A stretch of 64,000 nucleotides of DNA, from contig NZ_QKTV01000001.1 of assembly GCF_003362725.1 (NCBI RefSeq), positions 62,001 through 126,000 of the forward strand, read 5' to 3'. Below are positions 1 through 64,000 of the stretch, piece after piece. This DNA is from Winogradskyella aurantiaca (GTDB lineage: Bacteria; Bacteroidota; Bacteroidia; Flavobacteriales; Flavobacteriaceae). Made by a program: the position numbers and the translations under genes. Numbering within the stretch: position 1 is the first letter of the stretch; the number at the start of each line of letters is the position of its first letter. Below the pieces are notes generated by a model. It saw only the letters and a list, made by a program, of their open reading frames with translations, had not been told where the DNA came from and searched no databases.

Positions 1-2
1 GG

Positions 3-161
3 GAACAAAGTGTTGGGGGTAGCAATATTGACTTTGGTTATGGCGTTACTTTCTTAAACAATGGTTCTGTGGTTAGTGTTGGAGATACTGGAAGTACCGA
101 CGGAGACATTACGGAAAATAAAGGGTTTACAGATTTACTATTAGCAATAATTAATGATTAA
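3..161 (+). CDS. C-terminal end of a repeat-containing (propeller-like) secreted protein, 5' part outside window
   Basis: An open frame enters from the left edge and stops at a TAA ending at 161, leaving about 52 residues. The visible part has the pattern GGSNxDFGYGV, then NGSVVSVGDTGSTDGD, then a D-L-L-L strand. That matches one unit of the repeats often seen in long secreted Bacteroidota proteins, in which GGS..D, GG..V.G and S.DGD motifs recur. No C-terminal sorting domain follows: the frame ends two residues after the last strand. Its stop overlaps the next start by 8 bases, so it is probably the upstream gene of the MbnP/MbnH operon. The full function cannot be judged from this fragment. 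Confidence 0.6.
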   Translation, partial: EQSVGGSNIDFGYGVTFLNNGSVVSVGDTGSTDGDITENKGFTDLLLAIIND

Positions 162-924
162 TTTAAAGTACAAAAGGCACTTCATCTACCTACTTTCCTT
201 TCTGCTATTGGCTTGTAATAGTAAGGATCAGGATGATTTGTTACAATCGGTAGTTCTCAATTTTAGTTTTGAACATTTCTGGGACGATACCCCAGTGAGC
301 AATGCAGACTTTAATGATTTCAAGTTTACAACTGAGGCTGGTGACGTAATTAGTATAGAACGTCTCCGGTATTTGGTTTCAGATGTTCAAATTATTGACG
401 CGAATAATGTTGGTTTAGAGTATGACGTCTACAACCTTGTCGATGTGACTGCAGGTGAAGGTCTCGGTTTCGAGTTTCAGGACGATATCCCACTTGGTAC
501 TTACACTGTACGTTTGACTTTTGGCCTGGATAATGAAGACAATGCGGAAAACTATGCCGATTTAAATTCAGCGAATTTTAATGTTCCCGAGATGCTTGGA
601 GGTGGTTACCATTACATGCAATTTGACGGTAAGTTCATCAATTCTGAAAGTGCTGAACAAGGCTTTAATTACCACGCTATTAGAGCTGTTGATATTTCAG
701 GGGGCAGCCCTGTATTTCCTCAGGACACCTTCTTTACAATTGATCTGGGGACAATTTGGATTGGTCCGTCTACAGATATTTCTATAAGGGCCAACCTAGC
801 AGAATGGTTTAAAAACCCCAATAGCTGGGAATTAAATGAACTAAACTCAGTTTTGATGCCCAATGCTAATGCGCAGATACTCATGTATGAAAATGGTCAA
901 TCCGTATTTTCGTTAAATGAATAA
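154..924 (+). CDS. MbnP-like lipoprotein (copper-associated MbnP family)
   Basis: A 256-residue exported protein with a lipoprotein signal whose lipidated cysteine is probably Cys21 (LLLAC). The mature part starts with a beta strand (VVLNFSFEHFWDD), continues with the family-type segment RLRYLVSDVQII, a Y-x-L-V-D strand, PLGTYTVRLTFGLD, and a GGYHYMQFDGKF strand. This order is that of the MbnP family. MbnP partners the di-heme enzyme MbnH, which in the studied methanotroph system oxidises a tryptophan of MbnP to kynurenine and creates a copper site. Trp43, and Trp residues in the C-terminal part (TIWIGP, EWFKNPNSW), are candidate targets by inference only. The next gene, 8 bases downstream, is the matching MbnH-like enzyme. 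No methanobactin genes are visible. Confidence 0.8.
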   Translation: MINLKYKRHFIYLLSFLLLACNSKDQDDLLQSVVLNFSFEHFWDDTPVSNADFNDFKFTTEAGDVISIERLRYLVSDVQIIDANNVGLEYDVYNLVDVTAGEGLGFEFQDDIPLGTYTVRLTFGLDNEDNAENYADLNSANFNVPEMLGGGYHYMQFDGKFINSESAEQGFNYHAIRAVDISGGSPVFPQDTFFTIDLGTIWIGPSTDISIRANLAEWFKNPNSWELNELNSVLMPNANAQILMYENGQSVFSLNE

Positions 925-932
925 TAGCCATA

Positions 933-1985
933 ATGAAGCAACTGCTATTAGTATTTCTTTTTCTGGTGATCTTGTCCTGTTCTAATACAGAAGAGTCCTA
1001 TTCTCCTATATCGGCACCATTGGATATTCCAGAAGTATTTGAAAATAACATACTGCCACCTGTTATTCCATTGGATAATCCCCAAACCGAAGAAGGTATT
1101 GCACTTGGCCGGCGCTTGTTTTTTGACCGTATCTTATCTGGTGACGGTAGTCAGTCCTGTGCCTCATGCCACCAACCACAATTGGCATTCTCAGATGATA
1201 ATCCCACCAGTAGGGGTATTGAAGGTGAATTGGGCACACGTAATACCATGCCCATTTTTAATCTGGCCTGGAATTATTCAGAACGTTTTGCCTGGGATGG
1301 CAAAGAACTTAGTCTGGAGCGTCAAGTCTTAGAACCGGTATCCAATCCCATAGAAATGAACAGTGACTGGGATGAGGTTATTGATCGCCTCAATGCACAC
1401 CCAGACTACCCCACCTTGTTCAATCAGGCCTTTCCTAACGAACCCATATCGGCAGACTTAGTTACAAAGGCCATTGCGCAATTTGAGCGGACTTTGATTT
1501 CTGCCAATTCTAAATTTGACCGCTATTTATTGGGCGAAGTGTCACTTACTGCCAATGAAGAAAATGGATTAAACGTATTTATGGACGAGGCGCGCGGAGA
1601 TTGTTTCCATTGTCATGGTAGTCCCAATAATCCGTTATGGACCGATAATGATTTTCATAACAATGGCCTGGATGCCACCTTTACAGATTTGGGTCTTGGC
1701 GCAATTACTGGTGACCCTACAGACAATGGTAAATTCCGTTCTCCTTCCTTACGTAACCTAGCTTATACAGCGCCATACATGCACGATGGTAGATTTGACA
1801 GCTTAGAAGAAGTTATTGATTTTTACAGTGAGGGATTGCAAGCCTCCCCTACCATTGATCCTCTAATGAAAAAAATAGACCAGGGGGGAGTCCAATTAAC
1901 GGATCAGGATAAAGCAGATCTTATTGCATTTTTACTCACCTTAACAGACCCTTCCTTTCTGGAGACCCAAGGACCTCCAAACTAA
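933..1985 (+). CDS. MbnH/MauG-like di-heme cytochrome c peroxidase family lipoprotein
   Basis: A 350-residue exported protein with lipobox VILSC (Cys16). It has two c-type haem sites, CASCH at 76-80 and CFHCH at 224-228, and a segment APYMHDGRF near residue 285, as expected for the bacterial cytochrome c peroxidase/MauG superfamily. The family transfers electrons between two haems; CCP members reduce hydrogen peroxide, while MauG and MbnH oxidise residues of a partner protein. The tight coupling with the MbnP-like gene (8 bases apart) favours the MbnH role, but an ordinary peroxidase cannot be excluded from sequence alone. It lies in the periplasm or on the outer membrane, anchored by lipid. 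The operon appears to end here; the suf promoter follows. Confidence 0.85.
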   Translation: MKQLLLVFLFLVILSCSNTEESYSPISAPLDIPEVFENNILPPVIPLDNPQTEEGIALGRRLFFDRILSGDGSQSCASCHQPQLAFSDDNPTSRGIEGELGTRNTMPIFNLAWNYSERFAWDGKELSLERQVLEPVSNPIEMNSDWDEVIDRLNAHPDYPTLFNQAFPNEPISADLVTKAIAQFERTLISANSKFDRYLLGEVSLTANEENGLNVFMDEARGDCFHCHGSPNNPLWTDNDFHNNGLDATFTDLGLGAITGDPTDNGKFRSPSLRNLAYTAPYMHDGRFDSLEEVIDFYSEGLQASPTIDPLMKKIDQGGVQLTDQDKADLIAFLLTLTDPSFLETQGPPN

Positions 1986-2107
1986 TAGACAACAGATCAT
2001 ATAAGCGCTCCAACCAATAAAATAAATTCATGAAAACCATAGGCATTTCCTATTATTTCATTTCCTAATATAATGTTAGGAAATATGTTAAAAGAGCGTC
2101 TAAGTCG

Positions 2108-2115
2108 TATATTTG
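2108..2115 (+). promoter_or_regulatory. Bacteroidota -7 box (TATATTTG) of the suf operon
   Basis: TATATTTG matches the Bacteroidota consensus TAnnTTTG and lies about 30 bases upstream of the first suf gene, in a 159-base intergenic gap. No strong -33 TTG was identified. No known regulator binding site is recognised. Confidence 0.6.
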
Positions 2116-2144
2116 CATACATTTTTGATTAAATCTAAATAAGA

Positions 2145-2474
2145 ATGATAAAAGTCTCTGACAAAGCAAAATCAAAGGTCGTTGAGCTAATGACCGAAGA
2201 TGGTTTTGATCCAGATGCCGATTATATAAGAGTTGGGGTTAAAAGCGGGGGTTGCTCTGGATTATCCTACGATTTAAAATTCGATAGCGCTCAGGAAGAG
2301 GGTGATAAGGTTTTTGAGGATAATGGTGTGCGCATTATTGTGGACAAAAAAAGCTTCTTATACCTTATTGGAACCACCCTTGAATATTCAGGAGGGTTGA
2401 ATGGAACCGGGTTTGTCTTTAACAACCCAAATGCGAATCGCACCTGTGGGTGTGGTGAATCTTTTTCACTTTAA
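2145..2474 (+). CDS. sufA: HesB/IscA-family A-type Fe-S carrier protein (SufA-like)
   Basis: A 109-residue protein of the usual A-type carrier length. It carries the three conserved cysteines: Cys37 in the SGGCSGL motif and Cys101/Cys103 in the C-terminal CGCGESF motif. Together these bind an Fe-S cluster or iron and pass it to target apoproteins. It is the first gene of the suf operon and sits 11 bases before sufB, so it most likely takes clusters from the SufBCD scaffold in the cytoplasm. It could equally be named iscA/erpA-like; the context favours SufA. A Bacteroidota -7 box lies about 30 bases upstream. Confidence 0.9.
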
Positions 2475-2485
2475 GAACAAAATCA

Positions 2486-3934
2486 ATGTCAAAGTATACG
2501 GAAGATGATTTAAGAGAGGAATTAAAAACCAAAGAATACGAGTATGGTTTTTATACAGACATTGAGTCTGAAACCTTTCCGGTAGGATTAAACGAGGATA
2601 TTGTTAGAGCCATATCCAAGAAAAAAGAAGAACCGGAATGGATGACTGAGTGGCGTTTGGAAGCCTTTAGATCGTGGCAAGAAATGATAGAACCAGAATG
2701 GGCCAATGTGCATTATGAAAAACCTGATTTTCAGGCTATATCCTACTATTCAGCTCCTAACAGTAAACCAAAATATGATAGCCTTGATGAAGTAGATCCA
2801 GAATTACTGGCCACTTTTGAAAAGCTAGGTATTTCTCTGGACGAACAAAAAAAATTAGCTGGTGTAGCTATGGATGTTGTGGTTGATTCTGTCTCAGTAG
2901 CGACCACCTTCAAAAAGACTTTGGCTGAAAAAGGTATTATTTTCTGTTCCATTTCTGAAGCCATTCAGGAACATCCGGAATTGGTAAAAAAATATATTGG
3001 TACTGTTGTACCACAAAAAGATAACTTTTATGCCGCCCTTAATTCGGCTGTCTTTAGTGATGGTAGTTTCTGCTACATTCCTAAAGGAGTGCGGTGCCCA
3101 ATGGAGTTGTCTACCTATTTTAGAATTAATCAAGCCGGTACTGGTCAGTTTGAACGGACTCTAGTTATTGCAGATGAAGGCAGTTATGTAAGTTACCTGG
3201 AAGGATGTACAGCACCAAGCCGTGATGAGAACCAGTTACACGCTGCCGTAGTAGAATTGATTGCATTGGACGATGCCGAAATTAAATATTCAACCGTACA
3301 AAACTGGTTCCCTGGAGATGCTGATGGCAAAGGGGGAGTCTTTAATTTTGTGACCAAACGCGGGCTTTGCGAAAAAAATGCCAAAATCTCCTGGACACAG
3401 GTTGAAACAGGATCTGCAGTTACCTGGAAGTACCCGAGCTGTGTGCTTAAAGGTGATAATTCTGTAGGTGAATTTTATTCTATAGCTGTAACTAATAATT
3501 ACCAACAGGCTGATACAGGGACTAAAATGGTGCACTTAGGTAATAATACCAAGTCCACCATCATATCCAAAGGAATTTCTGCTGGTAAATCTCAAAATAG
3601 TTACCGAGGTCTGGTTCAAGTGAGTTCACGCGCAGAGAATGCTCGTAACTTCTCACAATGTGACAGCTTACTAATGGGTAATCTTTGTGGAGCACACACA
3701 TTCCCCTACATAGAAGCAAATAACAAAACCGCAAAGATAGAACACGAAGCAACCACAAGTAAAATTGGTGAGGACCAGATCTTCTATTGCAATCAAAGAG
3801 GTATTGACACCGAAAAGGCCATTGCCCTAATCGTTAATGGCTTTAGCAAAGAAGTATTAAATAAACTGCCAATGGAGTTTGCGGTGGAAGCACAAAAACT
3901 ATTGGAAATAAGCCTAGAAGGTTCTGTTGGATAA
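2486..3934 (+). CDS. sufB: Fe-S cluster assembly scaffold protein SufB
   Basis: A 482-residue protein that is SufB throughout: the N-terminal helical part, the segment [19 protein letters not shown], the [16 protein letters not shown] segment, and the C-terminal SYRGLVQV...[11 protein letters not shown] region with the family's functional cysteine. SufB forms the SufB-SufC2-SufD scaffold on which Fe-S clusters are built from sulfide delivered by SufS/SufE. It is full length. It follows the A-type carrier gene by 11 bases and is followed at 10 bases by a small lipoprotein gene rather than directly by sufC. Confidence 0.97.
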
Positions 3935-3944
3935 CTATTGATTT

Positions 3945-4340
3945 ATGAGGATAACTACCATTTTTCTATTCGCACTTATAGTCTTGGTCAGCTGCAAAAA
4001 TGAGGCAGGTACTGCAGAAGCTGCTAGTACTATGCCTAACGCTGAGGACGGTCTGGTGACTATGAGAGGGGAGTTTATATTTCATGATGGTGCAGCCGTT
4101 TTGCAAACCAGGAATACCATTTATGGTGTGGTAATAGACGATATGCTTGAGGAGCTTCAAAGACAGGTGATTCCTTATAAAAAATCTGATCTGGATATGG
4201 TGACAGTGACCCTCAGGGGTAAACGTATTCCTAAACCAGAGGGTACTGAAGGGTGGCCTTTTAGTATAGAAATAAAAGAAATATTAAAAATTGAAAATCC
4301 CGAGTCAGGCACTCAGGATGTTATAGAATTATCAAAATAA
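3945..4340 (+). CDS. Small lipoprotein of unknown function inside the suf operon
   Basis: A 131-residue protein with a clear lipoprotein signal (FALIVLVSC, Cys17), so it is exported although its neighbours are cytoplasmic. The mature domain of about 90 residues starts with [16 protein letters not shown] and runs through alternating strands ([29 protein letters not shown]). This layout suggests a small OB-like beta barrel such as the C-terminal domain of NlpE-type envelope lipoproteins; that is pattern-based inference. It is spaced 10 bases after sufB and 4 bases before sufC, so it is almost certainly co-transcribed with and possibly translationally coupled to them. I do not recognise a named family. 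Confidence 0.75.
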
Positions 4341-4344
4341 GACC

Positions 4345-5097
4345 ATGTTAAAAATAAACGATTTACATGCCAGTGTTGAGGATAAAGCCATTTTAAGAGG
4401 CATTAATTTACATGTTAAGCCAGGTGAGGTTCATGCTATTATGGGGCCCAATGGTTCTGGTAAAAGTACCTTAGCATCTGTGGTTGCTGGGAAGGAAGAA
4501 TACGAGGTTCAGTCTGGTGAAATTTTGTTGGATGGTGAAAACATTGACGAGCTGTCCGCAGAAGAACGTGCGCACAAAGGTGTCTTTTTATCCTTTCAAT
4601 ATCCAGTTGAAATCCCTGGAGTGTCGGTAACTAATTTCATGAAAACAGCCATTAACGAAACTCGCAAAGCACAAGGTCTTAAGGAGATGCCTGCTAATGA
4701 AATGCTAAAAATGATACGGCAGAAGTCCGAGCTTTTGGAGATTGACCGCAAGTTCTTATCCAGATCTTTAAATGAAGGGTTTTCAGGTGGAGAGAAAAAG
4801 CGTAACGAAATCTTTCAAATGGCAATGTTAGAACCAAAATTGGCCATTCTGGATGAAACAGATTCAGGTCTGGACATTGATGCACTGCGTATTGTGGCTA
4901 ACGGGGTTAACAAGTTAAAATCTGAAGACAATGCGGTGATTGTTATCACCCACTACCAGCGTTTGTTAGACTATATTGTACCGGATTTTGTGCATGTACT
5001 TTATGAAGGGCGTATTGTTAAGTCTGGTACTAAAGAATTAGCTCATGAACTGGAAGCTAAGGGATACGATTGGATCAAAGAAGAAGTTGGAGTATAA
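4345..5097 (+). CDS. sufC: Fe-S cluster assembly ATPase SufC
   Basis: A 250-residue ABC-type ATPase. Walker A is GPNGSGKST (residues 34-42), the signature region is [11 protein letters not shown] as in SufC rather than a transporter, Walker B is [12 protein letters not shown], and the H-switch is VITHYQR. SufC binds SufB and SufD and drives conformational change of the scaffold during cluster assembly; it has no membrane partner. Its stop codon shares one base with the sufD start (TAATG), which indicates translational coupling. Confidence 0.97.
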
Positions 5098-6434
5098 TGA
5101 GTAAAGTGGCTACAAAACATAACGATTTAAAGGATAAGCTTGTATCCTCATTTCTCGCATTTGAAGAAACAGTGGATATCGATTCACCAATACACGATAT
5201 TCGAATCGAAGCCATAAAAGCATTTGAGAATCAAGGATTCCCTACCAAGCGCATGGAAGCATGGAAGTATACCTCTTTGAATTCTATCCTAAAACATAAC
5301 TATTCGGTATTTCCAAAAGTTGAAAATGCACTGGAATATCCTAAGGTTAAAAAATACTTTGTTCACGATATTGATTCGTATAAAATTGTATTCGTAGATG
5401 GAAAGTATTCCTCCCACTTGTCGGAAACAACGCATGATGGGATCGATGTTTGTTTAATGTCTGCAGCCTTAACTAAGCCCAAATACCGCCTTGTAATCGA
5501 TAAGTATTTTAACAAGGTGGCCGAAAAAGATGGGATGGCTTCTCTCAATACAGCCTTTTCTAATGAAGGTGCCTACATTCATATTCCAAAGAATAAAGTG
5601 GTAGCGAAGCCTATTCAAATTATTCATTTCGCCACGGGTAGCGAATCTGCTCTAATGCTCCAACCACGAAACTTAATTGTTGCTGAAGAGAATTCACATG
5701 TTCAGATCATTGAACGTCATCAGTCGCTCACCGAGAATCCTGTATTAACCAATAGTGTTACCGAGATTTTTGCCAATAAACGCGCCATTGTAGACTATTA
5801 CAAACTACAAAACGACAAAGAATCTGCTTCCTTAATAGATAATACCTATGTGTCTCAAAAGCAGGAGAGTGTTGCTAGAGTACATACCTTCTCATTTGGA
5901 GGGAAACTAACTAGAAATAACCTCAACTATTATCAAAACGGAGAACGTATTGATTCAACCCTAAAGGGGGTCACCATCATTGGCAACAAGCAACACGTAG
6001 ACCACCATACACTGGTACATCATATCGAACCTAACTGTGAAAGTCATCAGGATTACAAGGGTATTTATGGAGATGCTGCAACCGGTGTGTTCAATGGAAA
6101 AGTTATTGTTGAAAAAGAAGCTCAGAAAACCAATGCGTTCCAGGCCAATAACAATATTCTATTAAGCGATAAATCCAGCATCAATACCAAACCGCAACTA
6201 GAGATCTTTGCAGACGATGTTAAGTGTTCTCATGGTTGTACTATAGGTCAGTTGGATGAAAGCGCCTTATTCTACATGCGTTCACGTGGAATCCCTGAAA
6301 AAGAAGCAAGAGCCCTTTTGATGTATGCCTTTAGTAATGATGTTTTGGAGACGGTTAAGATTCCTGAATTAAAACAACGTGTTACCAAGTTAATTGCTCA
6401 AAAACTGGGAGTTAATATAGGATTCGATCTATAA
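5097..6434 (+). CDS. sufD: Fe-S cluster assembly protein SufD
   Basis: About 445 residues when started at the ATG that overlaps the sufC stop; a longer frame opens inside sufC but lacks support. The N-terminal FPTKRMEAWKYTSL motif and the C-terminal beta-helix with VKCSHGCTIGQLDESALFYMRSRGI are diagnostic of SufD. It pairs with SufB in the SufBC2D scaffold and is needed for iron entry. It is the last gene of the first suf transcription block: a strong intrinsic terminator follows 24 bases later, and sufS lies 1.4 kb further on. Confidence 0.96.
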   Translation: MSKVATKHNDLKDKLVSSFLAFEETVDIDSPIHDIRIEAIKAFENQGFPTKRMEAWKYTSLNSILKHNYSVFPKVENALEYPKVKKYFVHDIDSYKIVFVDGKYSSHLSETTHDGIDVCLMSAALTKPKYRLVIDKYFNKVAEKDGMASLNTAFSNEGAYIHIPKNKVVAKPIQIIHFATGSESALMLQPRNLIVAEENSHVQIIERHQSLTENPVLTNSVTEIFANKRAIVDYYKLQNDKESASLIDNTYVSQKQESVARVHTFSFGGKLTRNNLNYYQNGERIDSTLKGVTIIGNKQHVDHHTLVHHIEPNCESHQDYKGIYGDAATGVFNGKVIVEKEAQKTNAFQANNNILLSDKSSINTKPQLEIFADDVKCSHGCTIGQLDESALFYMRSRGIPEKEARALLMYAFSNDVLETVKIPELKQRVTKLIAQKLGVNIGFDL

Positions 6435-6457
6435 ATAGCATTTTTAAAATATTTGAT

Positions 6458-6490
6458 AAGGGCTAGAGAATAAACCTCTAGCCCTTTTTG
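6458..6490 (+). terminator. Intrinsic terminator after sufD
   Basis: An 11-bp perfect stem (AAGGGCTAGAG at 6458-6468 with CTCTAGCCCTT at 6476-6486) and a 7-base loop, followed by a T run. It closes the sufA-sufB-sufC-sufD unit. Confidence 0.9.
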
Positions 6491-6536
6491 TTATAAAAAA
6501 ATGCTAGCTTTAGTATTAGGTTAGAAAATATAAAGA

Positions 6537-7775
6537 TTGAAGAATTACATTGTTTTCATATTATTCTTGACACTAAGTTGTAAGACGTACTCACAAGACT
6601 CTATAAAGGTAATTGAGTTTGATAGATTTGGTTCAATCTATAAAGATTTTGTGATAAAAAACGATGAAATCTTTGCAATTACAAGGCAAGATAGTCTTGT
6701 AAAATGGAACATTCTTTCGGGAGAAAGTGAGTTAATGAGAACGAAGGTAACATCAGTAGCTAAGGATCAAAACGGGATACTTTTAATAACTAGTTCAAGC
6801 CTAGAGCTAATGGAATCGAGTGACGGAGAAACGTGGAAGGAGATAGATAAGATCCCGTCCGAAGGAAGAAAAATTCATTTTGACTCTCGTAACAGACCTC
6901 TCGTTATACATCAGAAAGGAATTTATTACAACGACGAGAATCACTGGCCAAATAAGAAATGTCGTGTTTTTAATTCTTTTGAGGACCAAGATGGAAATCC
7001 AGTCACTTATTTTCAGATTCCAGATTATTCTTTTATGGACTCTAAGGATAGAGTATGGCTTACCTTTAATGGTGGAGAATGGGGACCAGATATTTGTTTT
7101 TTTGATGCCATCAACCAAGTCTATTTTCCAACCAAATATTTTAATCTAAAGGTTGATTATGACAGATGGACAAATTCTAGTCGCTATGAAAAGGATGTAA
7201 TTCAGGCACACCCAGACGAAATTAGAATTATTGACTCTAAAAGGTATAATAAATTTCCATCGAATCTTCCATTTAATAGTGATATTAAAAGCATTTATGA
7301 GGATCCTTTTGGAAACTATTACATCGCCCAAAGTACAATGCATTTTGGTCTTGAAGGGTCAATAACCAAATTGAATGCGTGCGATATAATAGACTTTTAT
7401 TCGAAATCAGATATTGAGGTTTTAGATTTTTATGAAGATGTACACTCGTTTACTGATAAAAAAGGTGACCAAGAAGAAAACCGTTTTAAAACCGTCACAG
7501 AGTGTCTTGGCCCTTTAAATTATAACTCATACGATGGGTTTATATATTACTTCACTAACAACGGTTTTTTTAAACTATTTGAAGGTGAAAAAGCTAGTCA
7601 GAAAGAACTAATTTTTAATCCTAAAATTATATGGAAAGAAGGTTTGCCTAATGCTGTTGGATATCAAATGGCCGTTAAAAAATTTGAGTTCATAAATAAT
7701 AATGACTTTGTATTTTTAACTAATCTCGATGGGATAGGATATTTCTCAGAAAATTCGATTACCTTCTTTCGATAG
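6537..7775 (+). CDS. Secreted protein of unknown function, possible beta-propeller
   Basis: A 412-residue protein with an N-terminal hydrophobic signal ending near TYSQ (a lipobox reading at SC is also possible). The start is a TTG; no in-frame ATG gives a signal peptide, so TTG is preferred. The mature part has short repeating strand units such as FAITRQDSLVKWN, GILLITSSSLELMESSDGETW, DSRNRPLVIHQKGIYY and DSKDRVWLTFNGG, resembling the propeller blades of secreted two-component-sensor-like domains. No catalytic motif is seen. It sits alone between the sufD terminator and the sufS promoter and looks more AT-rich than the suf genes, so it may be a later insertion. No function can be assigned. 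Confidence 0.7.
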   Translation: MKNYIVFILFLTLSCKTYSQDSIKVIEFDRFGSIYKDFVIKNDEIFAITRQDSLVKWNILSGESELMRTKVTSVAKDQNGILLITSSSLELMESSDGETWKEIDKIPSEGRKIHFDSRNRPLVIHQKGIYYNDENHWPNKKCRVFNSFEDQDGNPVTYFQIPDYSFMDSKDRVWLTFNGGEWGPDICFFDAINQVYFPTKYFNLKVDYDRWTNSSRYEKDVIQAHPDEIRIIDSKRYNKFPSNLPFNSDIKSIYEDPFGNYYIAQSTMHFGLEGSITKLNACDIIDFYSKSDIEVLDFYEDVHSFTDKKGDQEENRFKTVTECLGPLNYNSYDGFIYYFTNNGFFKLFEGEKASQKELIFNPKIIWKEGLPNAVGYQMAVKKFEFINNNDFVFLTNLDGIGYFSENSITFFR

Positions 7776-7834
7776 ATTAATAAAATTAACTGCTTTTAAG
7801 GATTTATCCTCTTTTATACAGGGGATTTGCTTCG

Positions 7835-7842
7835 TACCTTTG
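7835..7842 (+). promoter_or_regulatory. -7 box (TACCTTTG) almost touching the sufS start
   Basis: TACCTTTG matches TAnnTTTG and ends 4 bases before the sufS ATG at 7847. Transcription would then start at or very near the start codon, giving a leaderless or near-leaderless mRNA. Confidence 0.6.
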
Positions 7843-7846
7843 CTTT

Positions 7847-9076
7847 ATGAAAACAGTGGAATTATTAGATGTTGAGAAGATAAGAAAGGATTTTCCTATT
7901 CTTAAAAGAGAAGTGAATGGCAGGCCGCTTGTTTATTTGGATAATGCGGCTACCTCACAAACCCCACAGCAGGTGATTAACGTGATTGTAGATTACTATT
8001 CCAATTACAATGCCAATATTCACAGAGGAGTTCACAGCTTAAGTCAGGAGGCAACGGATGCCTATGAATTGGCACGACAGAAAATCCAGAAACACTTTAA
8101 CGCTAATAAATCGCACGAGATCATTTTTACCTCAGGAACCACACATGGCATTAATTTAATTGCCAACGGTTTTTCTAACCGACTCAAGGCTGGTGATGAA
8201 GTCATCGTCTCTGCTCTGGAACACCATTCTAATATTGTTCCCTGGCAGATGCTTTGTGAACGAAGTGGAGCCAACTTAAAAGTCATTCCAATGACGCAGG
8301 CCGGTGAGCTAGACATGGAGGCTTATGGTAAGCTATTAAATACTAATACCAAATTGGTTTTTGTCAACCATATTTCCAATGCCCTGGGTACGATAAATCC
8401 TGTAGCCGAGATTATAAACATGGCTCACGAGGTTGGTGCAGCGGTCCTTGTAGATGGGGCTCAATCCGTTCCGCATATGAACATAGATGTTCAGAAGCTC
8501 GATGCAGATTTCTATGTATGTTCGGCTCACAAGATTTGTGGCCCTACGGGAATAGGGATGTTGTATGCCAAAGAATCCTGGTTATTAGAACTCCCTCCTT
8601 ATCAAGGAGGTGGCGAAATGATCTCAGAAGTGACTTTTGAAAAGACCACTTATGCAGATCTTCCTCATAAATTTGAGGCTGGTACTCCCAATGTTTGCGG
8701 AGGCATCGCTTTTGGGGCAGCCATTGACTATATGAATGCCATTGGGCTGGAAGCCATCTCTAGCTACGAACAAGAACTTCTGGACTATGCGACCCAAGAA
8801 TTAAATTCTCTGGATGGGGTTGTTATTTATGGTCCTGATAAAAATAAAACTTCCGTTATTTCATTTAATGTTGAAAACATCCATCCTTACGATGTGGGGA
8901 CGCTTTTAGATAAAATGGGAATTGCTGTAAGAACAGGGCATCATTGCGCCCAACCAATTATGGATTTCTATCAAATCCCAGGAACTATAAGAGCATCTTT
9001 TATGTTCTACAATACAAAAGATGAGGTTGATACTTTTATAAGTGGTCTTAAAAAAGCAATTTTAATGCTCTCTTAG
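7847..9076 (+). CDS. sufS: Cysteine desulfurase SufS
   Basis: A 409-residue class V PLP enzyme of SufS type. The N-terminus has PLVYLDNAATSQTP, the PLP lysine is Lys229 in SAHKICGPTGIG, and the persulfide-carrying cysteine is Cys367 in VRTGHHCAQP. It takes sulfur from L-cysteine and hands it to SufE, which feeds SufB. Length and motifs are complete. It has its own promoter, separate from sufABCD, and is followed by a lipoprotein gene and then sufE. Confidence 0.97.
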   Translation: MKTVELLDVEKIRKDFPILKREVNGRPLVYLDNAATSQTPQQVINVIVDYYSNYNANIHRGVHSLSQEATDAYELARQKIQKHFNANKSHEIIFTSGTTHGINLIANGFSNRLKAGDEVIVSALEHHSNIVPWQMLCERSGANLKVIPMTQAGELDMEAYGKLLNTNTKLVFVNHISNALGTINPVAEIINMAHEVGAAVLVDGAQSVPHMNIDVQKLDADFYVCSAHKICGPTGIGMLYAKESWLLELPPYQGGGEMISEVTFEKTTYADLPHKFEAGTPNVCGGIAFGAAIDYMNAIGLEAISSYEQELLDYATQELNSLDGVVIYGPDKNKTSVISFNVENIHPYDVGTLLDKMGIAVRTGHHCAQPIMDFYQIPGTIRASFMFYNTKDEVDTFISGLKKAILMLS

Positions 9077-9124
9077 TTAAGGACGGCGCGTTTTTTGTAG
9101 CTTTAAAGTTTTAACGGTTCAAAT

Positions 9125-9595
9125 ATGCGTAACACTATCATTTGTCTAGCGGTACTTATAATTGCTGGTTGTAAAGCTCAGACTCCTCCAATGTTGGATT
9201 CTCAAGATGCTAAAAACAAACAACCCCAAACGGCAACTCTTACTGAAATACAATACAAACGACAATCAAGAGGTTTGCGTTCCCTAACTACCATTACTCC
9301 AAAAAAATTAACCATAGCCACGGCTAATAAAAAATCGCAATCTTTTACCATTCCTAAGGAAGCCTGGGATAGCCTAAGTTACTACGCCAAAAAAATTAAG
9401 CCAACCGATCTTAGCAAGCTTGAGGCTCCTACAGAATACAGGACCTATGACGGTGCCGCAGCAGCAACCCTAACCCTGGTTATTAACAAGAAATCCTGGC
9501 CTTCAGCCATTTTTGATGATGGCCATCCTCCTAAAGAAATCGAAGACCTGGTAAACAAGTTGTTATCCCTTGAAGAGCGTTACGTGAAAGATTGA
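9125..9595 (+). CDS. Lipoprotein of unknown function between sufS and sufE
   Basis: A 156-residue protein with lipobox LIIAGC (Cys16). The mature part has a basic middle (YKRQSRGLRSLTTITPKKLTIA) and a C-terminal part with TYDGAAAATLTLVINKKSWPSAIFDDGHPP and a helix ending in LLSLEERYVKD. It reads as a small envelope protein conserved in position among suf genes. It is the second lipoprotein embedded in this suf region, with no motif linking it to Fe-S chemistry. I do not recognise the family. Confidence 0.7.
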   Translation: MRNTIICLAVLIIAGCKAQTPPMLDSQDAKNKQPQTATLTEIQYKRQSRGLRSLTTITPKKLTIATANKKSQSFTIPKEAWDSLSYYAKKIKPTDLSKLEAPTEYRTYDGAAAATLTLVINKKSWPSAIFDDGHPPKEIEDLVNKLLSLEERYVKD

Positions 9596-9602
9596 TTAGT
9601 TG

Positions 9603-9610
9603 TATCTTTG
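9603..9610 (+). promoter_or_regulatory. -7 box (TATCTTTG) upstream of sufE
   Basis: TATCTTTG matches TAnnTTTG, 16 bases upstream of the sufE ATG. It probably starts the sufE-sufT-HMG-CoA synthase-DUF2480 transcript. Confidence 0.55.
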
Positions 9611-9626
9611 CCAAAAGATTTAATCC

Positions 9627-10049
9627 ATGACCATTGAAGAAATAAAGGCGGATATTGTTGATGAGTTTTCAATGTTTGACAATTGGGAAGACCGCTATCA
9701 GTATATGATAGATCTTGGTAAAACTTTACCGCTAATTGCACCAGAATACAAAACAGATGATCACATCATAAAAGGCTGCCAAAGTAAGGTATGGGTTCAT
9801 GCTGATATGGAAGATGATAAAGTAGCTTTTACAGCAGATAGTGATGCTATCATTACCAAAGGAATTATTGCCATACTTATTCGTGTGTTCTCCAATCAAC
9901 ACCCGACTGATATTATAGAAGCTGATACCGATTTTATTGATGAAATTGGTCTTAAAGAGCATCTATCGCCAACTCGTGCTAACGGTTTAGTGAGCATGAT
10001 TAAACAGTTAAAAATGTATGCCATTGCATACCAAACACAATTGAATTAA
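9627..10049 (+). CDS. sufE: Cysteine desulfuration protein SufE
   Basis: A 140-residue SufE. The N-terminal FDNWEDRYQYMIDLGKTLP motif and the active cysteine Cys51 in HIIKGCQSKVW are intact. It accepts persulfide from SufS and delivers it to the SufBCD scaffold in the cytoplasm. It is followed after 1 base by the sufT-like gene, which implies a shared transcript. Confidence 0.96.
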   Translation: MTIEEIKADIVDEFSMFDNWEDRYQYMIDLGKTLPLIAPEYKTDDHIIKGCQSKVWVHADMEDDKVAFTADSDAIITKGIIAILIRVFSNQHPTDIIEADTDFIDEIGLKEHLSPTRANGLVSMIKQLKMYAIAYQTQLN

Positions 10050-10050
10050 A

Positions 10051-10377
10051 ATGAGTGAAGCCACCATAGATACACAAGCCCTTGGAGAAAAAATTGTGAG
10101 GGTTTTAAAAACCATATATGACCCAGAAATTCCTGTTGATATTTATGAATTAGGATTGATATATGATGTATTTGTTAATGAGGATAATGAAGTTAAAATT
10201 TTGATGACCTTAACCTCCCCTAACTGTCCTGTTGCTGAAACCCTTCCAATGGAAGTTGAGGAAAAGGTGAAGTCCTTAAATGAAGTTAAGGATGCTGAGG
10301 TAGAAATAACCTTTGATCCTCCATGGTCACAAGATTTGATGAGTGAAGAAGCCAAATTGGAATTAGGAATGCTTTAA
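10051..10377 (+). CDS. sufT: MIP18/DUF59-family Fe-S assembly protein (SufT-like)
   Basis: A 108-residue protein with the DUF59/MIP18 fold signature: KTIYDPEIPVDIYELGLIYDV, then LTSPNCPVAETLP with the conserved cysteine, and FDPPWSQDLMSEEAKLELGML. Family members help mature Fe-S proteins. Its place directly after sufE (1-base gap) supports the SufT role. The PaaD relative of phenylacetate degradation is the alternative and is not supported here. Confidence 0.9.
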   Translation: MSEATIDTQALGEKIVRVLKTIYDPEIPVDIYELGLIYDVFVNEDNEVKILMTLTSPNCPVAETLPMEVEEKVKSLNEVKDAEVEITFDPPWSQDLMSEEAKLELGML

Positions 10378-10387
10378 CCTGACAGAA

Positions 10388-11827
10388 ATGAGCAAAGTAG
10401 GAATTGACGCTATGGCATTTTATGTGCCAAATTTATATGTAAGCATGGATGATCTGGCTGCAGCCAGAGGAATTGAAGCTGAAAAATTGAAACGAGGATT
10501 GGGTCTGCAAAAAATGGCCCTTCCAGATGTAGGTGAGGATGCAGCTACCTTTGCAGCCAACGCCTTGCTTAATCTCATTCAACAAAACGCTATCGATCCA
10601 AGCACCATAGGACGTGTGTATTTAGGTACCGAGAGTGCTGTTGACGGATCCAAACCAACAGCTACTTATGCTGTAGAAATTGTTGAGAATCACTTAGCAG
10701 ATACCTATGGTAGCAGGAGTTTTAAAAACTGTGATATTCTGGATATGACTTTTGCCTGTGTAGGTGGGGTGGATGCCATGCATAACAGTGTTGACTGGGT
10801 GAAACAAGATCCATCGCGTAAAGCTGTGGTCATTGCATCAGATTTGTCTAAGTATGAGCTTAATTCTACTGGTGAATACACACAAGGAGCTGGTGCCGTA
10901 GCTGTATTAATTGCCCATGAACCAAGTATTATCTCATTTGGTAACGCCTGGGGTGTAGGTTCTAAAAGTGAAGGCGATTTCTTCAAACCCAGACGTTATT
11001 TTGAAAAGAGCGATTTATTAAAATCTGTCCTGGCAGAATTGAATCTGGATCATTCCGATGAGGCAGTTTCCCAATTTATTGAAGCTAGTAATTCTTCCTT
11101 CTGGAAAGATCCATCGGAACGCATAGAAATTTTTAAAGAAGAACCGGTATTTGACGGCCAGTTTTCTAATGCTTGTTACGAGGAACGTATTACCGAAGCT
11201 TTGGCTCACTTTAATTCACAAGACGCTACAAATTTCCTGGAATCATGGGATCATTTGATTTTTCATCTTCCCTATGCCTTCCATGGGCGTCGCATAATAT
11301 TCAACAACTGGTTAAACTGGGTAAAAGGATCTGATGCCTTATCTGAACTGGAAACGGAGATTGGTTCAGCCTCTGAAACCGATGCTAAAGACTGGAATAA
11401 ACGGGCCTATAAATCACAACTATATAAGAACTTTGTAGTTCAGAAAATTGCGGCGGGTGAACTGGCCTCTTCTGAGATAGGAAACATGTATACAGCATCG
11501 ATTTTTATGTCCCTACTCAGTCTTTTAGCCAATGCACTATCCACCAATCAGGATATTACTGGTGAGACTATTGGATTTATTGCTTATGGTAGTGGTTCAA
11601 AAAGTAAGGTTTTTGAAGGCACTATTGAAAGCGGATGGAAATCAAAAATTAAGCCCATTAACTTGTTTGAAACACTTAAAACGAGAGATGCCATTGACGT
11701 AGAAACATACGAACAGTTGCATGGATTTAAGGTTTCGACTCCGGTAGCCACCAATAAGAAAATTAGTCTGGATTATATAGAAACCGAACCTACCAACTAC
11801 GGTTTAAGACGCTATTCCATTAAATAA
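10388..11827 (+). CDS. Hydroxymethylglutaryl-CoA synthase
   Basis: A 479-residue condensing enzyme of the HMG-CoA synthase type. It shows GIDAMAFYVP at the N-terminus, the acyl-accepting cysteine Cys124 in LDMTFACVGGVDAMH, GAGAVAVLIAHEP, SEGDFFKPRRYF, and C-terminal YGSGSKSKVFEGTI. It joins acetyl-CoA and acetoacetyl-CoA to HMG-CoA, the first committed step of the mevalonate route used by Flavobacteriaceae for isoprenoids. It is 10 bases after sufT and 1 base before DUF2480, so an Fe-S and isoprenoid gene set shares one operon here. Confidence 0.93.
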   Translation: MSKVGIDAMAFYVPNLYVSMDDLAAARGIEAEKLKRGLGLQKMALPDVGEDAATFAANALLNLIQQNAIDPSTIGRVYLGTESAVDGSKPTATYAVEIVENHLADTYGSRSFKNCDILDMTFACVGGVDAMHNSVDWVKQDPSRKAVVIASDLSKYELNSTGEYTQGAGAVAVLIAHEPSIISFGNAWGVGSKSEGDFFKPRRYFEKSDLLKSVLAELNLDHSDEAVSQFIEASNSSFWKDPSERIEIFKEEPVFDGQFSNACYEERITEALAHFNSQDATNFLESWDHLIFHLPYAFHGRRIIFNNWLNWVKGSDALSELETEIGSASETDAKDWNKRAYKSQLYKNFVVQKIAAGELASSEIGNMYTASIFMSLLSLLANALSTNQDITGETIGFIAYGSGSKSKVFEGTIESGWKSKIKPINLFETLKTRDAIDVETYEQLHGFKVSTPVATNKKISLDYIETEPTNYGLRRYSIK

Positions 11828-11828
11828 T

Positions 11829-12335
11829 ATGGCTGAAGAAATAGTTAATAGAGTTACTCAAAGCAAACTTAAAGTTATTGACCTTGAAGAGTATTATCCT
11901 TCTGGAAAACGCATTAGCTTGGACATTAAAGATTGGTTGTTTCAAGAATTGGTTTTACGTGAGAAAGAATTTAGAGCTCATGTGGACGCCCATGACTGGA
12001 CTCAATATCAGGACAACTATGTGGCCTTATATTGTTCAACCGATGCCATTATCCCCGATTGGGCCTACATGCTCATAAGCTCCAAACTCCAGCCTTTTAC
12101 AAAATTTACAGTAGTTGGAAACGCGGAATTGTTAGATACTTTACTGTATCAGCAAATCTTGGATAATTTAGAAGTATCAGATTACAAAGGGCTTCCTGTT
12201 ATTATTAAAGGTTGTTCTAACAAGCCCGTTCCCCTTAATGCACTTAATGCGTTAACGGCCAAATTAATGCCTGTAGCCAGATCCATAATGTATGGGGAAG
12301 CATGCTCTGCAGTACCACTTTATAAAAGAAAATAA
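11829..12335 (+). CDS. DUF2480 family protein
   Basis: A 168-residue cytoplasmic protein without signal or membrane segments. It matches the DUF2480 pattern seen in Bacteroidota: an N-terminal ITLDLE(DY)-like strand (here KVIDLEEYYPSGKRISLDIKDWLF), the segment YVALYCSTDAIIPDWAYMLI, and KGCSNKPVPLNALNALTAKL near the C-terminus with a GEACSAVPLYK tail. The function of the family is unknown. It starts 1 base after the HMG-CoA synthase stop and ends the sufE-led operon. Confidence 0.85.
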   Translation: MAEEIVNRVTQSKLKVIDLEEYYPSGKRISLDIKDWLFQELVLREKEFRAHVDAHDWTQYQDNYVALYCSTDAIIPDWAYMLISSKLQPFTKFTVVGNAELLDTLLYQQILDNLEVSDYKGLPVIIKGCSNKPVPLNALNALTAKLMPVARSIMYGEACSAVPLYKRK

Positions 12336-12385
12336 TTAGAATTATGAAAATCAAGCAAGTATAGGATTAGGGTTCTTCCATTTAT

Positions 12386-12393
12386 TATATTTG
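12386..12393 (+). promoter_or_regulatory. -7 box (TATATTTG) upstream of the DUF3078 gene
   Basis: TATATTTG, exact TAnnTTTG match, 33 bases upstream of the ATG at 12427. It gives the DUF3078 gene its own promoter. Confidence 0.6.
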
Positions 12394-12426
12394 CGGCTTT
12401 AAAGCTCAATTAATATACACCACGTT

Positions 12427-13368
12427 ATGAAAAAACACATTTGTCTATTGATACTACTCGTCTTGGTATCGACCTTTAGCTTCGCACAGACCAAAGAGGA
12501 GCTTGAAGCACAACAGGCGACCTATCAAGCCGAAGTTGATAAACACCAGGCTCAGGTAGATTCTATTCAAAGCATTATTGATAATTTACCTGGATGGAGA
12601 ACGAAGGTCTTCGGTACCGTTGGTTTTAGTTTATCTGAATTTAATAATTATTATGCACAGGGATCACCAAATAACAATGCTGGAAGTATAGGTTTCACTG
12701 TTAATGGTCGTGCAAACAGGAATGAAGAAAAGTATTTTTGGAACAACTCTTTAACTTTAAATCTTCAATGGGTAAAATTTGATGATAAAGATGACCCTAC
12801 TGATGATACTGGCTTTAAAGCAACAACAGATGTGTTCAATCTTCAGTCTTTATATGGTTATAAATTAAGCAGTAAATGGGCAGCATCAGCTTTTGGTGAA
12901 TATCGTACCACCTTAATTGATAATTTCAATAACCCTGGATATTTGGATTTAGGTATTGGTTTTACTTGGACCCCTTTTGATGGTTTCGTATTAGTATTAC
13001 ACCCCCTGAACTTGAACTTTGTGTTTGCTGATAATACCGAAGTATTTGACTCTTCTTTAGGGGCCAAAATTGTTGCTGATTACAACAAATCATTTGGAGA
13101 TTTTAATATAAGTTCTAATTTGTCTATGTTTCAAAGTTATAAGAGTTCTAACTTATCCAATTGGACCTGGACCAACTCCTTTGGATATACACTTTGGAAA
13201 GGTATTGGGCTTGGGTTTGACTTTGCCTTGAGAGATAACAAGCAAGAAGCCGTCAATTATATACAAGGATTGGATCCTGAACTCGGTGGAGATCCAGATG
13301 CGACCTTCGACAGTATTAATAATAAATTACAAACATTTTGGACCTTTGGTTTGTCCTATAAGTTCTAA
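12427..13368 (+). CDS. DUF3078 outer-membrane-type protein
   Basis: A 313-residue exported protein with a cleavable signal peptide (ending SFAQ). A short coiled coil follows (residues about 22-55, EELEAQQATYQAEVDKH). The rest is a beta-barrel-like series of amphipathic strands beginning GFSLSEFNNYYAQGSPNNNAGSIG, which is the DUF3078 signature, and ending in an aromatic C-terminal residue (LSYKF) as in outer-membrane barrels. Substrate and role are unknown. It has its own promoter and a shared bidirectional terminator with hflX. Confidence 0.85.
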   Translation: MKKHICLLILLVLVSTFSFAQTKEELEAQQATYQAEVDKHQAQVDSIQSIIDNLPGWRTKVFGTVGFSLSEFNNYYAQGSPNNNAGSIGFTVNGRANRNEEKYFWNNSLTLNLQWVKFDDKDDPTDDTGFKATTDVFNLQSLYGYKLSSKWAASAFGEYRTTLIDNFNNPGYLDLGIGFTWTPFDGFVLVLHPLNLNFVFADNTEVFDSSLGAKIVADYNKSFGDFNISSNLSMFQSYKSSNLSNWTWTNSFGYTLWKGIGLGFDFALRDNKQEAVNYIQGLDPELGGDPDATFDSINNKLQTFWTFGLSYKF

Positions 13369-13390
13369 ATTTTGGTTCAATAAAATAAAA

Positions 13391-13416
13391 AAAAGGCTAG
13401 CAATTGCTGGCCTTTT
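13391..13416. terminator. Bidirectional terminator between DUF3078 and hflX
   Basis: An 11-bp stem (AAAAGGCTAGC / GCTGGCCTTTT) with an AATT loop and one T-G pair. A and T runs on both sides make it usable on both strands, between two convergent genes. Confidence 0.8.
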
Positions 13417-13417
13417 C

Positions 13418-14629
13418 CTATGATATATCCTCAACATCCGGGTATAAAAAATGATTATAGGGAAACCTGGTAATATGAATATCCCGAACTTCCTTATAGA
13501 CACGCTTTCTGAACACATCAAGATTTTCCTTGTTTAAAGCCGAAATAAACAATGCATTTCCGCCCATTCGTGCCAACCACGTCTTCTCCCATTCTTGTAT
13601 GCTATAATTGGCGGTTGTCCTCGGTGTTACCAGATCGGTATCATCAAAAGGTTCGGGTTGGTAGGCATCAATTTTATTAAATACCATGATGGTAGGCTTG
13701 TCCTTGCTACCAATGTCATCGAGAATTTGATTAACAGAATCTATATGTTCTTCAAAATTGGAATGTGAAATGTCCACCACATGCAATAACAAATCGGCCT
13801 CACGCACCTCATCAAGGGTCGACTTGAAGGATTCAACCAATTGCGTTGGTAACTTTCTAATAAAGCCTACGGTATCACTTACCAAGAATGGTAAATTACC
13901 AATCACTACCTTTCTAACTGTGGTATCCAGAGTAGCAAATAATTTATTTTCGGCAAAGACTTCAGATTTGCTGATCACATTCATTAGGGTAGACTTTCCA
14001 ACGTTGGTATAGCCTACCAACGCTACCCGTACCATCTTTCCCCGGTTACCGCGCTGCACGGCCATTTGCTTGTCAATGGTCTTGATCTTAGCCTTTAAAA
14101 GGGCAATTTTATCTCGCACAATTCGTCGGTCCGTTTCAATTTCAGTCTCTCCAGGACCACGCATACCAATCCCCCCTTTTTGACGCTCCAGGTGCGTCCA
14201 CATACCTTTTAAACGTGGCAATAAATACTCGCACTGAGCCAACTCTACTTGTGTTCGAGCGTAACTTGTTTGTGCACGTTGGGCAAAAATATCTAGAATG
14301 AGGTTGGTTCGATCTAAGATTTTAACATTAAGTATCTTACTGATATTTCGTTCCTGTGCTGGAGACAATTCATCATCAAAGATCACGGTACCAACATCAT
14401 TTGCTTTTACAAACTGTTGTACCTCTTCCATCTTACCAGTACCAATAAAGGTTTTGGCGTTTGGCATCTCCATTTTTTGAGTAAAGCGCTTTAGAACCTC
14501 TCCTCCAGCCGTGTAGGTAAGAAACTCCAACTCGTCAAGATATTCTTTTGCCTTAAGCTCATCCTGATTGCGAGTAATGAGTCCTACAAGGACCACTTTC
14601 TCTAATGATATGTTCTTTTTTTCAATCAT
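13418..14629 (-). CDS. hflX: GTPase HflX
   Basis: About 403 residues starting at the ATG at 14629 (MIEKKNISLEK); a 6-residue longer reading would overlap the likely promoter box. The N-terminal HflX domain contains the TFIGTGKMEEV segment and ends with the GGIGMRGPGETEIETDRR motif. The GTPase domain has G1 GYTNVGKST, G3 DTVGFIRKLP and G4 NKID. HflX binds and splits ribosomes, including stalled ones, in the cytoplasm. The gene is monocistronic, with a -7 box just upstream and a terminator shared with the convergent gene. Confidence 0.95.
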   Translation of the reverse strand: MIEKKNISLEKVVLVGLITRNQDELKAKEYLDELEFLTYTAGGEVLKRFTQKMEMPNAKTFIGTGKMEEVQQFVKANDVGTVIFDDELSPAQERNISKILNVKILDRTNLILDIFAQRAQTSYARTQVELAQCEYLLPRLKGMWTHLERQKGGIGMRGPGETEIETDRRIVRDKIALLKAKIKTIDKQMAVQRGNRGKMVRVALVGYTNVGKSTLMNVISKSEVFAENKLFATLDTTVRKVVIGNLPFLVSDTVGFIRKLPTQLVESFKSTLDEVREADLLLHVVDISHSNFEEHIDSVNQILDDIGSKDKPTIMVFNKIDAYQPEPFDDTDLVTPRTTANYSIQEWEKTWLARMGGNALFISALNKENLDVFRKRVYKEVRDIHITRFPYNHFLYPDVEDIS

Positions 14630-14644
14630 AAAACTTAGAAACCG

Positions 14645-14652
14645 CAAAGTTA
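14645..14652 (-). promoter_or_regulatory. -7 box (TAACTTTG, minus strand) of hflX
   Basis: The minus-strand TAACTTTG matches TAnnTTTG and ends 15 bases before the hflX ATG at 14629. Its position decides between the two possible starts. Confidence 0.6.
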
Positions 14653-14716
14653 ATCAAAGCCATAGATATCTGATTTAAATCTTTATCTTTAAGTTAGACC
14701 TGTTTAAGAACTACCT

Positions 14717-15667
14717 GTGAAACATACACTGGCATTTTACAATATTGAAAACCTGTTTGACACTGAGAATGATGCCTTTACCAATGACGATGATTTTCTC
14801 CCGCATTCAAAAAAACGATGGACCGACAAACGGTACCACAATAAATTGCGAAAAATTGGATCGGTCATTGCTACAATTGGTGATGAGGAGCACGATATAC
14901 CACCTGCCCTTGTAGGTCTGGCAGAAGTTGAAAATCAAAAGGTGCTTTCAGATCTTTTGGAACATTCGGACCTTAAGGACCTTCATTATGATTTTGTCCA
15001 TTTTGACTCTTCAGATGAACGTGGTATTGATGTGGCACTTCTGTACGATGCACGCCACTTTATCGTCGATTCTGCCCAACCACTGTCCGTTTATTTAGAA
15101 AATGAGGAAGGAGGGAGAGATTACACTCGTGACATACTGCATGTCCATGGTCATCTAGATACCAACGCGCTGCATATTTTTGTCAACCACTGGTCATCCA
15201 GAAGAGATGGTCCTGAAGCCTCAGAATACAAGCGTCTGGCAGCTAGCGATCGGTTATTACACGAAATACAAGATATCACGTCTAAGGACCCTAGTGCTCA
15301 GATTATAGTTATGGGCGATTTTAATGACAATCCTAATAATACCAGCGTCGTAAATCTCGAGACGCAAGCAGACTTATTTAATCCATTTAAACACATCTGG
15401 TCACCTCAAGACAAAGGAAGTCTTAATCATGATTTTGAATGGAATCTATTTGATCAAATCCTCTTTTCTCACAACGTCTTAGACGATGTTAATTCAAATG
15501 TCGAATTTATAACTGCTGATGTCTTTGACGAACGATTTGTAACCCGATATAAAGGTCGCTTTAAAGGGCAGCCTTTTAGAACATATGCCGGAAAGAGGTA
15601 TCTGGGAGGGTACAGCGATCATTTTCCTGTTTACATTACATTTAAAATTGAGCCTGAAAATGTATAG
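14717..15667 (+). CDS. Endonuclease/exonuclease/phosphatase (EEP) family protein
   Basis: A 316-residue protein of the EEP superfamily. It has FYNIENLFDTENDA at the N-terminus (the family N and E metal ligands), VGLAEVENQKVL, HIFVNHWSSRRDG, IIVMGDFNDNPNN and the C-terminal GGYSDHFPVYI motif with the catalytic D-H pair. The start is GTG; there is no signal peptide, so it is predicted cytoplasmic. Members cut DNA, RNA or phosphoesters, and the substrate cannot be told. It overlaps the following porP-like gene by 8 bases. Confidence 0.88.
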   Translation: MKHTLAFYNIENLFDTENDAFTNDDDFLPHSKKRWTDKRYHNKLRKIGSVIATIGDEEHDIPPALVGLAEVENQKVLSDLLEHSDLKDLHYDFVHFDSSDERGIDVALLYDARHFIVDSAQPLSVYLENEEGGRDYTRDILHVHGHLDTNALHIFVNHWSSRRDGPEASEYKRLAASDRLLHEIQDITSKDPSAQIIVMGDFNDNPNNTSVVNLETQADLFNPFKHIWSPQDKGSLNHDFEWNLFDQILFSHNVLDDVNSNVEFITADVFDERFVTRYKGRFKGQPFRTYAGKRYLGGYSDHFPVYITFKIEPENV

Positions 15668-16562
15668 ATGGTTATTGCTCTTGCTGCTTGTTTCTTCCCT
15701 GGCTAGCTCCCAACAAGACCCGCAGTACACTCAGTACATGTATAATATGGCAGTAATCAATCCGGCCTATGCTGGTTCCAAAGGTCATTGGTCTATGGGA
15801 GCCTTATATAGAAATCAATGGACGGGCCTTAGAGGAGCCCCTGAAACTGGAACACTTTTTCTACATAAAGGTATTACAGATAATTGGGGTGTAGGTGGCT
15901 CATTGGTCCTTGACCATGCAGGACCCATTACTGAAACCAATGCCTATGCGGATCTTGCTTATAGAATTCCTTTAGGTGAGAACAAGACCCTATCTTTTGG
16001 TGTCAAGCTAGGTGCAACCTTTCACAATATTGGTTTGGCAGATCTAGAAGTATTTGATCCCAATGACCCATTTTTTAGCCAGAATGTTAATTCGACAACA
16101 CCCAATTTTGGTGCAGGCTTGTATTATTATACAGATCGCTTTTATGCTGGATTTTCAGTCCCAAATATGTTGAACTCCGCCCATTTGAATGTCAATGGCT
16201 CTAAATTAGGATCTGAAATACAACATTATTTCTTAACTGTGGGCTATGTTTTTCAAGTGTCTGATCAGGTCGATCTTAAACCTTCCCTTCTTCTTAAGTC
16301 TGCCTTTAATGCACCCACTTCTCTTGATGTGAATGTAAATGCTCGTTTTAATCAATGGTTAGAATTAGGCGTTTCTTATAGAACCATTGACGCTGTCTCT
16401 GCCTTAGTGAATGTTCAAATCGCCAGAAATCTGAGAATAGGCTATGCCTATGATTACATCACTTCCCAAATAAATGCATTTGGCTCTTCTTCAAGTGAGA
16501 TTATCGTTCTGTTTGACATTCTGCCTAAAGAAAAACGTATTAAGTCTCCGCGCTTCTTTTAG
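15660..16562 (+). CDS. PorP/SprF family type IX secretion-associated membrane protein
   Basis: About 300 residues from the ATG at 15660. The signal peptide MYRWLLLLLLVSSLASSQQ is followed by the family hallmark DPQYTQYMYNMAVINPAYAGS. The rest alternates barrel strands and ends RFF. PorP/SprF proteins sit in the outer membrane and act with the type IX system; many paralogues pair with a secreted adhesin. Here the upstream partner is an EEP hydrolase (8-base overlap) and no large adhesin is adjacent, so this is a stand-alone paralogue. Confidence 0.9.
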   Translation: MYRWLLLLLLVSSLASSQQDPQYTQYMYNMAVINPAYAGSKGHWSMGALYRNQWTGLRGAPETGTLFLHKGITDNWGVGGSLVLDHAGPITETNAYADLAYRIPLGENKTLSFGVKLGATFHNIGLADLEVFDPNDPFFSQNVNSTTPNFGAGLYYYTDRFYAGFSVPNMLNSAHLNVNGSKLGSEIQHYFLTVGYVFQVSDQVDLKPSLLLKSAFNAPTSLDVNVNARFNQWLELGVSYRTIDAVSALVNVQIARNLRIGYAYDYITSQINAFGSSSSEIIVLFDILPKEKRIKSPRFF

Positions 16563-17032
16563 GCCCAGGAGTTAAAGGGGTGTTCACTTAAATAAGAGTT
16601 GTAGTATCTAATATCACCTGTAACCTCCTCTGCTAACCAGACTGGTTTATTAAAGTCGGTATCCGTTGTCGGAAGTTCAATTTCAGCAAGGTACAAACCG
16701 GTATTATTACCAAAAAACTCATCCACTTCTATAGTCAACTCCCCATGCGGAATCACATATCGAATTTTATCAATAACGCCAAACTCACATAGCTTTAGCA
16801 GATCATCCGTCTCTTCAAGACCTAGATTGGTTTCCCATTCAAAACGCGATAAGCCATCCTTAGAACCTATCCCTTTAATAGTGAGTTTTCCCTGGTCCTT
16901 TAGGCGACGTATGCGAACAGTCCGTTCAGGATCCTTATTTAAAAACCCTTGTACGATGCGGTAGTGTTCAAGTGCTTGCTCTTTAAAGCTTAAGTCTTTG
17001 ACTAAAAACTTACGTTCAATTTCAATGGACAT
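16559..17032 (-). CDS. CYTH domain protein (triphosphatase-like)
   Basis: A 157-residue single CYTH domain. It begins with the hallmark EIERKFLV (the ExExK metal- and phosphate-binding motif), then RTVRIRR, KLTIKG, RFEWE and the acidic strand YLAEIELP near the C-terminus. CYTH proteins bind triphosphate groups; small bacterial ones are usually inorganic triphosphatases and rarely adenylate cyclases. It is on the same strand as, and overlaps by 11 bases, the upstream Rossmann oxidoreductase gene. The true substrate is not evident. Confidence 0.9.
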   Translation of the reverse strand: MSIEIERKFLVKDLSFKEQALEHYRIVQGFLNKDPERTVRIRRLKDQGKLTIKGIGSKDGLSRFEWETNLGLEETDDLLKLCEFGVIDKIRYVIPHGELTIEVDEFFGNNTGLYLAEIELPTTDTDFNKPVWLAEEVTGDIRYYNSYLSEHPFNSWA

Positions 17033-17687
17033 TTTTAGACAGTTCTATGAGTTCATTAGACAGAAAGACTTGCTTATCAACAGAATCATTAGCCAACCAA
17101 ATCATGGCTTTGGCAATGGTCTCTGGAGCAATAGATCTATAAACCCTTAAGGGACCTATGAGTAGAGGATTGATGAGTCTCATCATTGCTTTGCCAAATT
17201 GTTCTCCAGAGCGATGTTCTTCGCGTTTACCCGAAATCAAGGAAGGTCTTACGATAATGGTCTTATGTAATTCTAGTGCTGTAATTGCAGCTTCCATTTC
17301 TCCTTTTAGGCGTGAGTAAAAAATACTGCTCTTAGGGTTGGCCCCTAGAGACGACATTACGACAAAAGTTTTTACCCCTTGAGCTTTGCACAATTCTGCC
17401 GCTGTAATTGGAATTTCAAAATCAATTTTACGGTAAAGTGATTCATCGGGGGTTTTAGACTTTGTAGTACCAATGCAGCAAAATAGCTCATCACCTAAGA
17501 AGAGATGCGAATGTTCCTTTAAAGCAAACATATCTACTAAATGCTCTTCCAGCTTGGAATCCTGCACCCCTAAGGAACTTCTGGAAATTAATCGAACCTT
17601 TGAGTAACGATCATCTTTTAAAAGCAGATTGGTCAAGAGGTTACCCGTTAATCCAGTGGCCCCAATAATAATAGCAGTCTTCGCCAT
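17022..17687 (-). CDS. NAD(P)-binding Rossmann-fold protein (HTATIP2-like)
   Basis: A 221-residue atypical short-chain dehydrogenase-like protein. The nucleotide-binding motif is IIGATGLTGNLL (GxxGxxG) at residues 7-18, followed by FCCIGTTKSKTPDESLY, FVVMSSLGANPKSSIFYSRLKGEME (replacing the YxxxK site) and IVRPSLISG. This is the pattern of HTATIP2/TIP30-like oxidoreductases. The substrate is unknown. The gene leads a two-gene minus-strand operon with CYTH and is divergent from dinB. Confidence 0.82.
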   Translation of the reverse strand: MAKTAIIIGATGLTGNLLTNLLLKDDRYSKVRLISRSSLGVQDSKLEEHLVDMFALKEHSHLFLGDELFCCIGTTKSKTPDESLYRKIDFEIPITAAELCKAQGVKTFVVMSSLGANPKSSIFYSRLKGEMEAAITALELHKTIIVRPSLISGKREEHRSGEQFGKAMMRLINPLLIGPLRVYRSIAPETIAKAMIWLANDSVDKQVFLSNELIELSKNVH

Positions 17688-17717
17688 TCTTCAAATGGAA
17701 TTTGGCTAAAGATATTA

Positions 17718-17725
17718 TAAATTTG
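17718..17725 (+). promoter_or_regulatory. -7 box (TAAATTTG) touching the dinB start
   Basis: TAAATTTG ends 3 bases before the ATG at 17729. It lies inside the longer TTG-initiated reading frame, so it argues for the shorter start and for a leaderless dinB transcript. Confidence 0.55.
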
Positions 17726-17728
17726 AGT

Positions 17729-18832
17729 ATGGAGACGGGGTTACCCATTCGGAAAATAATTCATGTTGACATGGATGCCTTTTATGCGTCAGTGGAACAG
17801 TTAGACAATCCTGAGTTACGTGGCAAGCCACTAGCAGTTGGTGGTGGTGAAAAACGTGGTGTGGTAAGTGCTGCCAGCTATGAAGCCCGAAAATTTGGTG
17901 TACGAAGCGCTATGAGTGGCCCTCAGGCCAAACGTCTTTGCCCCGAATTGATTTTTGTAAGACCTCGTTTTGATCGATATCAGGAAATTTCAAAGCGCAT
18001 TAGAGCTATTTTTTACGATTATACAGATCTGGTAGAACCACTGTCTTTGGATGAAGCTTATTTGGATGTCACCGAAAATAAAATTGGATTTCCCAGCGCT
18101 ACCTTAATCGCCAAGGAAATTAGAGATCGCATTTCTAAAGAACTGCAGCTTACCGCCTCCGCAGGTATTTCCATCAATAAGTTTATAGCCAAAGTGGCTA
18201 GTGATATTAACAAGCCTAATGGGCAAAAAACGGTCAATCCAGAGGAGGTCTTGGATTTTTTAGAACAGTTGGATATTAAAAAGTTCTATGGGGTTGGCAA
18301 GATAACAGCTGATAAGATGTACCGTCTTGGTATTTATACAGGCGCCGATCTAAAATCAAAAACTGAAAACTATTTAATTGACCATTTTGGAAAATCGGGG
18401 GGCTATTATTACCATGTGGTAAGAGGCATCCATAACGGTGCGGTAAAACCCAACAGAATAAGAAAATCTTTAGCTGCCGAACGAACTTTTAGCGAGAATT
18501 TATCCTCTGAAATTTTTATGATGGATAAACTCGAACAAATTGCCAAAGAAGTAACACGCCGTCTCGCGAAATCCAAAGTGAGCGGGAAGACCATTACCCT
18601 CAAAATCAAATACAGCGATTTTAATACCCAGACACGTAGTAAAACATTGCCTTATTTTGTCTCCCAAGTTGATATTATTTTAGATACCGCTAAAGAATTA
18701 CTGTTTCAGAGTGAGCTTAAAAACTCGGTCCGTTTACTGGGTATATCTTTATCCAACCTCAACACTGATACCAAAACAAAACCCGAGACCACAGAGACTC
18801 CTATTAGTGCCCAATTGAAGTTTGATTTTTAA
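17729..18832 (+). CDS. dinB: DNA polymerase IV (Y family)
   Basis: About 367 residues from the ATG at 17729 (METGLPIRKIIHVDMDAF); a TTG 27 bases upstream is less likely. The catalytic motifs are HVDMDAFYASVEQ and PLSLDEAYLDVTEN, the helix-hairpin-helix segment is FYGVGKITADKMYRLGI, and the little-finger domain follows. It copies past damaged bases with low fidelity. No LexA box was recognised upstream. The C-terminus ends LKFDF, and a short terminal motif of this kind may serve as the beta-clamp-binding peptide (inference). Confidence 0.95.
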   Translation: METGLPIRKIIHVDMDAFYASVEQLDNPELRGKPLAVGGGEKRGVVSAASYEARKFGVRSAMSGPQAKRLCPELIFVRPRFDRYQEISKRIRAIFYDYTDLVEPLSLDEAYLDVTENKIGFPSATLIAKEIRDRISKELQLTASAGISINKFIAKVASDINKPNGQKTVNPEEVLDFLEQLDIKKFYGVGKITADKMYRLGIYTGADLKSKTENYLIDHFGKSGGYYYHVVRGIHNGAVKPNRIRKSLAAERTFSENLSSEIFMMDKLEQIAKEVTRRLAKSKVSGKTITLKIKYSDFNTQTRSKTLPYFVSQVDIILDTAKELLFQSELKNSVRLLGISLSNLNTDTKTKPETTETPISAQLKFDF

Positions 18833-18876
18833 GATCAGATTAGAATGTAGTAAATTCACTATCTAATTTTAACACA

Positions 18877-19590
18877 GTGAAAGTTTTAAGTTTTATACTC
18901 CTTACGTTTCTGGTAAGCTTATTTGGATTTGCCCAATCACCCATAGGTGCCTGGGAAACCAGCTATAAGGACTCCACTGGCGAGGATATTAACATGATTG
19001 TCATTTTTTCGGAGGGTTATCAGGTAGCTACGCATTTTAAATCATCCAATGGAGAATTTGTTCAAACCAATGGTGGATCCTGGTCCTTAGAGGGATTTAA
19101 AATGACAGAAATAGTAGAATTTGATAACGCTAAACCTGAACGTGTTGGCTCTGAAGTTAGCTTTGAAATTGAGTTTCCAAAGAACACTCAAATGAAAATC
19201 AAGGGGCATGACCTGGTATTAGATCGCATTGATTCAGGAACACCTGGAGAACTCCATGGGGCCTGGTTGATGTCTGGTAGAAAGCGCAATGGAGAGACCC
19301 AACAACGCGATACAACAAAACCTAGAAAGACCATGAAAATTCTATCGGGTACACGTTTTCAATGGATTGCCTATAACACAGAAACCAAAGAATTTAAAGG
19401 AACAGGTGGTGGCACCTATACAACAGTAGATGGGAATTACACAGAATCCATAGAGTTCTTTTCACGCGATAACTCACGTGTAGGAGCTAATTTAGATTTT
19501 AACTATAAACTTGTTGATGGTCACTGGCACCATTCGGGATTATCAAGCAAAGGACAACCACTGTATGAAATCTGGAGTTTAAGAAACTAA
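18877..19590 (+). CDS. Secreted protein with two lipocalin-like repeats, function unknown
   Basis: A 237-residue exported protein starting at GTG, with signal peptide ending GFAQ. The mature protein shows two similar halves: the first begins GAWETSYKD (about residue 24) and the second GAWLMSGRK (about 126). Each runs through strands to a YTESIEFFSRDNSRVG / MTEIVEFDNAKPERVG motif, so an internal duplication is clear. The size of each half fits a small lipocalin-type barrel. It lies 6 bases before the exported cyanophycinase and is probably co-transcribed with it. The ligand is unknown. Confidence 0.75.
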   Translation: MKVLSFILLTFLVSLFGFAQSPIGAWETSYKDSTGEDINMIVIFSEGYQVATHFKSSNGEFVQTNGGSWSLEGFKMTEIVEFDNAKPERVGSEVSFEIEFPKNTQMKIKGHDLVLDRIDSGTPGELHGAWLMSGRKRNGETQQRDTTKPRKTMKILSGTRFQWIAYNTETKEFKGTGGGTYTTVDGNYTESIEFFSRDNSRVGANLDFNYKLVDGHWHHSGLSSKGQPLYEIWSLRN

Positions 19591-19596
19591 TATGCT

Positions 19597-20430
19597 ATGA
19601 AATTATTATTAAATCTCAGTGCCTTATTGTGCGCTGTTGTACTACAAAGTCAAACTACAGGACCGGATAAGGGTCATTTAGTGGTAGTGGGTGGTGCCAT
19701 GAAAAGTGAGGCTATTGTTAACGAGTTTATTGAGTTAGCTGGTGGCCTTGATGCTCAAATTATTGTGATACCTACTGCTGCAGGAAGGTCCAAATACTCA
19801 CAGGATGCCGGTCTGGCTGGTCGTCTAAAAAAAATGGGGGCTACAAATGTTACCGTATTACACACCAATGACAAGGAAGAAGCCAACTCCGAGGAGTTTA
19901 CCAAACCATTGCTTGAGGCCAAAGGAGTTTGGTTTGGTGGCGGTCGACAGTGGCGACTGGTAGACGCCTATGCCAATACTTTAACCGAAACGCTAATTCA
20001 AAAAGTACTCGAACGCGGTGGCGTGGTAGGGGGCTCATCAGCAGGAGCTACCATTCAAGGTAGTTTCCTCGCCCGAGGCGATACCAAAACCAATCAGATC
20101 ATGATGGGCGATCATCAGGAGGGGTTTGCCTACATAAAAAATGTTGCCATCGACCAGCATGTACTGGCAAGAAATCGTCAGTTTGATTTGTATGAGATTG
20201 TTGAAGCGCACCCAGAACTACTGGGCTTAGGAATCGATGAAAATACTGCGATTGTGGTTAGCGGAGACTCCTTTAAGGTTATAGGTGAGAGCTACGTGCT
20301 TGTTTATGACGGTACCTTTTGGTCTAAAGAAGGTTCGGAATTAAAAAAGCTCCCCAAGAAGGAACAGCTCTTTTACTTCCTTGCTCCAGGTGATCGCTAC
20401 AATATGAGAACCCGCAAAGTGATCAATTAA
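19597..20430 (+). CDS. Exported cyanophycinase (peptidase S51 family)
   Basis: A 277-residue protein with a signal peptide (ending LQSQ) and the S51 serine peptidase fold. GHLVVVGGAMKSE is at the N-terminus, FGGGRQWRLVDAY in the middle, and the nucleophile lies in GGSSAGATIQG (Ser about 147). Cyanophycinases hydrolyse cyanophycin (Asp-Arg polymer) to dipeptides. The signal peptide points to an extracellular or periplasmic enzyme for scavenging polymer from other organisms. No cyanophycin synthetase is present in the window. It is convergent with the next gene (4-base overlap). Confidence 0.88.
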   Translation: MKLLLNLSALLCAVVLQSQTTGPDKGHLVVVGGAMKSEAIVNEFIELAGGLDAQIIVIPTAAGRSKYSQDAGLAGRLKKMGATNVTVLHTNDKEEANSEEFTKPLLEAKGVWFGGGRQWRLVDAYANTLTETLIQKVLERGGVVGGSSAGATIQGSFLARGDTKTNQIMMGDHQEGFAYIKNVAIDQHVLARNRQFDLYEIVEAHPELLGLGIDENTAIVVSGDSFKVIGESYVLVYDGTFWSKEGSELKKLPKKEQLFYFLAPGDRYNMRTRKVIN

Positions 20431-21488
20431 CTTAAAATAAAAGGATTCTCATTTTTATAATTTCTGGTTACAAAATCCAGGGCATGTGTCAACAATTCGC
20501 CCATGCTTTTTGATTTTTTAAAGTTAACATCTCCCGTGAGATCGAATAATCCCATCTTTAGTTCATCAGTCTTTTCAGGTGTAGACAGCATATCATCTCT
20601 CATGCATTTAAGGAGTTGACTCAGACGTTTCTTCTCTCTTACAGCTCTCTTTGCTAAAAGAGATCGTTCTTCTTTTTCGTACTGATGGATGGATTTGTCT
20701 GCTAACAGATTTATACTCATATCCACCAGCGGATAGTTCTCCTTAAGAAACTGGGGTTTGTAAACCTTAGGGTTACCCTCATAACTTTGTTGATCAAAAT
20801 CCATTGCCCTGATACGATATTGAACACGGTCAAAATCCTGCGTAATAACTACTACATAATTATAGGATCGCATATCAGCCAGTAATCGAACAAAACAGCG
20901 CTCATTAAATTTCACGAATTCTTTGGCCAGAGCCTTTTTATCTTGTTCTGGCAAATTTTTTAAGTGCTTTTTAATAAAAACATCCCCTGGTATTCCTAAG
21001 ATGTGCTCTTCTATCACCGTATCCTGGTGCACCAGAAAATTAATGTTATTAGGCGACAGCAAATGCTCTAATTCCAAACCATAGATTCTGGAAGCATCTG
21101 CTTTTTTAATGTATAGAAAGATGTAGTTGTCGTTAAGTACATTTCTCACTTTGACTCTAAACGGTTTAGTATTGCCAAAGGTGCAGAAATCTATGGCGTC
21201 AATGTTTAAATATGGAATAATAACATCTGACCCATCTGAATGCAAAATAGAATACATCTGTTTTAAGCGGTACTCTATCTCATCTCGCTCGTGTTCCGCA
21301 TAATAGGTCCGAATCCAAAGGGTATCATTATCATCTTCATCAAATACATCAACCGCACCTTGAAATCGTAACAAATCTTCATAGAAAATGGGGATTTTAA
21401 TGGTACGCCCTTGTTGTTTTAAATACTCCGCCAAGGAGGGACTTATAGGAAAAGGGGGCTTTTTCTTGGTAATCAAATTGTCATCCAT
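20427..21488 (-). CDS. Conserved cytoplasmic protein of unknown function
   Basis: A 353-residue protein with no signal or membrane segment. Visible features: KKPPFPISPSLAEYLKQQGR at the N-terminus, a strand-rich part including IPYLNIDAIDFCTFG, then FLVHQDTVIEEHILGIPGD, an all-charged helix, and RIRAMDFDQQSYEGNP. The order of an acidic/His strand, long helices and a DFDQ motif faintly recalls atypical kinase folds; that is speculation. It is a single gene convergent with the cyanophycinase gene. I know of no assigned function. Confidence 0.7.
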   Translation of the reverse strand: MDDNLITKKKPPFPISPSLAEYLKQQGRTIKIPIFYEDLLRFQGAVDVFDEDDNDTLWIRTYYAEHERDEIEYRLKQMYSILHSDGSDVIIPYLNIDAIDFCTFGNTKPFRVKVRNVLNDNYIFLYIKKADASRIYGLELEHLLSPNNINFLVHQDTVIEEHILGIPGDVFIKKHLKNLPEQDKKALAKEFVKFNERCFVRLLADMRSYNYVVVITQDFDRVQYRIRAMDFDQQSYEGNPKVYKPQFLKENYPLVDMSINLLADKSIHQYEKEERSLLAKRAVREKKRLSQLLKCMRDDMLSTPEKTDELKMGLFDLTGDVNFKKSKSMGELLTHALDFVTRNYKNENPFILS

Positions 21489-21595
21489 CTCAACATATTT
21501 TTAGCCTTGACACAGAAGTTACCAGCTGATAAGGCATATTAAAAATACGAGATAAATGGACTAAAAAATAGTATTAACGGTTTAATATTTGAAGA

Positions 21596-23035
21596 TTAGA
21601 AGCTACACGATTCAATCTCTGTAACTCTCAAGGTATTAACCATTCCTCGGTCTTTAATTGGCATAGCTGCTAAACTAATAAGCATGTCACCAACATCTAA
21701 ATATCCCTTCTTGCAAGCTATGTTATTAACATCCTCAATAGTTTCATCGGTACTCACAAAACGATCATAATAAAATGCTTTAACACCCCATAACAAGTTT
21801 AACTGATTTAAGATGCGCCTATTAGATGTGAAAACCAAAATATAAGCAGATGGACGCCATGCAGAAATCTGAAACGCCGTATAACCACTATTGGTCAAGG
21901 TAGATATGGCTTTAGCATTTATTTCATTAGCCATATTGGCCGCGTGATAACAGATGGACTTCGTTATATAACGCTTAGTTCTAATATGTGGTGGAGATTG
22001 TGGCACCTCAATAAGTGGTGAATCTTCAACGCTTTTTATGATGTCAGACATCTGTTTGATTACCTGTATCGGATATTGACCCACTGAAGTTTCACCAGAT
22101 AACATAACTGCATCGGCACCATCCATGACAGAGTTAGCCACATCATTTACTTCTGCTCTTGTCGGAGTCAAACTGGTTATCATGGACTCCATCATCTGTG
22201 TGGCAATAATTACAGGGATTCTAGCGCGTTTAGCCCTGTGTACTAATTGCTTTTGAATTAAAGGAACTTCCTCAGCTGGTATTTCTACCCCAAGGTCTCC
22301 CCTGGCCACCATTAGTCCATCACAATAGGCCACAATTTTATCAATATTTTCTACAGCCTCTGGCTTTTCGATTTTAGCAATAATTGGAATCTTATGATTA
22401 CTATTTTCTTTAATCATTTTTTCCAACTGCATTAGATCTTCAGCGTGTCTTACAAAGGACAAGGCTATCCAATCTACTTCCTGTTTAATAGCAAATAAAG
22501 CGTCTTCAATATCCTTCTCTGTAAGTGCTGGCTGCGAAATATTGGTGTTTGGTAGATTAACCCCTTTTTTAGATCGCAATGGACCTCCCTGAATAACCTT
22601 GGCTTTTACTTCTGATTTCCCATCCGTAGAAACCACCTCAAAAATCAATTTTCCATCATCCAGTAAGATACGCTCACCTGGTTTAGCATCCTGAGGGAAG
22701 CGCTCATAGGTCATATAGACCCTCTCTTTGGTTCCTTCAAACCGTTCTCCGGTAGCAAAAATAATTTCATCACCTTCATTTACTACAACAGCCTCTTTCA
22801 TTACTCCAACTCTTAACTTAGGCCCTTGAAGGTCTGCTAAAATAGCGGCATTATAATCCAATTCTTCATTCAATTCGCGAATCATTTTTATACGCTCCTT
22901 CACTGCCTCATAATCAGCATGAGAGAAATTGATTCGAAACACATTGGCACCTGCTTCAAGCATTCCTTTTAATACTTCTTTAGAACTTGTGGCAGGTCCT
23001 AGGGTAGCTACTATTTTTGTCTTTTTATTTACCAT
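21596..23035 (-). CDS. pyk: Pyruvate kinase
   Basis: A 479-residue pyruvate kinase. TKIVATLGPATSS at the N-terminus, the inserted B domain, the catalytic lysine region IIAKIEKPEAVENID, and the metal/phosphate motif MVARGDLGVEIPAEEVP are all present. It converts phosphoenolpyruvate and ADP to pyruvate and ATP. It is the last gene of a minus-strand operon (acpP, fabF, rnc, IPExxxVDY, pyk) and starts 3 bases after the IPExxxVDY gene. No terminator hairpin stands out directly downstream. Confidence 0.97.
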   Translation of the reverse strand: MVNKKTKIVATLGPATSSKEVLKGMLEAGANVFRINFSHADYEAVKERIKMIRELNEELDYNAAILADLQGPKLRVGVMKEAVVVNEGDEIIFATGERFEGTKERVYMTYERFPQDAKPGERILLDDGKLIFEVVSTDGKSEVKAKVIQGGPLRSKKGVNLPNTNISQPALTEKDIEDALFAIKQEVDWIALSFVRHAEDLMQLEKMIKENSNHKIPIIAKIEKPEAVENIDKIVAYCDGLMVARGDLGVEIPAEEVPLIQKQLVHRAKRARIPVIIATQMMESMITSLTPTRAEVNDVANSVMDGADAVMLSGETSVGQYPIQVIKQMSDIIKSVEDSPLIEVPQSPPHIRTKRYITKSICYHAANMANEINAKAISTLTNSGYTAFQISAWRPSAYILVFTSNRRILNQLNLLWGVKAFYYDRFVSTDETIEDVNNIACKKGYLDVGDMLISLAAMPIKDRGMVNTLRVTEIESCSF

Positions 23036-23038
23036 TTA

Positions 23039-23518
23039 CTAGAATATTAAACAGTCTTTTTCTTTTATAGCATCTTGATCAACAGCATAGGCGGCGATCA
23101 ATTGTGGTATTTTTTGTATTTGAGAAATTATTTTTCTCTCATTTATTTTCTGAGCATCGCTTTCCACCTTTAATAAAAAATCAACCTTATTTAATTCAGG
23201 AATTAAGTGGTATGTCTTAATTATTTTCTGGCTTTCGGTAAAAAGGGAGCCACTGCTTTGTAACGAGTCCTCTTCCTTCTTACACACGTTAGAAATCAGA
23301 TGCCATGTTGTATAACTACTCTCATCTTCCCATTCATAAACCGAATAGGATGATAAAAAATAATTGACATCCAAATCTTGAGCACAACGTTTAAGTCTAA
23401 GGTTAAGACATTGGTTGAGCGCGTACGCAAATCTATAATCTTCAAGTCTACAATGAACAGCAATTAGCGTAAAAGCCGTATCGTAGAAATCCATTACTTC
23501 TAACTTATGTAAGGCCAT
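23039..23518 (-). CDS. IPExxxVDY family protein
   Basis: A 159-residue cytoplasmic protein with the defining motif IPELNKVDFLLKVE (residues about 117-130; here IPE-LNK-VDF, with F in place of Y). The N-terminal part has FALVGVHC-like strands (FTLIAVHCRLEDYRFAYALN) and aromatic-rich strands in the middle. The family is confined to Bacteroidota and has no known function. It is embedded between rnc and pyk, 3 bases upstream of pyk, a position that may reflect co-regulation with glycolysis. Confidence 0.8.
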   Translation of the reverse strand: MALHKLEVMDFYDTAFTLIAVHCRLEDYRFAYALNQCLNLRLKRCAQDLDVNYFLSSYSVYEWEDESSYTTWHLISNVCKKEEDSLQSSGSLFTESQKIIKTYHLIPELNKVDFLLKVESDAQKINERKIISQIQKIPQLIAAYAVDQDAIKEKDCLIF

Positions 23519-23639
23519 TAGTTCTAGCTAATTTGGCGGTAAATATAGTACAATATTCACTGCTGAATGTGAAGTTTTGGTTATACATGACCTATTTAAT
23601 CAACGAAAACGTTATCGTAACTAACGGTTATTTCCGTAA

Positions 23640-24383
23640 TTAAATCAATTTTGTCATTTGCCGTTGAAAGGCAAAGAACGCCCGCTTCGATGCTTTTTCT
23701 TCAGCCTTTTTCTTGGAAGTAGCTCTAGCTTTTGCCACAATTTTTTCATTTACTCGAAGTTTTACCGAGAAATGCTTGAGTTCATCATTACCTGTGTCCT
23801 CATAAACTTCATAGTCAAAAGTATTCTTCTCCTTCTGACACCATTCGATTAAGAGACTCTTATAACTAATAACCTTGCCTTCTAATTTTTCGATATCCAC
23901 ATGTGGATTAACAACTTTCTCAAAAATAAACTTCTTACAAGTCTCATAACCCCGGTCCAGAAAAATTGCTCCAACGAGTGCTTCAAACAAATTACCATGA
24001 ATGTTATTTCCAAACTGGTGTTTAGGTATACGGCTTTCAACCATACTTATTAGGTCCAGTTCCTTACCCAACTCGTTAAGGTGTTCCCTACTGACCACCT
24101 TGGATCGCATTTTAGTTAAGTACCCTTCATCTCCATGAGGAACCTCATCATACAAATATGCAGCGATAACAGAACTCAACATGGCATCACCTACAAACTC
24201 CAATCGTTCGTAATTAATAGCATTTCCATAATCGTCCTTTATATTCATTGACCTATGAGTAAATGCTTTGATATAAAGAGATTTGGATTTAATTTTAAAC
24301 CCGAGGAGTACCTCAAGTTTTAAAAAAAAATTCCCGTCATCAGAACGACGACGGGAATTAAATATGTTTTGGAGAAAACCCAT
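23640..24383 (-). CDS. rnc: Ribonuclease III
   Basis: A 247-residue protein with an N-terminal RNase III domain (signature NYERLEFVGDAMLSSVIAAYLY, catalytic E/D residues intact, and NLFEALVGAIFLDRGYE) and a C-terminal dsRNA-binding domain (about residues 170-240, ending AKARATSKKKAEEKASKRAF). It cuts double-stranded RNA in rRNA and mRNA processing. It is 11 bases downstream of fabF on the same transcript. The N-terminus is slightly extended (NSRRRSDDGNFFLKLE). Confidence 0.95.
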   Translation of the reverse strand: MGFLQNIFNSRRRSDDGNFFLKLEVLLGFKIKSKSLYIKAFTHRSMNIKDDYGNAINYERLEFVGDAMLSSVIAAYLYDEVPHGDEGYLTKMRSKVVSREHLNELGKELDLISMVESRIPKHQFGNNIHGNLFEALVGAIFLDRGYETCKKFIFEKVVNPHVDIEKLEGKVISYKSLLIEWCQKEKNTFDYEVYEDTGNDELKHFSVKLRVNEKIVAKARATSKKKAEEKASKRAFFAFQRQMTKLI

Positions 24384-24394
24384 TAAAGGTTTTA

Positions 24395-25645
24395 TTAGTC
24401 AAGTTTTCTAAATAGTACACAGGCATTATGACCACCAAAACCAAAGGTGTTACTCATGGCAGTTTTGATATCTCTTTTTTGAGCCTTATTCAATGTTAGA
24501 TTTAAACTTGGGTCAATATTTTCATCCACTGTTTCGTGGTTTATTGTTGGTGGAATAATTCCATTTTCCAAGGCCATGATTGAAGCAATAGCCTCAATAG
24601 CCCCTGCTGCACCTAACAAATGTCCGGTCATGGACTTTGTAGAATTAATATTAATGTTTTTAGCGTGGTCACCAAACACCTCAGAAATAGCTTTTAATTC
24701 TGCCACATCACCAAGTGGGGTAGACGTACCGTGAGTATTTATATGGTCCACTTCTTCAGGTTGAATACCAGCGTTTTCTAGACAATTTTTCATAACTGCT
24801 ACAACACCTATTCCATCTGGATGCGGAGCAGTCATATGATAGGCATCGGAAGACAAACCTCCACCAATTACCTCAGCATAGATTTTAGCACCTCGAGCCT
24901 TCGCATGTTCGTACTCCTCAAGAATAATAGCACCGGCTCCTTCACCCAATACAAAACCATCACGGTTTGCATCAAAGGGTCTAGAGGCTGTTTCAGGACT
25001 GTCATTTCTAGTGGACATGGCATGCATGGCGTTAAATCCACCCATACCTGCAATAGTAACTGCCGCCTCAGAACCACCTGTAATAACAACGTCACAATGA
25101 CCTAGTCTAATAGTGTTAAGAGCGTCAATCATTGAATTTGCTGAGGACGCACAGGCAGATACAGTTGTGTAATTAGGCCCCATAAATCCATATTTAATGG
25201 AAATATTTCCTGGAGCAATATCGGCAATCATTTTGGGGATAAAGAATGGGTTGAATCTTGGTGTTCCATCGCCCTTGGCATAGTTTAACACCTCATCCTG
25301 AAAGGTCTCCAATCCACCAATTCCAGCTCCCCAAATGACTCCGACTCTATACTTATTAATGGATTCAAGATCCATACCAGAATCTACAATAGCTTCGTCA
25401 GTAGCCACCATGGCGTACTGAGAGAACTTGTCCATTTTCCGGGCAAGCTTTCTATCTATAAAATCTGTTACTTGAAAATCTTTTACCTCACAAGCGAATT
25501 GCGTCTTAAAATTAGACGCATCAAAATGCGTAATAGGAGCTGCACCACTCTTTCCACTCAAAAGAGCATCCCAATAGGAGTCTTTAGTGTTTCCAATGGG
25601 CGTTAATGCACCTAATCCAGTAACTACAACACGCTTTAGTTCCAT
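24395..25645 (-). CDS. fabF: Beta-ketoacyl-ACP synthase II
   Basis: A 416-residue condensing enzyme. The nucleophile lies in TTVSACASSANSMIDA, and the two catalytic histidines in NTHGTSTPLGDVAE and STKSMTGHLLGAAG. The GFGGHNACVLF end is typical of FabF. It elongates acyl-ACP with malonyl-ACP in fatty-acid synthesis. It is 18 bases downstream of acpP, the classic acpP-fabF order. Confidence 0.97.
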   Translation of the reverse strand: MELKRVVVTGLGALTPIGNTKDSYWDALLSGKSGAAPITHFDASNFKTQFACEVKDFQVTDFIDRKLARKMDKFSQYAMVATDEAIVDSGMDLESINKYRVGVIWGAGIGGLETFQDEVLNYAKGDGTPRFNPFFIPKMIADIAPGNISIKYGFMGPNYTTVSACASSANSMIDALNTIRLGHCDVVITGGSEAAVTIAGMGGFNAMHAMSTRNDSPETASRPFDANRDGFVLGEGAGAIILEEYEHAKARGAKIYAEVIGGGLSSDAYHMTAPHPDGIGVVAVMKNCLENAGIQPEEVDHINTHGTSTPLGDVAELKAISEVFGDHAKNININSTKSMTGHLLGAAGAIEAIASIMALENGIIPPTINHETVDENIDPSLNLTLNKAQKRDIKTAMSNTFGFGGHNACVLFRKLD

Positions 25646-25663
25646 AAATTATATTAAGGGTAA

Positions 25664-25897
25664 TTACTTAGCCTCTTCTATGTAAGAAATAGCCTGACCA
25701 ACAGTTGCGATGTTCTCTGCTTGATCATCTGGGATTTGAATATCAAATTCTTTTTCAAATTCCATAATTAACTCAACAGTGTCTAGTGAATCCGCACCTA
25801 GATCGTTAGTGAAGCTTGCTTCGGCAACAACTTCATTTTCATCAACACCTAATTTGTCTACGATAATCGCTTTTACTCTTGATGCAATGTCTGACAT
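25664..25897 (-). CDS. acpP: Acyl carrier protein
   Basis: A 77-residue acidic protein with the phosphopantetheine-attachment serine in [15 protein letters not shown] (Ser about 37). It carries growing acyl chains in fatty-acid synthesis. It is the first gene of the minus-strand acpP-fabF-rnc-IPExxxVDY-pyk operon, with a -7 box about 30 bases upstream. Confidence 0.97.
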
Positions 25898-25928
25898 AAT
25901 CTTTTATTTTTAAGTTTTAATTAGACCG

Positions 25929-25936
25929 CAAAAATA
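25929..25936 (-). promoter_or_regulatory. -7 box (TATTTTTG, minus strand) of the acpP operon
   Basis: The minus-strand TATTTTTG matches TAnnTTTG, 31 bases upstream of the acpP ATG, in the divergent acpP/purN intergenic region. Confidence 0.55.
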
Positions 25937-26063
25937 AAAAACTATTTTTTAAAATGCATTTTTACTAATAAAATGTGACCTTAAGGAAGATTTGGATAAC
26001 TTGCTACGTTTATATTTAAAATTACCTTTTTTTGCGTTGTCAATACATAATGAGTAGACCCCT

Positions 26064-26633
26064 ATGAAACGGCTCGTAATTTTTGCCTCTGGTTCCGGAA
26101 CTAATGCTGAAAACATTGCTAAGTATTTTGAAACTTCTAAGACAGCTGAGGTTTCATTAATTCTTTGTAACAACCCTAAAGCCAAGGTTTTAGAGAGAGC
26201 CAAACAACTTAAAATTGGAGCTATAACTTTTAACAAGGAGGTATTTCAGAACTCTAAGATAATCATAGACTTGCTCAAGAACCTCAATCCTGATCTTATT
26301 ATTCTAGCCGGGTTCTTATGGAAAATACCTGAGGCCTTGGTGACTAGCTTCCCCAATAAAATAATTAATGTTCATCCTGCCTTGCTTCCAAAATATGGAG
26401 GAAAAGGTATGTATGGTAAGCATGTTCATGAGGCTGTAATCGCTAATAAAGAGTCCGAATCTGGAATTACCATCCATTACGTAAATGAGCACTACGATGA
26501 AGGGGCTACTATTTTTCAAGCATCGTGCTCCTTAACCAACGTTGATACTGTTGATAGTTTAAGCGCTAAGATTCATGATCTGGAAATGGAACACTTCCCG
26601 AAAGTTGTAGAATCCCTAATTCAGGAACCTTAA
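26064..26633 (+). CDS. purN: Phosphoribosylglycinamide formyltransferase
   Basis: A 189-residue GAR transformylase. The GSGTNAENI phosphate loop at the N-terminus, NVHPALLPKYGGKGMYGKHVHEAV with the catalytic N and H residues, and the GITIHYVNEHYDEGATIFQ segment are all intact. It adds a formyl group from formyl-THF to GAR in purine synthesis. It is divergent from acpP and 3 bases before the RNase H gene. Confidence 0.95.
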   Translation: MKRLVIFASGSGTNAENIAKYFETSKTAEVSLILCNNPKAKVLERAKQLKIGAITFNKEVFQNSKIIIDLLKNLNPDLIILAGFLWKIPEALVTSFPNKIINVHPALLPKYGGKGMYGKHVHEAVIANKESESGITIHYVNEHYDEGATIFQASCSLTNVDTVDSLSAKIHDLEMEHFPKVVESLIQEP

Positions 26634-26636
26634 TCT

Positions 26637-27272
26637 ATGGCAAAGACTAAAAAAAAATTCTATACGGTGTGGAGGGGTCATCATACAGGAGTCTTTGAGT
26701 CCTGGGATGACTGCAAAGCTCAAATCACTAATTTCAAGGGCGCCATCTATAAGTCTTTTAAAACCTTTGAAGAAGCAAAAAAAGCCTTAAGAGGTGATTA
26801 TAGAGACTACCTTGGTACGTCAAAAAAATCAACTCTATCAGAAGCACAACTAGAACGCATTGGTGACCCAAACCTCTATTCTATAAGTGTAGACGCCGCT
26901 TCTAGTGGTAATCCTGGAAAAATGGAATACCGTGGTGTGGATACCCAAACCAAAAAGGAACTCTTCAAGCAAGGCCCATTTAAAGAAGGTACTAATAACA
27001 TAGGTGAATTTTTGGCGATAGTACATGGTTTGGCTTACTTAAAACAAAAATCAAGCGACAGAATTCTCTATACGGACTCGCGAACGGCGCTTAGTTGGGT
27101 GAAAAAAAAGAATTGTAATACCAAACTCAAACGCAGCCCAAGAAATAAAGACCTCTTTGAGTTGGTTGATCGCGCCGTTGTATGGTTAAAGAACAACTCT
27201 TACAGCACAACCATTGTCAAGTGGGAGACAAAAGCCTGGGGGGAAATTCCAGCCGACTTTGGAAGAAAGTAA
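26637..27272 (+). CDS. Ribonuclease HI with viroplasmin-type N-terminal RNA/DNA-hybrid-binding domain
   Basis: A 211-residue two-domain protein. Residues about 3-50 (KFYTVWRGHHTGVFESWDDC, then YKSFKTFEEAKKAL) form the HBD/caulimovirus-viroplasmin domain that binds RNA-DNA hybrids. The RNase H domain follows, with acidic active-site residues in YSISVDAASSGNPG, NNIGEFLAIVHGL and ILYTDSRTALSW. It removes RNA from RNA-DNA hybrids. It follows purN by 3 bases and precedes the monooxygenase gene by 3 bases. Confidence 0.92.
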   Translation: MAKTKKKFYTVWRGHHTGVFESWDDCKAQITNFKGAIYKSFKTFEEAKKALRGDYRDYLGTSKKSTLSEAQLERIGDPNLYSISVDAASSGNPGKMEYRGVDTQTKKELFKQGPFKEGTNNIGEFLAIVHGLAYLKQKSSDRILYTDSRTALSWVKKKNCNTKLKRSPRNKDLFELVDRAVVWLKNNSYSTTIVKWETKAWGEIPADFGRK

Positions 27273-27275
27273 ACT

Positions 27276-28706
27276 ATGAATAAAACGCATTTTGATGTAC
27301 TAATTATTGGTGCGGGCTTATCTGGAATTGGCGCGGCTTGTCATCTGTCGCGAAAAAATCCTGAAAAAACATACTGCATTCTTGAAGCACGAAAGGCCTT
27401 AGGAGGCACCTGGGACCTATTCAAATATCCTGGGATACGTTCAGACTCCGATATGTATACTTTTGGTTACTCTTTTAAAACCTGGGACAATCCAAAATCT
27501 TTTGCAGATGCACCATCCATTTTAAAATACCTAAACGAAGCAGCCACCGAATACAAGGTAAAAGAGCATATCGTTTACAACGAAAAAGCCTCGTCGTATT
27601 CATTCAGTTCAGTTGATAATATATGGACTGTTACAACAATAAACGGAAACACCTATACAGCACAGTTTCTGTTTAATTGTAGTGGCTATTACCGCTATGA
27701 CAAAGGTTTCACTCCTAAATACAAGGGACTGTCAGATTATACAGGAGTTTTTGTGCATCCACAACAATGGCCTGAGGATTTGGATTTAACAAATAAAAAG
27801 GTAACCGTAATTGGAAGCGGGGCAACAGCGGTAACCATTGTACCTGAGATTGCAGAAGCGGTAGACCATGTAATTATGCTTCAGCGTTCTCCAACTTATG
27901 TTGGCGCATTACCCAATAAGGATATTGTTGCTAAAATCATAAAAACGATCTTACCAAAAAAGTTAGCTCATCAGGTCATTAGAACCAAAAATGTCCTTCT
28001 AGACATGGCCTTTTTTAATGCTTGCAGGCGATGGCCCAACACGATGAGGAACTATATTGTAAAGAAGGCGCAAAAAATTCTCGGAGATTTTCCTATAGAA
28101 CCTCATTTTACACCTAACTACAATCCCTGGGAACAGAGATTCTGTCTAGCTCCAGATGGGGATTTATTTAAAGCTATACGAAGCGGTAAAGCCTCCGTTG
28201 AAACAGAAATCATCAGTCATTTTACTGAAAACGGTATTGAGCTAAGTTCTGGTAAGCGGTTAATTTCGGATGTTGTTATTAGCGCTACAGGGCTCAATAT
28301 TTTACCTCTAGGAGGAGTAGATATTTATTTGGACAACAAAAAAGTGAACTTAGCTGATCATTTTGTTTACAAGGGATGCATGTTGAGCGAACTGCCCAAT
28401 ATATTTCTTTTTGTAGGCTACACCAATGCCTCCTGGACTTTAAAAAGTGATTTAACAAGCGAGTACATTTCAAGGGTATTGAAGTATTTAGATAAAGAAC
28501 ACTTACAAACCATATGCCCAAGGGTAAAAGAGCAACTGCTACCTACACCTTTACTTAATCTAAATTCAGGTTACATACACAGGGCCCAGAATATTCTACC
28601 AAGTCAAGGAGACAAGGCTCCCTGGCGTGTTTATCAAAACTATGTTTTAGACTACAAAATGTTAAGAATTGACAAAATAAACGACTCATCTGCAGAGCTA
28701 ACTTAA
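27276..28706 (+). CDS. Flavin-dependent Baeyer-Villiger-type monooxygenase
   Basis: A 476-residue FAD- and NADPH-binding enzyme. The FAD Rossmann motif is IIGAGLSGIGAA, followed by GGTWDLFKYPGIRSDSD. The NADPH Rossmann motif is VIGSGATAVTIV. Between them YTGVFVHPQQWP fits the Baeyer-Villiger motif FxGxxxHxxxWP, with Y in place of F. These enzymes insert oxygen next to ketones or oxidise N/S atoms; the substrate is unknown. Its position behind purN and RNase H looks incidental, with 3-base spacing. Confidence 0.88.
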   Translation: MNKTHFDVLIIGAGLSGIGAACHLSRKNPEKTYCILEARKALGGTWDLFKYPGIRSDSDMYTFGYSFKTWDNPKSFADAPSILKYLNEAATEYKVKEHIVYNEKASSYSFSSVDNIWTVTTINGNTYTAQFLFNCSGYYRYDKGFTPKYKGLSDYTGVFVHPQQWPEDLDLTNKKVTVIGSGATAVTIVPEIAEAVDHVIMLQRSPTYVGALPNKDIVAKIIKTILPKKLAHQVIRTKNVLLDMAFFNACRRWPNTMRNYIVKKAQKILGDFPIEPHFTPNYNPWEQRFCLAPDGDLFKAIRSGKASVETEIISHFTENGIELSSGKRLISDVVISATGLNILPLGGVDIYLDNKKVNLADHFVYKGCMLSELPNIFLFVGYTNASWTLKSDLTSEYISRVLKYLDKEHLQTICPRVKEQLLPTPLLNLNSGYIHRAQNILPSQGDKAPWRVYQNYVLDYKMLRIDKINDSSAELT

Positions 28707-28754
28707 GTCCAATTTGAATGGAAAAGAGTTGTTTTATACGGAACTTATTTTCAC

Positions 28755-28762
28755 TAAATTTG
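28755..28762 (+). promoter_or_regulatory. -7 box (TAAATTTG) upstream of the PfkB kinase gene
   Basis: TAAATTTG, exact TAnnTTTG match, 23 bases upstream of the ATG at 28786. Confidence 0.55.
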
Positions 28763-28785
28763 CAGCTTAATTTTAAACTCAATAC

Positions 28786-29712
28786 ATGAGTAAATTAGTC
28801 ATTGTCGGAACGGTGGCGTTTGACGCCATTGAAACTCCATTTGGAAAAACAGACAAGATACTTGGAGGAGCTGGCACCTTTATTGGGCTCGCTGCTTCAC
28901 AATTTGAAATAGATCCGGCAGTGGTATCCATCGTTGGTGGTGATTTTCCGCAGGAATATCTGGATTTAATGAATGAGAGGAACATTAATACCTCAGGTAT
29001 TGAAATGGTTAGGGATGGTAAGACGTTCTTCTGGAGTGGGCGCTATCACAACGACATGAATTCACGAGATACTTTGGCAACCGAGTTAAATGTTCTAGCT
29101 GAATTTAACCCAGTGGTTCCTGATGGATATAGAGATGCCGAAGTGGTTATGCTTGGTAATTTGCATCCATCAACTCAAATGAGTGTTCTTGAGCAAATGA
29201 CCAGCAAACCTAAACTTGTGGTTTTAGATACTATGAATTTTTGGATGGATTCTGCGCTTGATGAATTGCATAAAACCATAAAGCATGTTGATGTTATTAC
29301 CATCAATGACGAAGAGGCACGTCAATTAACTAACGAGTATTCATTGGTAGTTGCTGCTAAAAAGATTGAGCAGATGGGCCCTAAATATGTGGTAATTAAA
29401 AAAGGAGAACATGGAGCTTTACTGTTTCATAATGACAATATTTTTTATGCTCCAGCCTTGCCTCTAAAAGAAGTCTTTGACCCCACTGGAGCAGGCGACA
29501 CATTTGCAGGAGGGTTCGTAGGGTACCTGGCAAAAACTAGGAATTACTCATTTGAAAACATGAAAAATGCCGTTATCTATGGCTCTACCCTAGCGTCATT
29601 CTGTGTGGAACGATTTGGAACAGAACGAATGATTAACTTGGAGGCAGAAGAGGTTAGAAAACGCCTACAGGACTTTAAGAATTTAACTCAATTTGAAATT
29701 GAGCTAACATAA
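28786..29712 (+). CDS. PfkB-family carbohydrate/nucleoside kinase
   Basis: A 308-residue ribokinase-fold protein. GGAGTFIGLAASQF near the N-terminus is the PfkB substrate motif, and DPTGAGDTFAGGFVGYLA is the ATP/anion-hole motif with the catalytic Asp. The substrate could be ribose, adenosine or a related sugar; the sequence does not settle it. Its position just before a PurF-type gene suggests a link to nucleotide or ribose metabolism (inference). A terminator separates the two, so they are not one simple operon. Confidence 0.87.
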   Translation: MSKLVIVGTVAFDAIETPFGKTDKILGGAGTFIGLAASQFEIDPAVVSIVGGDFPQEYLDLMNERNINTSGIEMVRDGKTFFWSGRYHNDMNSRDTLATELNVLAEFNPVVPDGYRDAEVVMLGNLHPSTQMSVLEQMTSKPKLVVLDTMNFWMDSALDELHKTIKHVDVITINDEEARQLTNEYSLVVAAKKIEQMGPKYVVIKKGEHGALLFHNDNIFYAPALPLKEVFDPTGAGDTFAGGFVGYLAKTRNYSFENMKNAVIYGSTLASFCVERFGTERMINLEAEEVRKRLQDFKNLTQFEIELT

Positions 29713-29718
29713 ACACAC

Positions 29719-29741
29719 GCGCCCAATGATGGGCGCTTTTT
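29719..29741 (+). terminator. Intrinsic terminator between PfkB kinase and purF
   Basis: A 7-bp GC-rich stem (GCGCCCA / TGGGCGC) with an ATGA loop and a T5 tail, directly after the PfkB stop. Confidence 0.85.
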
Positions 29742-29775
29742 ATTTAATGCTATTAAGCGTCAGACATAAACAGTA

Positions 29776-31674
29776 ATGAGTGACATGTTGAAACATGAGT
29801 GTGGTATTGCACTCATAAGGCTAAAAAAGCCTCTCGAATTCTACAAAGAAAAGTACGGGACTGCATTTTATGGAGTCAATAAAATGTACCTGATGATGGA
29901 GAAGCAGCACAACCGTGGTCAAGATGGGGCTGGTTTTGCAAGCATCAAATTAGACATGCAACCCGGTGAACGTTACATTAGTCGTGTACGCTCTATTGCA
30001 CAGCAACCCATTCAGGACATATTTGCTCAGATAAACGATAGGATTAATTCAGTTTTAAAAGACAATACTGAATTTCAAGACGATGTGGCCTGGCAAAAGA
30101 AAAACGCCCCTTATTTAGGGGAGGTCTTACTTGGTCATGTACGTTATGGCACCTTTGGTAAAAATAGCGTTGAAAGCGTTCATCCGTTCTTAAGACAAAA
30201 TAACTGGATGCACCGTAACCTTATTGTTGCCGGCAACTTTAATATGACCAATGTGAACGAGCTTTTTGAAAATCTTGTTCAAATTGGACAGCATCCAAAA
30301 GAAAAAGCAGATACCATTACTGTAATGGAAAAGATAGGCCATTTCTTGGATGACGCTGTTTCAAAAATTTACAAGGACCTAAAAAAGGAAGGTTATAGTA
30401 AAAGTGAATGTTCCCCATTAATAGCAGAACGTTTAAATATTGCTAAAATATTAAAGAAGGCAGCCAAGAATTGGGATGGTGGGTATGCCATGGCGGGTTT
30501 ACTAGGTCACGGAGATTCATTTGTGCTAAGGGACCCTGCCGGAATTCGTCCTGCTTATTTTTATGAAGATGAAGAAGTAGTGGTAGTAGCGTCTGAACGA
30601 CCTGTGATACAAACGGTCTTCAATGTTCCTTTTGAATCTGTTCATGAATTGGATCCTGGGCATGCCATTATTATTAAAAAATCAGGAGAAACTAAGATCA
30701 AGAGAATTCTTCCAGCATTAGAACGCAAGGCCTGTTCTTTTGAACGTATTTATTTCTCTAGAGGAAGTGATGCTGAAATTTATCAGGAACGCAAAGAATT
30801 GGGGCGCTTGTTAATGCCAAAAGTTCTTGAAGCAATAAACAACGACACCAAGAATTCGGTGTTTTCGTTTATACCAAATACGGCAGAGACTTCATTTTTT
30901 GGAATGATTGATACTGTAGAAGAACATTTGAACGCACAAAAAACCAAACAAATATTGGCTGGTAATGGTACATTATCAGCCAAACAAGTTACAGATATAC
31001 TTTCTGAGCGTCCACGAATTGAGAAGATTGCCATTAAAGACGTTAAACTTAGAACTTTTATAACTGAAGACAGTAGCAGAGACGATCTCGTAGCACATGT
31101 TTATGACGTTACGTATGGTGTTATTAAGCCTAGCGACAATTTGGTCATCATTGATGATAGTATTGTTAGAGGTACTACGCTTAAAAAGAGTATCATTAAA
31201 ATGATGGATCGCTTAAATCCTAAACAAATAGTTGTCGTCTCTTCAGCACCTCAAATTCGATATCCAGATTGTTATGGGATTGATATGGCCAACCTTGAAA
31301 GTCTTATTGCATTTAGAGCTGCTTTAGAATTGTTGAAAGATCGCGGAGAATACCATTTGGTTGATGAAGTATATCAAAAATGTTTGGCTCAAGTTAACGA
31401 AGAAGACAAAAACGTGGTTAATTATGTAAAAGCCATTTACGCCAAGTTTACCGATGAAGAGATTTCAGATAAAATTTCAGAACTGTTAAGTGAGGATTCC
31501 GTTAATGCCAAAGTGAAGATCATTTTCCAATCAGTTGAGAATTTGCATCAGGCTTGCCCTAAGAATTTAGGGGATTGGTATTTCACAGGTAACTACCCAA
31601 CTGATGGTGGTAATCGAGTGGTTAACAAGGCTTTTATAAACTTCTACGAAGGCAATAAAGAGCGTGCTTATTAA
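29776..31674 (+). CDS. purF: Amidophosphoribosyltransferase (long PurF-type)
   Basis: A 632-residue protein, longer than the usual 470-510 residues of PurF. The N-terminal nucleophile is Cys9 in MLKHECGIAL, which in the family is exposed by removal of a short propeptide. QHNRGQDGAGFAS and HVRYGTFG belong to the glutaminase domain, and VIIDDSIVRGTTLKKSI is the PRPP-binding motif. The extra length is spread through the glutaminase domain and a C-terminal extension of about 100 residues. It makes 5-phosphoribosylamine from PRPP and glutamine. A second, canonical PurF may exist elsewhere in the genome, which would make this a paralogue. Confidence 0.87.
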   Translation: MSDMLKHECGIALIRLKKPLEFYKEKYGTAFYGVNKMYLMMEKQHNRGQDGAGFASIKLDMQPGERYISRVRSIAQQPIQDIFAQINDRINSVLKDNTEFQDDVAWQKKNAPYLGEVLLGHVRYGTFGKNSVESVHPFLRQNNWMHRNLIVAGNFNMTNVNELFENLVQIGQHPKEKADTITVMEKIGHFLDDAVSKIYKDLKKEGYSKSECSPLIAERLNIAKILKKAAKNWDGGYAMAGLLGHGDSFVLRDPAGIRPAYFYEDEEVVVVASERPVIQTVFNVPFESVHELDPGHAIIIKKSGETKIKRILPALERKACSFERIYFSRGSDAEIYQERKELGRLLMPKVLEAINNDTKNSVFSFIPNTAETSFFGMIDTVEEHLNAQKTKQILAGNGTLSAKQVTDILSERPRIEKIAIKDVKLRTFITEDSSRDDLVAHVYDVTYGVIKPSDNLVIIDDSIVRGTTLKKSIIKMMDRLNPKQIVVVSSAPQIRYPDCYGIDMANLESLIAFRAALELLKDRGEYHLVDEVYQKCLAQVNEEDKNVVNYVKAIYAKFTDEEISDKISELLSEDSVNAKVKIIFQSVENLHQACPKNLGDWYFTGNYPTDGGNRVVNKAFINFYEGNKERAY

Positions 31675-31775
31675 GGTTTAATCGATAAAAATGGGGCTTA
31701 ATCAGGTATTTTTTGCCTTTAATCCACAAAAGTTGCATTTCATCTAATAATTAGAACGGCTAATCAAAATAAGTC

Positions 31776-31783
31776 TAATTTAG
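31776..31783 (+). promoter_or_regulatory. Probable -7 box (TAATTTAG) of small RNA copy 1
   Basis: TAATTTAG differs from TAnnTTTG at one position and lies at exactly the same distance (12 bases from its first base to ACCATAAC) as the perfect box of copy 2. Confidence 0.5.
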
Positions 31784-31787
31784 TAGA

Positions 31788-31866
31788 ACCATAACATAAG
31801 TAGGTTAAGTTCATGGTAGATTTGGGGCAAAAAAAGGTGAATTTATTTCACCTTTTTTTATGCCCC
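31788..31866 (+). ncRNA. Small structured RNA, copy 1 (tandem pair), with terminator
   Basis: A 46-base block at 31788-31833 recurs at 32000-32045 with one difference. It folds as an 8-bp stem (ACCATAAC with GTT-c-ATGGT, one bulged base, 13-base loop ATAAGTAGGTTAA), a linker AGATTT, then GGGGC and a terminator: A7 GGTGAA / TTCACC T7. The outer GGGGC (31824-31828) can pair with GCCCC (31862-31866). No ORF of any length fits it, and no gene follows on this strand, so it is a free RNA rather than a riboswitch. The expected transcript is about 70-75 nt. It may belong to a described flavobacterial RNA motif such as Flavo-1, but I cannot confirm this. Together with copy 2 it fills the 490-base gap between purF and sodB. 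Confidence 0.7.
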
Positions 31867-31966
31867 TTTATTAATACTGCACTTCGCATTTGTATACCGT
31901 TCATCTAATAAATAAGTCGCACTCGACGCTTAGACTAATAATTGAGCCGTTTGTCCATAAATTTAA

Positions 31967-31995
31967 TTGGTCGAAATGGAATGCATATATATTTG
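31967..31995 (+). promoter_or_regulatory. Bacteroidota promoter (TTG-N18-TATATTTG) of small RNA copy 2
   Basis: A -33 TTG at 31967-31969 and a perfect -7 TATATTTG at 31988-31995 are separated by 18 bases, within the spacing usual for these phyla. The box ends 4 bases before the conserved RNA block, so transcription would start at about ACCATAAC. Confidence 0.7.
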
Positions 31996-31999
31996 ACTC

Positions 32000-32070
32000 A
32001 CCATAACATAAGTAGGTTAAGTTTATGGTAGATTTGGGGCAAAAAGGATGAACAGATGTTCATCCTTTTT
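32000..32070 (+). ncRNA. Small structured RNA, copy 2 (tandem pair), with terminator
   Basis: Second copy of the element: 45 of 46 bases match copy 1, and the one change (C to T) falls on the bulged base of the 5' stem, so the fold is kept. The terminator stem is different in sequence (AAAAAGGATGAAC / GTTCATCCTTTTT, 13 bp, loop AGAT), although it has the same layout. Conserved 5' domain with diverged but intact terminators, plus a separate promoter, indicates two independent RNA genes under selection. It faces the sodB terminator, so it does not regulate a downstream gene in cis. Confidence 0.7.
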
Positions 32071-32106
32071 CATTTTATACCAAGAGATCTTATAAAATCT
32101 GTATAG

Positions 32107-32141
32107 ACAAAAAAAATCCAGACAATAAGATGTCTGGATTT
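32107..32141 (-). terminator. Terminator of sodB
   Basis: On the minus strand, AAATCCAGACA pairs with TGTCTGGATTT (loop of 6), followed by a T run. It lies 24 bases after the sodB stop and faces the small RNA terminator. Confidence 0.85.
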
Positions 32142-32164
32142 ACTATATAGAAAGCGTGTTTTAT

Positions 32165-32773
32165 TTACTTTGCTTCTGCGTAACGTCTTTCAACCTCGTT
32201 CCAATTAATCACATTAAAGAATGCCTGAATATAATCGGGTCTTCTGTTCTGGTAGTTTAAATAATAGGCATGCTCCCATACATCAAGTCCTAGAATTGGT
32301 GTGCCACCGCAGCTAACACCAGGCATTAATGGATTATCCTGATTTGGTGTAGAACAAACTTCTACTTTACCTCCTTTATGAACACATAACCAGGCCCAAC
32401 CAGATCCAAATTGTGTTGCAGCAGCTTTCGCAAATACCTCTTTAAATGCGTCAACAGAGCCATAAGCCTCTATGATGGCATCTTTTAATTCTCCAGAAAG
32501 ATAGCCTTTACCTTCAGGGTTCATTACAGACCAAAATAAGGAATGGTTGTAAAAACCACCGCCATTGTTTCTAACAGCGCCATTGGTCATGTCCATGTTC
32601 GTTAATATAGATTCTATACTTTCATTTGCTAAGTCCGTCCCTTCGATGGCAGCGTTTAGTTTGGTAGTATATCCGTTATGATGCTTAGAATGGTGAATTT
32701 CCATTGTTCTAGCATCAATATGTGGTTCTAAAGCATCGTATGCATATCCTAATTCAGGTAATTCAAAAGCCAT
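32165..32773 (-). CDS. sodB: Superoxide dismutase, Fe/Mn type
   Basis: A 202-residue enzyme with the four metal ligands in [17 protein letters not shown], and [19 protein letters not shown] (Asp and His). [11 protein letters not shown] is the conserved Gln/Trp region. It converts superoxide to oxygen and hydrogen peroxide. The sequence does not safely separate Fe from Mn use; the name sodA would be equally possible. It has its own promoter box and terminator, so it is monocistronic. Confidence 0.95.
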
Positions 32774-32810
32774 AATTGATAGTTTTTAATTAATGTTAGA
32801 CAAAGGTAGT

Positions 32811-32818
32811 GCTTAGGT
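32811..32818 (-). promoter_or_regulatory. -7 box (TACCTTTG, minus strand) of sodB
   Basis: The minus-strand TACCTTTG matches TAnnTTTG, 37 bases upstream of the sodB ATG. Confidence 0.55.
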
Positions 32819-32875
32819 CTAAATGAAATCTAAATATATTATTAAGATTCCCTATTTTGCTATTAAATTTTTCAT

Positions 32876-35800
32876 TTGCACCCCTCTGAATTCAAGATTA
32901 TAGCAGCTTCGGCTGGCAGCGGCAAAACATTTGCAGTTACTAAAGCCTATCTGAAGCTTATCCTAACCGCCTCCAATCCCGATGCCTTTAAGCACATTCT
33001 AGCTATAACATTTACAAATAAGGCCGTTGGAGAAATGAAGGAGCGCATTATTGATACTTTACAAGCGTTTGCATTAGATGACCCCTCCAGAGATCAACAC
33101 CCAATGTTAGAAATGCTTATGGAAGAGACTGGGTTGACCCATGACAATATTCAACAAAAATCCAGGAAGCTACTAACGCACATGCTTCACAATTATGGCG
33201 GGTTCGAGGTGTCTACTATTGACAGTTTTATTCATCGCCTGATAAGAACATTTGCCATTGATCTTGAGCTGCCACAGAACTTTGAAGTAGAACTCAAAGA
33301 GGACGAAATACTGTCCAAAACAGTTGACACCTTAATCTCAGAATTAGATGTCAATAATGCATTAACCCCAATATTAGTGGCATTTGCACTTGAAAAAAGT
33401 GATGAAGACAAAAGTTTTGATATTAGTTATGATCTCTTGAAGATATCTAAGCTTCTTATTTCAGAAAATGATCATGCGCACTTAGAACATCTAAACCAAA
33501 AGTCTCTTGAAGATTTTAAAGCCTGGAAACAAATTTTAGATACAAAACACCAATTACTACAAACCCAGATTGTAAAGGAAGCAGATACTGTATTAAAATT
33601 GTTGACCAATGAAAATATTAGCCACAAAGATTTATCGTCTGGCCTGGGCAATTTCTTCCTAAAACTTTCAAAAAAAGAGGACGATGTTGCACTTGACAAA
33701 GTTTGGCAACATAAATTACTTGAAGATCTAGAAATCTATCCCAAACGCCTTACGGATGACCAAAAGTCTCAAATTGATGCCATTCAACCCAAGCTCAAGT
33801 CTAGTTATTTAAGAATTAAAGATCTTTTAATTTCCTTCTGGTTCAATAAGGCACTCGTTAAACACCTCACACCACTATCAATTTTAAAGGAATTGCGAAA
33901 TACGCTAAACGCACTAAAAATTGAAGAAAAAAAACTACTCATTTCAGAATTCAATACTCTCATAAAAAAGGAGATTCAGGATCAACCCATGCCCTATATT
34001 TTTGAGCGCTTAGGTGAGAAAATAAGCCACTATTTCATAGACGAGTTTCAAGATACTTCCACCTTGCAATGGCATAATTTGATTCCCTTAATAGACAACG
34101 CCTTATCAATTGAAAATACCACGGCAACAATAGTTGGGGATGCCAAACAAGCCATTTATCGCTGGCGAGGTGGGGATGCTTCTCAGTTCACGGCACTTAG
34201 CGGTGGACATAAGACTCCCTTTATAAAAGAAGCATCTTCCATTACACTAGCACAAAACTTCAGGAGTTGTCAAACCATTGTGGAGTTTAACAACGCGTTT
34301 TTTAAACACGTTCGTCAAATAAGTCTTAGCAATCCAATTCACCAAAGCATTTTTGAAAGCGCACAGCAAATACCCAATAATAAAGATGATGGTTTTGTAA
34401 GAATTGAATTGTTCTCTGAGGATCAGGAAACGTCCTTAGACGATCAATACGGTAATGCGGTTATTAATGCGATTACAGACTGCCTCGAGCGCGGTTACGC
34501 ATATAAAGATATCTGCATTCTAGTTAGAAAGCGGAAACATGGCGTTGAGATTTCTAAAAAACTAAGCGAACACTCCATTCCAATCACTTCATCTGAAACC
34601 CTTCTAATTAAAAATTCAAAAAAAGTACAGTTTGTTTTAAATATTTTACGTCTTAGTATTAACCCCCAAGATCATTTATTAAAGGCCGATTGGTTATATG
34701 ACCTAAGTGAATTACTGAATATCCCAAACAAGCATGAATTTATTAGCAGGCATTTAAATCATTCTATAGAAGTCATTCTATCAGACCATTTTGATAATTT
34801 CAGCTCAACCCTTATATCATTAAATAACGGACTTCCCTTGTATGAACTGGTAGAATTACTTATTCAAAACTTAGGTTTTTATAGAGACGCTGATTCGCAC
34901 CTCCAATTTTTTCTGGATGAGATTTTGGAACATTCATATAAACGTGGTGGAGACATTCCAAGCTTTCTGGAGTACTTTGATGAGAATCAGGAAAAACTGA
35001 GCATATCTGTACCCGAAGACCGTAATGCAGTTTCAATTATGACCATCCATAAATCAAAAGGTCTCGAATTTCCAATAGTATTATTCCCTTATGCAGATAC
35101 ACATATTTACGAAGATCGTAATCCGCAGTTGTGGATTCCAATAAATCCTACTAAAAATGCTGGTTTTCAAGAGGCTTTGCTAACTGCAAACTTAAAAATG
35201 GAGTATTTCGGAGAAGAAATTCATCAGCTATATCAGGACTATAAAAGTGACCTAGAACTGGATCATATTAACTTACTTTATGTGGCCTTAACCAGGCCAA
35301 AGAATGAACTTTATATTTTTTGCAAAAACAGTCACAAAAAGGGACTTTCAAATACCAGTTACTTTCATGGTTTATTTATCTCTTATTTACAAGACCTGGA
35401 TTTATGGCACCAAGATCAATCAGTTTACAGTTTTGGTGCACCTTTAAGGGAAGTAACATCTTTGCTAAAAGACCAGGAGGAACAATTGCAATTTGTAGCC
35501 ACTTCAAGATTAAGAAATCAATTTAGGATAGTCACTAAATCAGGCCTATTATGGGATTCCTCACAAGGACAAGCCATTGAAAAAGGAAATATTATTCACA
35601 GACTATTATCTTTAATAAAAACAAAATCGGATATTCCTTTTGCAACGGCTCAGTTAAAAGAAGAAGGTGTTATAGTAAAATCAGATCTTAATTCCTACGA
35701 AACCCTAGTTGAAGAACTTATCTCTAATGAAACAATTGCGCCTTACTTTGATGAAGGCTATAACATCTACAATGAACGGGATTTAATTGCTCCAGGAGGA

Positions 35801-35998
35801 GAGATTCTTCGTCCAGACCGCTTGTGTATTTCACCAAGCCAAGAGGCGGTAATAATTGATTACAAAACAGGTGCACCTCAATCCTCGCATCAAGCTCAAC
35901 TTTCTAAATATCAGTCGGTTTTAAATGATATGGGCTTCAAAAAAATTGCTGGTTATTTAGTTTATATCAATCAGGATATTAATGTGATAAAAGTCTGA
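32876..35998 (+). CDS. AddA-like UvrD-family helicase/nuclease
   Basis: A 1040-residue superfamily 1 helicase. Walker A is [15 protein letters not shown] (residues about 11-25), motif Ia [14 protein letters not shown], motif II DEFQDTS, motif [17 protein letters not shown], motif [15 protein letters not shown], motif [16 protein letters not shown]. The C-terminus holds a RecB-type nuclease domain (GNIIHRLLS, then [11 protein letters not shown]). This is the AddA architecture, for processing of double-strand breaks. The start is TTG; an in-frame TAA 12 bases upstream rules out a longer version. Its AddB-like partner lies 2.8 kb downstream, separated by kbl and an ompA gene. Confidence 0.9.
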
Positions 35999-36009
35999 GC
36001 AAAGGAACT

Positions 36010-36017
36010 TATCTTTG
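36010..36017 (+). promoter_or_regulatory. -7 box (TATCTTTG) of kbl
   Basis: TATCTTTG matches TAnnTTTG, 22 bases upstream of the kbl ATG, just after the AddA stop. Confidence 0.55.
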
Positions 36018-36039
36018 TAAGTCTAAAAAAACAACGATC

Positions 36040-37233
36040 ATGTACGGAAATATAAAATCGCATCTGCAATCTGAAATCGAATCTATAAAAGAAGCTGGGT
36101 TATTTAAAGAAGAACGCATCATCACCTCACCACAAGGAGCGGAAATTACGCTGAACACAGGGAAAAAAGTGCTCAATTTTTGCGCTAACAACTATCTTGG
36201 TTTGTCCTCACATCCAGAGGTGGTCGCTGCAGCAAAATCCACATTAGACTCCCACGGTTTTGGCATGTCCTCAGTACGATTTATTTGTGGCACTCAGGAT
36301 ATTCATAAAGAATTAGAACAGAAAATTGCTGATTTCTTCGGAACAGAAGACACCATTTTATACGCGGCCGCTTTTGATGCCAATGGTGGGGTTTTTGAAC
36401 CATTATTAACAAAAGAAGATGCTATTATTTCCGATTCCCTAAATCACGCATCCATAATTGATGGGGTTCGTCTTTGTAAAGCAGCTCGGTATCGCTATCA
36501 AAACGGTGACATGCATGACCTTGAGGAACAACTTAAAGCAGCAAATGCTAATGGTGCAAGATTCAAGATCATTGTTACTGACGGAGTCTTTTCAATGGAC
36601 GGTCTTGTGGCCCCTCTTGATGCGATTTGCGATTTAGCGGACAAGTATGATGCTATGGTCATGATTGATGAGTGCCATGCCTCTGGTTTCATTGGTGAAA
36701 CTGGAATTGGAACCCTTGAAGCCAAAGGAGTTCTAGGTAGGATCGACATTATTACCGGGACGCTAGGAAAAGCCTTGGGGGGTGCCATGGGTGGTTTTAC
36801 AACGGCTAAAAAAGAAATAATTGAAATACTAAGACAGCGTTCAAGACCCTATTTGTTTTCCAATTCGCTTGCCCCAGCTATAGTTGGTGCTTCGTTAAAG
36901 GTATTTGACATGTTATCCTCCAACACAGAATTGAGAGACCGCTTAGAAGCCAATACGAATTATTTTAAGTCCAAGATGAAAGCCGCAGGATTTGATATTG
37001 TAGATGGTGATTCTGCCATAGTGCCGGTAATGCTGTATGATGCTAAATTATCACAGACAATGGCAAATATGCTGTTGGAAGAAGGTATCTATGTGATTGG
37101 GTTTTTCTATCCAGTAGTCCCCAAAGATAAAGCACGAATTAGAGTCCAACTTTCATCGGCTCATTCAAAGGAACATTTGGACCGTGCCATCAACGCTTTT
37201 ATCAAGGTTGGAAAAACACTAAAAATTATTTAA
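36040..37233 (+). CDS. kbl: Glycine C-acetyltransferase (2-amino-3-ketobutyrate CoA ligase)
   Basis: A 397-residue PLP enzyme of the alpha-oxoamine synthase family. [16 protein letters not shown], the [16 protein letters not shown] segment and the PLP lysine in [16 protein letters not shown] match Kbl. It splits 2-amino-3-oxobutyrate with CoA into glycine and acetyl-CoA, the second step of threonine breakdown. The partner threonine dehydrogenase is not in the window. It has its own promoter. Confidence 0.94.
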
Positions 37234-37279
37234 AATCTTCACAAAAGCCTTTGAATAGCTGGTTGTTTCAATATTTTTT

Positions 37280-37287
37280 TATATTTG
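37280..37287 (+). promoter_or_regulatory. -7 box (TATATTTG) of the ompA gene
   Basis: TATATTTG, exact match, followed by an AT-rich leader of about 65 bases before the ATG at 37357. Such a leader is longer than for most genes here and fits a strongly expressed envelope protein. Confidence 0.6.
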
Positions 37288-37356
37288 TCTTTGTTAATAC
37301 TTTTTAACAATATACTTTTGCTAACAATTAACACTTAAAATTAAATTATTTAGAAT

Positions 37357-38754
37357 ATGAAAAATCTTAGCAGGTTATTATTTATGGTGTTGCTTATTGC
37401 AAGCTTCAGCAGTATTAATGCCCAGGATAAGAACAATCCATGGGTCATTTCTATAGGTGTCAATGCTGTTGATCCATATCCAGTTGGGGAAGATGAGCCT
37501 CAGGGGCCATTTTTTGACGAGTTTTTTAACGCTTCAGACCACTGGAATTTTTTCCCAATGTTATCCACAATAGAAGTTGCAAGATACTTGGATGATGGAT
37601 TTTCTTTCCGTGTACGTGGTTCGTTAAATAGCATCGATAAATTTGGAAGTTTCCGCACTCCAGAAGGAGATGTTGTAAATCGTATTGAAGATCTTACATA
37701 CTTCGCAGTAGATGGGACAGTAACTTACAGCTTTATGGAACTTATCGGTTCTGAGCGTTGGGATCCTTACCTAGGTGTTGGTGGGGGTTATACCTGGTTA
37801 GATGGTAGAGGTGCTGGTACGCTTAACGGAGCTGTTGGACTTAACTTCTGGATATCAGAGTTAATTGCACTTGAGTGGAGAACACAATACAAGCACGCAT
37901 TTGAAACTGACAATATTCCAAGACACTTCCAACATTCTTTAGGTATTGGCTTTAAGTTTGGTGGAAAAGATACTGATGATGATGGTATATACGACCATGA
38001 AGATGCTTGTCCAGACGTTCCTGGTTTAGCTGAGTTCAATGGTTGTCCTGATTCTGATGGTGACGGTATCGAGGATGCTAAAGATGATTGTCCAAACGAA
38101 GCTGGTTTAGCTGAGTTTAACGGTTGTCCTGATTCTGACGGTGACGGTGTAATGGATAAAGACGATAAGTGTCCAACTGAAGCTGGATTAAGAGAACTTC
38201 AAGGATGTCCTGATTCTGACGGCGATGGTATTGCTGACGGTGATGATCAGTGTCCAAACGAAGTTGGTCCTGCTGAAAATAACGGTTGTCCTTGGCCAGA
38301 TAGAGATGGTGATGGTATCCTAGATAAAGATGACGAGTGTCCAGATACTCCTGGTACTGCACTTATGAATGGATGTCCAGAATTATCTGAAGCAGTAAGA
38401 GCTTCTTTAAGAGACTACGCAAGTAAAGTACAATTTGCCACTGGTAAGTCTGTATTAACTGAAGAGTCTTTAAGAGTATTAGACAATGTTAAAGCTATTA
38501 TGGACGAGTATCCAAAAGCTAAGTTCCACATTGAAGGTCACACTGACAGTACTGGTAGCGAGCAAATCAATGAAAGAATTTCTGAAGAAAGAGCTCGTGC
38601 CGTAAAAGATTATCTTGTAGCTGCAGGTATTGATGAATTCAGATTATCTTCTAAAGGTTATGGTGAATCTAACCCGATTGCCGATAACAAGACCAGAGAA
38701 GGTAGAAAACAAAATAGAAGAACTGAAATTAAAGTTGTAAACCCAGAAGACTAG
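37357..38754 (+). CDS. OmpA-family outer-membrane protein with thrombospondin type-3 repeats
   Basis: A 465-residue major envelope protein. Order: signal peptide (ending INAQ), N-terminal 8-strand-type barrel (to about 205), five calcium-binding TSP type-3 repeats (about 208-345, units like [15 protein letters not shown]), and the C-terminal OmpA domain with the peptidoglycan-binding motif [23 protein letters not shown]. It ties the outer membrane to the cell wall. The repeats create repetitive DNA at about 37980-38370. It has its own promoter and terminator and a codon choice suggesting high expression. Confidence 0.94.
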
Positions 38755-38783
38755 TCTTTAGTTACAGCACACAATTAAATATT

Positions 38784-38816
38784 AAAAACGCCTTGGGTAT
38801 TTCTCAAGGCGTTTTT
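38784..38816 (+). terminator. Terminator of the ompA gene
   Basis: A stem AAAAACGCCTTG paired with CAAGGCGTTTTT around a 9-base loop, ending in a T run, 30 bases after the stop. Confidence 0.85.
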
Positions 38817-38827
38817 ATTTTAGGCAT

Positions 38828-41563
38828 ATGGAGAGTTTCATTGATCAGGTCACTAAAGACATCATTACCAAAAATTATGAGTTAGATCAATGCTTATTTA
38901 TAGTACCCTCAAGAAGAGCATCTGTATTCCTGAGACGTTCGCTCTCAAAGATCATTTCTAAGCCTGTTATAAGTCCTGAGATTCTTTCGATTGAAGAATT
39001 TGTATCCTCCATAAGCGGCCTAAATTCTATTGCCAAGGTGGCGCTTATATTTCAGTTCTATTCTGTATACAAGGATCTAACGCCTGAAGATGAAAGACAG
39101 TCACTGGAACAGTTTATGAGCTGGGCGCCTATGATTATTCAGGACTTTAATGAAATCGATAGATTTCTGGTCGAACCAAGTGCTGTGTTTGACTATCTCA
39201 AAGCCATAAAAGATATCGACCATTGGTCTGTTGCTTCAGAACAATCTCCGCTCATAAAAAACCATTTAAAGTTTTGGGGGCGCCTTAAAACTTACTATCA
39301 CCATCTTAATGAACGACTGGATTCTCAGGGACTGGCTTACCAAGGCATGGCCTATAGATCAGCAGTAGATCAGCTGGAATTGTACATTTCAAACAATTCT
39401 GAGAAACGCCATATCTTTTTAGGCTTTAATGCTCTTAACAAAGCAGAATCATTAATCATTCAGGAATTACTTCAAGATAATTTAGCCGATATCTACTGGG
39501 ATACCGATATAACGTTCCATAACAATACTGATCATTCTGCAGGAAGATTTACCAGGATTTTCAAAAACGATTGGCCTTATTACAGACATCATGATTTTAA
39601 TTGGCTTGAGAATAACTACAAAACGAATAAACACATTCAAGTCATAGGAATTCCAAAACAAGTAGGGCAAGCCAAATACGTTGGTCAGCTACTTAATAGT
39701 ATTTACAAAGAAAATCCAGACTTATCTAACACTGCGGTTATTCTTGGGGATGAAAGTCTCCTAATGCCAATAATCAGTTCCATTCCAAAAGAAATTCCTA
39801 ATATAAACATTACCATGGGCCTGCCATTAAAGCAGGTTCCATTGGCTTCATTATTTGAACTGCTATTTAGAATCCACAAGAAACAATCCAGAGGTTTCTA
39901 TTATAAGGATGTAATCTCCTTACTGCTACATGAGACAATCAAAAGTCTCACAGATACCCAACATCTAATTGAGACGATCCAGAAGCAAAATAAAGTATAT
40001 ACCTCGCTCAACTGGTTATTGGATGCCCACGATGGAGATCCAGAAATAATCCGACTGCTGTTCCATAATTGGAATCAAAGTGCAGAAGATGCATTGCATT
40101 CCTGTAAGGCCTTAATTTTCATTCTTAAAGAACACTACCAATCAAACACCGAAGTCCACCAAATTAATTTGGAATATCTATTCAGGTTTAATTCTCTATT
40201 CAATTCCATTCAAGAACTAAATCAGGGCCAAAGGCATATGACTAGTCTCGAATCTTTGTACCTAATTTACAAGGAGCTACTCAGTTCTGAATCTTTGGAT
40301 TTTCAAGGGGAACCACTTCAAGGGCTTCAGATAATGGGTATGTTAGAATCCCGGGTACTGGATTTTGAAACCATTATTATAACATCGGTGAATGAAGGAA
40401 TTTTGCCTGCGGGTAAGACACAAAACTCAATGATTCCATATGACCTTAAATTGCAATATGGCTTACCGACCTATAAGGAGAAAGACGCGGTTTATACCCA
40501 TCATTTTTACCGCCTATTACAACGGGCCAAAAAGGTCTACTTGATTTATAACACCGAAGTAGATGCGCTTAAAGGTGGAGAAAAAAGCCGATTCATCAGT
40601 CAATTGGAAGCTGAGAACATCCATAAAATCCATCACAAAGTACTAAGCCCTGAGGTCAGAGTTGAGGCTGAAATATTGAAAGCTATTCCTAAGACCAATG
40701 AGGTTATTGATAAGATATACCATGTGGGTTCATCAGGATTTTCCCCATCGGCTTTAACCAAGTATATCAGAAATCCTATTGACTACTATTACCAGTATGT
40801 ACTCTCATTAAAAGAACTGGATACCGTTGAAGAGCATTTGGCAGCCAACACGCTTGGAACTATAATTCACGAAATACTCGAAGTCTTATATACACCCTTT
40901 AAAGGCCTTTTTCTATCATCAGATATACTAAAAGAGGCGGCGAGAAATGCGAATGCTCTCGTTAAACGCTTTTTCATAAAACACTATGGGGAAGGCAATT
41001 TTAATACTGGAAAGAATCTCATTTCCTTTGAGGTTGCCAAGCGTTATATTCAGAATTTTCTTGAGCTGGAACAACAAGAATTATTAAGTGGGCGGCGTAT
41101 TAAAATACTAGAACTAGAACACAAGGCAGCGGTTCCGTTACAAATTAAAGGGCTACGTCAGGAAGTCTGCATAAAAGGAACTGTAGATCGTATCGATGAG
41201 GTTGATGGTGAACTTCGTATCATTGATTATAAATCAGGGCGAGTCAATGCAAGTGAACTCAGGCTTTATGATTGGTCAGAACTGATTACGGATTATGCGC
41301 GAAGCAAGGCATTTCAGTTACTGTGCTATGCTTATATTTATTGGAAATCTACAGGTAAGCTTCCTACCTTCGCCGGAATCATTTCCTTTAAAAATCTGGG
41401 TGGTGGTGTTCTCCACTTTGGTACCAAACTGTCAAAAAACAGTAGAACCGTGGAACAAGTCATCACACCAGAGACCATGGCTACTTTCGAAGAGTTAGTA
41501 TCTGAGTTAATTTTGGAAATACTGGATTTAAACAACCTATTCCAGGAAAAGGAACTTTTATGA
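38828..41563 (+). CDS. AddB-like PD-(D/E)XK nuclease family protein
   Basis: A 911-residue protein resembling AddB. It has an inactivated helicase-like N-terminal part (LFIVPSRRASVFLRR in place of a Walker A), a middle segment (LQGLQIMGMLESRVLDFETIIITSVNEGILP) typical of AddB, and a C-terminal nuclease domain with LGTIIHEILEVLY and LRIIDYKSGRVN (the D-x-K core). It probably forms the AddAB-type break-processing complex with the helicase at 32876. Its stop overlaps the hydrolase start by 4 bases. Confidence 0.85.
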   Translation: MESFIDQVTKDIITKNYELDQCLFIVPSRRASVFLRRSLSKIISKPVISPEILSIEEFVSSISGLNSIAKVALIFQFYSVYKDLTPEDERQSLEQFMSWAPMIIQDFNEIDRFLVEPSAVFDYLKAIKDIDHWSVASEQSPLIKNHLKFWGRLKTYYHHLNERLDSQGLAYQGMAYRSAVDQLELYISNNSEKRHIFLGFNALNKAESLIIQELLQDNLADIYWDTDITFHNNTDHSAGRFTRIFKNDWPYYRHHDFNWLENNYKTNKHIQVIGIPKQVGQAKYVGQLLNSIYKENPDLSNTAVILGDESLLMPIISSIPKEIPNINITMGLPLKQVPLASLFELLFRIHKKQSRGFYYKDVISLLLHETIKSLTDTQHLIETIQKQNKVYTSLNWLLDAHDGDPEIIRLLFHNWNQSAEDALHSCKALIFILKEHYQSNTEVHQINLEYLFRFNSLFNSIQELNQGQRHMTSLESLYLIYKELLSSESLDFQGEPLQGLQIMGMLESRVLDFETIIITSVNEGILPAGKTQNSMIPYDLKLQYGLPTYKEKDAVYTHHFYRLLQRAKKVYLIYNTEVDALKGGEKSRFISQLEAENIHKIHHKVLSPEVRVEAEILKAIPKTNEVIDKIYHVGSSGFSPSALTKYIRNPIDYYYQYVLSLKELDTVEEHLAANTLGTIIHEILEVLYTPFKGLFLSSDILKEAARNANALVKRFFIKHYGEGNFNTGKNLISFEVAKRYIQNFLELEQQELLSGRRIKILELEHKAAVPLQIKGLRQEVCIKGTVDRIDEVDGELRIIDYKSGRVNASELRLYDWSELITDYARSKAFQLLCYAYIYWKSTGKLPTFAGIISFKNLGGGVLHFGTKLSKNSRTVEQVITPETMATFEELVSELILEILDLNNLFQEKELL

Positions 41564-42402
41564 TCAAGGCCAGTACTAACATAGTATTACAGCGACACGA
41601 TAAAAAACCCATACTTATCGACTGCTATATCAATACCGAAAAGGAGGCACAACCACTTATAGTATTTTGCCATGGCTATAAAGGCTACAAAGATTGGGGA
41701 GCTTGGTCCTTGATGGCAATTGAGTTTGCTAAAGCAGGCTTTGCCTTTGTTAAGTTTAATTTCTCTCACAATGGAGGCACCATCGAGCAACCCATTGACT
41801 TTCCGGATCTTGAAGCATTTGGGCAAAACAACTATTCAAAAGAACTGGATGATTTAGGAGATTTGATTGATTGGACTGTTGGCAGATATAAGGATGATGC
41901 TAATGTTAATACCAATAGGATTATCCTCATTGGCCATAGTCGCGGCGGTGGTATTGTGCTCCTTAAAGCAGCAGAAGATCCAAGAATAACTGAGGTGATA
42001 ACCCTTGCTGGTGTTAGCGATTACAAAGTGCGTTTCCCTAAAGGAGAAGCATTTATCAAATGGAATAAAGATGGAGTCTATTTTATTAAAAACGGTCGCA
42101 CCCTTCAGGACATGCCGCATTACTTCCAATATTATGAGGATTTTGTGGCTAATGAAGAGCGCCTGAGTATTTCCAAAGCGGCAATGTCTATAAAGTGCCC
42201 TTATTTAATTGTTCATGGCACGGCAGATGAAGCGGTAAAACATGAAGAAGCTGAACGTTTACATAGCTGGTGTAGACACAGTCAATTACTCTGGTTTGAA
42301 GGAGCCAATCATGTTTTTGGGATGAAACAACCTTGGAAAGAACCTCAACTCCCTAAGGAAATGGTCTTAGTTCTTGAGGCTTGTTACAGGTTCTTAAGTT
42401 GA
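41560..42402 (+). CDS. Alpha/beta hydrolase
   Basis: A 280-residue cytoplasmic hydrolase. VFCHGYKGYKDWG is the oxyanion-hole HG motif, the nucleophile is in LIGHSRGGGIVLL, the acid in IVHGTADEAV and the histidine in EGANHVFGM. This is a complete Ser-Asp-His triad of the dienelactone-hydrolase/serine-aminopeptidase type. The substrate is unknown. It overlaps AddB by 4 bases, so is co-translated with it. It marks the left border of the accessory island. Confidence 0.88.
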   Translation: MIKASTNIVLQRHDKKPILIDCYINTEKEAQPLIVFCHGYKGYKDWGAWSLMAIEFAKAGFAFVKFNFSHNGGTIEQPIDFPDLEAFGQNNYSKELDDLGDLIDWTVGRYKDDANVNTNRIILIGHSRGGGIVLLKAAEDPRITEVITLAGVSDYKVRFPKGEAFIKWNKDGVYFIKNGRTLQDMPHYFQYYEDFVANEERLSISKAAMSIKCPYLIVHGTADEAVKHEEAERLHSWCRHSQLLWFEGANHVFGMKQPWKEPQLPKEMVLVLEACYRFLS

Positions 42403-42476
42403 AATTCATATTTAAGGCCTATACTTTGATCATTAAGCTTGTTATACGTGATATGAGCATTTACCAATAATAACTC

Positions 42477-42950
42477 TCATAGTAATTCAAATTCTATTCC
42501 GACTTGATTATAAGCTTCTTTCCAGCCATTTGGTCTTTTACTATTTAGCCCAGCTTTATTTAGTCTAATATTTTCATCTTTACTTATGAAACAACATGCA
42601 TAGTTAGATAATATAAACTCTACTGCTTCTGTCTTTGAAAAATCATTGTCAATTAATTTCTTTCTCATAGTGCTTACAGTAAAAGCATGTTCAAAATGAG
42701 TATCCTTATCCTTACCATATTTGACTGCCCTAAATTTATTCCAAGCAGCTCCTCTTAATTCTTCACGTGAATATTTATGTAAAACCTCTTTAGATGCGTA
42801 ATTAGCTCCTAACACCTTGTCCAATCCTCATATAGCATAATTCAGGCAATCACTTGATTTCTTCATATTTTCAGCTCCATAAATTTTAGCTTGTTTCTTG
42901 TAAGCTTCGAAAACGTAGTAAATAAATTCTGCCTGTGCCTGTGCTTTCAT
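42477..42950 (-). pseudogene. Unknown gene interrupted by an in-frame TGA (nonsense codon)
   Basis: On the minus strand an ATG at 42950 opens a frame of 40 codons, meets TGA at 42830-42828, and continues in the same frame without another stop to 42477, giving 157 codons in total. The first part (AQAEFIYYVFEAYKKQAKIY) is helical; the second contains EELRGAAWNKFRAVKYGKDKDTHFEHAF and ends VGIEFELL. Without the TGA it would be one continuous protein. The downstream part could restart at a TTG two codons later. I do not recognise the family. A sequencing error would look the same. The flanking 42403-42476 and 42951-43078 show nothing else. Confidence 0.65.
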
Positions 42951-43078
42951 AGTGTTTTTTGTCCTATATCAATAAATAAAATGAGATTGTTGTATCTCTA
43001 ATCCTTATAAAAATATAAGTTTTAACCCCAAATTGGATGCGATTACAGATGTTATATTCGAAAACATCACTTTGTAAA

Positions 43079-43345
43079 TTAATCACTTTCAGCCCTTATA
43101 ATTTCTTCAAATAGTTCTTTAGGCTCTTTCCTTTGTGTGAGGTTGTTTAATTGATTGTATGACGAATAATTGCGTTTGCCTACCATCACTTTGGCATCAC
43201 CAGTAAGCCTTTTACTTATAAGATTCTGTTCTGCTATTCTACTTTCCAATACTACGATATTCATCACCTTTTGGAATTGTTCAACAGTTAATTGCGGAAT
43301 CCCGTATGCTTTAATTAAATCAGAATAATATTTTGTGAATTGCAT
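43079..43345 (-). CDS. Small protein of unknown function
   Basis: An 88-residue, helix-rich, soluble protein. It starts FTKYYSDLIKAYGIPQLTVEQFQKVMNIV, has a basic middle (SKRLTGDAKVMVGKRNYSSYNQL) and an acidic helix at the end (EPKELFEEIIRAESD). Size and composition resemble small accessory genes of mobile islands, but no domain is recognised. A perfect -7 box lies 5 bases upstream, so it is probably expressed from a near-leaderless transcript. It is on the same strand as the broken gene downstream. Confidence 0.6.
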   Translation of the reverse strand: MQFTKYYSDLIKAYGIPQLTVEQFQKVMNIVVLESRIAEQNLISKRLTGDAKVMVGKRNYSSYNQLNNLTQRKEPKELFEEIIRAESD

Positions 43346-43349
43346 AAAA

Positions 43350-43357
43350 CAAAACTA
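43350..43357 (-). promoter_or_regulatory. -7 box (TAGTTTTG, minus strand) of the 88-residue gene
   Basis: The minus-strand TAGTTTTG matches TAnnTTTG and ends 5 bases before the ATG at 43345, another near-leaderless arrangement. Confidence 0.5.
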
Positions 43358-43390
43358 TCAAGTAAATTATGAGGTTGTTGCTCACGTATG

Positions 43391-43422
43391 TAGTTTCTAC
43401 GTAGTTTCTACGTAGTTCTACG
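43391..43422. repeat. 11-bp tandem repeat with CTACGTAG palindromes
   Basis: TAGTTTCTACG occurs at 43391-43401 and 43402-43412, followed by a 10-base version, TAGTTCTACG, at 43413-43422, and then a further TAGTTT. Each junction creates the palindrome CTACGTAG. The repeat lies in the 176-base divergent gap between the 88-residue gene and the secreted-protein genes. It could bind a repressor or a recombinase; nothing proves this. Confidence 0.7.
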
Positions 43423-43521
43423 TAGTTTATTAGTAGGAATAAACCATACATTTATAATGCAATTTATGGGTTTCTTAAATGGAAATTCCTTATCAAATTA
43501 TTTATCATAAAAACCAAACTA

Positions 43522-44289
43522 ATGAAAATCAAATCAATTTTAATCCTTGCACTTTTATTACTTACAGTTACCTATTGCTCGAACCCAATGAACAATAAGT
43601 TAAATACAGAAGACTTTGATGCTATTAAAGAAAGTATAAACACAGATAATCAATTAAGTGACATGAAAAAAAAATATGTCATCGATAATCTATCAATGAT
43701 TTTAGGTTTTGCAGAACTAGGAAAAGCTATGAATGTCGATGATTCCAAAATCCTAACATTTGGTGAGCAAATTGAAGATTTAAAAGCAGACTATGACTCG
43801 ATTCGATCGTCTAAAATTGAAATAAAAGAGAATAATAAGTTGCTTGATGATTTTATAAAGCTTGTTGATGTAGATATGGTATCTATAGATAAATACAATG
43901 GTTATTTGAATATGACGCTAGACTTTAATAACAAATTTGACAAAGAAGTTCTATACATCGTTATGGAATACAAATATGTCAATAAATACGATACCAAATT
44001 CTTTAGTGAAAAATCTAAATTGACTGATAAGGTTGCCAAAGGTTTTAATGGAGAGGTTGAAATATCAACTCAAGAAAAATATAATTCTGTAGCTCGTTTT
44101 CTATATTCTGAAGTTCCTATCCGTGCTGAAAAATCATTAAGAGATGAACTTGGCGATGAAGTTGCTAACGAAAAAGTAAAAAAAGAATTCTTGATGGAAG
44201 GGCTTAAAGTTTCTACTTTAGGAGTTGTTTTTAATGATAAAACAGAGTTAATGCATAAAAATGCTGATTGGGAGTATTTAGAAAACTAA
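43522..44289 (+). CDS. Exported (probable lipoprotein) protein of unknown function
   Basis: A 255-residue protein with an N-terminal signal and a cysteine at TVTYCSN. The lipobox is atypical because Tyr stands at -1, so lipidation is uncertain. The mature protein starts with charged helices (TEDFDAIKESINTDNQLSDMKKKY), then strands (YLNMTLDFNNKFDKEVLYIVMEYKYVN), a layout of a helical hairpin followed by a small beta domain. It is AT-rich compared with core genes. It is the first plus-strand gene of the island, 11 bases before the YbjQ-like gene. No known family. Confidence 0.65.
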   Translation: MKIKSILILALLLLTVTYCSNPMNNKLNTEDFDAIKESINTDNQLSDMKKKYVIDNLSMILGFAELGKAMNVDDSKILTFGEQIEDLKADYDSIRSSKIEIKENNKLLDDFIKLVDVDMVSIDKYNGYLNMTLDFNNKFDKEVLYIVMEYKYVNKYDTKFFSEKSKLTDKVAKGFNGEVEISTQEKYNSVARFLYSEVPIRAEKSLRDELGDEVANEKVKKEFLMEGLKVSTLGVVFNDKTELMHKNADWEYLEN

Positions 44290-44300
44290 AATCATTATTA

Positions 44301-45023
44301 ATGGGACTGTTTAGCAAAAAATTAGAACTATCAACGTCGGACTTTACAAAGATAAATTCAATTCTACCTGCTGAATTGCAAAAAAGCAGTTATCAAGTGG
44401 AGGACTTTAAAAGCGAACGAATGCACGTTAGGCTTGAAACTCTCATTGAAACTCTTGACAAGCAACTAAGTAGCGCTATAAAGAATATTGCAGCCTATAA
44501 AAAGAAATCTAGCGACATAACTGAGTCTAAAATGTTACTATTTAATACTGATATTCGTGAAGCTGAGTTACTTGGATTTGTGGATCATGGAGAGATTGTA
44601 AAGTTTACGACGGCCTCATCAGGAAATAGATATGAAAACGGTGTGATTGGAGCTGCTATTGAAGGCTCTCTTGATAAGATCTGGCGTGAGTCTGGGAGTC
44701 AATACGACGGTATACAAAGAGCCAAGGCGACTCTGCTAAAAAAGGCAAAGGCGCTTTATCCAAAATGTACTGCTGTTTACAATTTTGAATTAGATATGCA
44801 AGCCATGGGCTCGACGGGCGATGTCTTTGTTTACGTTAGGGGGATGGCCTGCGAGAAAGAAAATAAGGCAATGAGCTTAATTAAAACTCAGACTGAAAAT
44901 CAAGCTAAAACATTAGAGGAAAACAAAGATAGCCTTAAAGCTAAGTTACTAATGCTTCAAAAAAGCAGGTCTGATATTCCGAAAAGCGTTAAACAGTTAG
45001 AGGAGTTTTTATACAATAATTAA
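44301..45023 (+). CDS. Coiled-coil protein with YbjQ-like (heavy-metal-binding/UPF0145-type) domain
   Basis: About 240 residues from the ATG at 44301 (MGLFSKKLELSTSDF); the longer frame that starts inside the previous gene is unlikely. The N-terminal part is helical. A central domain (about 85-190) runs ELLGFVDHGEIVKFTT, QRAKATLLKKAKALYPKCTAVYNFELDMQ and GDVFVYVRGMAC, which follows the YbjQ/DUF74 pattern of a helix, a hydrophobic strand and a final GTA-like strand. A coiled coil ends the protein. No signal peptide. The first 22 residues recur as a truncated ORF at 45577. Confidence 0.65.
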   Translation: MGLFSKKLELSTSDFTKINSILPAELQKSSYQVEDFKSERMHVRLETLIETLDKQLSSAIKNIAAYKKKSSDITESKMLLFNTDIREAELLGFVDHGEIVKFTTASSGNRYENGVIGAAIEGSLDKIWRESGSQYDGIQRAKATLLKKAKALYPKCTAVYNFELDMQAMGSTGDVFVYVRGMACEKENKAMSLIKTQTENQAKTLEENKDSLKAKLLMLQKSRSDIPKSVKQLEEFLYNN

Positions 45024-45034
45024 ATAAAAAAATA

Positions 45035-45100
45035 ATGAACAAAGGAGGATTCTCATGGAAACGAGCATCAGGAATTTCAAAGACTAAAGCAAATATTTAA
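45035..45100 (+). pseudogene. Truncated N-terminus of a small basic-protein gene
   Basis: A 21-codon ORF (ATG at 45035, TAA at 45098-45100) reading MNKGGFSWKRASGISKTKAN. It resembles the start of the small basic FSWKR...GIS.AK.(K/R)ISR...GIP proteins found across Bacteroidota, but stops just where the conserved KISRKTGIP-type part would begin. The family comparison is from memory, not from a search. It lies 11 bases after the YbjQ-like gene. It may be a broken gene or a genuine micro-peptide. Confidence 0.45.
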
Positions 45101-45119
45101 ACATCAAAAATTCTTAATT

Positions 45120-45566
45120 ATGAAAATTAAACTTTTCTATTTAACTCTTTTTATTTTCAGCTTAGTGCAGTCTCAAGAGAAAGTTGAATTACCATTAACA
45201 GGTATATTTCCTCTAAAAAAGGTTAAAGTTAAAAAGGGGGCATCTCAAACTGAATATAATATAAAAGGAACGATTAGAATTGATAAAATTGTAAAAGTTG
45301 AGGTCGATTCTGATGAAATACCCCCTGTCGAAATTGATCTTCAATTACTTTTAAATGACTTTGACTCAGAATATACCCAGAAGAATGAATCTTTGGGAGG
45401 AGATGCATTCAAATACACTTTAAGGGGTCATAGTAATGATGGTAAATCAACAATTCATTTATCTGTTATTTCTATGAGTGGAATCGTAACTGGCAACTTA
45501 ATGACAATGACCTTTAAAGATGGTAAGTCCGTATCAATTACATATTCTTATCAAAAACTACCTTAA
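45120..45566 (+). CDS. Small secreted beta-rich protein of unknown function
   Basis: A 148-residue protein with a cleavable signal (ending LVQSQ). The mature part of about 128 residues is made of alternating strands (VKVKKGASQTEYNIKGTIRI, VEIDLQLLLNDFDSE, FKYTLRGHSNDGKSTIHLSVI, GNLMTMTFKDGKSVSITYSY), consistent with a single beta-sandwich or barrel domain. No motifs for an enzyme. It is located between the two truncated ORFs. Confidence 0.6.
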   Translation: MKIKLFYLTLFIFSLVQSQEKVELPLTGIFPLKKVKVKKGASQTEYNIKGTIRIDKIVKVEVDSDEIPPVEIDLQLLLNDFDSEYTQKNESLGGDAFKYTLRGHSNDGKSTIHLSVISMSGIVTGNLMTMTFKDGKSVSITYSYQKLP

Positions 45567-45576
45567 TCGATATTAA

Positions 45577-45642
45577 ATGAGCTTGTTTCGAAAGAAAATA
45601 GAGATTTCAAAATCTGATATGGTAAAGTTTAATATAATTTAA
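45577..45642 (+). pseudogene. Truncated paralogue of the 44301 gene (first 21 residues only)
   Basis: ATG at 45577, TAA ending at 45642, reading MSLFRKKIEISKSDMVKFNII. This aligns without gaps with the start of the intact gene at 44301 (MGLFSKKLELSTSDFTKINSI): identical or similar at most positions. The remainder of the gene is missing and the next gene follows after 12 bases. It is therefore a remnant of a second copy whose body has been lost, probably by recombination. The frame is preserved up to the break. Confidence 0.6.
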
Positions 45643-45654
45643 ACACTAACAAAA

Positions 45655-46575
45655 ATGAAATTAAAGTTACTGATAGCGATATTGCTATTTTGCGGAATTA
45701 AATCCTACGCATCTGGATTTAAAACGTTTGTTCCGAAAGAAGATGGATACTTTCCTGTCGAGATAAAAGTTGAGAAAAAATCAATAAATAATATCTGTAA
45801 GTTTCTTGGTTACAATCCAGAGCAATTTTACACTTACAATGATTTTGATTTAAAAGATAGCAAAGTCTTTATCGTGATTTTCAAATCATTTTCAGATAAA
45901 ATCATTTGTGTTTTAACAGAAGATACTGTTGAATCAATTGAACAAAAAGATGTTAGCAATTATCTTGTAAACTTTAATTTAAAAGATGATTTCGACTCAT
46001 ATGATGTTGAAAGCACTCTTGAGGACGGCGTAAAAAACAAATCACTTTCGAATGATTTTATAGGCGAAGTATTTAATAACCAAATATCTGAAAATGATTC
46101 TTTCGTTGCGGTAGAATTTGGCTACGAATTGAACTTTAAAAATGGTGTCCTTACTTCTTACAATTCATCTGACGGACTGAATAAATGGGCGAAAAGTTGG
46201 AAAAATGAAATGCCAGAACGCTATCGAGAATATTACAATGAAGCATCTCGACACCAAACTGACGAAACGGACATTCTAAAAGAATTGAATGCTCAAGCTG
46301 ACGCATTTGCAAATACGCCATACGGTGTTATGAATGAATACATCAAATTTCACACTAACGAAAGCGGAATTGTTAATTATAAAATGCTGTTGGTAGCTCA
46401 TTATAATCAAACAATTAAACTAGACGAATTTAAACTTATAAATAAAGGCAGATACGAATTATCTAATGAGTTCAACGACCAAGACAACTACAAAAGGACA
46501 ACGTATCGAGTGAATAAAGGACTTTATTCTTTTGACGAGAAAGGTGATTTGATAAATTCTTATACATCGAATTAA
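45655..46575 (+). CDS. Secreted protein of unknown function
   Basis: A 306-residue exported protein with signal peptide ending KSYAS. The mature N-terminal half contains strands (KVFIVIFKSFSDKIICVLTEDTVESIE); the middle, SFVAVEFGYELNFKNGVLTSYNSSDGLNKWAKSWKNEMPERYREYYNEASRHQ, has a helix rich in aromatic and charged residues; the end is again strand-rich. No catalytic motif or anchor. Strong AT-rich codon use, like other genes of the island. Function unknown. Confidence 0.62.
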   Translation: MKLKLLIAILLFCGIKSYASGFKTFVPKEDGYFPVEIKVEKKSINNICKFLGYNPEQFYTYNDFDLKDSKVFIVIFKSFSDKIICVLTEDTVESIEQKDVSNYLVNFNLKDDFDSYDVESTLEDGVKNKSLSNDFIGEVFNNQISENDSFVAVEFGYELNFKNGVLTSYNSSDGLNKWAKSWKNEMPERYREYYNEASRHQTDETDILKELNAQADAFANTPYGVMNEYIKFHTNESGIVNYKMLLVAHYNQTIKLDEFKLINKGRYELSNEFNDQDNYKRTTYRVNKGLYSFDEKGDLINSYTSN

Positions 46576-46592
46576 ATAAACTATGCCCAACA

Positions 46593-47066
46593 ATGTCTAT
46601 TAAGTTTATTATTACTTGGATACTTTTATCTTCTCAAGTTTTGATTTCGCAGAACATAATTGGGAAGGTGGTAGGAATTACAGATGGCGATACCTTTAAA
46701 CTTTTAGAAAAAGACTCGATCCTCCATAAGGTCCGAGTTGCAAACATAGATTGCCCAGAAAGAGGACAGCCTTTCTCAAACAGAGCAAAACAGTTTACCT
46801 CAGATGCTATATTTTCAAAGGATATTAAAATAGAAGTTCTAAATACGGATAGATATGGAAGGCTTATCGCTTTTGCCATCTATGATGACGGATTAAACCT
46901 TAGTGAAGAATTAGTAAGAAATGGCTACGCCTGGAATTACGACAAGTATTCTGACGATAAGATTCTAATTAAACTTCAAGAAGATTCTCGGAATAAAAAA
47001 ATAGGATTGTGGTCAGAACCAAATCCAATTCCACCTTGGGAATGGCGAAAATCAAAGAGAAAATGA
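46593..47066 (+). CDS. Exported staphylococcal-nuclease-like thermonuclease
   Basis: A 157-residue SNase-domain protein with a signal peptide (ending VLISQN). The domain starts IIGKVVGITDGDTFKLL, continues HKVRVANIDCPERGQPFSNRAKQF with the conserved Arg and Glu of the active site, then VLNTDRYGRLIAFAIYDDGLNLSEELVRNGYAW with the second Arg, and ends GLWSEPNPIPPWEWR, as usual for bacterial SNase proteins. It cleaves DNA and RNA in a calcium-dependent manner outside the cytoplasm. Its stop overlaps the next start (ATGA). Confidence 0.9.
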   Translation: MSIKFIITWILLSSQVLISQNIIGKVVGITDGDTFKLLEKDSILHKVRVANIDCPERGQPFSNRAKQFTSDAIFSKDIKIEVLNTDRYGRLIAFAIYDDGLNLSEELVRNGYAWNYDKYSDDKILIKLQEDSRNKKIGLWSEPNPIPPWEWRKSKRK

Positions 47067-48004
47067 GTAGAAAAACCTTCTGTAGAGTTATGAAAAGTTC
47101 TTATTTCCTAAAATTTATTTTAGTTTTTACAGGTTTGACCCTTCAGTCACAAAACCATACAGTTGTAACAAGAGATATTAATGCTCTCAATCAAATCGAG
47201 AACTCAGGCAGAGAGTACGTATGTAGCATAAAAAGCGGCAAATCAGTTGAACTTATCGAGTTTTCATCAAATTATTGGAAGGTAAAGTATAAAAAATGTA
47301 TTGGGTTTATAGAATCAACTTTTCTAGAAACTACACCATACATGCAAACCTTTTATGATGAGTACTCAGAGTCTATGAAACTTGAAGCAAAGAGAGTTCA
47401 GGACTCCATAGATAGGGCGGAAAAGAATAAAGAGTTAGCATATCAAAGAAAATTAGACAGTATAGCTAATCGTCAAAAGGAGTTAAGGTTACAGAAACAG
47501 ATGGCTGAATTCCAGGCAAGGAAGACTAAAGATAGTTTAAGAAGGGTTAATGACAGTTTGAAATTTGTGGAGAGACGGTCGAAATGTCATTTCAAAACCA
47601 ATGAGATAGATGAGTTTACTGGAGCAAAAAGGGTTTTAACTGAATACTATTCAATACAGAAATTAAAGTATGGTCTCGATATTGTAAGTATTCAATTGGG
47701 AAAGTATGGAAACAAATATGTTCGTTTTTATCTGAGAAGCGATTTAGGTTGTGCCAGCCCTTATGATCCTTCATATGTTGCAGTTAAATTGGAAAACAAT
47801 GATATTTTGACTTTTTACCATAAAGGGGATGTTGAATGTGAAGGTGTTTTCATTTTGTTAGCGTACTTATCAAATAGTGATATTAATCGTTTGAAAAAAT
47901 CACCTATAAAAACTATTAGGTTTTCTGGCACTGAGGGATATCAAGATGAAAGGTCATTCTATTATCCAGAGTTGTTTATTGAAAAACTATCATGCATTAA
48001 ATAA
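47063..48004 (+). CDS. Exported protein with SH3-like domain and coiled coil
   Basis: About 313 residues from the ATG that overlaps the nuclease stop (ATGA); an ATG at 47090 would also leave a full signal peptide (KFILVFTGLTLQSQ). After the signal comes an SH3-like barrel (about residues 40-90: REYVCSIKSGKSVELIEFSSNYWKVKYKKCIGFIES), then a highly charged coiled coil (about 100-175) and a C-terminal beta domain with four cysteines (CHFKTNE, DLGCASPYDPSYVAVKLENND, GDVECEGVF). It probably binds cell wall or a protein partner, and is translationally coupled with the nuclease. It is the last gene before tRNA-Ala. Confidence 0.7.
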   Translation: MSRKTFCRVMKSSYFLKFILVFTGLTLQSQNHTVVTRDINALNQIENSGREYVCSIKSGKSVELIEFSSNYWKVKYKKCIGFIESTFLETTPYMQTFYDEYSESMKLEAKRVQDSIDRAEKNKELAYQRKLDSIANRQKELRLQKQMAEFQARKTKDSLRRVNDSLKFVERRSKCHFKTNEIDEFTGAKRVLTEYYSIQKLKYGLDIVSIQLGKYGNKYVRFYLRSDLGCASPYDPSYVAVKLENNDILTFYHKGDVECEGVFILLAYLSNSDINRLKKSPIKTIRFSGTEGYQDERSFYYPELFIEKLSCIK

Positions 48005-48070
48005 TAGAAACAATTAGAACAAAAAAGTACTCTTATTCCATCTAATCGTTACAAATGTGTTACAAAGACG

Positions 48071-48101
48071 AAAAAAGCACCTACAATTTTTTTGTAAGTG
48101 C
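48071..48101 (-). terminator. Terminator of tRNA-Ala
   Basis: On the minus strand GCACTTACAA pairs with TTGTAGGTGC (one T-G pair), loop of five A, followed by T6. It lies 13 bases beyond the tRNA 3' end. Confidence 0.85.
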
Positions 48102-48114
48102 CTGATTATTAAAG

Positions 48115-48188
48115 TGGAGAAGAGCGGACTCGAACCGCCGACCTCTTGACTGCCAGTCAAGCGCTCTAGCCAGCTGAGCTACATCCCC
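48115..48188 (-). tRNA. tRNA-Ala (anticodon GGC)
   Basis: A 74-base cloverleaf on the minus strand. The acceptor is GGGGATG paired with CTTCTCC; the G3-T70 pair is the alanine identity element. The D arm is AGCTCAGCTGGCTAGAGC, the anticodon stem-loop CTTGA-CTGGCAG-TCAAG (GGC at positions 34-36, reading GCC), and the T arm GGCGG-TTCGAGT-CCGCT. Discriminator A73. CCA is not encoded. The acceptor has one T6-T67 mismatch. The 3' end points towards the accessory island. Confidence 0.95.
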
Positions 48189-48235
48189 AAGGGCCACAAA
48201 TGTAATATATATCCCTAAATCTAGAAAGGAATTGC

Positions 48236-49033
48236 CTATTTAAGACCACGAAGCACTAAAACAGGCATGGACCGGGCATGAAATTCTTTTTTAAGAATAG
48301 AATCCCCTTCCCAAAGTTTGCTAAAGAAACCACGTTTTCTGCGCACTACACATAATAAATCCGGGTCATAGGACTGGTAACGTTCAAGGACCCCCTGAAA
48401 GGTAGTTGGATTAATGGATTCTTCTTGTTTGGTCACTAAGGTTTTGAGTTCGTCCGGCACATCAAAATCCCCTTTATTAAAAAATGGGGTCTTTACCAGT
48501 AGTAGATTAACTATGGATCTAAACTGATTCTTAATTTCTATTAGTGGTTTAAATACACCTTCTCTCTTGACAATAGCCGATTTCATGGCTACTAAAATTG
48601 ATACTATTGGCTTGAAGACATAGCCTTCCGGTACAATGAGCGCCGGAATTTGGGTGCGTTTAATAATGCGTCCGGAATCCTTTCCTAAATACACCTCATC
48701 TTTAACTGAATTGGTACGTGGTTCCAAAATAATAAGATCAATTTCTAAAGTCTCGCAAACACTTTCCAAAATATCTACTACATCTCCTTTAAATGTCTTT
48801 ACTTCAATATCCACACCGCGGGTGTCGACAGAAGCCACGTGCTCCCTCAAGAACTCCATAGACTTTCTAATGATTAAATCATCAACTTTTATAAAGGTAC
48901 CCGCTTTAGTGTAAACGTTATATATTTGAACCAGATAAATTTTGGCACCAAATACCTTAGCAAAGTCCACGGCATATTTTAGGTGACTCCTCGCGTTAAC
49001 TGAAGTTCCAACAGGGACAAGAATATTTTTCAT
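48236..49033 (-). CDS. Universal stress protein family protein
   Basis: About 265 residues from the ATG at 49033 (MKNILVPVGTSVNARSHLKYAVDFAK); a longer reading adds 13 unlikely residues. The N-terminal half is a Usp domain (VPVGTSVNA, VDLIILEPRTNS-like segment before GRIIKRTQIPALIVPEG). The C-terminal half (about 150-265) is a second, diverged Usp-like domain ending SMPVLVLRG. Tandem-Usp proteins of this length are common in flavobacteria. They bind ATP or act in stress responses; the role here is not defined. Confidence 0.88.
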   Translation of the reverse strand: MKNILVPVGTSVNARSHLKYAVDFAKVFGAKIYLVQIYNVYTKAGTFIKVDDLIIRKSMEFLREHVASVDTRGVDIEVKTFKGDVVDILESVCETLEIDLIILEPRTNSVKDEVYLGKDSGRIIKRTQIPALIVPEGYVFKPIVSILVAMKSAIVKREGVFKPLIEIKNQFRSIVNLLLVKTPFFNKGDFDVPDELKTLVTKQEESINPTTFQGVLERYQSYDPDLLCVVRRKRGFFSKLWEGDSILKKEFHARSMPVLVLRGLK

Positions 49034-49058
49034 AGGACGATTGAAAGTGAATGTTAAA

Positions 49059-49066
49059 CAAAAATA
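49059..49066 (-). promoter_or_regulatory. -7 box (TATTTTTG, minus strand) of usp
   Basis: The minus-strand TATTTTTG matches TAnnTTTG, 25 bases upstream of the ATG at 49033. It supports the shorter start, because the longer reading frame would begin almost on top of the box. Confidence 0.5.
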
Positions 49067-49075
49067 ACACATTTA

Positions 49076-49576
49076 ATGATTAGAAAGGGCGATACCCTGG
49101 ATCTAGAACCATTAATGGAATTAACTCGTGCCTGTGCCAAGCACATGATTAATAAGGGTATCTACCAATGGAACGAGCATTATCCCAATAAACAGGCCTT
49201 TCAAACTGATATCGATCGGAAAGAACTTTATATTCTTGAAAAAGATGACATGCTTGTTGGCTGTGTAGTCCTCTCCATTCTTAAGGATGAAGAATACATC
49301 CCCATTCAATGGTTGAGTCGAACAGAGCAAAATTTATACGTGCATCGCCTAGCTGTGCATCCCAAATTTCAGGGTCAGGGCTACGCTCAGCAACTTATGA
49401 GTTTTGCTGAGGAACAGGCGAGGCAACAGGGTTTTGAATCCATCCGTTTGGACACCTTTTCGCAAAATCCCCGCAACCAACAGTTTTACGAACAACGGGG
49501 CTACAAGCGTTTGGGAAATATTTATTTCCCTAAGCAAAGCAAACATCCATTTTATTGTTATGAATTACTCTTGTGA
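49076..49576 (+). CDS. GNAT family N-acetyltransferase
   Basis: A 166-residue acetyltransferase. LYVHRLAVHPKFQGQGYAQQLMSFAEEQARQQG contains the acetyl-CoA loop (Q-x-x-G-x-G/A, here QGQGYA), and IRLDTFSQNPRNQQFYEQRGYKRLG is motif B. The N-terminal part (MELTRACAKHMINKGIYQWNEHYP) is typical of small-molecule acetyltransferases. Substrate unknown. It overlaps the MATE gene by 4 bases. Confidence 0.9.
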   Translation: MIRKGDTLDLEPLMELTRACAKHMINKGIYQWNEHYPNKQAFQTDIDRKELYILEKDDMLVGCVVLSILKDEEYIPIQWLSRTEQNLYVHRLAVHPKFQGQGYAQQLMSFAEEQARQQGFESIRLDTFSQNPRNQQFYEQRGYKRLGNIYFPKQSKHPFYCYELLL

Positions 49577-50907
49577 GCGCTATCATATCCTTTAAAAATA
49601 TCAACCGCTTGGCCATCCCAGCCTTAATCTCAGGAGTTTCGGAGCCCATACTCTCCTTAACGGATGCCGCCATTATTGGTAATATGCAGACCAATGCCAC
49701 GGTATCATTGGCAGCGGTAGGTATTGTAACGACATTTATTTCCATGCTCATCTGGGTATTAGGGCAAACACGCAGTGCTATTTCCTCAATAGTATCGCAG
49801 TATTTAGGGGCAGGTAATCTAGATGAAGTTAAAGACTTACCGGCTCAGGCCATAGTAATCATAACTTCATTAAGCCTCTTGATCATTGCCGTGACCTATC
49901 CACTAGCGGTCCCGATTTTTAAGCTTTACAATGCCTCCGATCAAATTCTGGATTATAGTGTCCTGTACTATCACATAAGGGTTCTCGGCTTTCCGTTTAC
50001 CCTATTCACCATTGCGGTTTTTGGGACCTTTAGGGGTTTGCAAAATACCTTTCAGCCCATGATTATCGCCATCGCTGGAACTGTGGTAAATATTGTTTTA
50101 GACATTGTCTTAGTCTATGGTATCGATGGGTTTATTCCAGCTATGCATATTGAAGGAGCGGCTTGGGCCAGTGTCATCGCCCAACTGGTCATGGCCATAC
50201 TATCTGGATATTATTTGCTGACTAAAACAGACATCCCGCTACGTTTTCGGTTTCCATTTAATAAAGAAATTAAGAAGTTCCTCTTAATGATTCTAAACTT
50301 GTTTGTCAGAACCCTGGCCTTAAACATTGCCTTGTATTTTGGAACCAGTTTTGCCACTTCCTATGGAGAGACTTACATTGCGGCCTATACCATTGCCATT
50401 AATATCTGGTTTCTGGGAGCTTTTGTCATCGATGGGTATGCCAGTGCTGGTAATATATTATCAGGGAAGTTATTTGGAGCTCAGGATTACAAAACGCTTC
50501 TCAAACTCAGCAATCGACTTATCCTCTATGGCATTATCGTTGGCACTATCATGTGCCTGGTGGGCTTTCTGTTTTACAAACCTATTGGACATATTTTCAC
50601 CAATGACGTCTTAGTCCTTGAAAAGTTTAGAGAGGTTTTCTGGATGGTGCTTATCATGCAACCTTTGTGTGCACTGGCTTTTATCTTTGATGGAGTCTTT
50701 AAGGGTCTAGGCTGGATGCGTTATTTAAGAAACCTCTTATTGTATTCCACACTCCTGGTGTTTATCCCCATTATATTCCTCACGGATTATTACGATTTAA
50801 AACTATATGGCGTTTTTACAGCCTTCACCTTCTGGATCATGGCACGAGGTTTACCCCTAATCTTAAAATTTAAAAGAACCTTTACTGCACTCGTACAAAA
50901 CACGTAA
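49573..50907 (+). CDS. MATE family multidrug efflux transporter
   Basis: A 444-residue inner-membrane protein with about 12 hydrophobic segments. The start is GTG, overlapping the acetyltransferase stop. RLAIPALISGVSEPILSLTDAAIIG at the N-terminus and ALNIALYFGTSFATSYGETYIAAYTIAINIW in the second half are typical of MATE repeats. These export cationic drugs or metabolites with sodium or protons. The coupling ion is not visible. Co-translation with the acetyltransferase may mean a joint detoxification role (inference). Confidence 0.92.
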   Translation: MSAIISFKNINRLAIPALISGVSEPILSLTDAAIIGNMQTNATVSLAAVGIVTTFISMLIWVLGQTRSAISSIVSQYLGAGNLDEVKDLPAQAIVIITSLSLLIIAVTYPLAVPIFKLYNASDQILDYSVLYYHIRVLGFPFTLFTIAVFGTFRGLQNTFQPMIIAIAGTVVNIVLDIVLVYGIDGFIPAMHIEGAAWASVIAQLVMAILSGYYLLTKTDIPLRFRFPFNKEIKKFLLMILNLFVRTLALNIALYFGTSFATSYGETYIAAYTIAINIWFLGAFVIDGYASAGNILSGKLFGAQDYKTLLKLSNRLILYGIIVGTIMCLVGFLFYKPIGHIFTNDVLVLEKFREVFWMVLIMQPLCALAFIFDGVFKGLGWMRYLRNLLLYSTLLVFIPIIFLTDYYDLKLYGVFTAFTFWIMARGLPLILKFKRTFTALVQNT

Positions 50908-50930
50908 CTTTAACCCAAATTTGAATAGGC

Positions 50931-51107
50931 ATGATTCTATTTCTAAGCCTCTTACAGGAGGTGGATATTGAGAAAAAACTAGAAGAAGCACCCGATGCCT
51001 CCTATAGCATTGGAGTGTTTATTGGTACCATGTTACCCTTTGTAATTCTGGTACTAATAGCCTACGCCATATATAGGTATAACAAAAACCGCATTAAGCA
51101 ATTGTAA
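50931..51107 (+). CDS. 58-residue single-span membrane protein
   Basis: A small ORF (ATG 50931, TAA ending 51107) with a short hydrophobic start (MILFLSLLQEV), an acidic stretch (DIEKKLEEAPDAS), one membrane segment of about 20 residues (IGVFIGTMLPFVILVLIAYAI) and a basic tail (YRYNKNRIKQL). The positive-inside rule puts the C-terminus in the cytoplasm. It is 23 bases after the MATE gene, and its stop shares one base with the next small ORF. Tight packing and a regular topology support a real gene; function unknown. Confidence 0.65.
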   Translation: MILFLSLLQEVDIEKKLEEAPDASYSIGVFIGTMLPFVILVLIAYAIYRYNKNRIKQL

Positions 51108-51184
51108 TGGGAAATATTTTGTTTGCAGTCCTTGCCTTAGCATTGGTTGTTATTTACTTTATAAACAGAAACAGAAGGAGATAA
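51107..51184 (+). CDS. 25-residue membrane micro-protein
   Basis: An ORF of 25 codons (ATG overlapping the previous stop as TAATG, and TAA directly before the queD ATG). It is a single hydrophobic helix (GNILFAVLALALVVIYFI) followed by a basic tail (NRNRRR). Its boundaries meet both neighbours without a gap, giving a chain of coupled starts. Such very short ORFs can also arise by chance, so this is moderately supported. Confidence 0.5.
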   Translation: MGNILFAVLALALVVIYFINRNRRR

Positions 51185-51637
51185 ATGAGCAAGATAAGAA
51201 TAACGAAGATGTTTTCGTTTGAAGCCGGACATGCCCTGCACGGCTATGATGGTAAATGTAAAAATTTACACGGCCACAGTTACCATTTAGAAGTCACCGT
51301 TATTGGTACTCCAATCGCCGACACCAACAATGTGAAGCATGGTATGGTGATTGATTTTGGCGATCTAAAGAAAATAGTCAAGGAAGATATTGTGGATGTA
51401 TTTGACCATTCTATGGTGTTTAATAAAAATACCCCACACGTAGATATGGCCAATGATCTTAAAGGTTTAGGTCATCATGTATTATTGGTGGATTACCAAC
51501 CAACCACTGAAATGATGATTATCGATTTTGCCGAAAAGATCAAAAGACGCTTGCCGGATACCATCCAATTGCATTCTCTAAAACTTCAAGAGACTGCCAC
51601 CAGCTATGCCCAGTGGTATGCCTCAGATAATGAATAA
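51185..51637 (+). CDS. queD: 6-carboxytetrahydropterin synthase family protein (QueD)
   Basis: A 150-residue protein of the PTPS/QueD family. The zinc-binding histidines are in FEAGHAL and LHGHSYH, the catalytic cysteine in DGKCKNLHGH, and the acid near the C-terminus in KLQETATSYAQW. It makes 6-carboxytetrahydropterin from dihydroneopterin triphosphate for queuosine-type deazapurines. Its last codons overlap the lpxH start by 8 bases. Confidence 0.93.
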   Translation: MSKIRITKMFSFEAGHALHGYDGKCKNLHGHSYHLEVTVIGTPIADTNNVKHGMVIDFGDLKKIVKEDIVDVFDHSMVFNKNTPHVDMANDLKGLGHHVLLVDYQPTTEMMIIDFAEKIKRRLPDTIQLHSLKLQETATSYAQWYASDNE

Positions 51638-52400
51638 GATTCCAAACATATCGGTTCCAGAAGGTAAGAAAGTCTATTTTGCCTCAGATAACCATTTGGG
51701 AGCACCCACTCATAATGCCTCGAGACCACGAGAGAAAAAGTTTCTGGAATGGTTGACGATGGTTGAGAAAGATGCTGCGGCAATTTTTCTTATGGGAGAC
51801 TTGTTCGACTTCTGGTTTGAATATAAGACTGTAGTTCCAAAGGGATTTGTACGAACACTTGGGAAGTTGGCTGAAATTGCTGATTCAGGGATTCCTATCT
51901 TTTATTTTGTGGGCAACCATGATCTCTGGATGAATGGATACTTTGAAGACGAACTAGGGATACCTGTTTTTCACGCTCCTCAAGAAGTGACAATAAATGA
52001 CACCCTCTTTTTTATTGGTCATGGTGATGGTTTAGGTCCTAATGATAAGGGTTATAAACGGATGAAAAAGGTATTTACCAATCCGTTTTTTCAATGGTTA
52101 TTCCGTTGGCTACATCCGGATTTAGGAGTGCGCCTAGCCCAGTATCTATCTGTAAAAAATAAACTTATTTCCGGGGATGAGGATGCTAAATTTCTCGGGG
52201 AAGATAAAGAATGGTTAGCGGTTTATAGCCAAAGAAAACTCCAAGAGAAACACCGCGATTATTTTGTTTTTGGTCACAGACATTTGCCATTGAATATTTC
52301 TCTTAACGAGACTTCCAAATACATTAATCTAGGGGATTGGATTCATTACTTTACCTATCTTGAATTTGATGGATCAACGGCAGAGCTAAAAGAGTTCTAA
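51630..52400 (+). CDS. lpxH: UDP-2,3-diacylglucosamine diphosphatase (LpxH)
   Basis: About 256 residues from the ATG at 51630. The calcineurin-like phosphoesterase motifs are in order: FASDNHLG, MGDLFDFWFE, VGNHDLWMNGY, FIGHGDG and FGHRHLP. LpxH splits UDP-2,3-diacylglucosamine to lipid X in lipid A synthesis at the inner membrane. It overlaps queD by 8 bases and is convergent with the MFS gene (4-base overlap). Confidence 0.92.
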   Translation: MNKIPNISVPEGKKVYFASDNHLGAPTHNASRPREKKFLEWLTMVEKDAAAIFLMGDLFDFWFEYKTVVPKGFVRTLGKLAEIADSGIPIFYFVGNHDLWMNGYFEDELGIPVFHAPQEVTINDTLFFIGHGDGLGPNDKGYKRMKKVFTNPFFQWLFRWLHPDLGVRLAQYLSVKNKLISGDEDAKFLGEDKEWLAVYSQRKLQEKHRDYFVFGHRHLPLNISLNETSKYINLGDWIHYFTYLEFDGSTAELKEF

Positions 52401-53668
52401 TCCAAGTCCAGGATATGATCCTCGATATCCCGTCTTAAGTCCAAATCGCGCAGTGGTTTGTTTTTTAATCCTATGACCGTAACCGTTAGAAGTGTTACTG
52501 TGCCACCAAGAATTACTGCCAAAGGAGCTCCAAAAATCTTAGCTGCAATACCACTTTCCAAGGCCCCTAGCTCATTAGAGGAGCCAACAAACATGGAATT
52601 AACCGCACCAACGCGACCGCGCATCTCGTCTGGCGTTTTCAGTTGCAAAATCGTTTGACGAATGACCATGGAGATACCGTCAAACACCCCTGATATAAAC
52701 AAAGCAATCACACTCAACCAAAGCAGCTTGGAAGCCCCAAATATGATCATGCTTATACCAAATCCAAAAACAGATATAAGTAGCTTTTTACCAGTGCTCT
52801 TAGTAATGGGTAAATAAGTGGTTGCCAGCATGGTAATAATACTTCCAGAAGATAAGGCTGCATTTAAAAGGCCGAATCCTTTTGGTCCAGCATCCAGAAT
52901 GTCTTTGGCAAAGACCGCAAAGATGGCCACCGCTCCTCCAAATAACACGGCGATCATATCTAAAGTTAAGGCCCCTAAGATCACCTTATCATTAAATACA
53001 AATCTCAAACCGGCGATGAGGCTTTCTTTTACCGACTCGTTGGTTTTTTTATTGAGAACAGGTTTGGATTTAATCTGAGTCATCAAAACCAAGGAAATCA
53101 TAACAAGAACGAAAATGATCCCAAGGGTTTGATGTACCCCAATCCAGGCGATAAAGAAACCACCGCACAAAGCCCCAAAGACATTAGCCCCTTTCCAGGT
53201 ACTACTGCTCCAGGTAGCAGCGTTGGGATAAGCTTTTTTGGGGACCAACAAGGCAATCAATGAAAAAATGGTAGGCCCAAAAAAGGCACGCAACACCCCT
53301 CCAAAGAACACCAGACTATAGATTCCTAAAAGTATGGATTTAGTGGCCCAGGAAGCTTCAATAGTTTCTGATGTTAACCAGAACAAGCCAAAGCTTATTA
53401 ATGAAAACAAGGCAATGCACAAGGCAAATAAATTGCGTTTCTCCTTTTTATCTACAATATGCCCTGCAAAAGGTGCCAGGAAGAAAGCTGGTAAAAATTC
53501 ACATATACCAATAATTCCAAGCGACAAGGGATCCTCAGTTAAAGCATACACCTGCCATTCGATGACCACAAATTGCATAGACCAGCCAAAGACCAATGCA
53601 AAGCGGACTAGGAGGAAAATGTTGAATTCTTTGAAGCGTAAAGCTGCATACGGATCGTTCTTTGCCAT
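52397..53668 (-). CDS. MFS transporter
   Basis: A 423-residue membrane protein with about 12 hydrophobic segments in two sets of six. FLAPFAGHIVDKKEKR between helices 2 and 3 is the MFS loop motif, and IRQTILQLKTPDEMRGRVGAVNSMFVGSSNELG near helix 10 is typical of the enterobactin-exporter-like (EntS/DHA3) branch. Substrate unknown. It follows recJ by 1 base on the same strand. The C-terminus ends in an acidic tail (RRDIEDHILDLD). Confidence 0.88.
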   Translation of the reverse strand: MAKNDPYAALRFKEFNIFLLVRFALVFGWSMQFVVIEWQVYALTEDPLSLGIIGICEFLPAFFLAPFAGHIVDKKEKRNLFALCIALFSLISFGLFWLTSETIEASWATKSILLGIYSLVFFGGVLRAFFGPTIFSLIALLVPKKAYPNAATWSSSTWKGANVFGALCGGFFIAWIGVHQTLGIIFVLVMISLVLMTQIKSKPVLNKKTNESVKESLIAGLRFVFNDKVILGALTLDMIAVLFGGAVAIFAVFAKDILDAGPKGFGLLNAALSSGSIITMLATTYLPITKSTGKKLLISVFGFGISMIIFGASKLLWLSVIALFISGVFDGISMVIRQTILQLKTPDEMRGRVGAVNSMFVGSSNELGALESGIAAKIFGAPLAVILGGTVTLLTVTVIGLKNKPLRDLDLRRDIEDHILDLD

Positions 53669-53669
53669 A

Positions 53670-55361
53670 CTATGCTTTAATGTCTTTTAATTTTAATTGT
53701 ACTGATACCTGCCCATTCCAGTGATTTTCATCTACTGTATAGGCCGCGTCAAAGAGTTTATGATCTTGAATCAAGGGATATTTATCCCCCATATTAAAGC
53801 CAATAGCAACTATCTTATCACTATCTGGTTGAACCGCTGTTAAGCGCAAATGTGTTTTCTCTTGTCCCACACATTTACCATATCCCGTATCTATAAGCCC
53901 TTTAGACATAAACACAGGAGTCATATTCTTTGGGCCAAAGGGTGCCATTTGCTTAACGATACGCATAAAGCGTTGGTTGACCGGTTGCAATGGAATAACC
54001 ATATCTATACTTAATTCTGGAGTTAGTAGTTTAGGATCTATAGTTGCCTTGACTACCTCCTCAAATTTTGCCTTAAAAGCTTCGTAATTCTCAGGAAGTA
54101 TGGTTAAGCCTGCTGCATACTTATGCCCCCCAAATTGTTCAATGTACTCTGAACATGCTTCAAGAGCATTATAAATATCAAACCCCTTAACCGATCTGGC
54201 AGAGGCAGCCAGTTTCTCTCCACTTTTAGTAAAGACAAGTGTTGGGCGGTAATAGGTCTCTGTAAGCCGTGATGCTACAATGCCTATGACCCCTTTGTGC
54301 CAGGAAGCATCGTAAACCACAGTACTAAACCGCTCTTCTTCTTTTAGGTTTTTTATGAGTTCTAGGGCCTCTTCTGTAATCCGTTGATCGGTTTCCCGTC
54401 GGTCTAGATTAAAAGCATTCACATCCAAGGCAAATTGTGCGGCCTGATTAAAGTCCGTTTCCATAAGTAACGCCACAGCATGGTTTCCGTGTTTCATCCG
54501 TCCAGCAGCATTAATCCGTGGAGCAATAATAAACACCACATCAGTTATGGTCAACTCAGGTTTTTGAACTTCAGCCAGAATGGCCTTAATGCCTGCTCTT
54601 GGTTCTGAATTAATCACTTGAATGCCGTGATATGCTAAGATGCGATTCTCCCCAACCACAGGGACAATATCTGCTCCTATGGCAATAGCCACTAAATCCA
54701 AATAGGAATACAATTCCTCAATGGCTGTTCCGTTATTCAGGGCTAGAGCTGAGATGAGCTTAAACCCTACTCCGCAGCCACATAATTCTTTAAAAGGATA
54801 GTCGCAATCTTCGCGCTTGGGATCTAATACAGCTACAGCATCTGGAATTTTATCTCCAGGGCGGTGGTGATCACAGATAATAAAATCGATACCCTTTTCT
54901 TTGGCATAGGCCACTTTATCTATGGCCTTAATACCACAATCCAGAGCGACAATAAGACTAAAACCATTATCTTGAGCAAAGTCAATACCTTGATACGAAA
55001 CACCATAACCCTCGTCGTAGCGATCCGGAATATACGTAGCAACCTGCTCTGTTCGCGTTTGTAAATAGGAGGCCATTAAGGCCACAGAGGTAGTGCCGTC
55101 CACATCGTAATCTCCATAGACCAAAATACGTTCGTCGTTAGCAATAGCTGACTCCAATCGGGCTACTGCTAGATCCATGTCTTTCATTAAAAATGGATCG
55201 TGAAGCTCACTTATTTGAGGTCTAAAGAAGCTCTTAGCCGCCTCAAATGTTTCAATGCCACGTTGTACCAAAAGGGTCGCCAATACAGGATCAATTTGCA
55301 GTTGCTCCTGCAGCTTGGAAACCTTATCAGCTTCGGGTAAGGCCTTGATGGTCCATCGCAT
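53670..55361 (-). CDS. recJ: Single-stranded-DNA-specific exonuclease RecJ
   Basis: A 563-residue RecJ. The DHH-family motifs are LVYGDYDVDGTTSVALM, IVALDCGIKA, FIICDHHRPG (DHH), PRINAAGRM and the GGHKYAAGL loop of DHHA1; a C-terminal OB-like domain ends the protein. It degrades single-stranded DNA 5' to 3' in recombination and repair. It lies downstream of the OsmC-like gene (19 bases) and upstream of the MFS gene (1 base). Confidence 0.95.
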   Translation of the reverse strand: MRWTIKALPEADKVSKLQEQLQIDPVLATLLVQRGIETFEAAKSFFRPQISELHDPFLMKDMDLAVARLESAIANDERILVYGDYDVDGTTSVALMASYLQTRTEQVATYIPDRYDEGYGVSYQGIDFAQDNGFSLIVALDCGIKAIDKVAYAKEKGIDFIICDHHRPGDKIPDAVAVLDPKREDCDYPFKELCGCGVGFKLISALALNNGTAIEELYSYLDLVAIAIGADIVPVVGENRILAYHGIQVINSEPRAGIKAILAEVQKPELTITDVVFIIAPRINAAGRMKHGNHAVALLMETDFNQAAQFALDVNAFNLDRRETDQRITEEALELIKNLKEEERFSTVVYDASWHKGVIGIVASRLTETYYRPTLVFTKSGEKLAASARSVKGFDIYNALEACSEYIEQFGGHKYAAGLTILPENYEAFKAKFEEVVKATIDPKLLTPELSIDMVIPLQPVNQRFMRIVKQMAPFGPKNMTPVFMSKGLIDTGYGKCVGQEKTHLRLTAVQPDSDKIVAIGFNMGDKYPLIQDHKLFDAAYTVDENHWNGQVSVQLKLKDIKA

Positions 55362-55380
55362 ATCTAAACTTTAGTAACTA

Positions 55381-55815
55381 CTAGGTATGTCTAACAGTGC
55401 TCACATGATAGTGCAGCTCAATACTTATCTCTGCAAAGCGACGGAACATGGCCATAACACCGCAATATTTGTCAACCGATAACTGCACGGCTTTTTCACA
55501 TTTGTCCTTTTTAAGGTCCGACCCATAAAAATGATAGTCCACATTGACTTTCTTGTAATACTTTGGGTGTTCATCGGTAAGTTCACCGGTTACTTCAATC
55601 TTAAAATCATCCAGCGGTACTTTCATTTTATCCAGGATTGAAATCACATCCAAACCAGAACAACCGGCCAGAGAAGACAGCATCATGGCTTTGGGTGATA
55701 AACCCTCACGATCCTTGCCTTCCACATCAGTATCCATAGTTACAAACTTGCCGCTTGGGTTATCCGATTCAAATGTGAGGTCTCCTTTCCAGTGGGTGAT
55801 AACAGTATTGAACAT
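55381..55815 (-). CDS. OsmC family protein
   Basis: A 144-residue protein with the two redox cysteines of the OsmC/Ohr fold: LAGCSGLDVISIL (about Cys53) and KYCGVMAMFRRFAEI (about Cys118). The family reduces organic or acyl hydroperoxides. This short type lacks the features that define Ohr, so the broader OsmC name is used. It is cytoplasmic. It is first in the minus-strand group OsmC, recJ, MFS, and divergent from the AhpD-like gene. Confidence 0.9.
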   Translation of the reverse strand: MFNTVITHWKGDLTFESDNPSGKFVTMDTDVEGKDREGLSPKAMMLSSLAGCSGLDVISILDKMKVPLDDFKIEVTGELTDEHPKYYKKVNVDYHFYGSDLKKDKCEKAVQLSVDKYCGVMAMFRRFAEISIELHYHVSTVRHT

Positions 55816-55916
55816 AGTTGTATGTTTTGTGCGTTGAGTATTGAATATAAAGCCCTAGGTCAAGTCCTTAAATGGGCTTATCTTGTTCCATCAAAAATAC
55901 CACTAAAATCTGTATT

Positions 55917-56519
55917 ATGGCATTAGTCACACCCTTATCCCCCGAGCATGATTTAGAAACCAAAGCGCTAGCAGAGTTCTTTAACGAGACCCTAGGTTTC
56001 TGTCCAAATTCGGTATTAACCATGCAACGGAGACCAGCCATTTCAAAGGCTTTTATCAATTTAAACAAAGCAGTAATGGCCAATGAAGGCCATGTAACTT
56101 CGGCCTTAAAACGCATGATTGCCTGGGTGAGTAGTAACGCTACAGGCTGCCGCTATTGTCAAGCCCACGCTATACGCGCTGCGGAACGCTATGGAGCCGA
56201 GCAAGAACAACTGGATAACATCTGGGAATACCGCACGCATCCAGCCTTTTCAGATGCAGAACGCGCTGCTTTGGATTTTAGTCTGGCGGCAAGTCAAGTA
56301 CCAAATGCCGTCAATGCCGATATTAAAGCGGAGCTTTACAAACATTGGGATGAAGGTGAAATTGTAGAAATGCTAGGCGTTATTTCTCTTTTTGGTTACC
56401 TCAACCGCTGGAACGATTCAATGGGAACCGATATCGAAGATGGAGCTGTAGAAAGTGCTAATGAATATTTAGGAAAACACGGGTGGGAGAAAGGAAAACA
56501 TGCTGGTAATACCTATTAA
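55917..56519 (+). CDS. Carboxymuconolactone decarboxylase/AhpD-like peroxidase-related protein
   Basis: About 200 residues from the ATG at 55917 (MALVTPLSPEHDLETKAL); the longer frame has no support. The AhpD-type redox site is GCRYCQAHAIRAAERYG (CxxCxxxH). It belongs to the uncharacterised peroxidase-related group of the CMD family. It probably uses the CxxC pair for thiol peroxidase chemistry. It is opposite to an OsmC-like gene, so two thiol-peroxidase genes are adjacent. Convergent with rsmI (4-base overlap). Confidence 0.88.
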   Translation: MALVTPLSPEHDLETKALAEFFNETLGFCPNSVLTMQRRPAISKAFINLNKAVMANEGHVTSALKRMIAWVSSNATGCRYCQAHAIRAAERYGAEQEQLDNIWEYRTHPAFSDAERAALDFSLAASQVPNAVNADIKAELYKHWDEGEIVEMLGVISLFGYLNRWNDSMGTDIEDGAVESANEYLGKHGWEKGKHAGNTY

Positions 56520-57187
56520 TTTTTTCCGCCAACTACAATAACTATCTCTCCTTTGGGAGTTTTATTGGTATAGTGCTCTAGTACCTCTTTAGCAGTACCG
56601 CGCACCGTCTCTTCATAGAGTTTCGAAAGTTCTCTAGATACTGACACCGGACGGTCTTCACCTAAGTATTCGCAAAAATGGGTAAGCGTTTTCACCAGTT
56701 TGTGGGGACTCTCGTAGAAAATCATTGTTCTGCTCTCTTCCGCCAATAGTTTTAATCGGGTTTGTCTGCCTTTTTTAACCGGTAAAAAGCCTTCAAATAC
56801 AAACCTATCGTTTGGTAAGCCACTACTGACAAGTGCTGGAACAAAGGCAGTGGCACCAGGCAGGCATTCCACTTCAATATCATCTTCAACACAAGCCCTA
56901 ACCAATAAAAAACCAGGGTCTGAAATCGCAGGGGTTCCCGCATCACTTACCAAAGCAATAGCCATTCCGGAGTTAAGCTTATTAACTACCCTCTGAACCG
57001 TTTTATGCTCATTGTGCATATGATGACTTTGCATGGGAGTTGCAATCTCATAGTGTTTCAGAAGTTTTCCAGTGGTACGGGTATCTTCGGCAAGTATTAA
57101 ATCTGCTTTCTTTAAAACTTCAATAGCCCTAAAGGTGATGTCCTTTAAATTACCAATAGGAGTGGGAACAACATACAGCTTTGCCAT
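56516..57187 (-). CDS. rsmI: 16S rRNA (cytidine-1402-2'-O)-methyltransferase
   Basis: A 223-residue SAM-dependent methyltransferase of the tetrapyrrole-methylase fold. LYVVPTPIGNLKDITFRAIEVL, LILAEDTRTTGKLLKHY, ALVSDAGTPAISDPGFLLV and CLPGATAFVPALVSSGLPNDRFVFEGFLP are classic RsmI segments. It methylates C1402 in the ribosomal P-site region. It overlaps the stop of the upstream unknown gene by 1 base. Confidence 0.96.
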   Translation of the reverse strand: MAKLYVVPTPIGNLKDITFRAIEVLKKADLILAEDTRTTGKLLKHYEIATPMQSHHMHNEHKTVQRVVNKLNSGMAIALVSDAGTPAISDPGFLLVRACVEDDIEVECLPGATAFVPALVSSGLPNDRFVFEGFLPVKKGRQTRLKLLAEESRTMIFYESPHKLVKTLTHFCEYLGEDRPVSVSRELSKLYEETVRGTAKEVLEHYTNKTPKGEIVIVVGGKN

Positions 57188-57936
57188 TAACTAAAGCGTG
57201 CTTCAAGAATTTCGAAGAGTCGCGCCTCGTACTCATCTTTACCCTTCCAATTGTTGTAATCGGGTTTGATCATGGTATTGATCAACGATTGAGCTTCCTC
57301 TAAGGACTTGACTGTATTGAGCTGACTAACTACGCGATTGTAATCATCTGCATTGCCATCAAACAAGTGTTTGATAAAGGCCAGTTTATCATTTAAGCCA
57401 ATTTGTAATTGCTTGCCCTTATTGAGCTTATCATTAAGCGATTGTTTAATAGCTGCACCATTTTTGGATTCTGTGGTCGAGTCAATGGGTTCAAACTCAG
57501 GTAAATTCTCAAAATCTGCAGTAATATCCTCAAAGGTAATGCTCACAGCATTGTCACTAATGGCAGTTTCCACAGAGACGCCTTCAGACTCGGAATTATC
57601 CGGCATCAAGGCTACCATGTTCTTAATCTTCTCCATCAGCGGCTCAACAATCTCGTCGTTCTCGCGTTCATCCACATTGACATAAACCTTATTTTCGACC
57701 TCTACCGTATCACTAATCTTATTGTTAAAGGCAGAATCCAGCATCCCAAAGAATGAGGAATCCTGTCCAATGGTAGGGAAATCTTCTTCAAAATTTTCAT
57801 GAGCAAAGCGCAGGACTGTCAGCTTTTCATAAAGCTGAGATACCTCTTCATGCATGCGAACCACATCCTCCTTTCCAGTCAACTTTAGAATCCTGTGAGC
57901 GATACTTACCAATTCTGATTCTAATTTCTTTTTCAT
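57187..57936 (-). CDS. Conserved protein of unknown function upstream of rsmI
   Basis: A 249-residue soluble acidic protein. The N-terminus is a helical bundle (ESELVSIAHRILKLTGKEDVVRMHEEVSQLYEKLTVLRFAHENFE), the middle (about 60-165) is low-complexity and acidic, and the C-terminal 80 residues (KQSLNDKLNKGKQLQIGLNDKLAFIKHLFDGNADDYNRVVSQLNT) form another helical domain. No enzyme motif. The layout suggests an adaptor or regulator. The C-terminal domain faces the 1-base overlap with rsmI, suggesting coupling. Function unknown. Confidence 0.75.
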   Translation of the reverse strand: MKKKLESELVSIAHRILKLTGKEDVVRMHEEVSQLYEKLTVLRFAHENFEEDFPTIGQDSSFFGMLDSAFNNKISDTVEVENKVYVNVDERENDEIVEPLMEKIKNMVALMPDNSESEGVSVETAISDNAVSITFEDITADFENLPEFEPIDSTTESKNGAAIKQSLNDKLNKGKQLQIGLNDKLAFIKHLFDGNADDYNRVVSQLNTVKSLEEAQSLINTMIKPDYNNWKGKDEYEARLFEILEARFS

Positions 57937-58019
57937 GATTAATACCTTTGTTTTTTAATAAATTTACGTCACCTTTAGACTAACGATAATCACTGCTCAT
58001 TTAGTGCTAAAATTACAAA

Positions 58020-58667
58020 ATGTTTCTCGAAAACACTGTAAATCATAAAGAACAATTTGGTTGGATTGAAGTCATTTGCGGCTCGATGTTCTCTGGTAAA
58101 ACCGAAGAATTGATCCGTCGACTCAAGCGGGCCCAATTTGCACGTCAGAAGGTCGAGATTTTTAAACCTGCCGTAGACAATCGGTATGCAGATGAGATGG
58201 TAGTGTCTCATGACGCTAATGAAATACGATCTACTCCGGTTCCTGCCGCCGCCAACATCCCTATTTTGGCCGATGGCTGTGACGTTGTGGGCATTGACGA
58301 GGCACAGTTCTTTGATGACGAAATTGTAAGAGTCTGCAACGATTTAGCCAATAAAGGAGTTCGAGTGATTGTGGCTGGTTTGGACATGGATTTTAAAGGG
58401 AATCCTTTTGGTCCCATGCCCTATCTAATGGCAACCGCCGAGTACGTTACCAAAGTGCATGCGGTCTGCACCAAAACAGGCAACTTAGCGCAATACAGTT
58501 ACCGAAAAGCTAAAAGCGATGACCTGGTACTTTTAGGAGAGGTGGATGAGTACGAGCCATTGAGTCGTGCTGCTTTTTACAAAACCATGTTACGAGATAA
58601 ACTTCGCAGTCTAAACGTTAAAGATCCAGAAGAGATCAATCCAAAAGACCCTAGCGCCGATGCCTAA
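58020..58667 (+). CDS. tdk: Thymidine kinase
   Basis: A 215-residue type II thymidine kinase. P-loop [18 protein letters not shown], Walker B region [13 protein letters not shown] with the catalytic Glu, lasso segment around [10 protein letters not shown]. One expected zinc-ligand cysteine is in HAVCTKTG; the usual second CxxC pair is not obvious. It phosphorylates thymidine for salvage. It overlaps alr by 8 bases. Confidence 0.94.
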
Positions 58668-59766
58668 AGCTCAGGAAACTGTATTGGAAATCAACCTTGA
58701 TTCGTTAGCTCATAATTACAAGTATTTACGATCTAAACTAGACAAGTCAACAAAGTTCTTAGGGGTTGTCAAGGCATTTGCTTACGGAAATGATGCTGTT
58801 GCGGTTGCCAAAACTCTTGTGGCACTGGGTGCCGATTACCTAGCTGTAGCTTACGTTCATGAGGGTATTGCCCTAAGAAACTCTGGAATTGAATTACCCA
58901 TTTTGGTATTGCATCCACAACCTGCCAACTTTAGAGACCTTATTGAGCATTGTTTAGAACCCAGTTTATATAGCCCAAGAATTTTAAGGGAGTTCATAAA
59001 AGTTGCGGAGGCACAAGCCCAATCGGATTATCCCGTACATATAAAATTCAATACCGGCCTAAACAGGCTTGGATTTTGGGAAAATGATGTGGCCTATGTA
59101 ATGTCTCAACTCAATGAAACATCCTCTATCAGAGTCAAATCCATCTTTTCGCATTTAGCGGCAAGTGAAGATGCTAGGGAACAAGAATTTACCCAGAATC
59201 AGTTCTCCAGTTTTAAAAGCATTTGCGATGAGCTCAGCGTCCAACTTGGCTATAAACCCATGTTGCATCTCTGTAATACTTCTGGTGTAATCAATTACCC
59301 TGAAGCGCATTTCGATATGGTTCGATGTGGTATTGGTTTGTATGGCTTTGGAAATGCAGCAGCAGAAGACCACAATTTGAAACCCATTGCCAGTTTAAAA
59401 ACAGTTATATCGCAAATTCATTTGATTGAAATAGATGAGACCGTGGGCTACAACAGAGGATACAAGGCTAAAGGCTTCGAAAAGATAGCCACCCTACCCA
59501 TAGGACATGCTGATGGCATTGGTCGTCATTTTGGAAATGAACGTGGTTATGTGACCATAGCAGGTAAAAAAGCTGCTATTATTGGAAATGTGTGTATGGA
59601 TATGATCATGGTCAACATCACAGGTATCGAATGCTCCGAAGGTGATGAAGTGGTTGTTTTTGGCGCCAGTACACCAGCCTCCCAACTCGCTGATTCGGTA
59701 GGTACTATTTCTTATGAAGTTATTACTGGTATTTCACAGCGAGTGAAGCGGCGCTATATTTTTTAA
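58660..59766 (+). CDS. alr: Alanine racemase
   Basis: A 368-residue PLP enzyme of the Alr fold. The PLP lysine is in [15 protein letters not shown] (the usual motif is VKANAYGHG; here the N and H are replaced), and the catalytic tyrosine region is [10 protein letters not shown], followed by [11 protein letters not shown] and [10 protein letters not shown]. It makes D-alanine for peptidoglycan. The substituted motif is found in other Bacteroidota enzymes. It overlaps tdk by 8 bases. Confidence 0.93.
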
Positions 59767-59841
59767 TAGGTATTTATTTGTTGCAAGGGTCTCACTTTCA
59801 ATTTTTTATTTAAATTGCTAGTGCTAACTAAAACTTCAATT

Positions 59842-60243
59842 ATGCTTAAAGAATTTAAGGAATTTGCAATGAAGGGCAACTTAGTTGACATTGCCGTTGG
59901 TTTTGTCATGGGTGCTGCCTTTAAACAAGTGGTGACCTCATTTACTGGAGGTATCGTTTCACCCCTAATTGGATTGGTATTTAATGCCGACTTTAAATCA
60001 TTAAAATGGATTGTGAGAGAAGGAACTGCAAATGAAGCCGGAGAAATGGTAGGTGAAGTAGCTGTACTATGGGGTGAATTTGTCACCAATGTGATTGATT
60101 TTATTATTGTGGCCTTCGTCATGTTTATGGTGGTGAAAGGTGTCAATAAAATGAAAAAGAAAGAAGAGCCAGCGCCAGAACCGCCAGCTGGACCATCTGA
60201 AATCGACCTATTAACTGAGATCAGAGACTCCCTCAAGAAATAA
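59842..60243 (+). CDS. mscL: Large-conductance mechanosensitive channel MscL
   Basis: 133 residues from the ATG at 59842 (MLKEFKEFAMKGNLVDIAVGF); an upstream TTG reading is not needed. TM1 (VDIAVGFVMGAAFKQVVTSF), a periplasmic loop, TM2 (VIDFIIVAFVMFMVVKGVNKM) and the C-terminal helix (LLTEIRDSLKK) give the complete channel. It opens under membrane tension to release solutes on osmotic downshock. Followed by a strong terminator. Confidence 0.95.
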   Translation: MLKEFKEFAMKGNLVDIAVGFVMGAAFKQVVTSFTGGIVSPLIGLVFNADFKSLKWIVREGTANEAGEMVGEVAVLWGEFVTNVIDFIIVAFVMFMVVKGVNKMKKKEEPAPEPPAGPSEIDLLTEIRDSLKK

Positions 60244-60260
60244 AAGATAGTTCTCAATAG

Positions 60261-60290
60261 AAAAAGCCGCTCTTTTAGCGGCTTTTTTTT
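60261..60290 (+). terminator. Terminator of mscL
   Basis: A stem AAAAAGCCGC / GCGGCTTTTT with a 7-base loop and a T8 tail, 18 bases after the stop. Confidence 0.9.
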
Positions 60291-60324
60291 GGATATATTT
60301 AGATGATGGGAGGTATTAAATCGC

Positions 60325-60332
60325 TAATTTTG
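60325..60332 (+). promoter_or_regulatory. -7 box (TAATTTTG) of asd
   Basis: TAATTTTG matches TAnnTTTG, 20 bases upstream of the asd ATG. Confidence 0.55.
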
Positions 60333-60352
60333 AAGGCTCAAAAGAAAAAAAC

Positions 60353-61360
60353 ATGAAAATTGCTGTCGTAGGAGCCACCGGTCTTGTTGGTGGTGTAATG
60401 CTAAAAGTACTGGAAGAGCGTCAGTTTCCTGCTGATGAATTATTAGTGGTGGCTTCTGAACGTTCTGTTGGTAAAGAAGTAACGTATAAAGATCAATCGC
60501 TTAAGGTGATTGGTTTACAGGATGCGGTTAATGCCAAACCCGATATCGCTTTATTTTCTGCAGGTGGAGGCACCTCTCTTGAGTGGGCACCCAAATTTGC
60601 AGAAGTAGGGACTACAGTTATTGATAATTCATCGGCCTGGAGAATGGACCCTAATAAAAAACTAGTGGTGCCAGAAATCAATGCTTCTGCATTACAGGAC
60701 ACAGATCGCATTATTGCCAACCCCAACTGTTCCACCATTCAAATGGTCATGGCTTTAGCTCCCTTACACAAAACATACGGTATCAAACGAATTGTCGTTT
60801 CTACCTATCAATCTGTTTCCGGGACCGGTATTAAGGCCGTTGAGCAATTAGAAAACGAGATTGCCGGTAGAGATGGTGAGATGGCTTATCCATACCCTAT
60901 CGCTAAAAATGCCTTGCCACACTGTGATGTATTTGAAGAAAATGGGTATACCAAAGAAGAAATGAAATTGGTTCGTGAAACCCAAAAAATCCTAGACGAT
61001 AATACCATTGCTGTTACGGCTACTGCAGTTCGTATACCTACAGCAGGGGGTCATAGTGAGTCTGTTAATGTTGAGTTTCATAAGGATTTTGATCTAGGGC
61101 AAGTTCGCCAACTGTTAAATGATACGGATGGGGTGACGCTTCAAGATAATCCAGAATTAGGGATTTATCCAATGCCCAAATATGCCCATGGCAAAGATGA
61201 TGTCTTTGTAGGTAGGTTACGTAGAGATGGATCGCAACCCAATACCTTGAACATGTGGATAGTTAGTGATAATTTGAGAAAGGGAGCCGCCACAAACACA
61301 GTACAAATTGCTGAATATTTGGTAAAAGTAGGTCTTATTAAAGCTGCCGCTGTATCCTAA
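60353..61360 (+). CDS. asd: Aspartate-semialdehyde dehydrogenase
   Basis: A 335-residue enzyme. NADP-binding GATGLVGGVMLKVLEER at the N-terminus, the catalytic cysteine in NPNCSTIQMVMAL (about 127), the substrate segment STYQSVSGTGIKAVEQLE, and the catalytic His in PTAGGHSESVNVEF. It reduces aspartyl phosphate to the semialdehyde for lysine, threonine, methionine and diaminopimelate. Monocistronic, with clear promoter and terminator. Confidence 0.96.
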   Translation: MKIAVVGATGLVGGVMLKVLEERQFPADELLVVASERSVGKEVTYKDQSLKVIGLQDAVNAKPDIALFSAGGGTSLEWAPKFAEVGTTVIDNSSAWRMDPNKKLVVPEINASALQDTDRIIANPNCSTIQMVMALAPLHKTYGIKRIVVSTYQSVSGTGIKAVEQLENEIAGRDGEMAYPYPIAKNALPHCDVFEENGYTKEEMKLVRETQKILDDNTIAVTATAVRIPTAGGHSESVNVEFHKDFDLGQVRQLLNDTDGVTLQDNPELGIYPMPKYAHGKDDVFVGRLRRDGSQPNTLNMWIVSDNLRKGAATNTVQIAEYLVKVGLIKAAAVS

Positions 61361-61387
61361 AATTCAATACATTATAAAAACTTTAAG

Positions 61388-61420
61388 AAAGTCCGGTGGG
61401 TTATGTCCCACCGGACTTTT
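61388..61420 (+). terminator. Terminator of asd
   Basis: A 13-bp stem (AAAGTCCGGTGGG / CCCACCGGACTTT), 6-base loop, then T. Perfect pairing. Confidence 0.92.
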
Positions 61421-61453
61421 AATTTTAGGGGATAAATCAGTAATCTCACAGTT

Positions 61454-63613
61454 ATGAAAAAAATACTCCTTGTAGTCTCATGCATAGCATTGGTCTACAG
61501 TTGTAAAAACGAAGAACAAAAAGACATGGCAAGAGCAACCGTAACCAACTATCCTGAAACAAAAAAGGTAGATACTGTTGACACTTATTTTGGCGAGGAG
61601 GTTAAAGATCCTTACCGCTGGCTGGAAGACGATAGAAGTGAAGAAACCGAGGCATGGGTTAAAAGCGAAAACGCCGTTACCTTTGATTACCTCAGTAACA
61701 TTCCTTATAGAGATGAATTAAAAGAGCGCTTGACCGAATTATGGAATTACGAAAAAGTAGGGTCTCCATTTATTGAAGGTGACTACACCTATTTCTATAA
61801 GAACGATGGCCTGCAGAATCAATATGTGATCTATCGCTATAAAACTGGTGAAAACCCTGAAACAGCCGAGGTCTTTTTAGATCCAAATACCTTTAAAGAT
61901 GACGGCACCATTTCTCTTGGTGGTTTGAGTTTTTCACGTAATGGTAAATTGGCCGCCTATTCTATATCAGAAGGTGGTAGCGACTGGAGAAAGATTTTGG
62001 TTATGAATGCCGAAACCAAAGAAATTATTGAAGACACCTTAGTAGACATTAAATTCTCTGGAATGTCATGGTACAAAAACGAGGGCTTCTACTATTCCAG
62101 CTACGATAAACCAGAAGGGTCCGAATTATCAGCCAAGACTGATCAGCACAAATTATACTATCACAAAATTGGAACCTCACAGAAAGATGATGCTTTAATC
62201 TACGGTGGGACTGAAGCTGAAAAACACCGCTACATTAGTGGGGGCGTAAGTGAAGATGACAACTATCTGTTCATCTATCCACGAATTTCAACTTCTGGAA
62301 CTAAGATGTTGATGAAAGATTTGTCTAAGCCCAACAGTCCAATAATAACAGTGCTTGGGAATACCGATACGGATTCCTACGTTATGGAAAATGTAGGGAG
62401 TAAATTATTTATCATGACCAACATGGATGCCCCCAATCAAAAAATTGTGACTGTGGATGCTTCAAATCCAACTCCCGAAAATTGGGTGGATTTTATTCCT
62501 GAAACAGAGCACGTTTTAAGCCCTTCAACTGGTGGAGGTTATTTCTTTGCTGAATACATGGTTGATGCCGTTTCTAAGGTATTGCAATACGATTATGATG
62601 GTAACTTAGTTCGTGAAGTAGAACTTCCTGGTGTTGGAAGTGCGGGTGGCTTTGGTGCTAAAAAGGAAGATACAGAACTCTACTACTCTTTCACTAACTA
62701 TGTGACTCCTGGAAGCATTTATAAGTTTGACATAAAAAATGGTACATCAGAATTGTTCCGTAAACCAAATATTGATTTTAATCCTGATGACTATGTGAGC
62801 ACACAGGTATTTTATACCTCTAAAGATGGTACCAAAGTGCCCATGATTATCACTCATAAAAAAGGATTAGAAATGAATGGAAAGAATCCAACCATCCTAT
62901 ATGGCTACGGCGGGTTTAACATTAGTTTGACTCCTTCATTTAGCATTACAAATGCAGTTTGGATGGAGCAGGGTGGAATTTATGCAGTACCTAACCTAAG
63001 AGGTGGTGGAGAATACGGGAAAGAGTGGCATGACGCCGGAACTCAAATGAAAAAGCAAAACGTCTTCGACGATTTTATTGCTGCGGGAGAATACCTGATT
63101 GCTAACAATTATACCTCATCGGAATATCTGGCTATTAGAGGTGGATCTAATGGGGGGCTACTGGTTGGTGCTACCATGACACAACGTCCAGACTTAATGA
63201 AGGTGGCTCTACCTGCAGTTGGAGTATTGGATATGCTGCGCTACCACACCTTCACTGCTGGAGCCGGTTGGGCATACGATTATGGAACCTCTGAACAAAG
63301 CAAAGAGATGTTTGAATACTTAAAAGGGTATTCACCAGTACATAATGTAAAAGCCGGAGTAGAATACCCTGCCACTATGGTCACAACCGGAGATCATGAT
63401 GATCGCGTGGTACCAGCGCACAGCTTTAAATTTGCAGCTGAGCTACAGGAAAAACAATCGGGTAACAACCCAGTCTTGATTCGTATTGAAACAGATGCTG
63501 GACATGGTGCAGGGACTCCTGTTAGTAAGACGATAGAACAATACGCAGATATTTACGGATTTACCCTATATAATATGGGCTTTGAAGTATTACCTAGTAA
63601 GTTAAAAGGATAA
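61454..63613 (+). CDS. Prolyl oligopeptidase family (S9A) lipoprotein
   Basis: A 719-residue enzyme with a lipoprotein signal (LVYSC, Cys17). The N-terminal [19 protein letters not shown] starts the S9A propeller domain, and the C-terminal hydrolase domain has the nucleophile in [12 protein letters not shown], the acid in [10 protein letters not shown] and the histidine in DAGHGAGT. It cuts short peptides after proline, here probably on the outer face of a membrane. [14 protein letters not shown] is a further family segment. Full length. Confidence 0.94.
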
Positions 63614-63632
63614 ACAATACATCACTTATATT

Positions 63633-63665
63633 AAAAAACCGCTTGACAAATCAAGCGGTTTTTTT
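63633..63665 (+). terminator. Terminator of the S9A peptidase gene
   Basis: A stem AAAAAACCGCTTGA / TCAAGCGGTTTTTT with loop CAAA and a T tail; 19 bases after the stop. Confidence 0.9.
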
Positions 63666-63822
63666 AATGTCTTATTAGTTGAATATCATATTAAATTATT
63701 CCTATTTGTTTGATTTTCAATTTGTTAGTTAAATAATAAGATCGCTGGCTTTAAGTCAACTTAAGTAATTGGACTTCTGCGAGTTACTTGAACTCCTAAT
63801 TTTAATCTAGATAAGTATTGAA

Positions 63823-64000
63823 ATGAGTCCATATTACAACGATAAAACACTAATATTCGCAGATGGTAATTACTTGTCACCTACAGAATTAAAGGGTGAC
63901 AGTTACAGTCAAACACTGCATTACGGCAATGGAGTATTTGAAGGTATACGATCCTACAAAACAGCCACAGGAGCACGAATATTCAGAGCCAAAGAACATT
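63823..64000 (+). CDS. ilvE: Branched-chain aminotransferase-like (class IV), 3' part outside window
   Basis: The ATG at 63823 opens a frame that runs off the right edge after 59 codons. YNDKTLIFADGNYLS and the segment SQTLHYGNGVFEGIRSY match the N-terminus of class IV PLP aminotransferases of the BCAT type, which exchange amino groups between branched-chain amino acids and glutamate. The PLP lysine lies outside the window. The 157-base gap before it (63666-63822) contains no further feature that I can support. Confidence 0.8.
   Translation, partial: MSPYYNDKTLIFADGNYLSPTELKGDSYSQTLHYGNGVFEGIRSYKTATGARIFRAKEH

Follow-up and report, generated by a model that had tools for sequence, protein, structure and literature searches.

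A tandem pair of putative small RNA genes beside purF in Winogradskyella aurantiaca and the predicted pairing of their Flavobacteriaceae-wide family with start codons

Between purF and a convergent sod gene in the genome of Winogradskyella aurantiaca, a block of 46 nt occurs twice on the same strand, and the question is what such a duplicated block does. The initial annotation had read the two blocks as a tandem of genes for free small RNAs, each preceded at the same distance by a −7 box and followed by a terminator of its own. Its coordinates were reproduced exactly in the window, i.e., the whole stretch of 64,000 nucleotides that was analysed: the blocks at 31788-31833 and 32000-32045 agree at 45 of 46 positions (98%), with 212 bases from start to start, and a box and a terminator were seen for each of them. 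The answer reached here, which we hold to be probable, is that the pair represents a trans-acting base-pairing sRNA found throughout the Flavobacteriaceae that would block translation initiation; we infer its transcription, the direction of regulation and the activator from the computed features set out below.

Two putative tandem sRNA genes between purF and sod

The elements of the locus, in window coordinates, are the following.

ends 31674, + strand: purF, the upstream neighbour of the sRNA pair
31776..31783, + strand: −7 promoter box of copy 1, TAATTTAG, ending 4 bases 5′ of the block
31788..31866, + strand: putative sRNA gene copy 1, the invariant 41-nt core ACCATAACATAAGTAGGTTAAGTTCATGGTAGATTTGGGGC plus terminator; 76.4 bits with the covariance model
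31829..31859, + strand: intrinsic terminator hairpin of copy 1, 13-bp arms
31988..31995, + strand: −7 promoter box of copy 2, TATATTTG, ending 4 bases 5′ of the block
32000..32073, + strand: putative sRNA gene copy 2, core plus terminator; 76.2 bits with the covariance model
32041..32070, + strand: intrinsic terminator hairpin of copy 2, 14-bp arms
32773 to 32165, − strand: sod gene, convergent with the sRNA pair

The core of copy 2 differs from that of copy 1 by a single change, C to T at core position 25. The terminator of copy 1 is a GGTGAA/TTCACC stem with an A-run and a T-run, extendable by GGGGCA/TGCCCC. Folding z-scores against shuffled sequence are −5.5 for copy 1 and −4.3 for copy 2, and the predicted length of ~73-80 nt per sRNA fits the ~70 nt estimated earlier. 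As the initial annotation had also stated, the block is not explained by a reading frame, since no ORF of at least 100 aa overlaps the pair. An own promoter and an own terminator with no ORF mark both copies as putative intrinsically terminated sRNA genes. The concern that the block might be part of a longer insertion repeat was dispelled, because the similarity ends with the core and the two terminators differ. A genome-wide search for the core returned only these two copies, both in the window, and a third match that is the terminator hairpin read on the opposite strand. An inverted repeat further downstream, AAATCCAGACA/TGTCTGGATTT at 32108-32141 of the window, probably terminates the convergent sod gene.

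Distribution of the family and its relation to registered RNAs

Conservation beyond this strain at the purF-sod locus, on which the initial annotation had made its reading depend, was found on a broad scale. The core pattern matched 27 of 60 relatives, nearly all of the same family and often in 2-6 tandem copies ~180-340 bases apart. A covariance model of 45 positions then recovered the sRNA from 123 of the 151 Flavobacteriaceae genomes (108 of the 126 of good quality), in 1-6 tandem copies that nearly always follow purF closely, and other families of the same order or class gave no convincing match to it; matches outside the Flavobacteriaceae, at 29.7 bits or less, were taken as chance. An exact-pattern scan of named genomes yielded at least 116 loci, including those of Aquimarina, Winogradskyella, Formosa, Salegentibacter and Flavobacterium. 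Among the matches listed (116 named loci), the sRNA lies within 2.5 kb of purF in 96, in all 96 on the purF strand, near sod in 89, and near one or both of these genes in 108.

Some 40 positions hardly vary among 252 copies, and the terminator arms vary freely; the column conservation of the −7 box in the same set reads TANNTTTG. An uninterrupted terminator stem of at least 7 bp is retained in 169 of 176 copies, with 63 distinct arms. The 5′ hairpin P1, ACCATRAC...GTTYATGGT, is nearly invariant as well; one of its pairs is changed on both sides, from A-U to G-C in one subfamily, and because so little varies the support from covariation is weak and was not relied on. Taken together, the conservation, the promoter and terminator anatomy, the recurring tandem arrays and the conserved complementary targets described below give good support to the reading as free tandem small RNA genes, presumably transcribed.

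Diverged members of the family were also encountered. A first-copy sRNA that reads ACCATAAGGCG...AGGTCTATGGT, its hairpin altered in a compensatory way, is present at L005:1146, L049:3959, L121:1886, L139:4768 and L144:5857 (L numbers denote loci of relatives). A paralogue subtype with GGGACGAAAA in place of GGGGCAAAA and a different upstream region forms the last copies at L009, L018, L021, L022, L023 and L030, and L043:7583 and L117:3978 are of the same subtype; the upstream region is different in some last-copy paralogues, with a GGGACG tail. The subtype suggests a differently controlled copy.

The initial annotation had left it open whether the RNAs belong to a known motif, such as Flavo-1, or are new. 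In the covariance search against all of Rfam 15 that it had proposed, only a tRNA matched in the whole window at the gathering threshold, and only sub-threshold matches were returned for the sRNA pair at E≤10. Flavo-1 was missing even from the E≤10 list, which leaves that suggestion without support, and membership in FopS (RF04319) was rejected because its model gave 17.8 bits (E=3.2), far below the threshold of 56. The other suggestion, that the RNAs are new, holds against Rfam 15, where the family is apparently unregistered; Rfp18 of F. psychrophilum, which was compared by description only, may be of the same family. A literature search, with most subscription journals outside its reach, found no paper describing the family.

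A microprotein and surface proteins as predicted partners

Partners of the RNA were sought by complementarity. When the reverse complement of the linker that follows P1 was searched in relatives, more sites were found than for a reversed control, and in several genomes two linker complements on the same strand, 37-40 nt apart, flanked the start codon of an ORF of ~41 codons. This is an unannotated gene for a microprotein of ~40 aa, which in most of the loci read lies downstream of scoB, facing an ABC-transporter gene in convergent orientation, and whose start codon is covered by the reverse complement of the sRNA core. In a second conserved candidate target the two complementary blocks lie at the start as well. 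In this genome the two are located as follows.

G000:C10:311466-311585 (L193:2363-2482), outside the window: microprotein gene, MKTNSNLPEPTFEKRLNEKLRHTSQFISGVFTLTKKLFML
G000:C24:150-644: CAP-domain lipoprotein, the domain named from its sequence

The microprotein mRNA of this genome would offer three tandem sites, two of them in the leader, with the second overlapping the start, and the third in the first codons. The computed duplex with the sRNA reaches −40.5 kcal/mol (RNAduplex; intramolecular structure is ignored in all duplex energies given here), compared with −29.2 kcal/mol for the best of the 63 ORF starts in the window. It ranks first of 405 start regions, the median of which is −17 kcal/mol. 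Four of these 405 reach −30 kcal/mol or lower, whereas twelve shuffled sRNAs gave 0.25 such regions on average; since the 405 come from a ~460 kb sample of the genome that was partly target-chosen and includes loci already found by pattern, only this contrast with the shuffled sRNAs is used, and it too was helped by the choice. Across relatives, pairing at z<−3 was obtained in 42 of 52 microprotein loci (a few genomes counted twice). In diverged loci of Aequorivita-like type (such genus-like labels were assigned by sequence similarity to named loci) the start codon lies inside a TTAACCTACTTATG-like sequence, and single-site leaders exist. Several diverged loci of Maribacter-like type pair weakly, with z of about −1.6 to −2.9, and are without 20-bp-spaced promoter boxes (see below). 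The Maribacter-like loci L224, L225, L227, L228, L233 and L243, without GCATTTCATC boxes, mostly have repeated TTCACAACA upstream, which suggests a changed regulator.

The microprotein was detected (E≤0.01) in 80 of the 123 genomes with the sRNA and in none of the 28 without it (p=2e-11, not phylogeny-corrected); in 43 of the 151 genomes the sRNA is present and the microprotein undetected at this threshold. Judged by its codon evolution, it is a real coding gene. Codons 13-42 evolve at a pN/pS of 0.37, and because this purifying selection acts outside the pairing codons, the product itself would matter; synonymous divergence is 0.30 in the pairing codons 2-12 versus 0.68 downstream. Neither Pfam nor NCBIfam has a name for the microprotein. 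An AlphaFold prediction gives one helix over residues 11-39 (mean pLDDT 77), the C-terminal helix is predicted to be amphipathic and cationic, and the mean hydropathy of the peptide in this genome is −0.48. Of the Flavobacteriaceae genomes searched, over half carry the family, which has a C-terminal LTKKxFML.

For the CAP lipoprotein, the leaders of 30 homologues tend toward ACCAAATCTAAATTTACCTACTTATG, with z<−3 in 12 and z<−2 in 21 of them, many pairing moderately (median −25 kcal/mol). Distant further homologues from genomes with the sRNA reach z≤−3.5 in 8 of 12 cases, and pairing was found in 0 of 8 homologues from two genomes without the sRNA (z −1.8 to +1.5). Start-region complementarity is thus conserved, and it is absent where the sRNA is absent, the negative control being these 8 CAP homologues of two genomes. 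In Aequorivita-like genomes the CAP leader CATCATGCCCCAAATTTGATG (L351-L354, L359, L360) forms a small hairpin that would hold the sRNA seed site in its loop.

Further candidate targets in this genome are a secreted protein of 2167 aa, in which 17 bases directly ahead of the start match perfectly, the paralogue adjoining it, and a metalloprotease of the M43 type whose C-terminus is T9SS-like and whose gene pairs among the best. Of the matches to the reverse-complemented core with one mismatch, many lie inside other genes, look random and were discarded. The start-site pattern alone gave 27 matches in this genome versus 97 for its reversed control, so that counts of the short motif were not taken as evidence, and only start-anchored long duplexes and conservation among homologues were used. 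The regulatory role surmised by the initial annotation takes from these results a specific form, namely computed pairing at the start codons of microprotein and surface-protein mRNAs, by an RNA whose transcription is itself presumed.

Shared promoter boxes, the proposed mechanism and its alternatives

Upstream of both sRNA copies, on the + strand, activator-like boxes can be recognised in the window.

31715..31724, + strand: upstream activator-like box 1 of copy 1, GCCTTTAATC, at the family-wide box position
31735..31744, + strand: second activator-like box (box 2) upstream of copy 1, GCATTTCATC, at a distance of 20 bp from box 1 and at the family-wide position
31896..31905, + strand: extra box-like sequence upstream of copy 2, ACCGTTCATC, recognised by its letters only
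31926..31935, + strand: weak upstream box 1 of copy 2, ACGCTTAGAC, at the position predicted from family spacing
31946..31955, + strand: upstream box 2 of copy 2, GCCGTTTGTC, which contains CCGTTTGTC

In the family, box positions upstream of the sRNAs show two maxima at a distance of 20 bp, with the consensus CGTTYRTCTAAAA; matches at 10 or more of 13 positions number 266, against 30 in shuffled upstream sequence. The same pair of boxes, spaced by 20-21 bp, precedes the microprotein gene in 33 of the 42 loci scoring at least 15. Binding sites of LytTR regulators consist of two direct repeats of ~9 bp with 11-13 bp between them (PMC6193735); for AlgR the site is CCGTTCGTC, of which CCGTTTGTC is the variant algD-RB3 (PMC4064291). 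The period of 20-21 bp agrees with such a LytTR promoter by resemblance, and the CCGTTTGTC upstream of copy 2 (31947-31955) is algD-RB3 letter for letter. The boxes of both genes thus resemble LytTR/AlgR-like sites (AgrA, AlgR) as direct repeats with a period of 20-22 bp near the promoter (PMC6193735, PMC4064291); they differ in that they extend into CTAAAA or CGA, and the assignment is one of sequence resemblance. In one relative (L247 976 +; G023:C2:381976), an anti-sRNA sequence, AACCTACTTATG, overlaps the start codon in a gene for a response regulator similar to the LytTR class, a possible feedback.

The mechanism that we propose starts from an sRNA of ~75 nt, made up of the 5′ hairpin, a single-stranded GATTTGGGG linker and the intrinsic terminator. 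Its two seeds, CATAAGTAGGTTAA and GATTTGGGG, would pair antiparallel with leaders of the form CCCAAATC...TTAACCTACTTATG, in which ATG is the start codon, and the likely outcome of pairing over leader and start codon would be a block of translation initiation. The clients would be the microprotein mRNA, which is the most conserved target found, the CAP-domain lipoprotein and T9SS-type secreted proteins. Since paired boxes of ~10 bp, at a spacing of 20-21 bp, occur in the sRNA and the microprotein promoters alike, a single activator, which is probably a LytTR-type protein, may recognise the box pair and turn on both the sRNA array and the microprotein gene, which would create a feed-forward loop. 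Several tandem copies would presumably serve a higher dosage.

Other readings of the same data have to be weighed against this one. The microprotein mRNA might mainly serve to titrate the sRNA as a decoy or sponge, with the surface-protein mRNAs as the real clients; the two or three tandem complementary sites, instead of one, in many microprotein leaders and the apparent co-activation of both genes through the same boxes would fit, but the purifying selection outside the pairing codons and the single-site leaders of the Aequorivita-like type do not, and we regard this as unlikely. Somewhat less credence is given to activation, in which leader pairing would stabilise the mRNA or open the start site. 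A deletion of Rfp18 lowered two metalloprotease mRNAs (PMC9723704), and one of the best-pairing genes here encodes a secreted protease of the M43 type; however, in the microprotein and CAP genes the pairing covers the start codon itself, which is the usual geometry of repression, as for FopS on susC (PMC11697453).

A small peptide with a predicted amphipathic, cationic C-terminal helix and an sRNA pairing at its start also recall a type I toxin-antitoxin system such as IstR/TisB, with a membrane-active toxin and a trans-encoded antitoxin. The chromosomal, syntenic and apparently vertical conservation throughout the family and the additional unrelated targets are atypical for such systems, and with the mean hydropathy noted above they make this improbable. 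We would be more reluctant still to see the core as a protein-binding RNA that titrates a regulator in the manner of CsrB or RbpB, with target complementarity as a secondary matter. The near-absolute invariance of hairpin loop and linker does exceed what seed pairing usually needs, and multicopy arrays would suit such a role, but the same two complementary blocks stand in the right order at the start codons of unrelated genes and were not found in the homologues from the two sRNA-less genomes. To a non-functional repeat or mobile-element leftover, which the tandem, multicopy arrangement alone might bring to mind, we assign almost no probability, as core, locus and strand are fixed across genera and the terminators are variable yet intact.

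Start-codon blocking by a base-pairing sRNA, the reading preferred here, has parallels elsewhere. In Bacteroides, the FopS sRNAs act at the start codons of susC mRNAs (PMC11697453). FopS/GibS (RF04319) and the present family are alike as multicopy, paralogous Bacteroidota sRNAs of ~70 nt that end in a terminator hairpin, with seed pairing at the start codons of surface-protein mRNAs (PMC11697453), and the pairing computed here with the CAP lipoprotein, microprotein and T9SS-type genes would match the FopS mode of action. They differ in the lack of sequence or covariance-model homology and in further features of the sRNA described here, namely a hairpin at its 5′ end, arrays in tandem at a single locus, a core that hardly varies, and conserved predicted targets that are a microprotein and a lipoprotein; FopS is thus the closest functional analogue, without homology. 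Rfp18 is a conserved flavobacterial sRNA with metalloproteases and a secreted adhesin as predicted targets (PMC9723704), and, compared by description only, it resembles the present family, whose predicted targets include an M43 protease and large T9SS-type proteins. Rfp18 pairs through a third stem-loop; a single copy here has two stem-loops, and a tandem transcript would have more.

In more distant bacteria, sRNAs of the Qrr, LhrC and csRNA type are present in several near-identical copies, in tandem or scattered, with a regulator of their own. The multiple near-identical copies are shared with these, whereas phyla, sequences and regulators are different and no Rfam match was obtained. Trans-encoded type I antitoxins of the IstR type pair in the leader or at the start of a short-peptide mRNA encoded elsewhere, as is predicted here, but the present family has several other targets and family-wide syntenic conservation.

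Post-transcriptional regulation in Bacteroidota beyond Bacteroides has been little explored. The family offers a near-invariant sRNA of most Flavobacteriaceae with named, testable targets, i.e., a new microprotein family and a CAP lipoprotein, together with a candidate class of transcriptional activator. The chances seem to us evenly balanced that these form a core regulon of the whole family, in which one activator would turn on the sRNA array and a membrane-associated microprotein, and the same RNA would control many secreted and surface proteins by start-codon pairing. Because core and target leaders are so highly conserved, the outcome of a single genetic experiment in a tractable laboratory flavobacterium would be informative for more than 100 genera.
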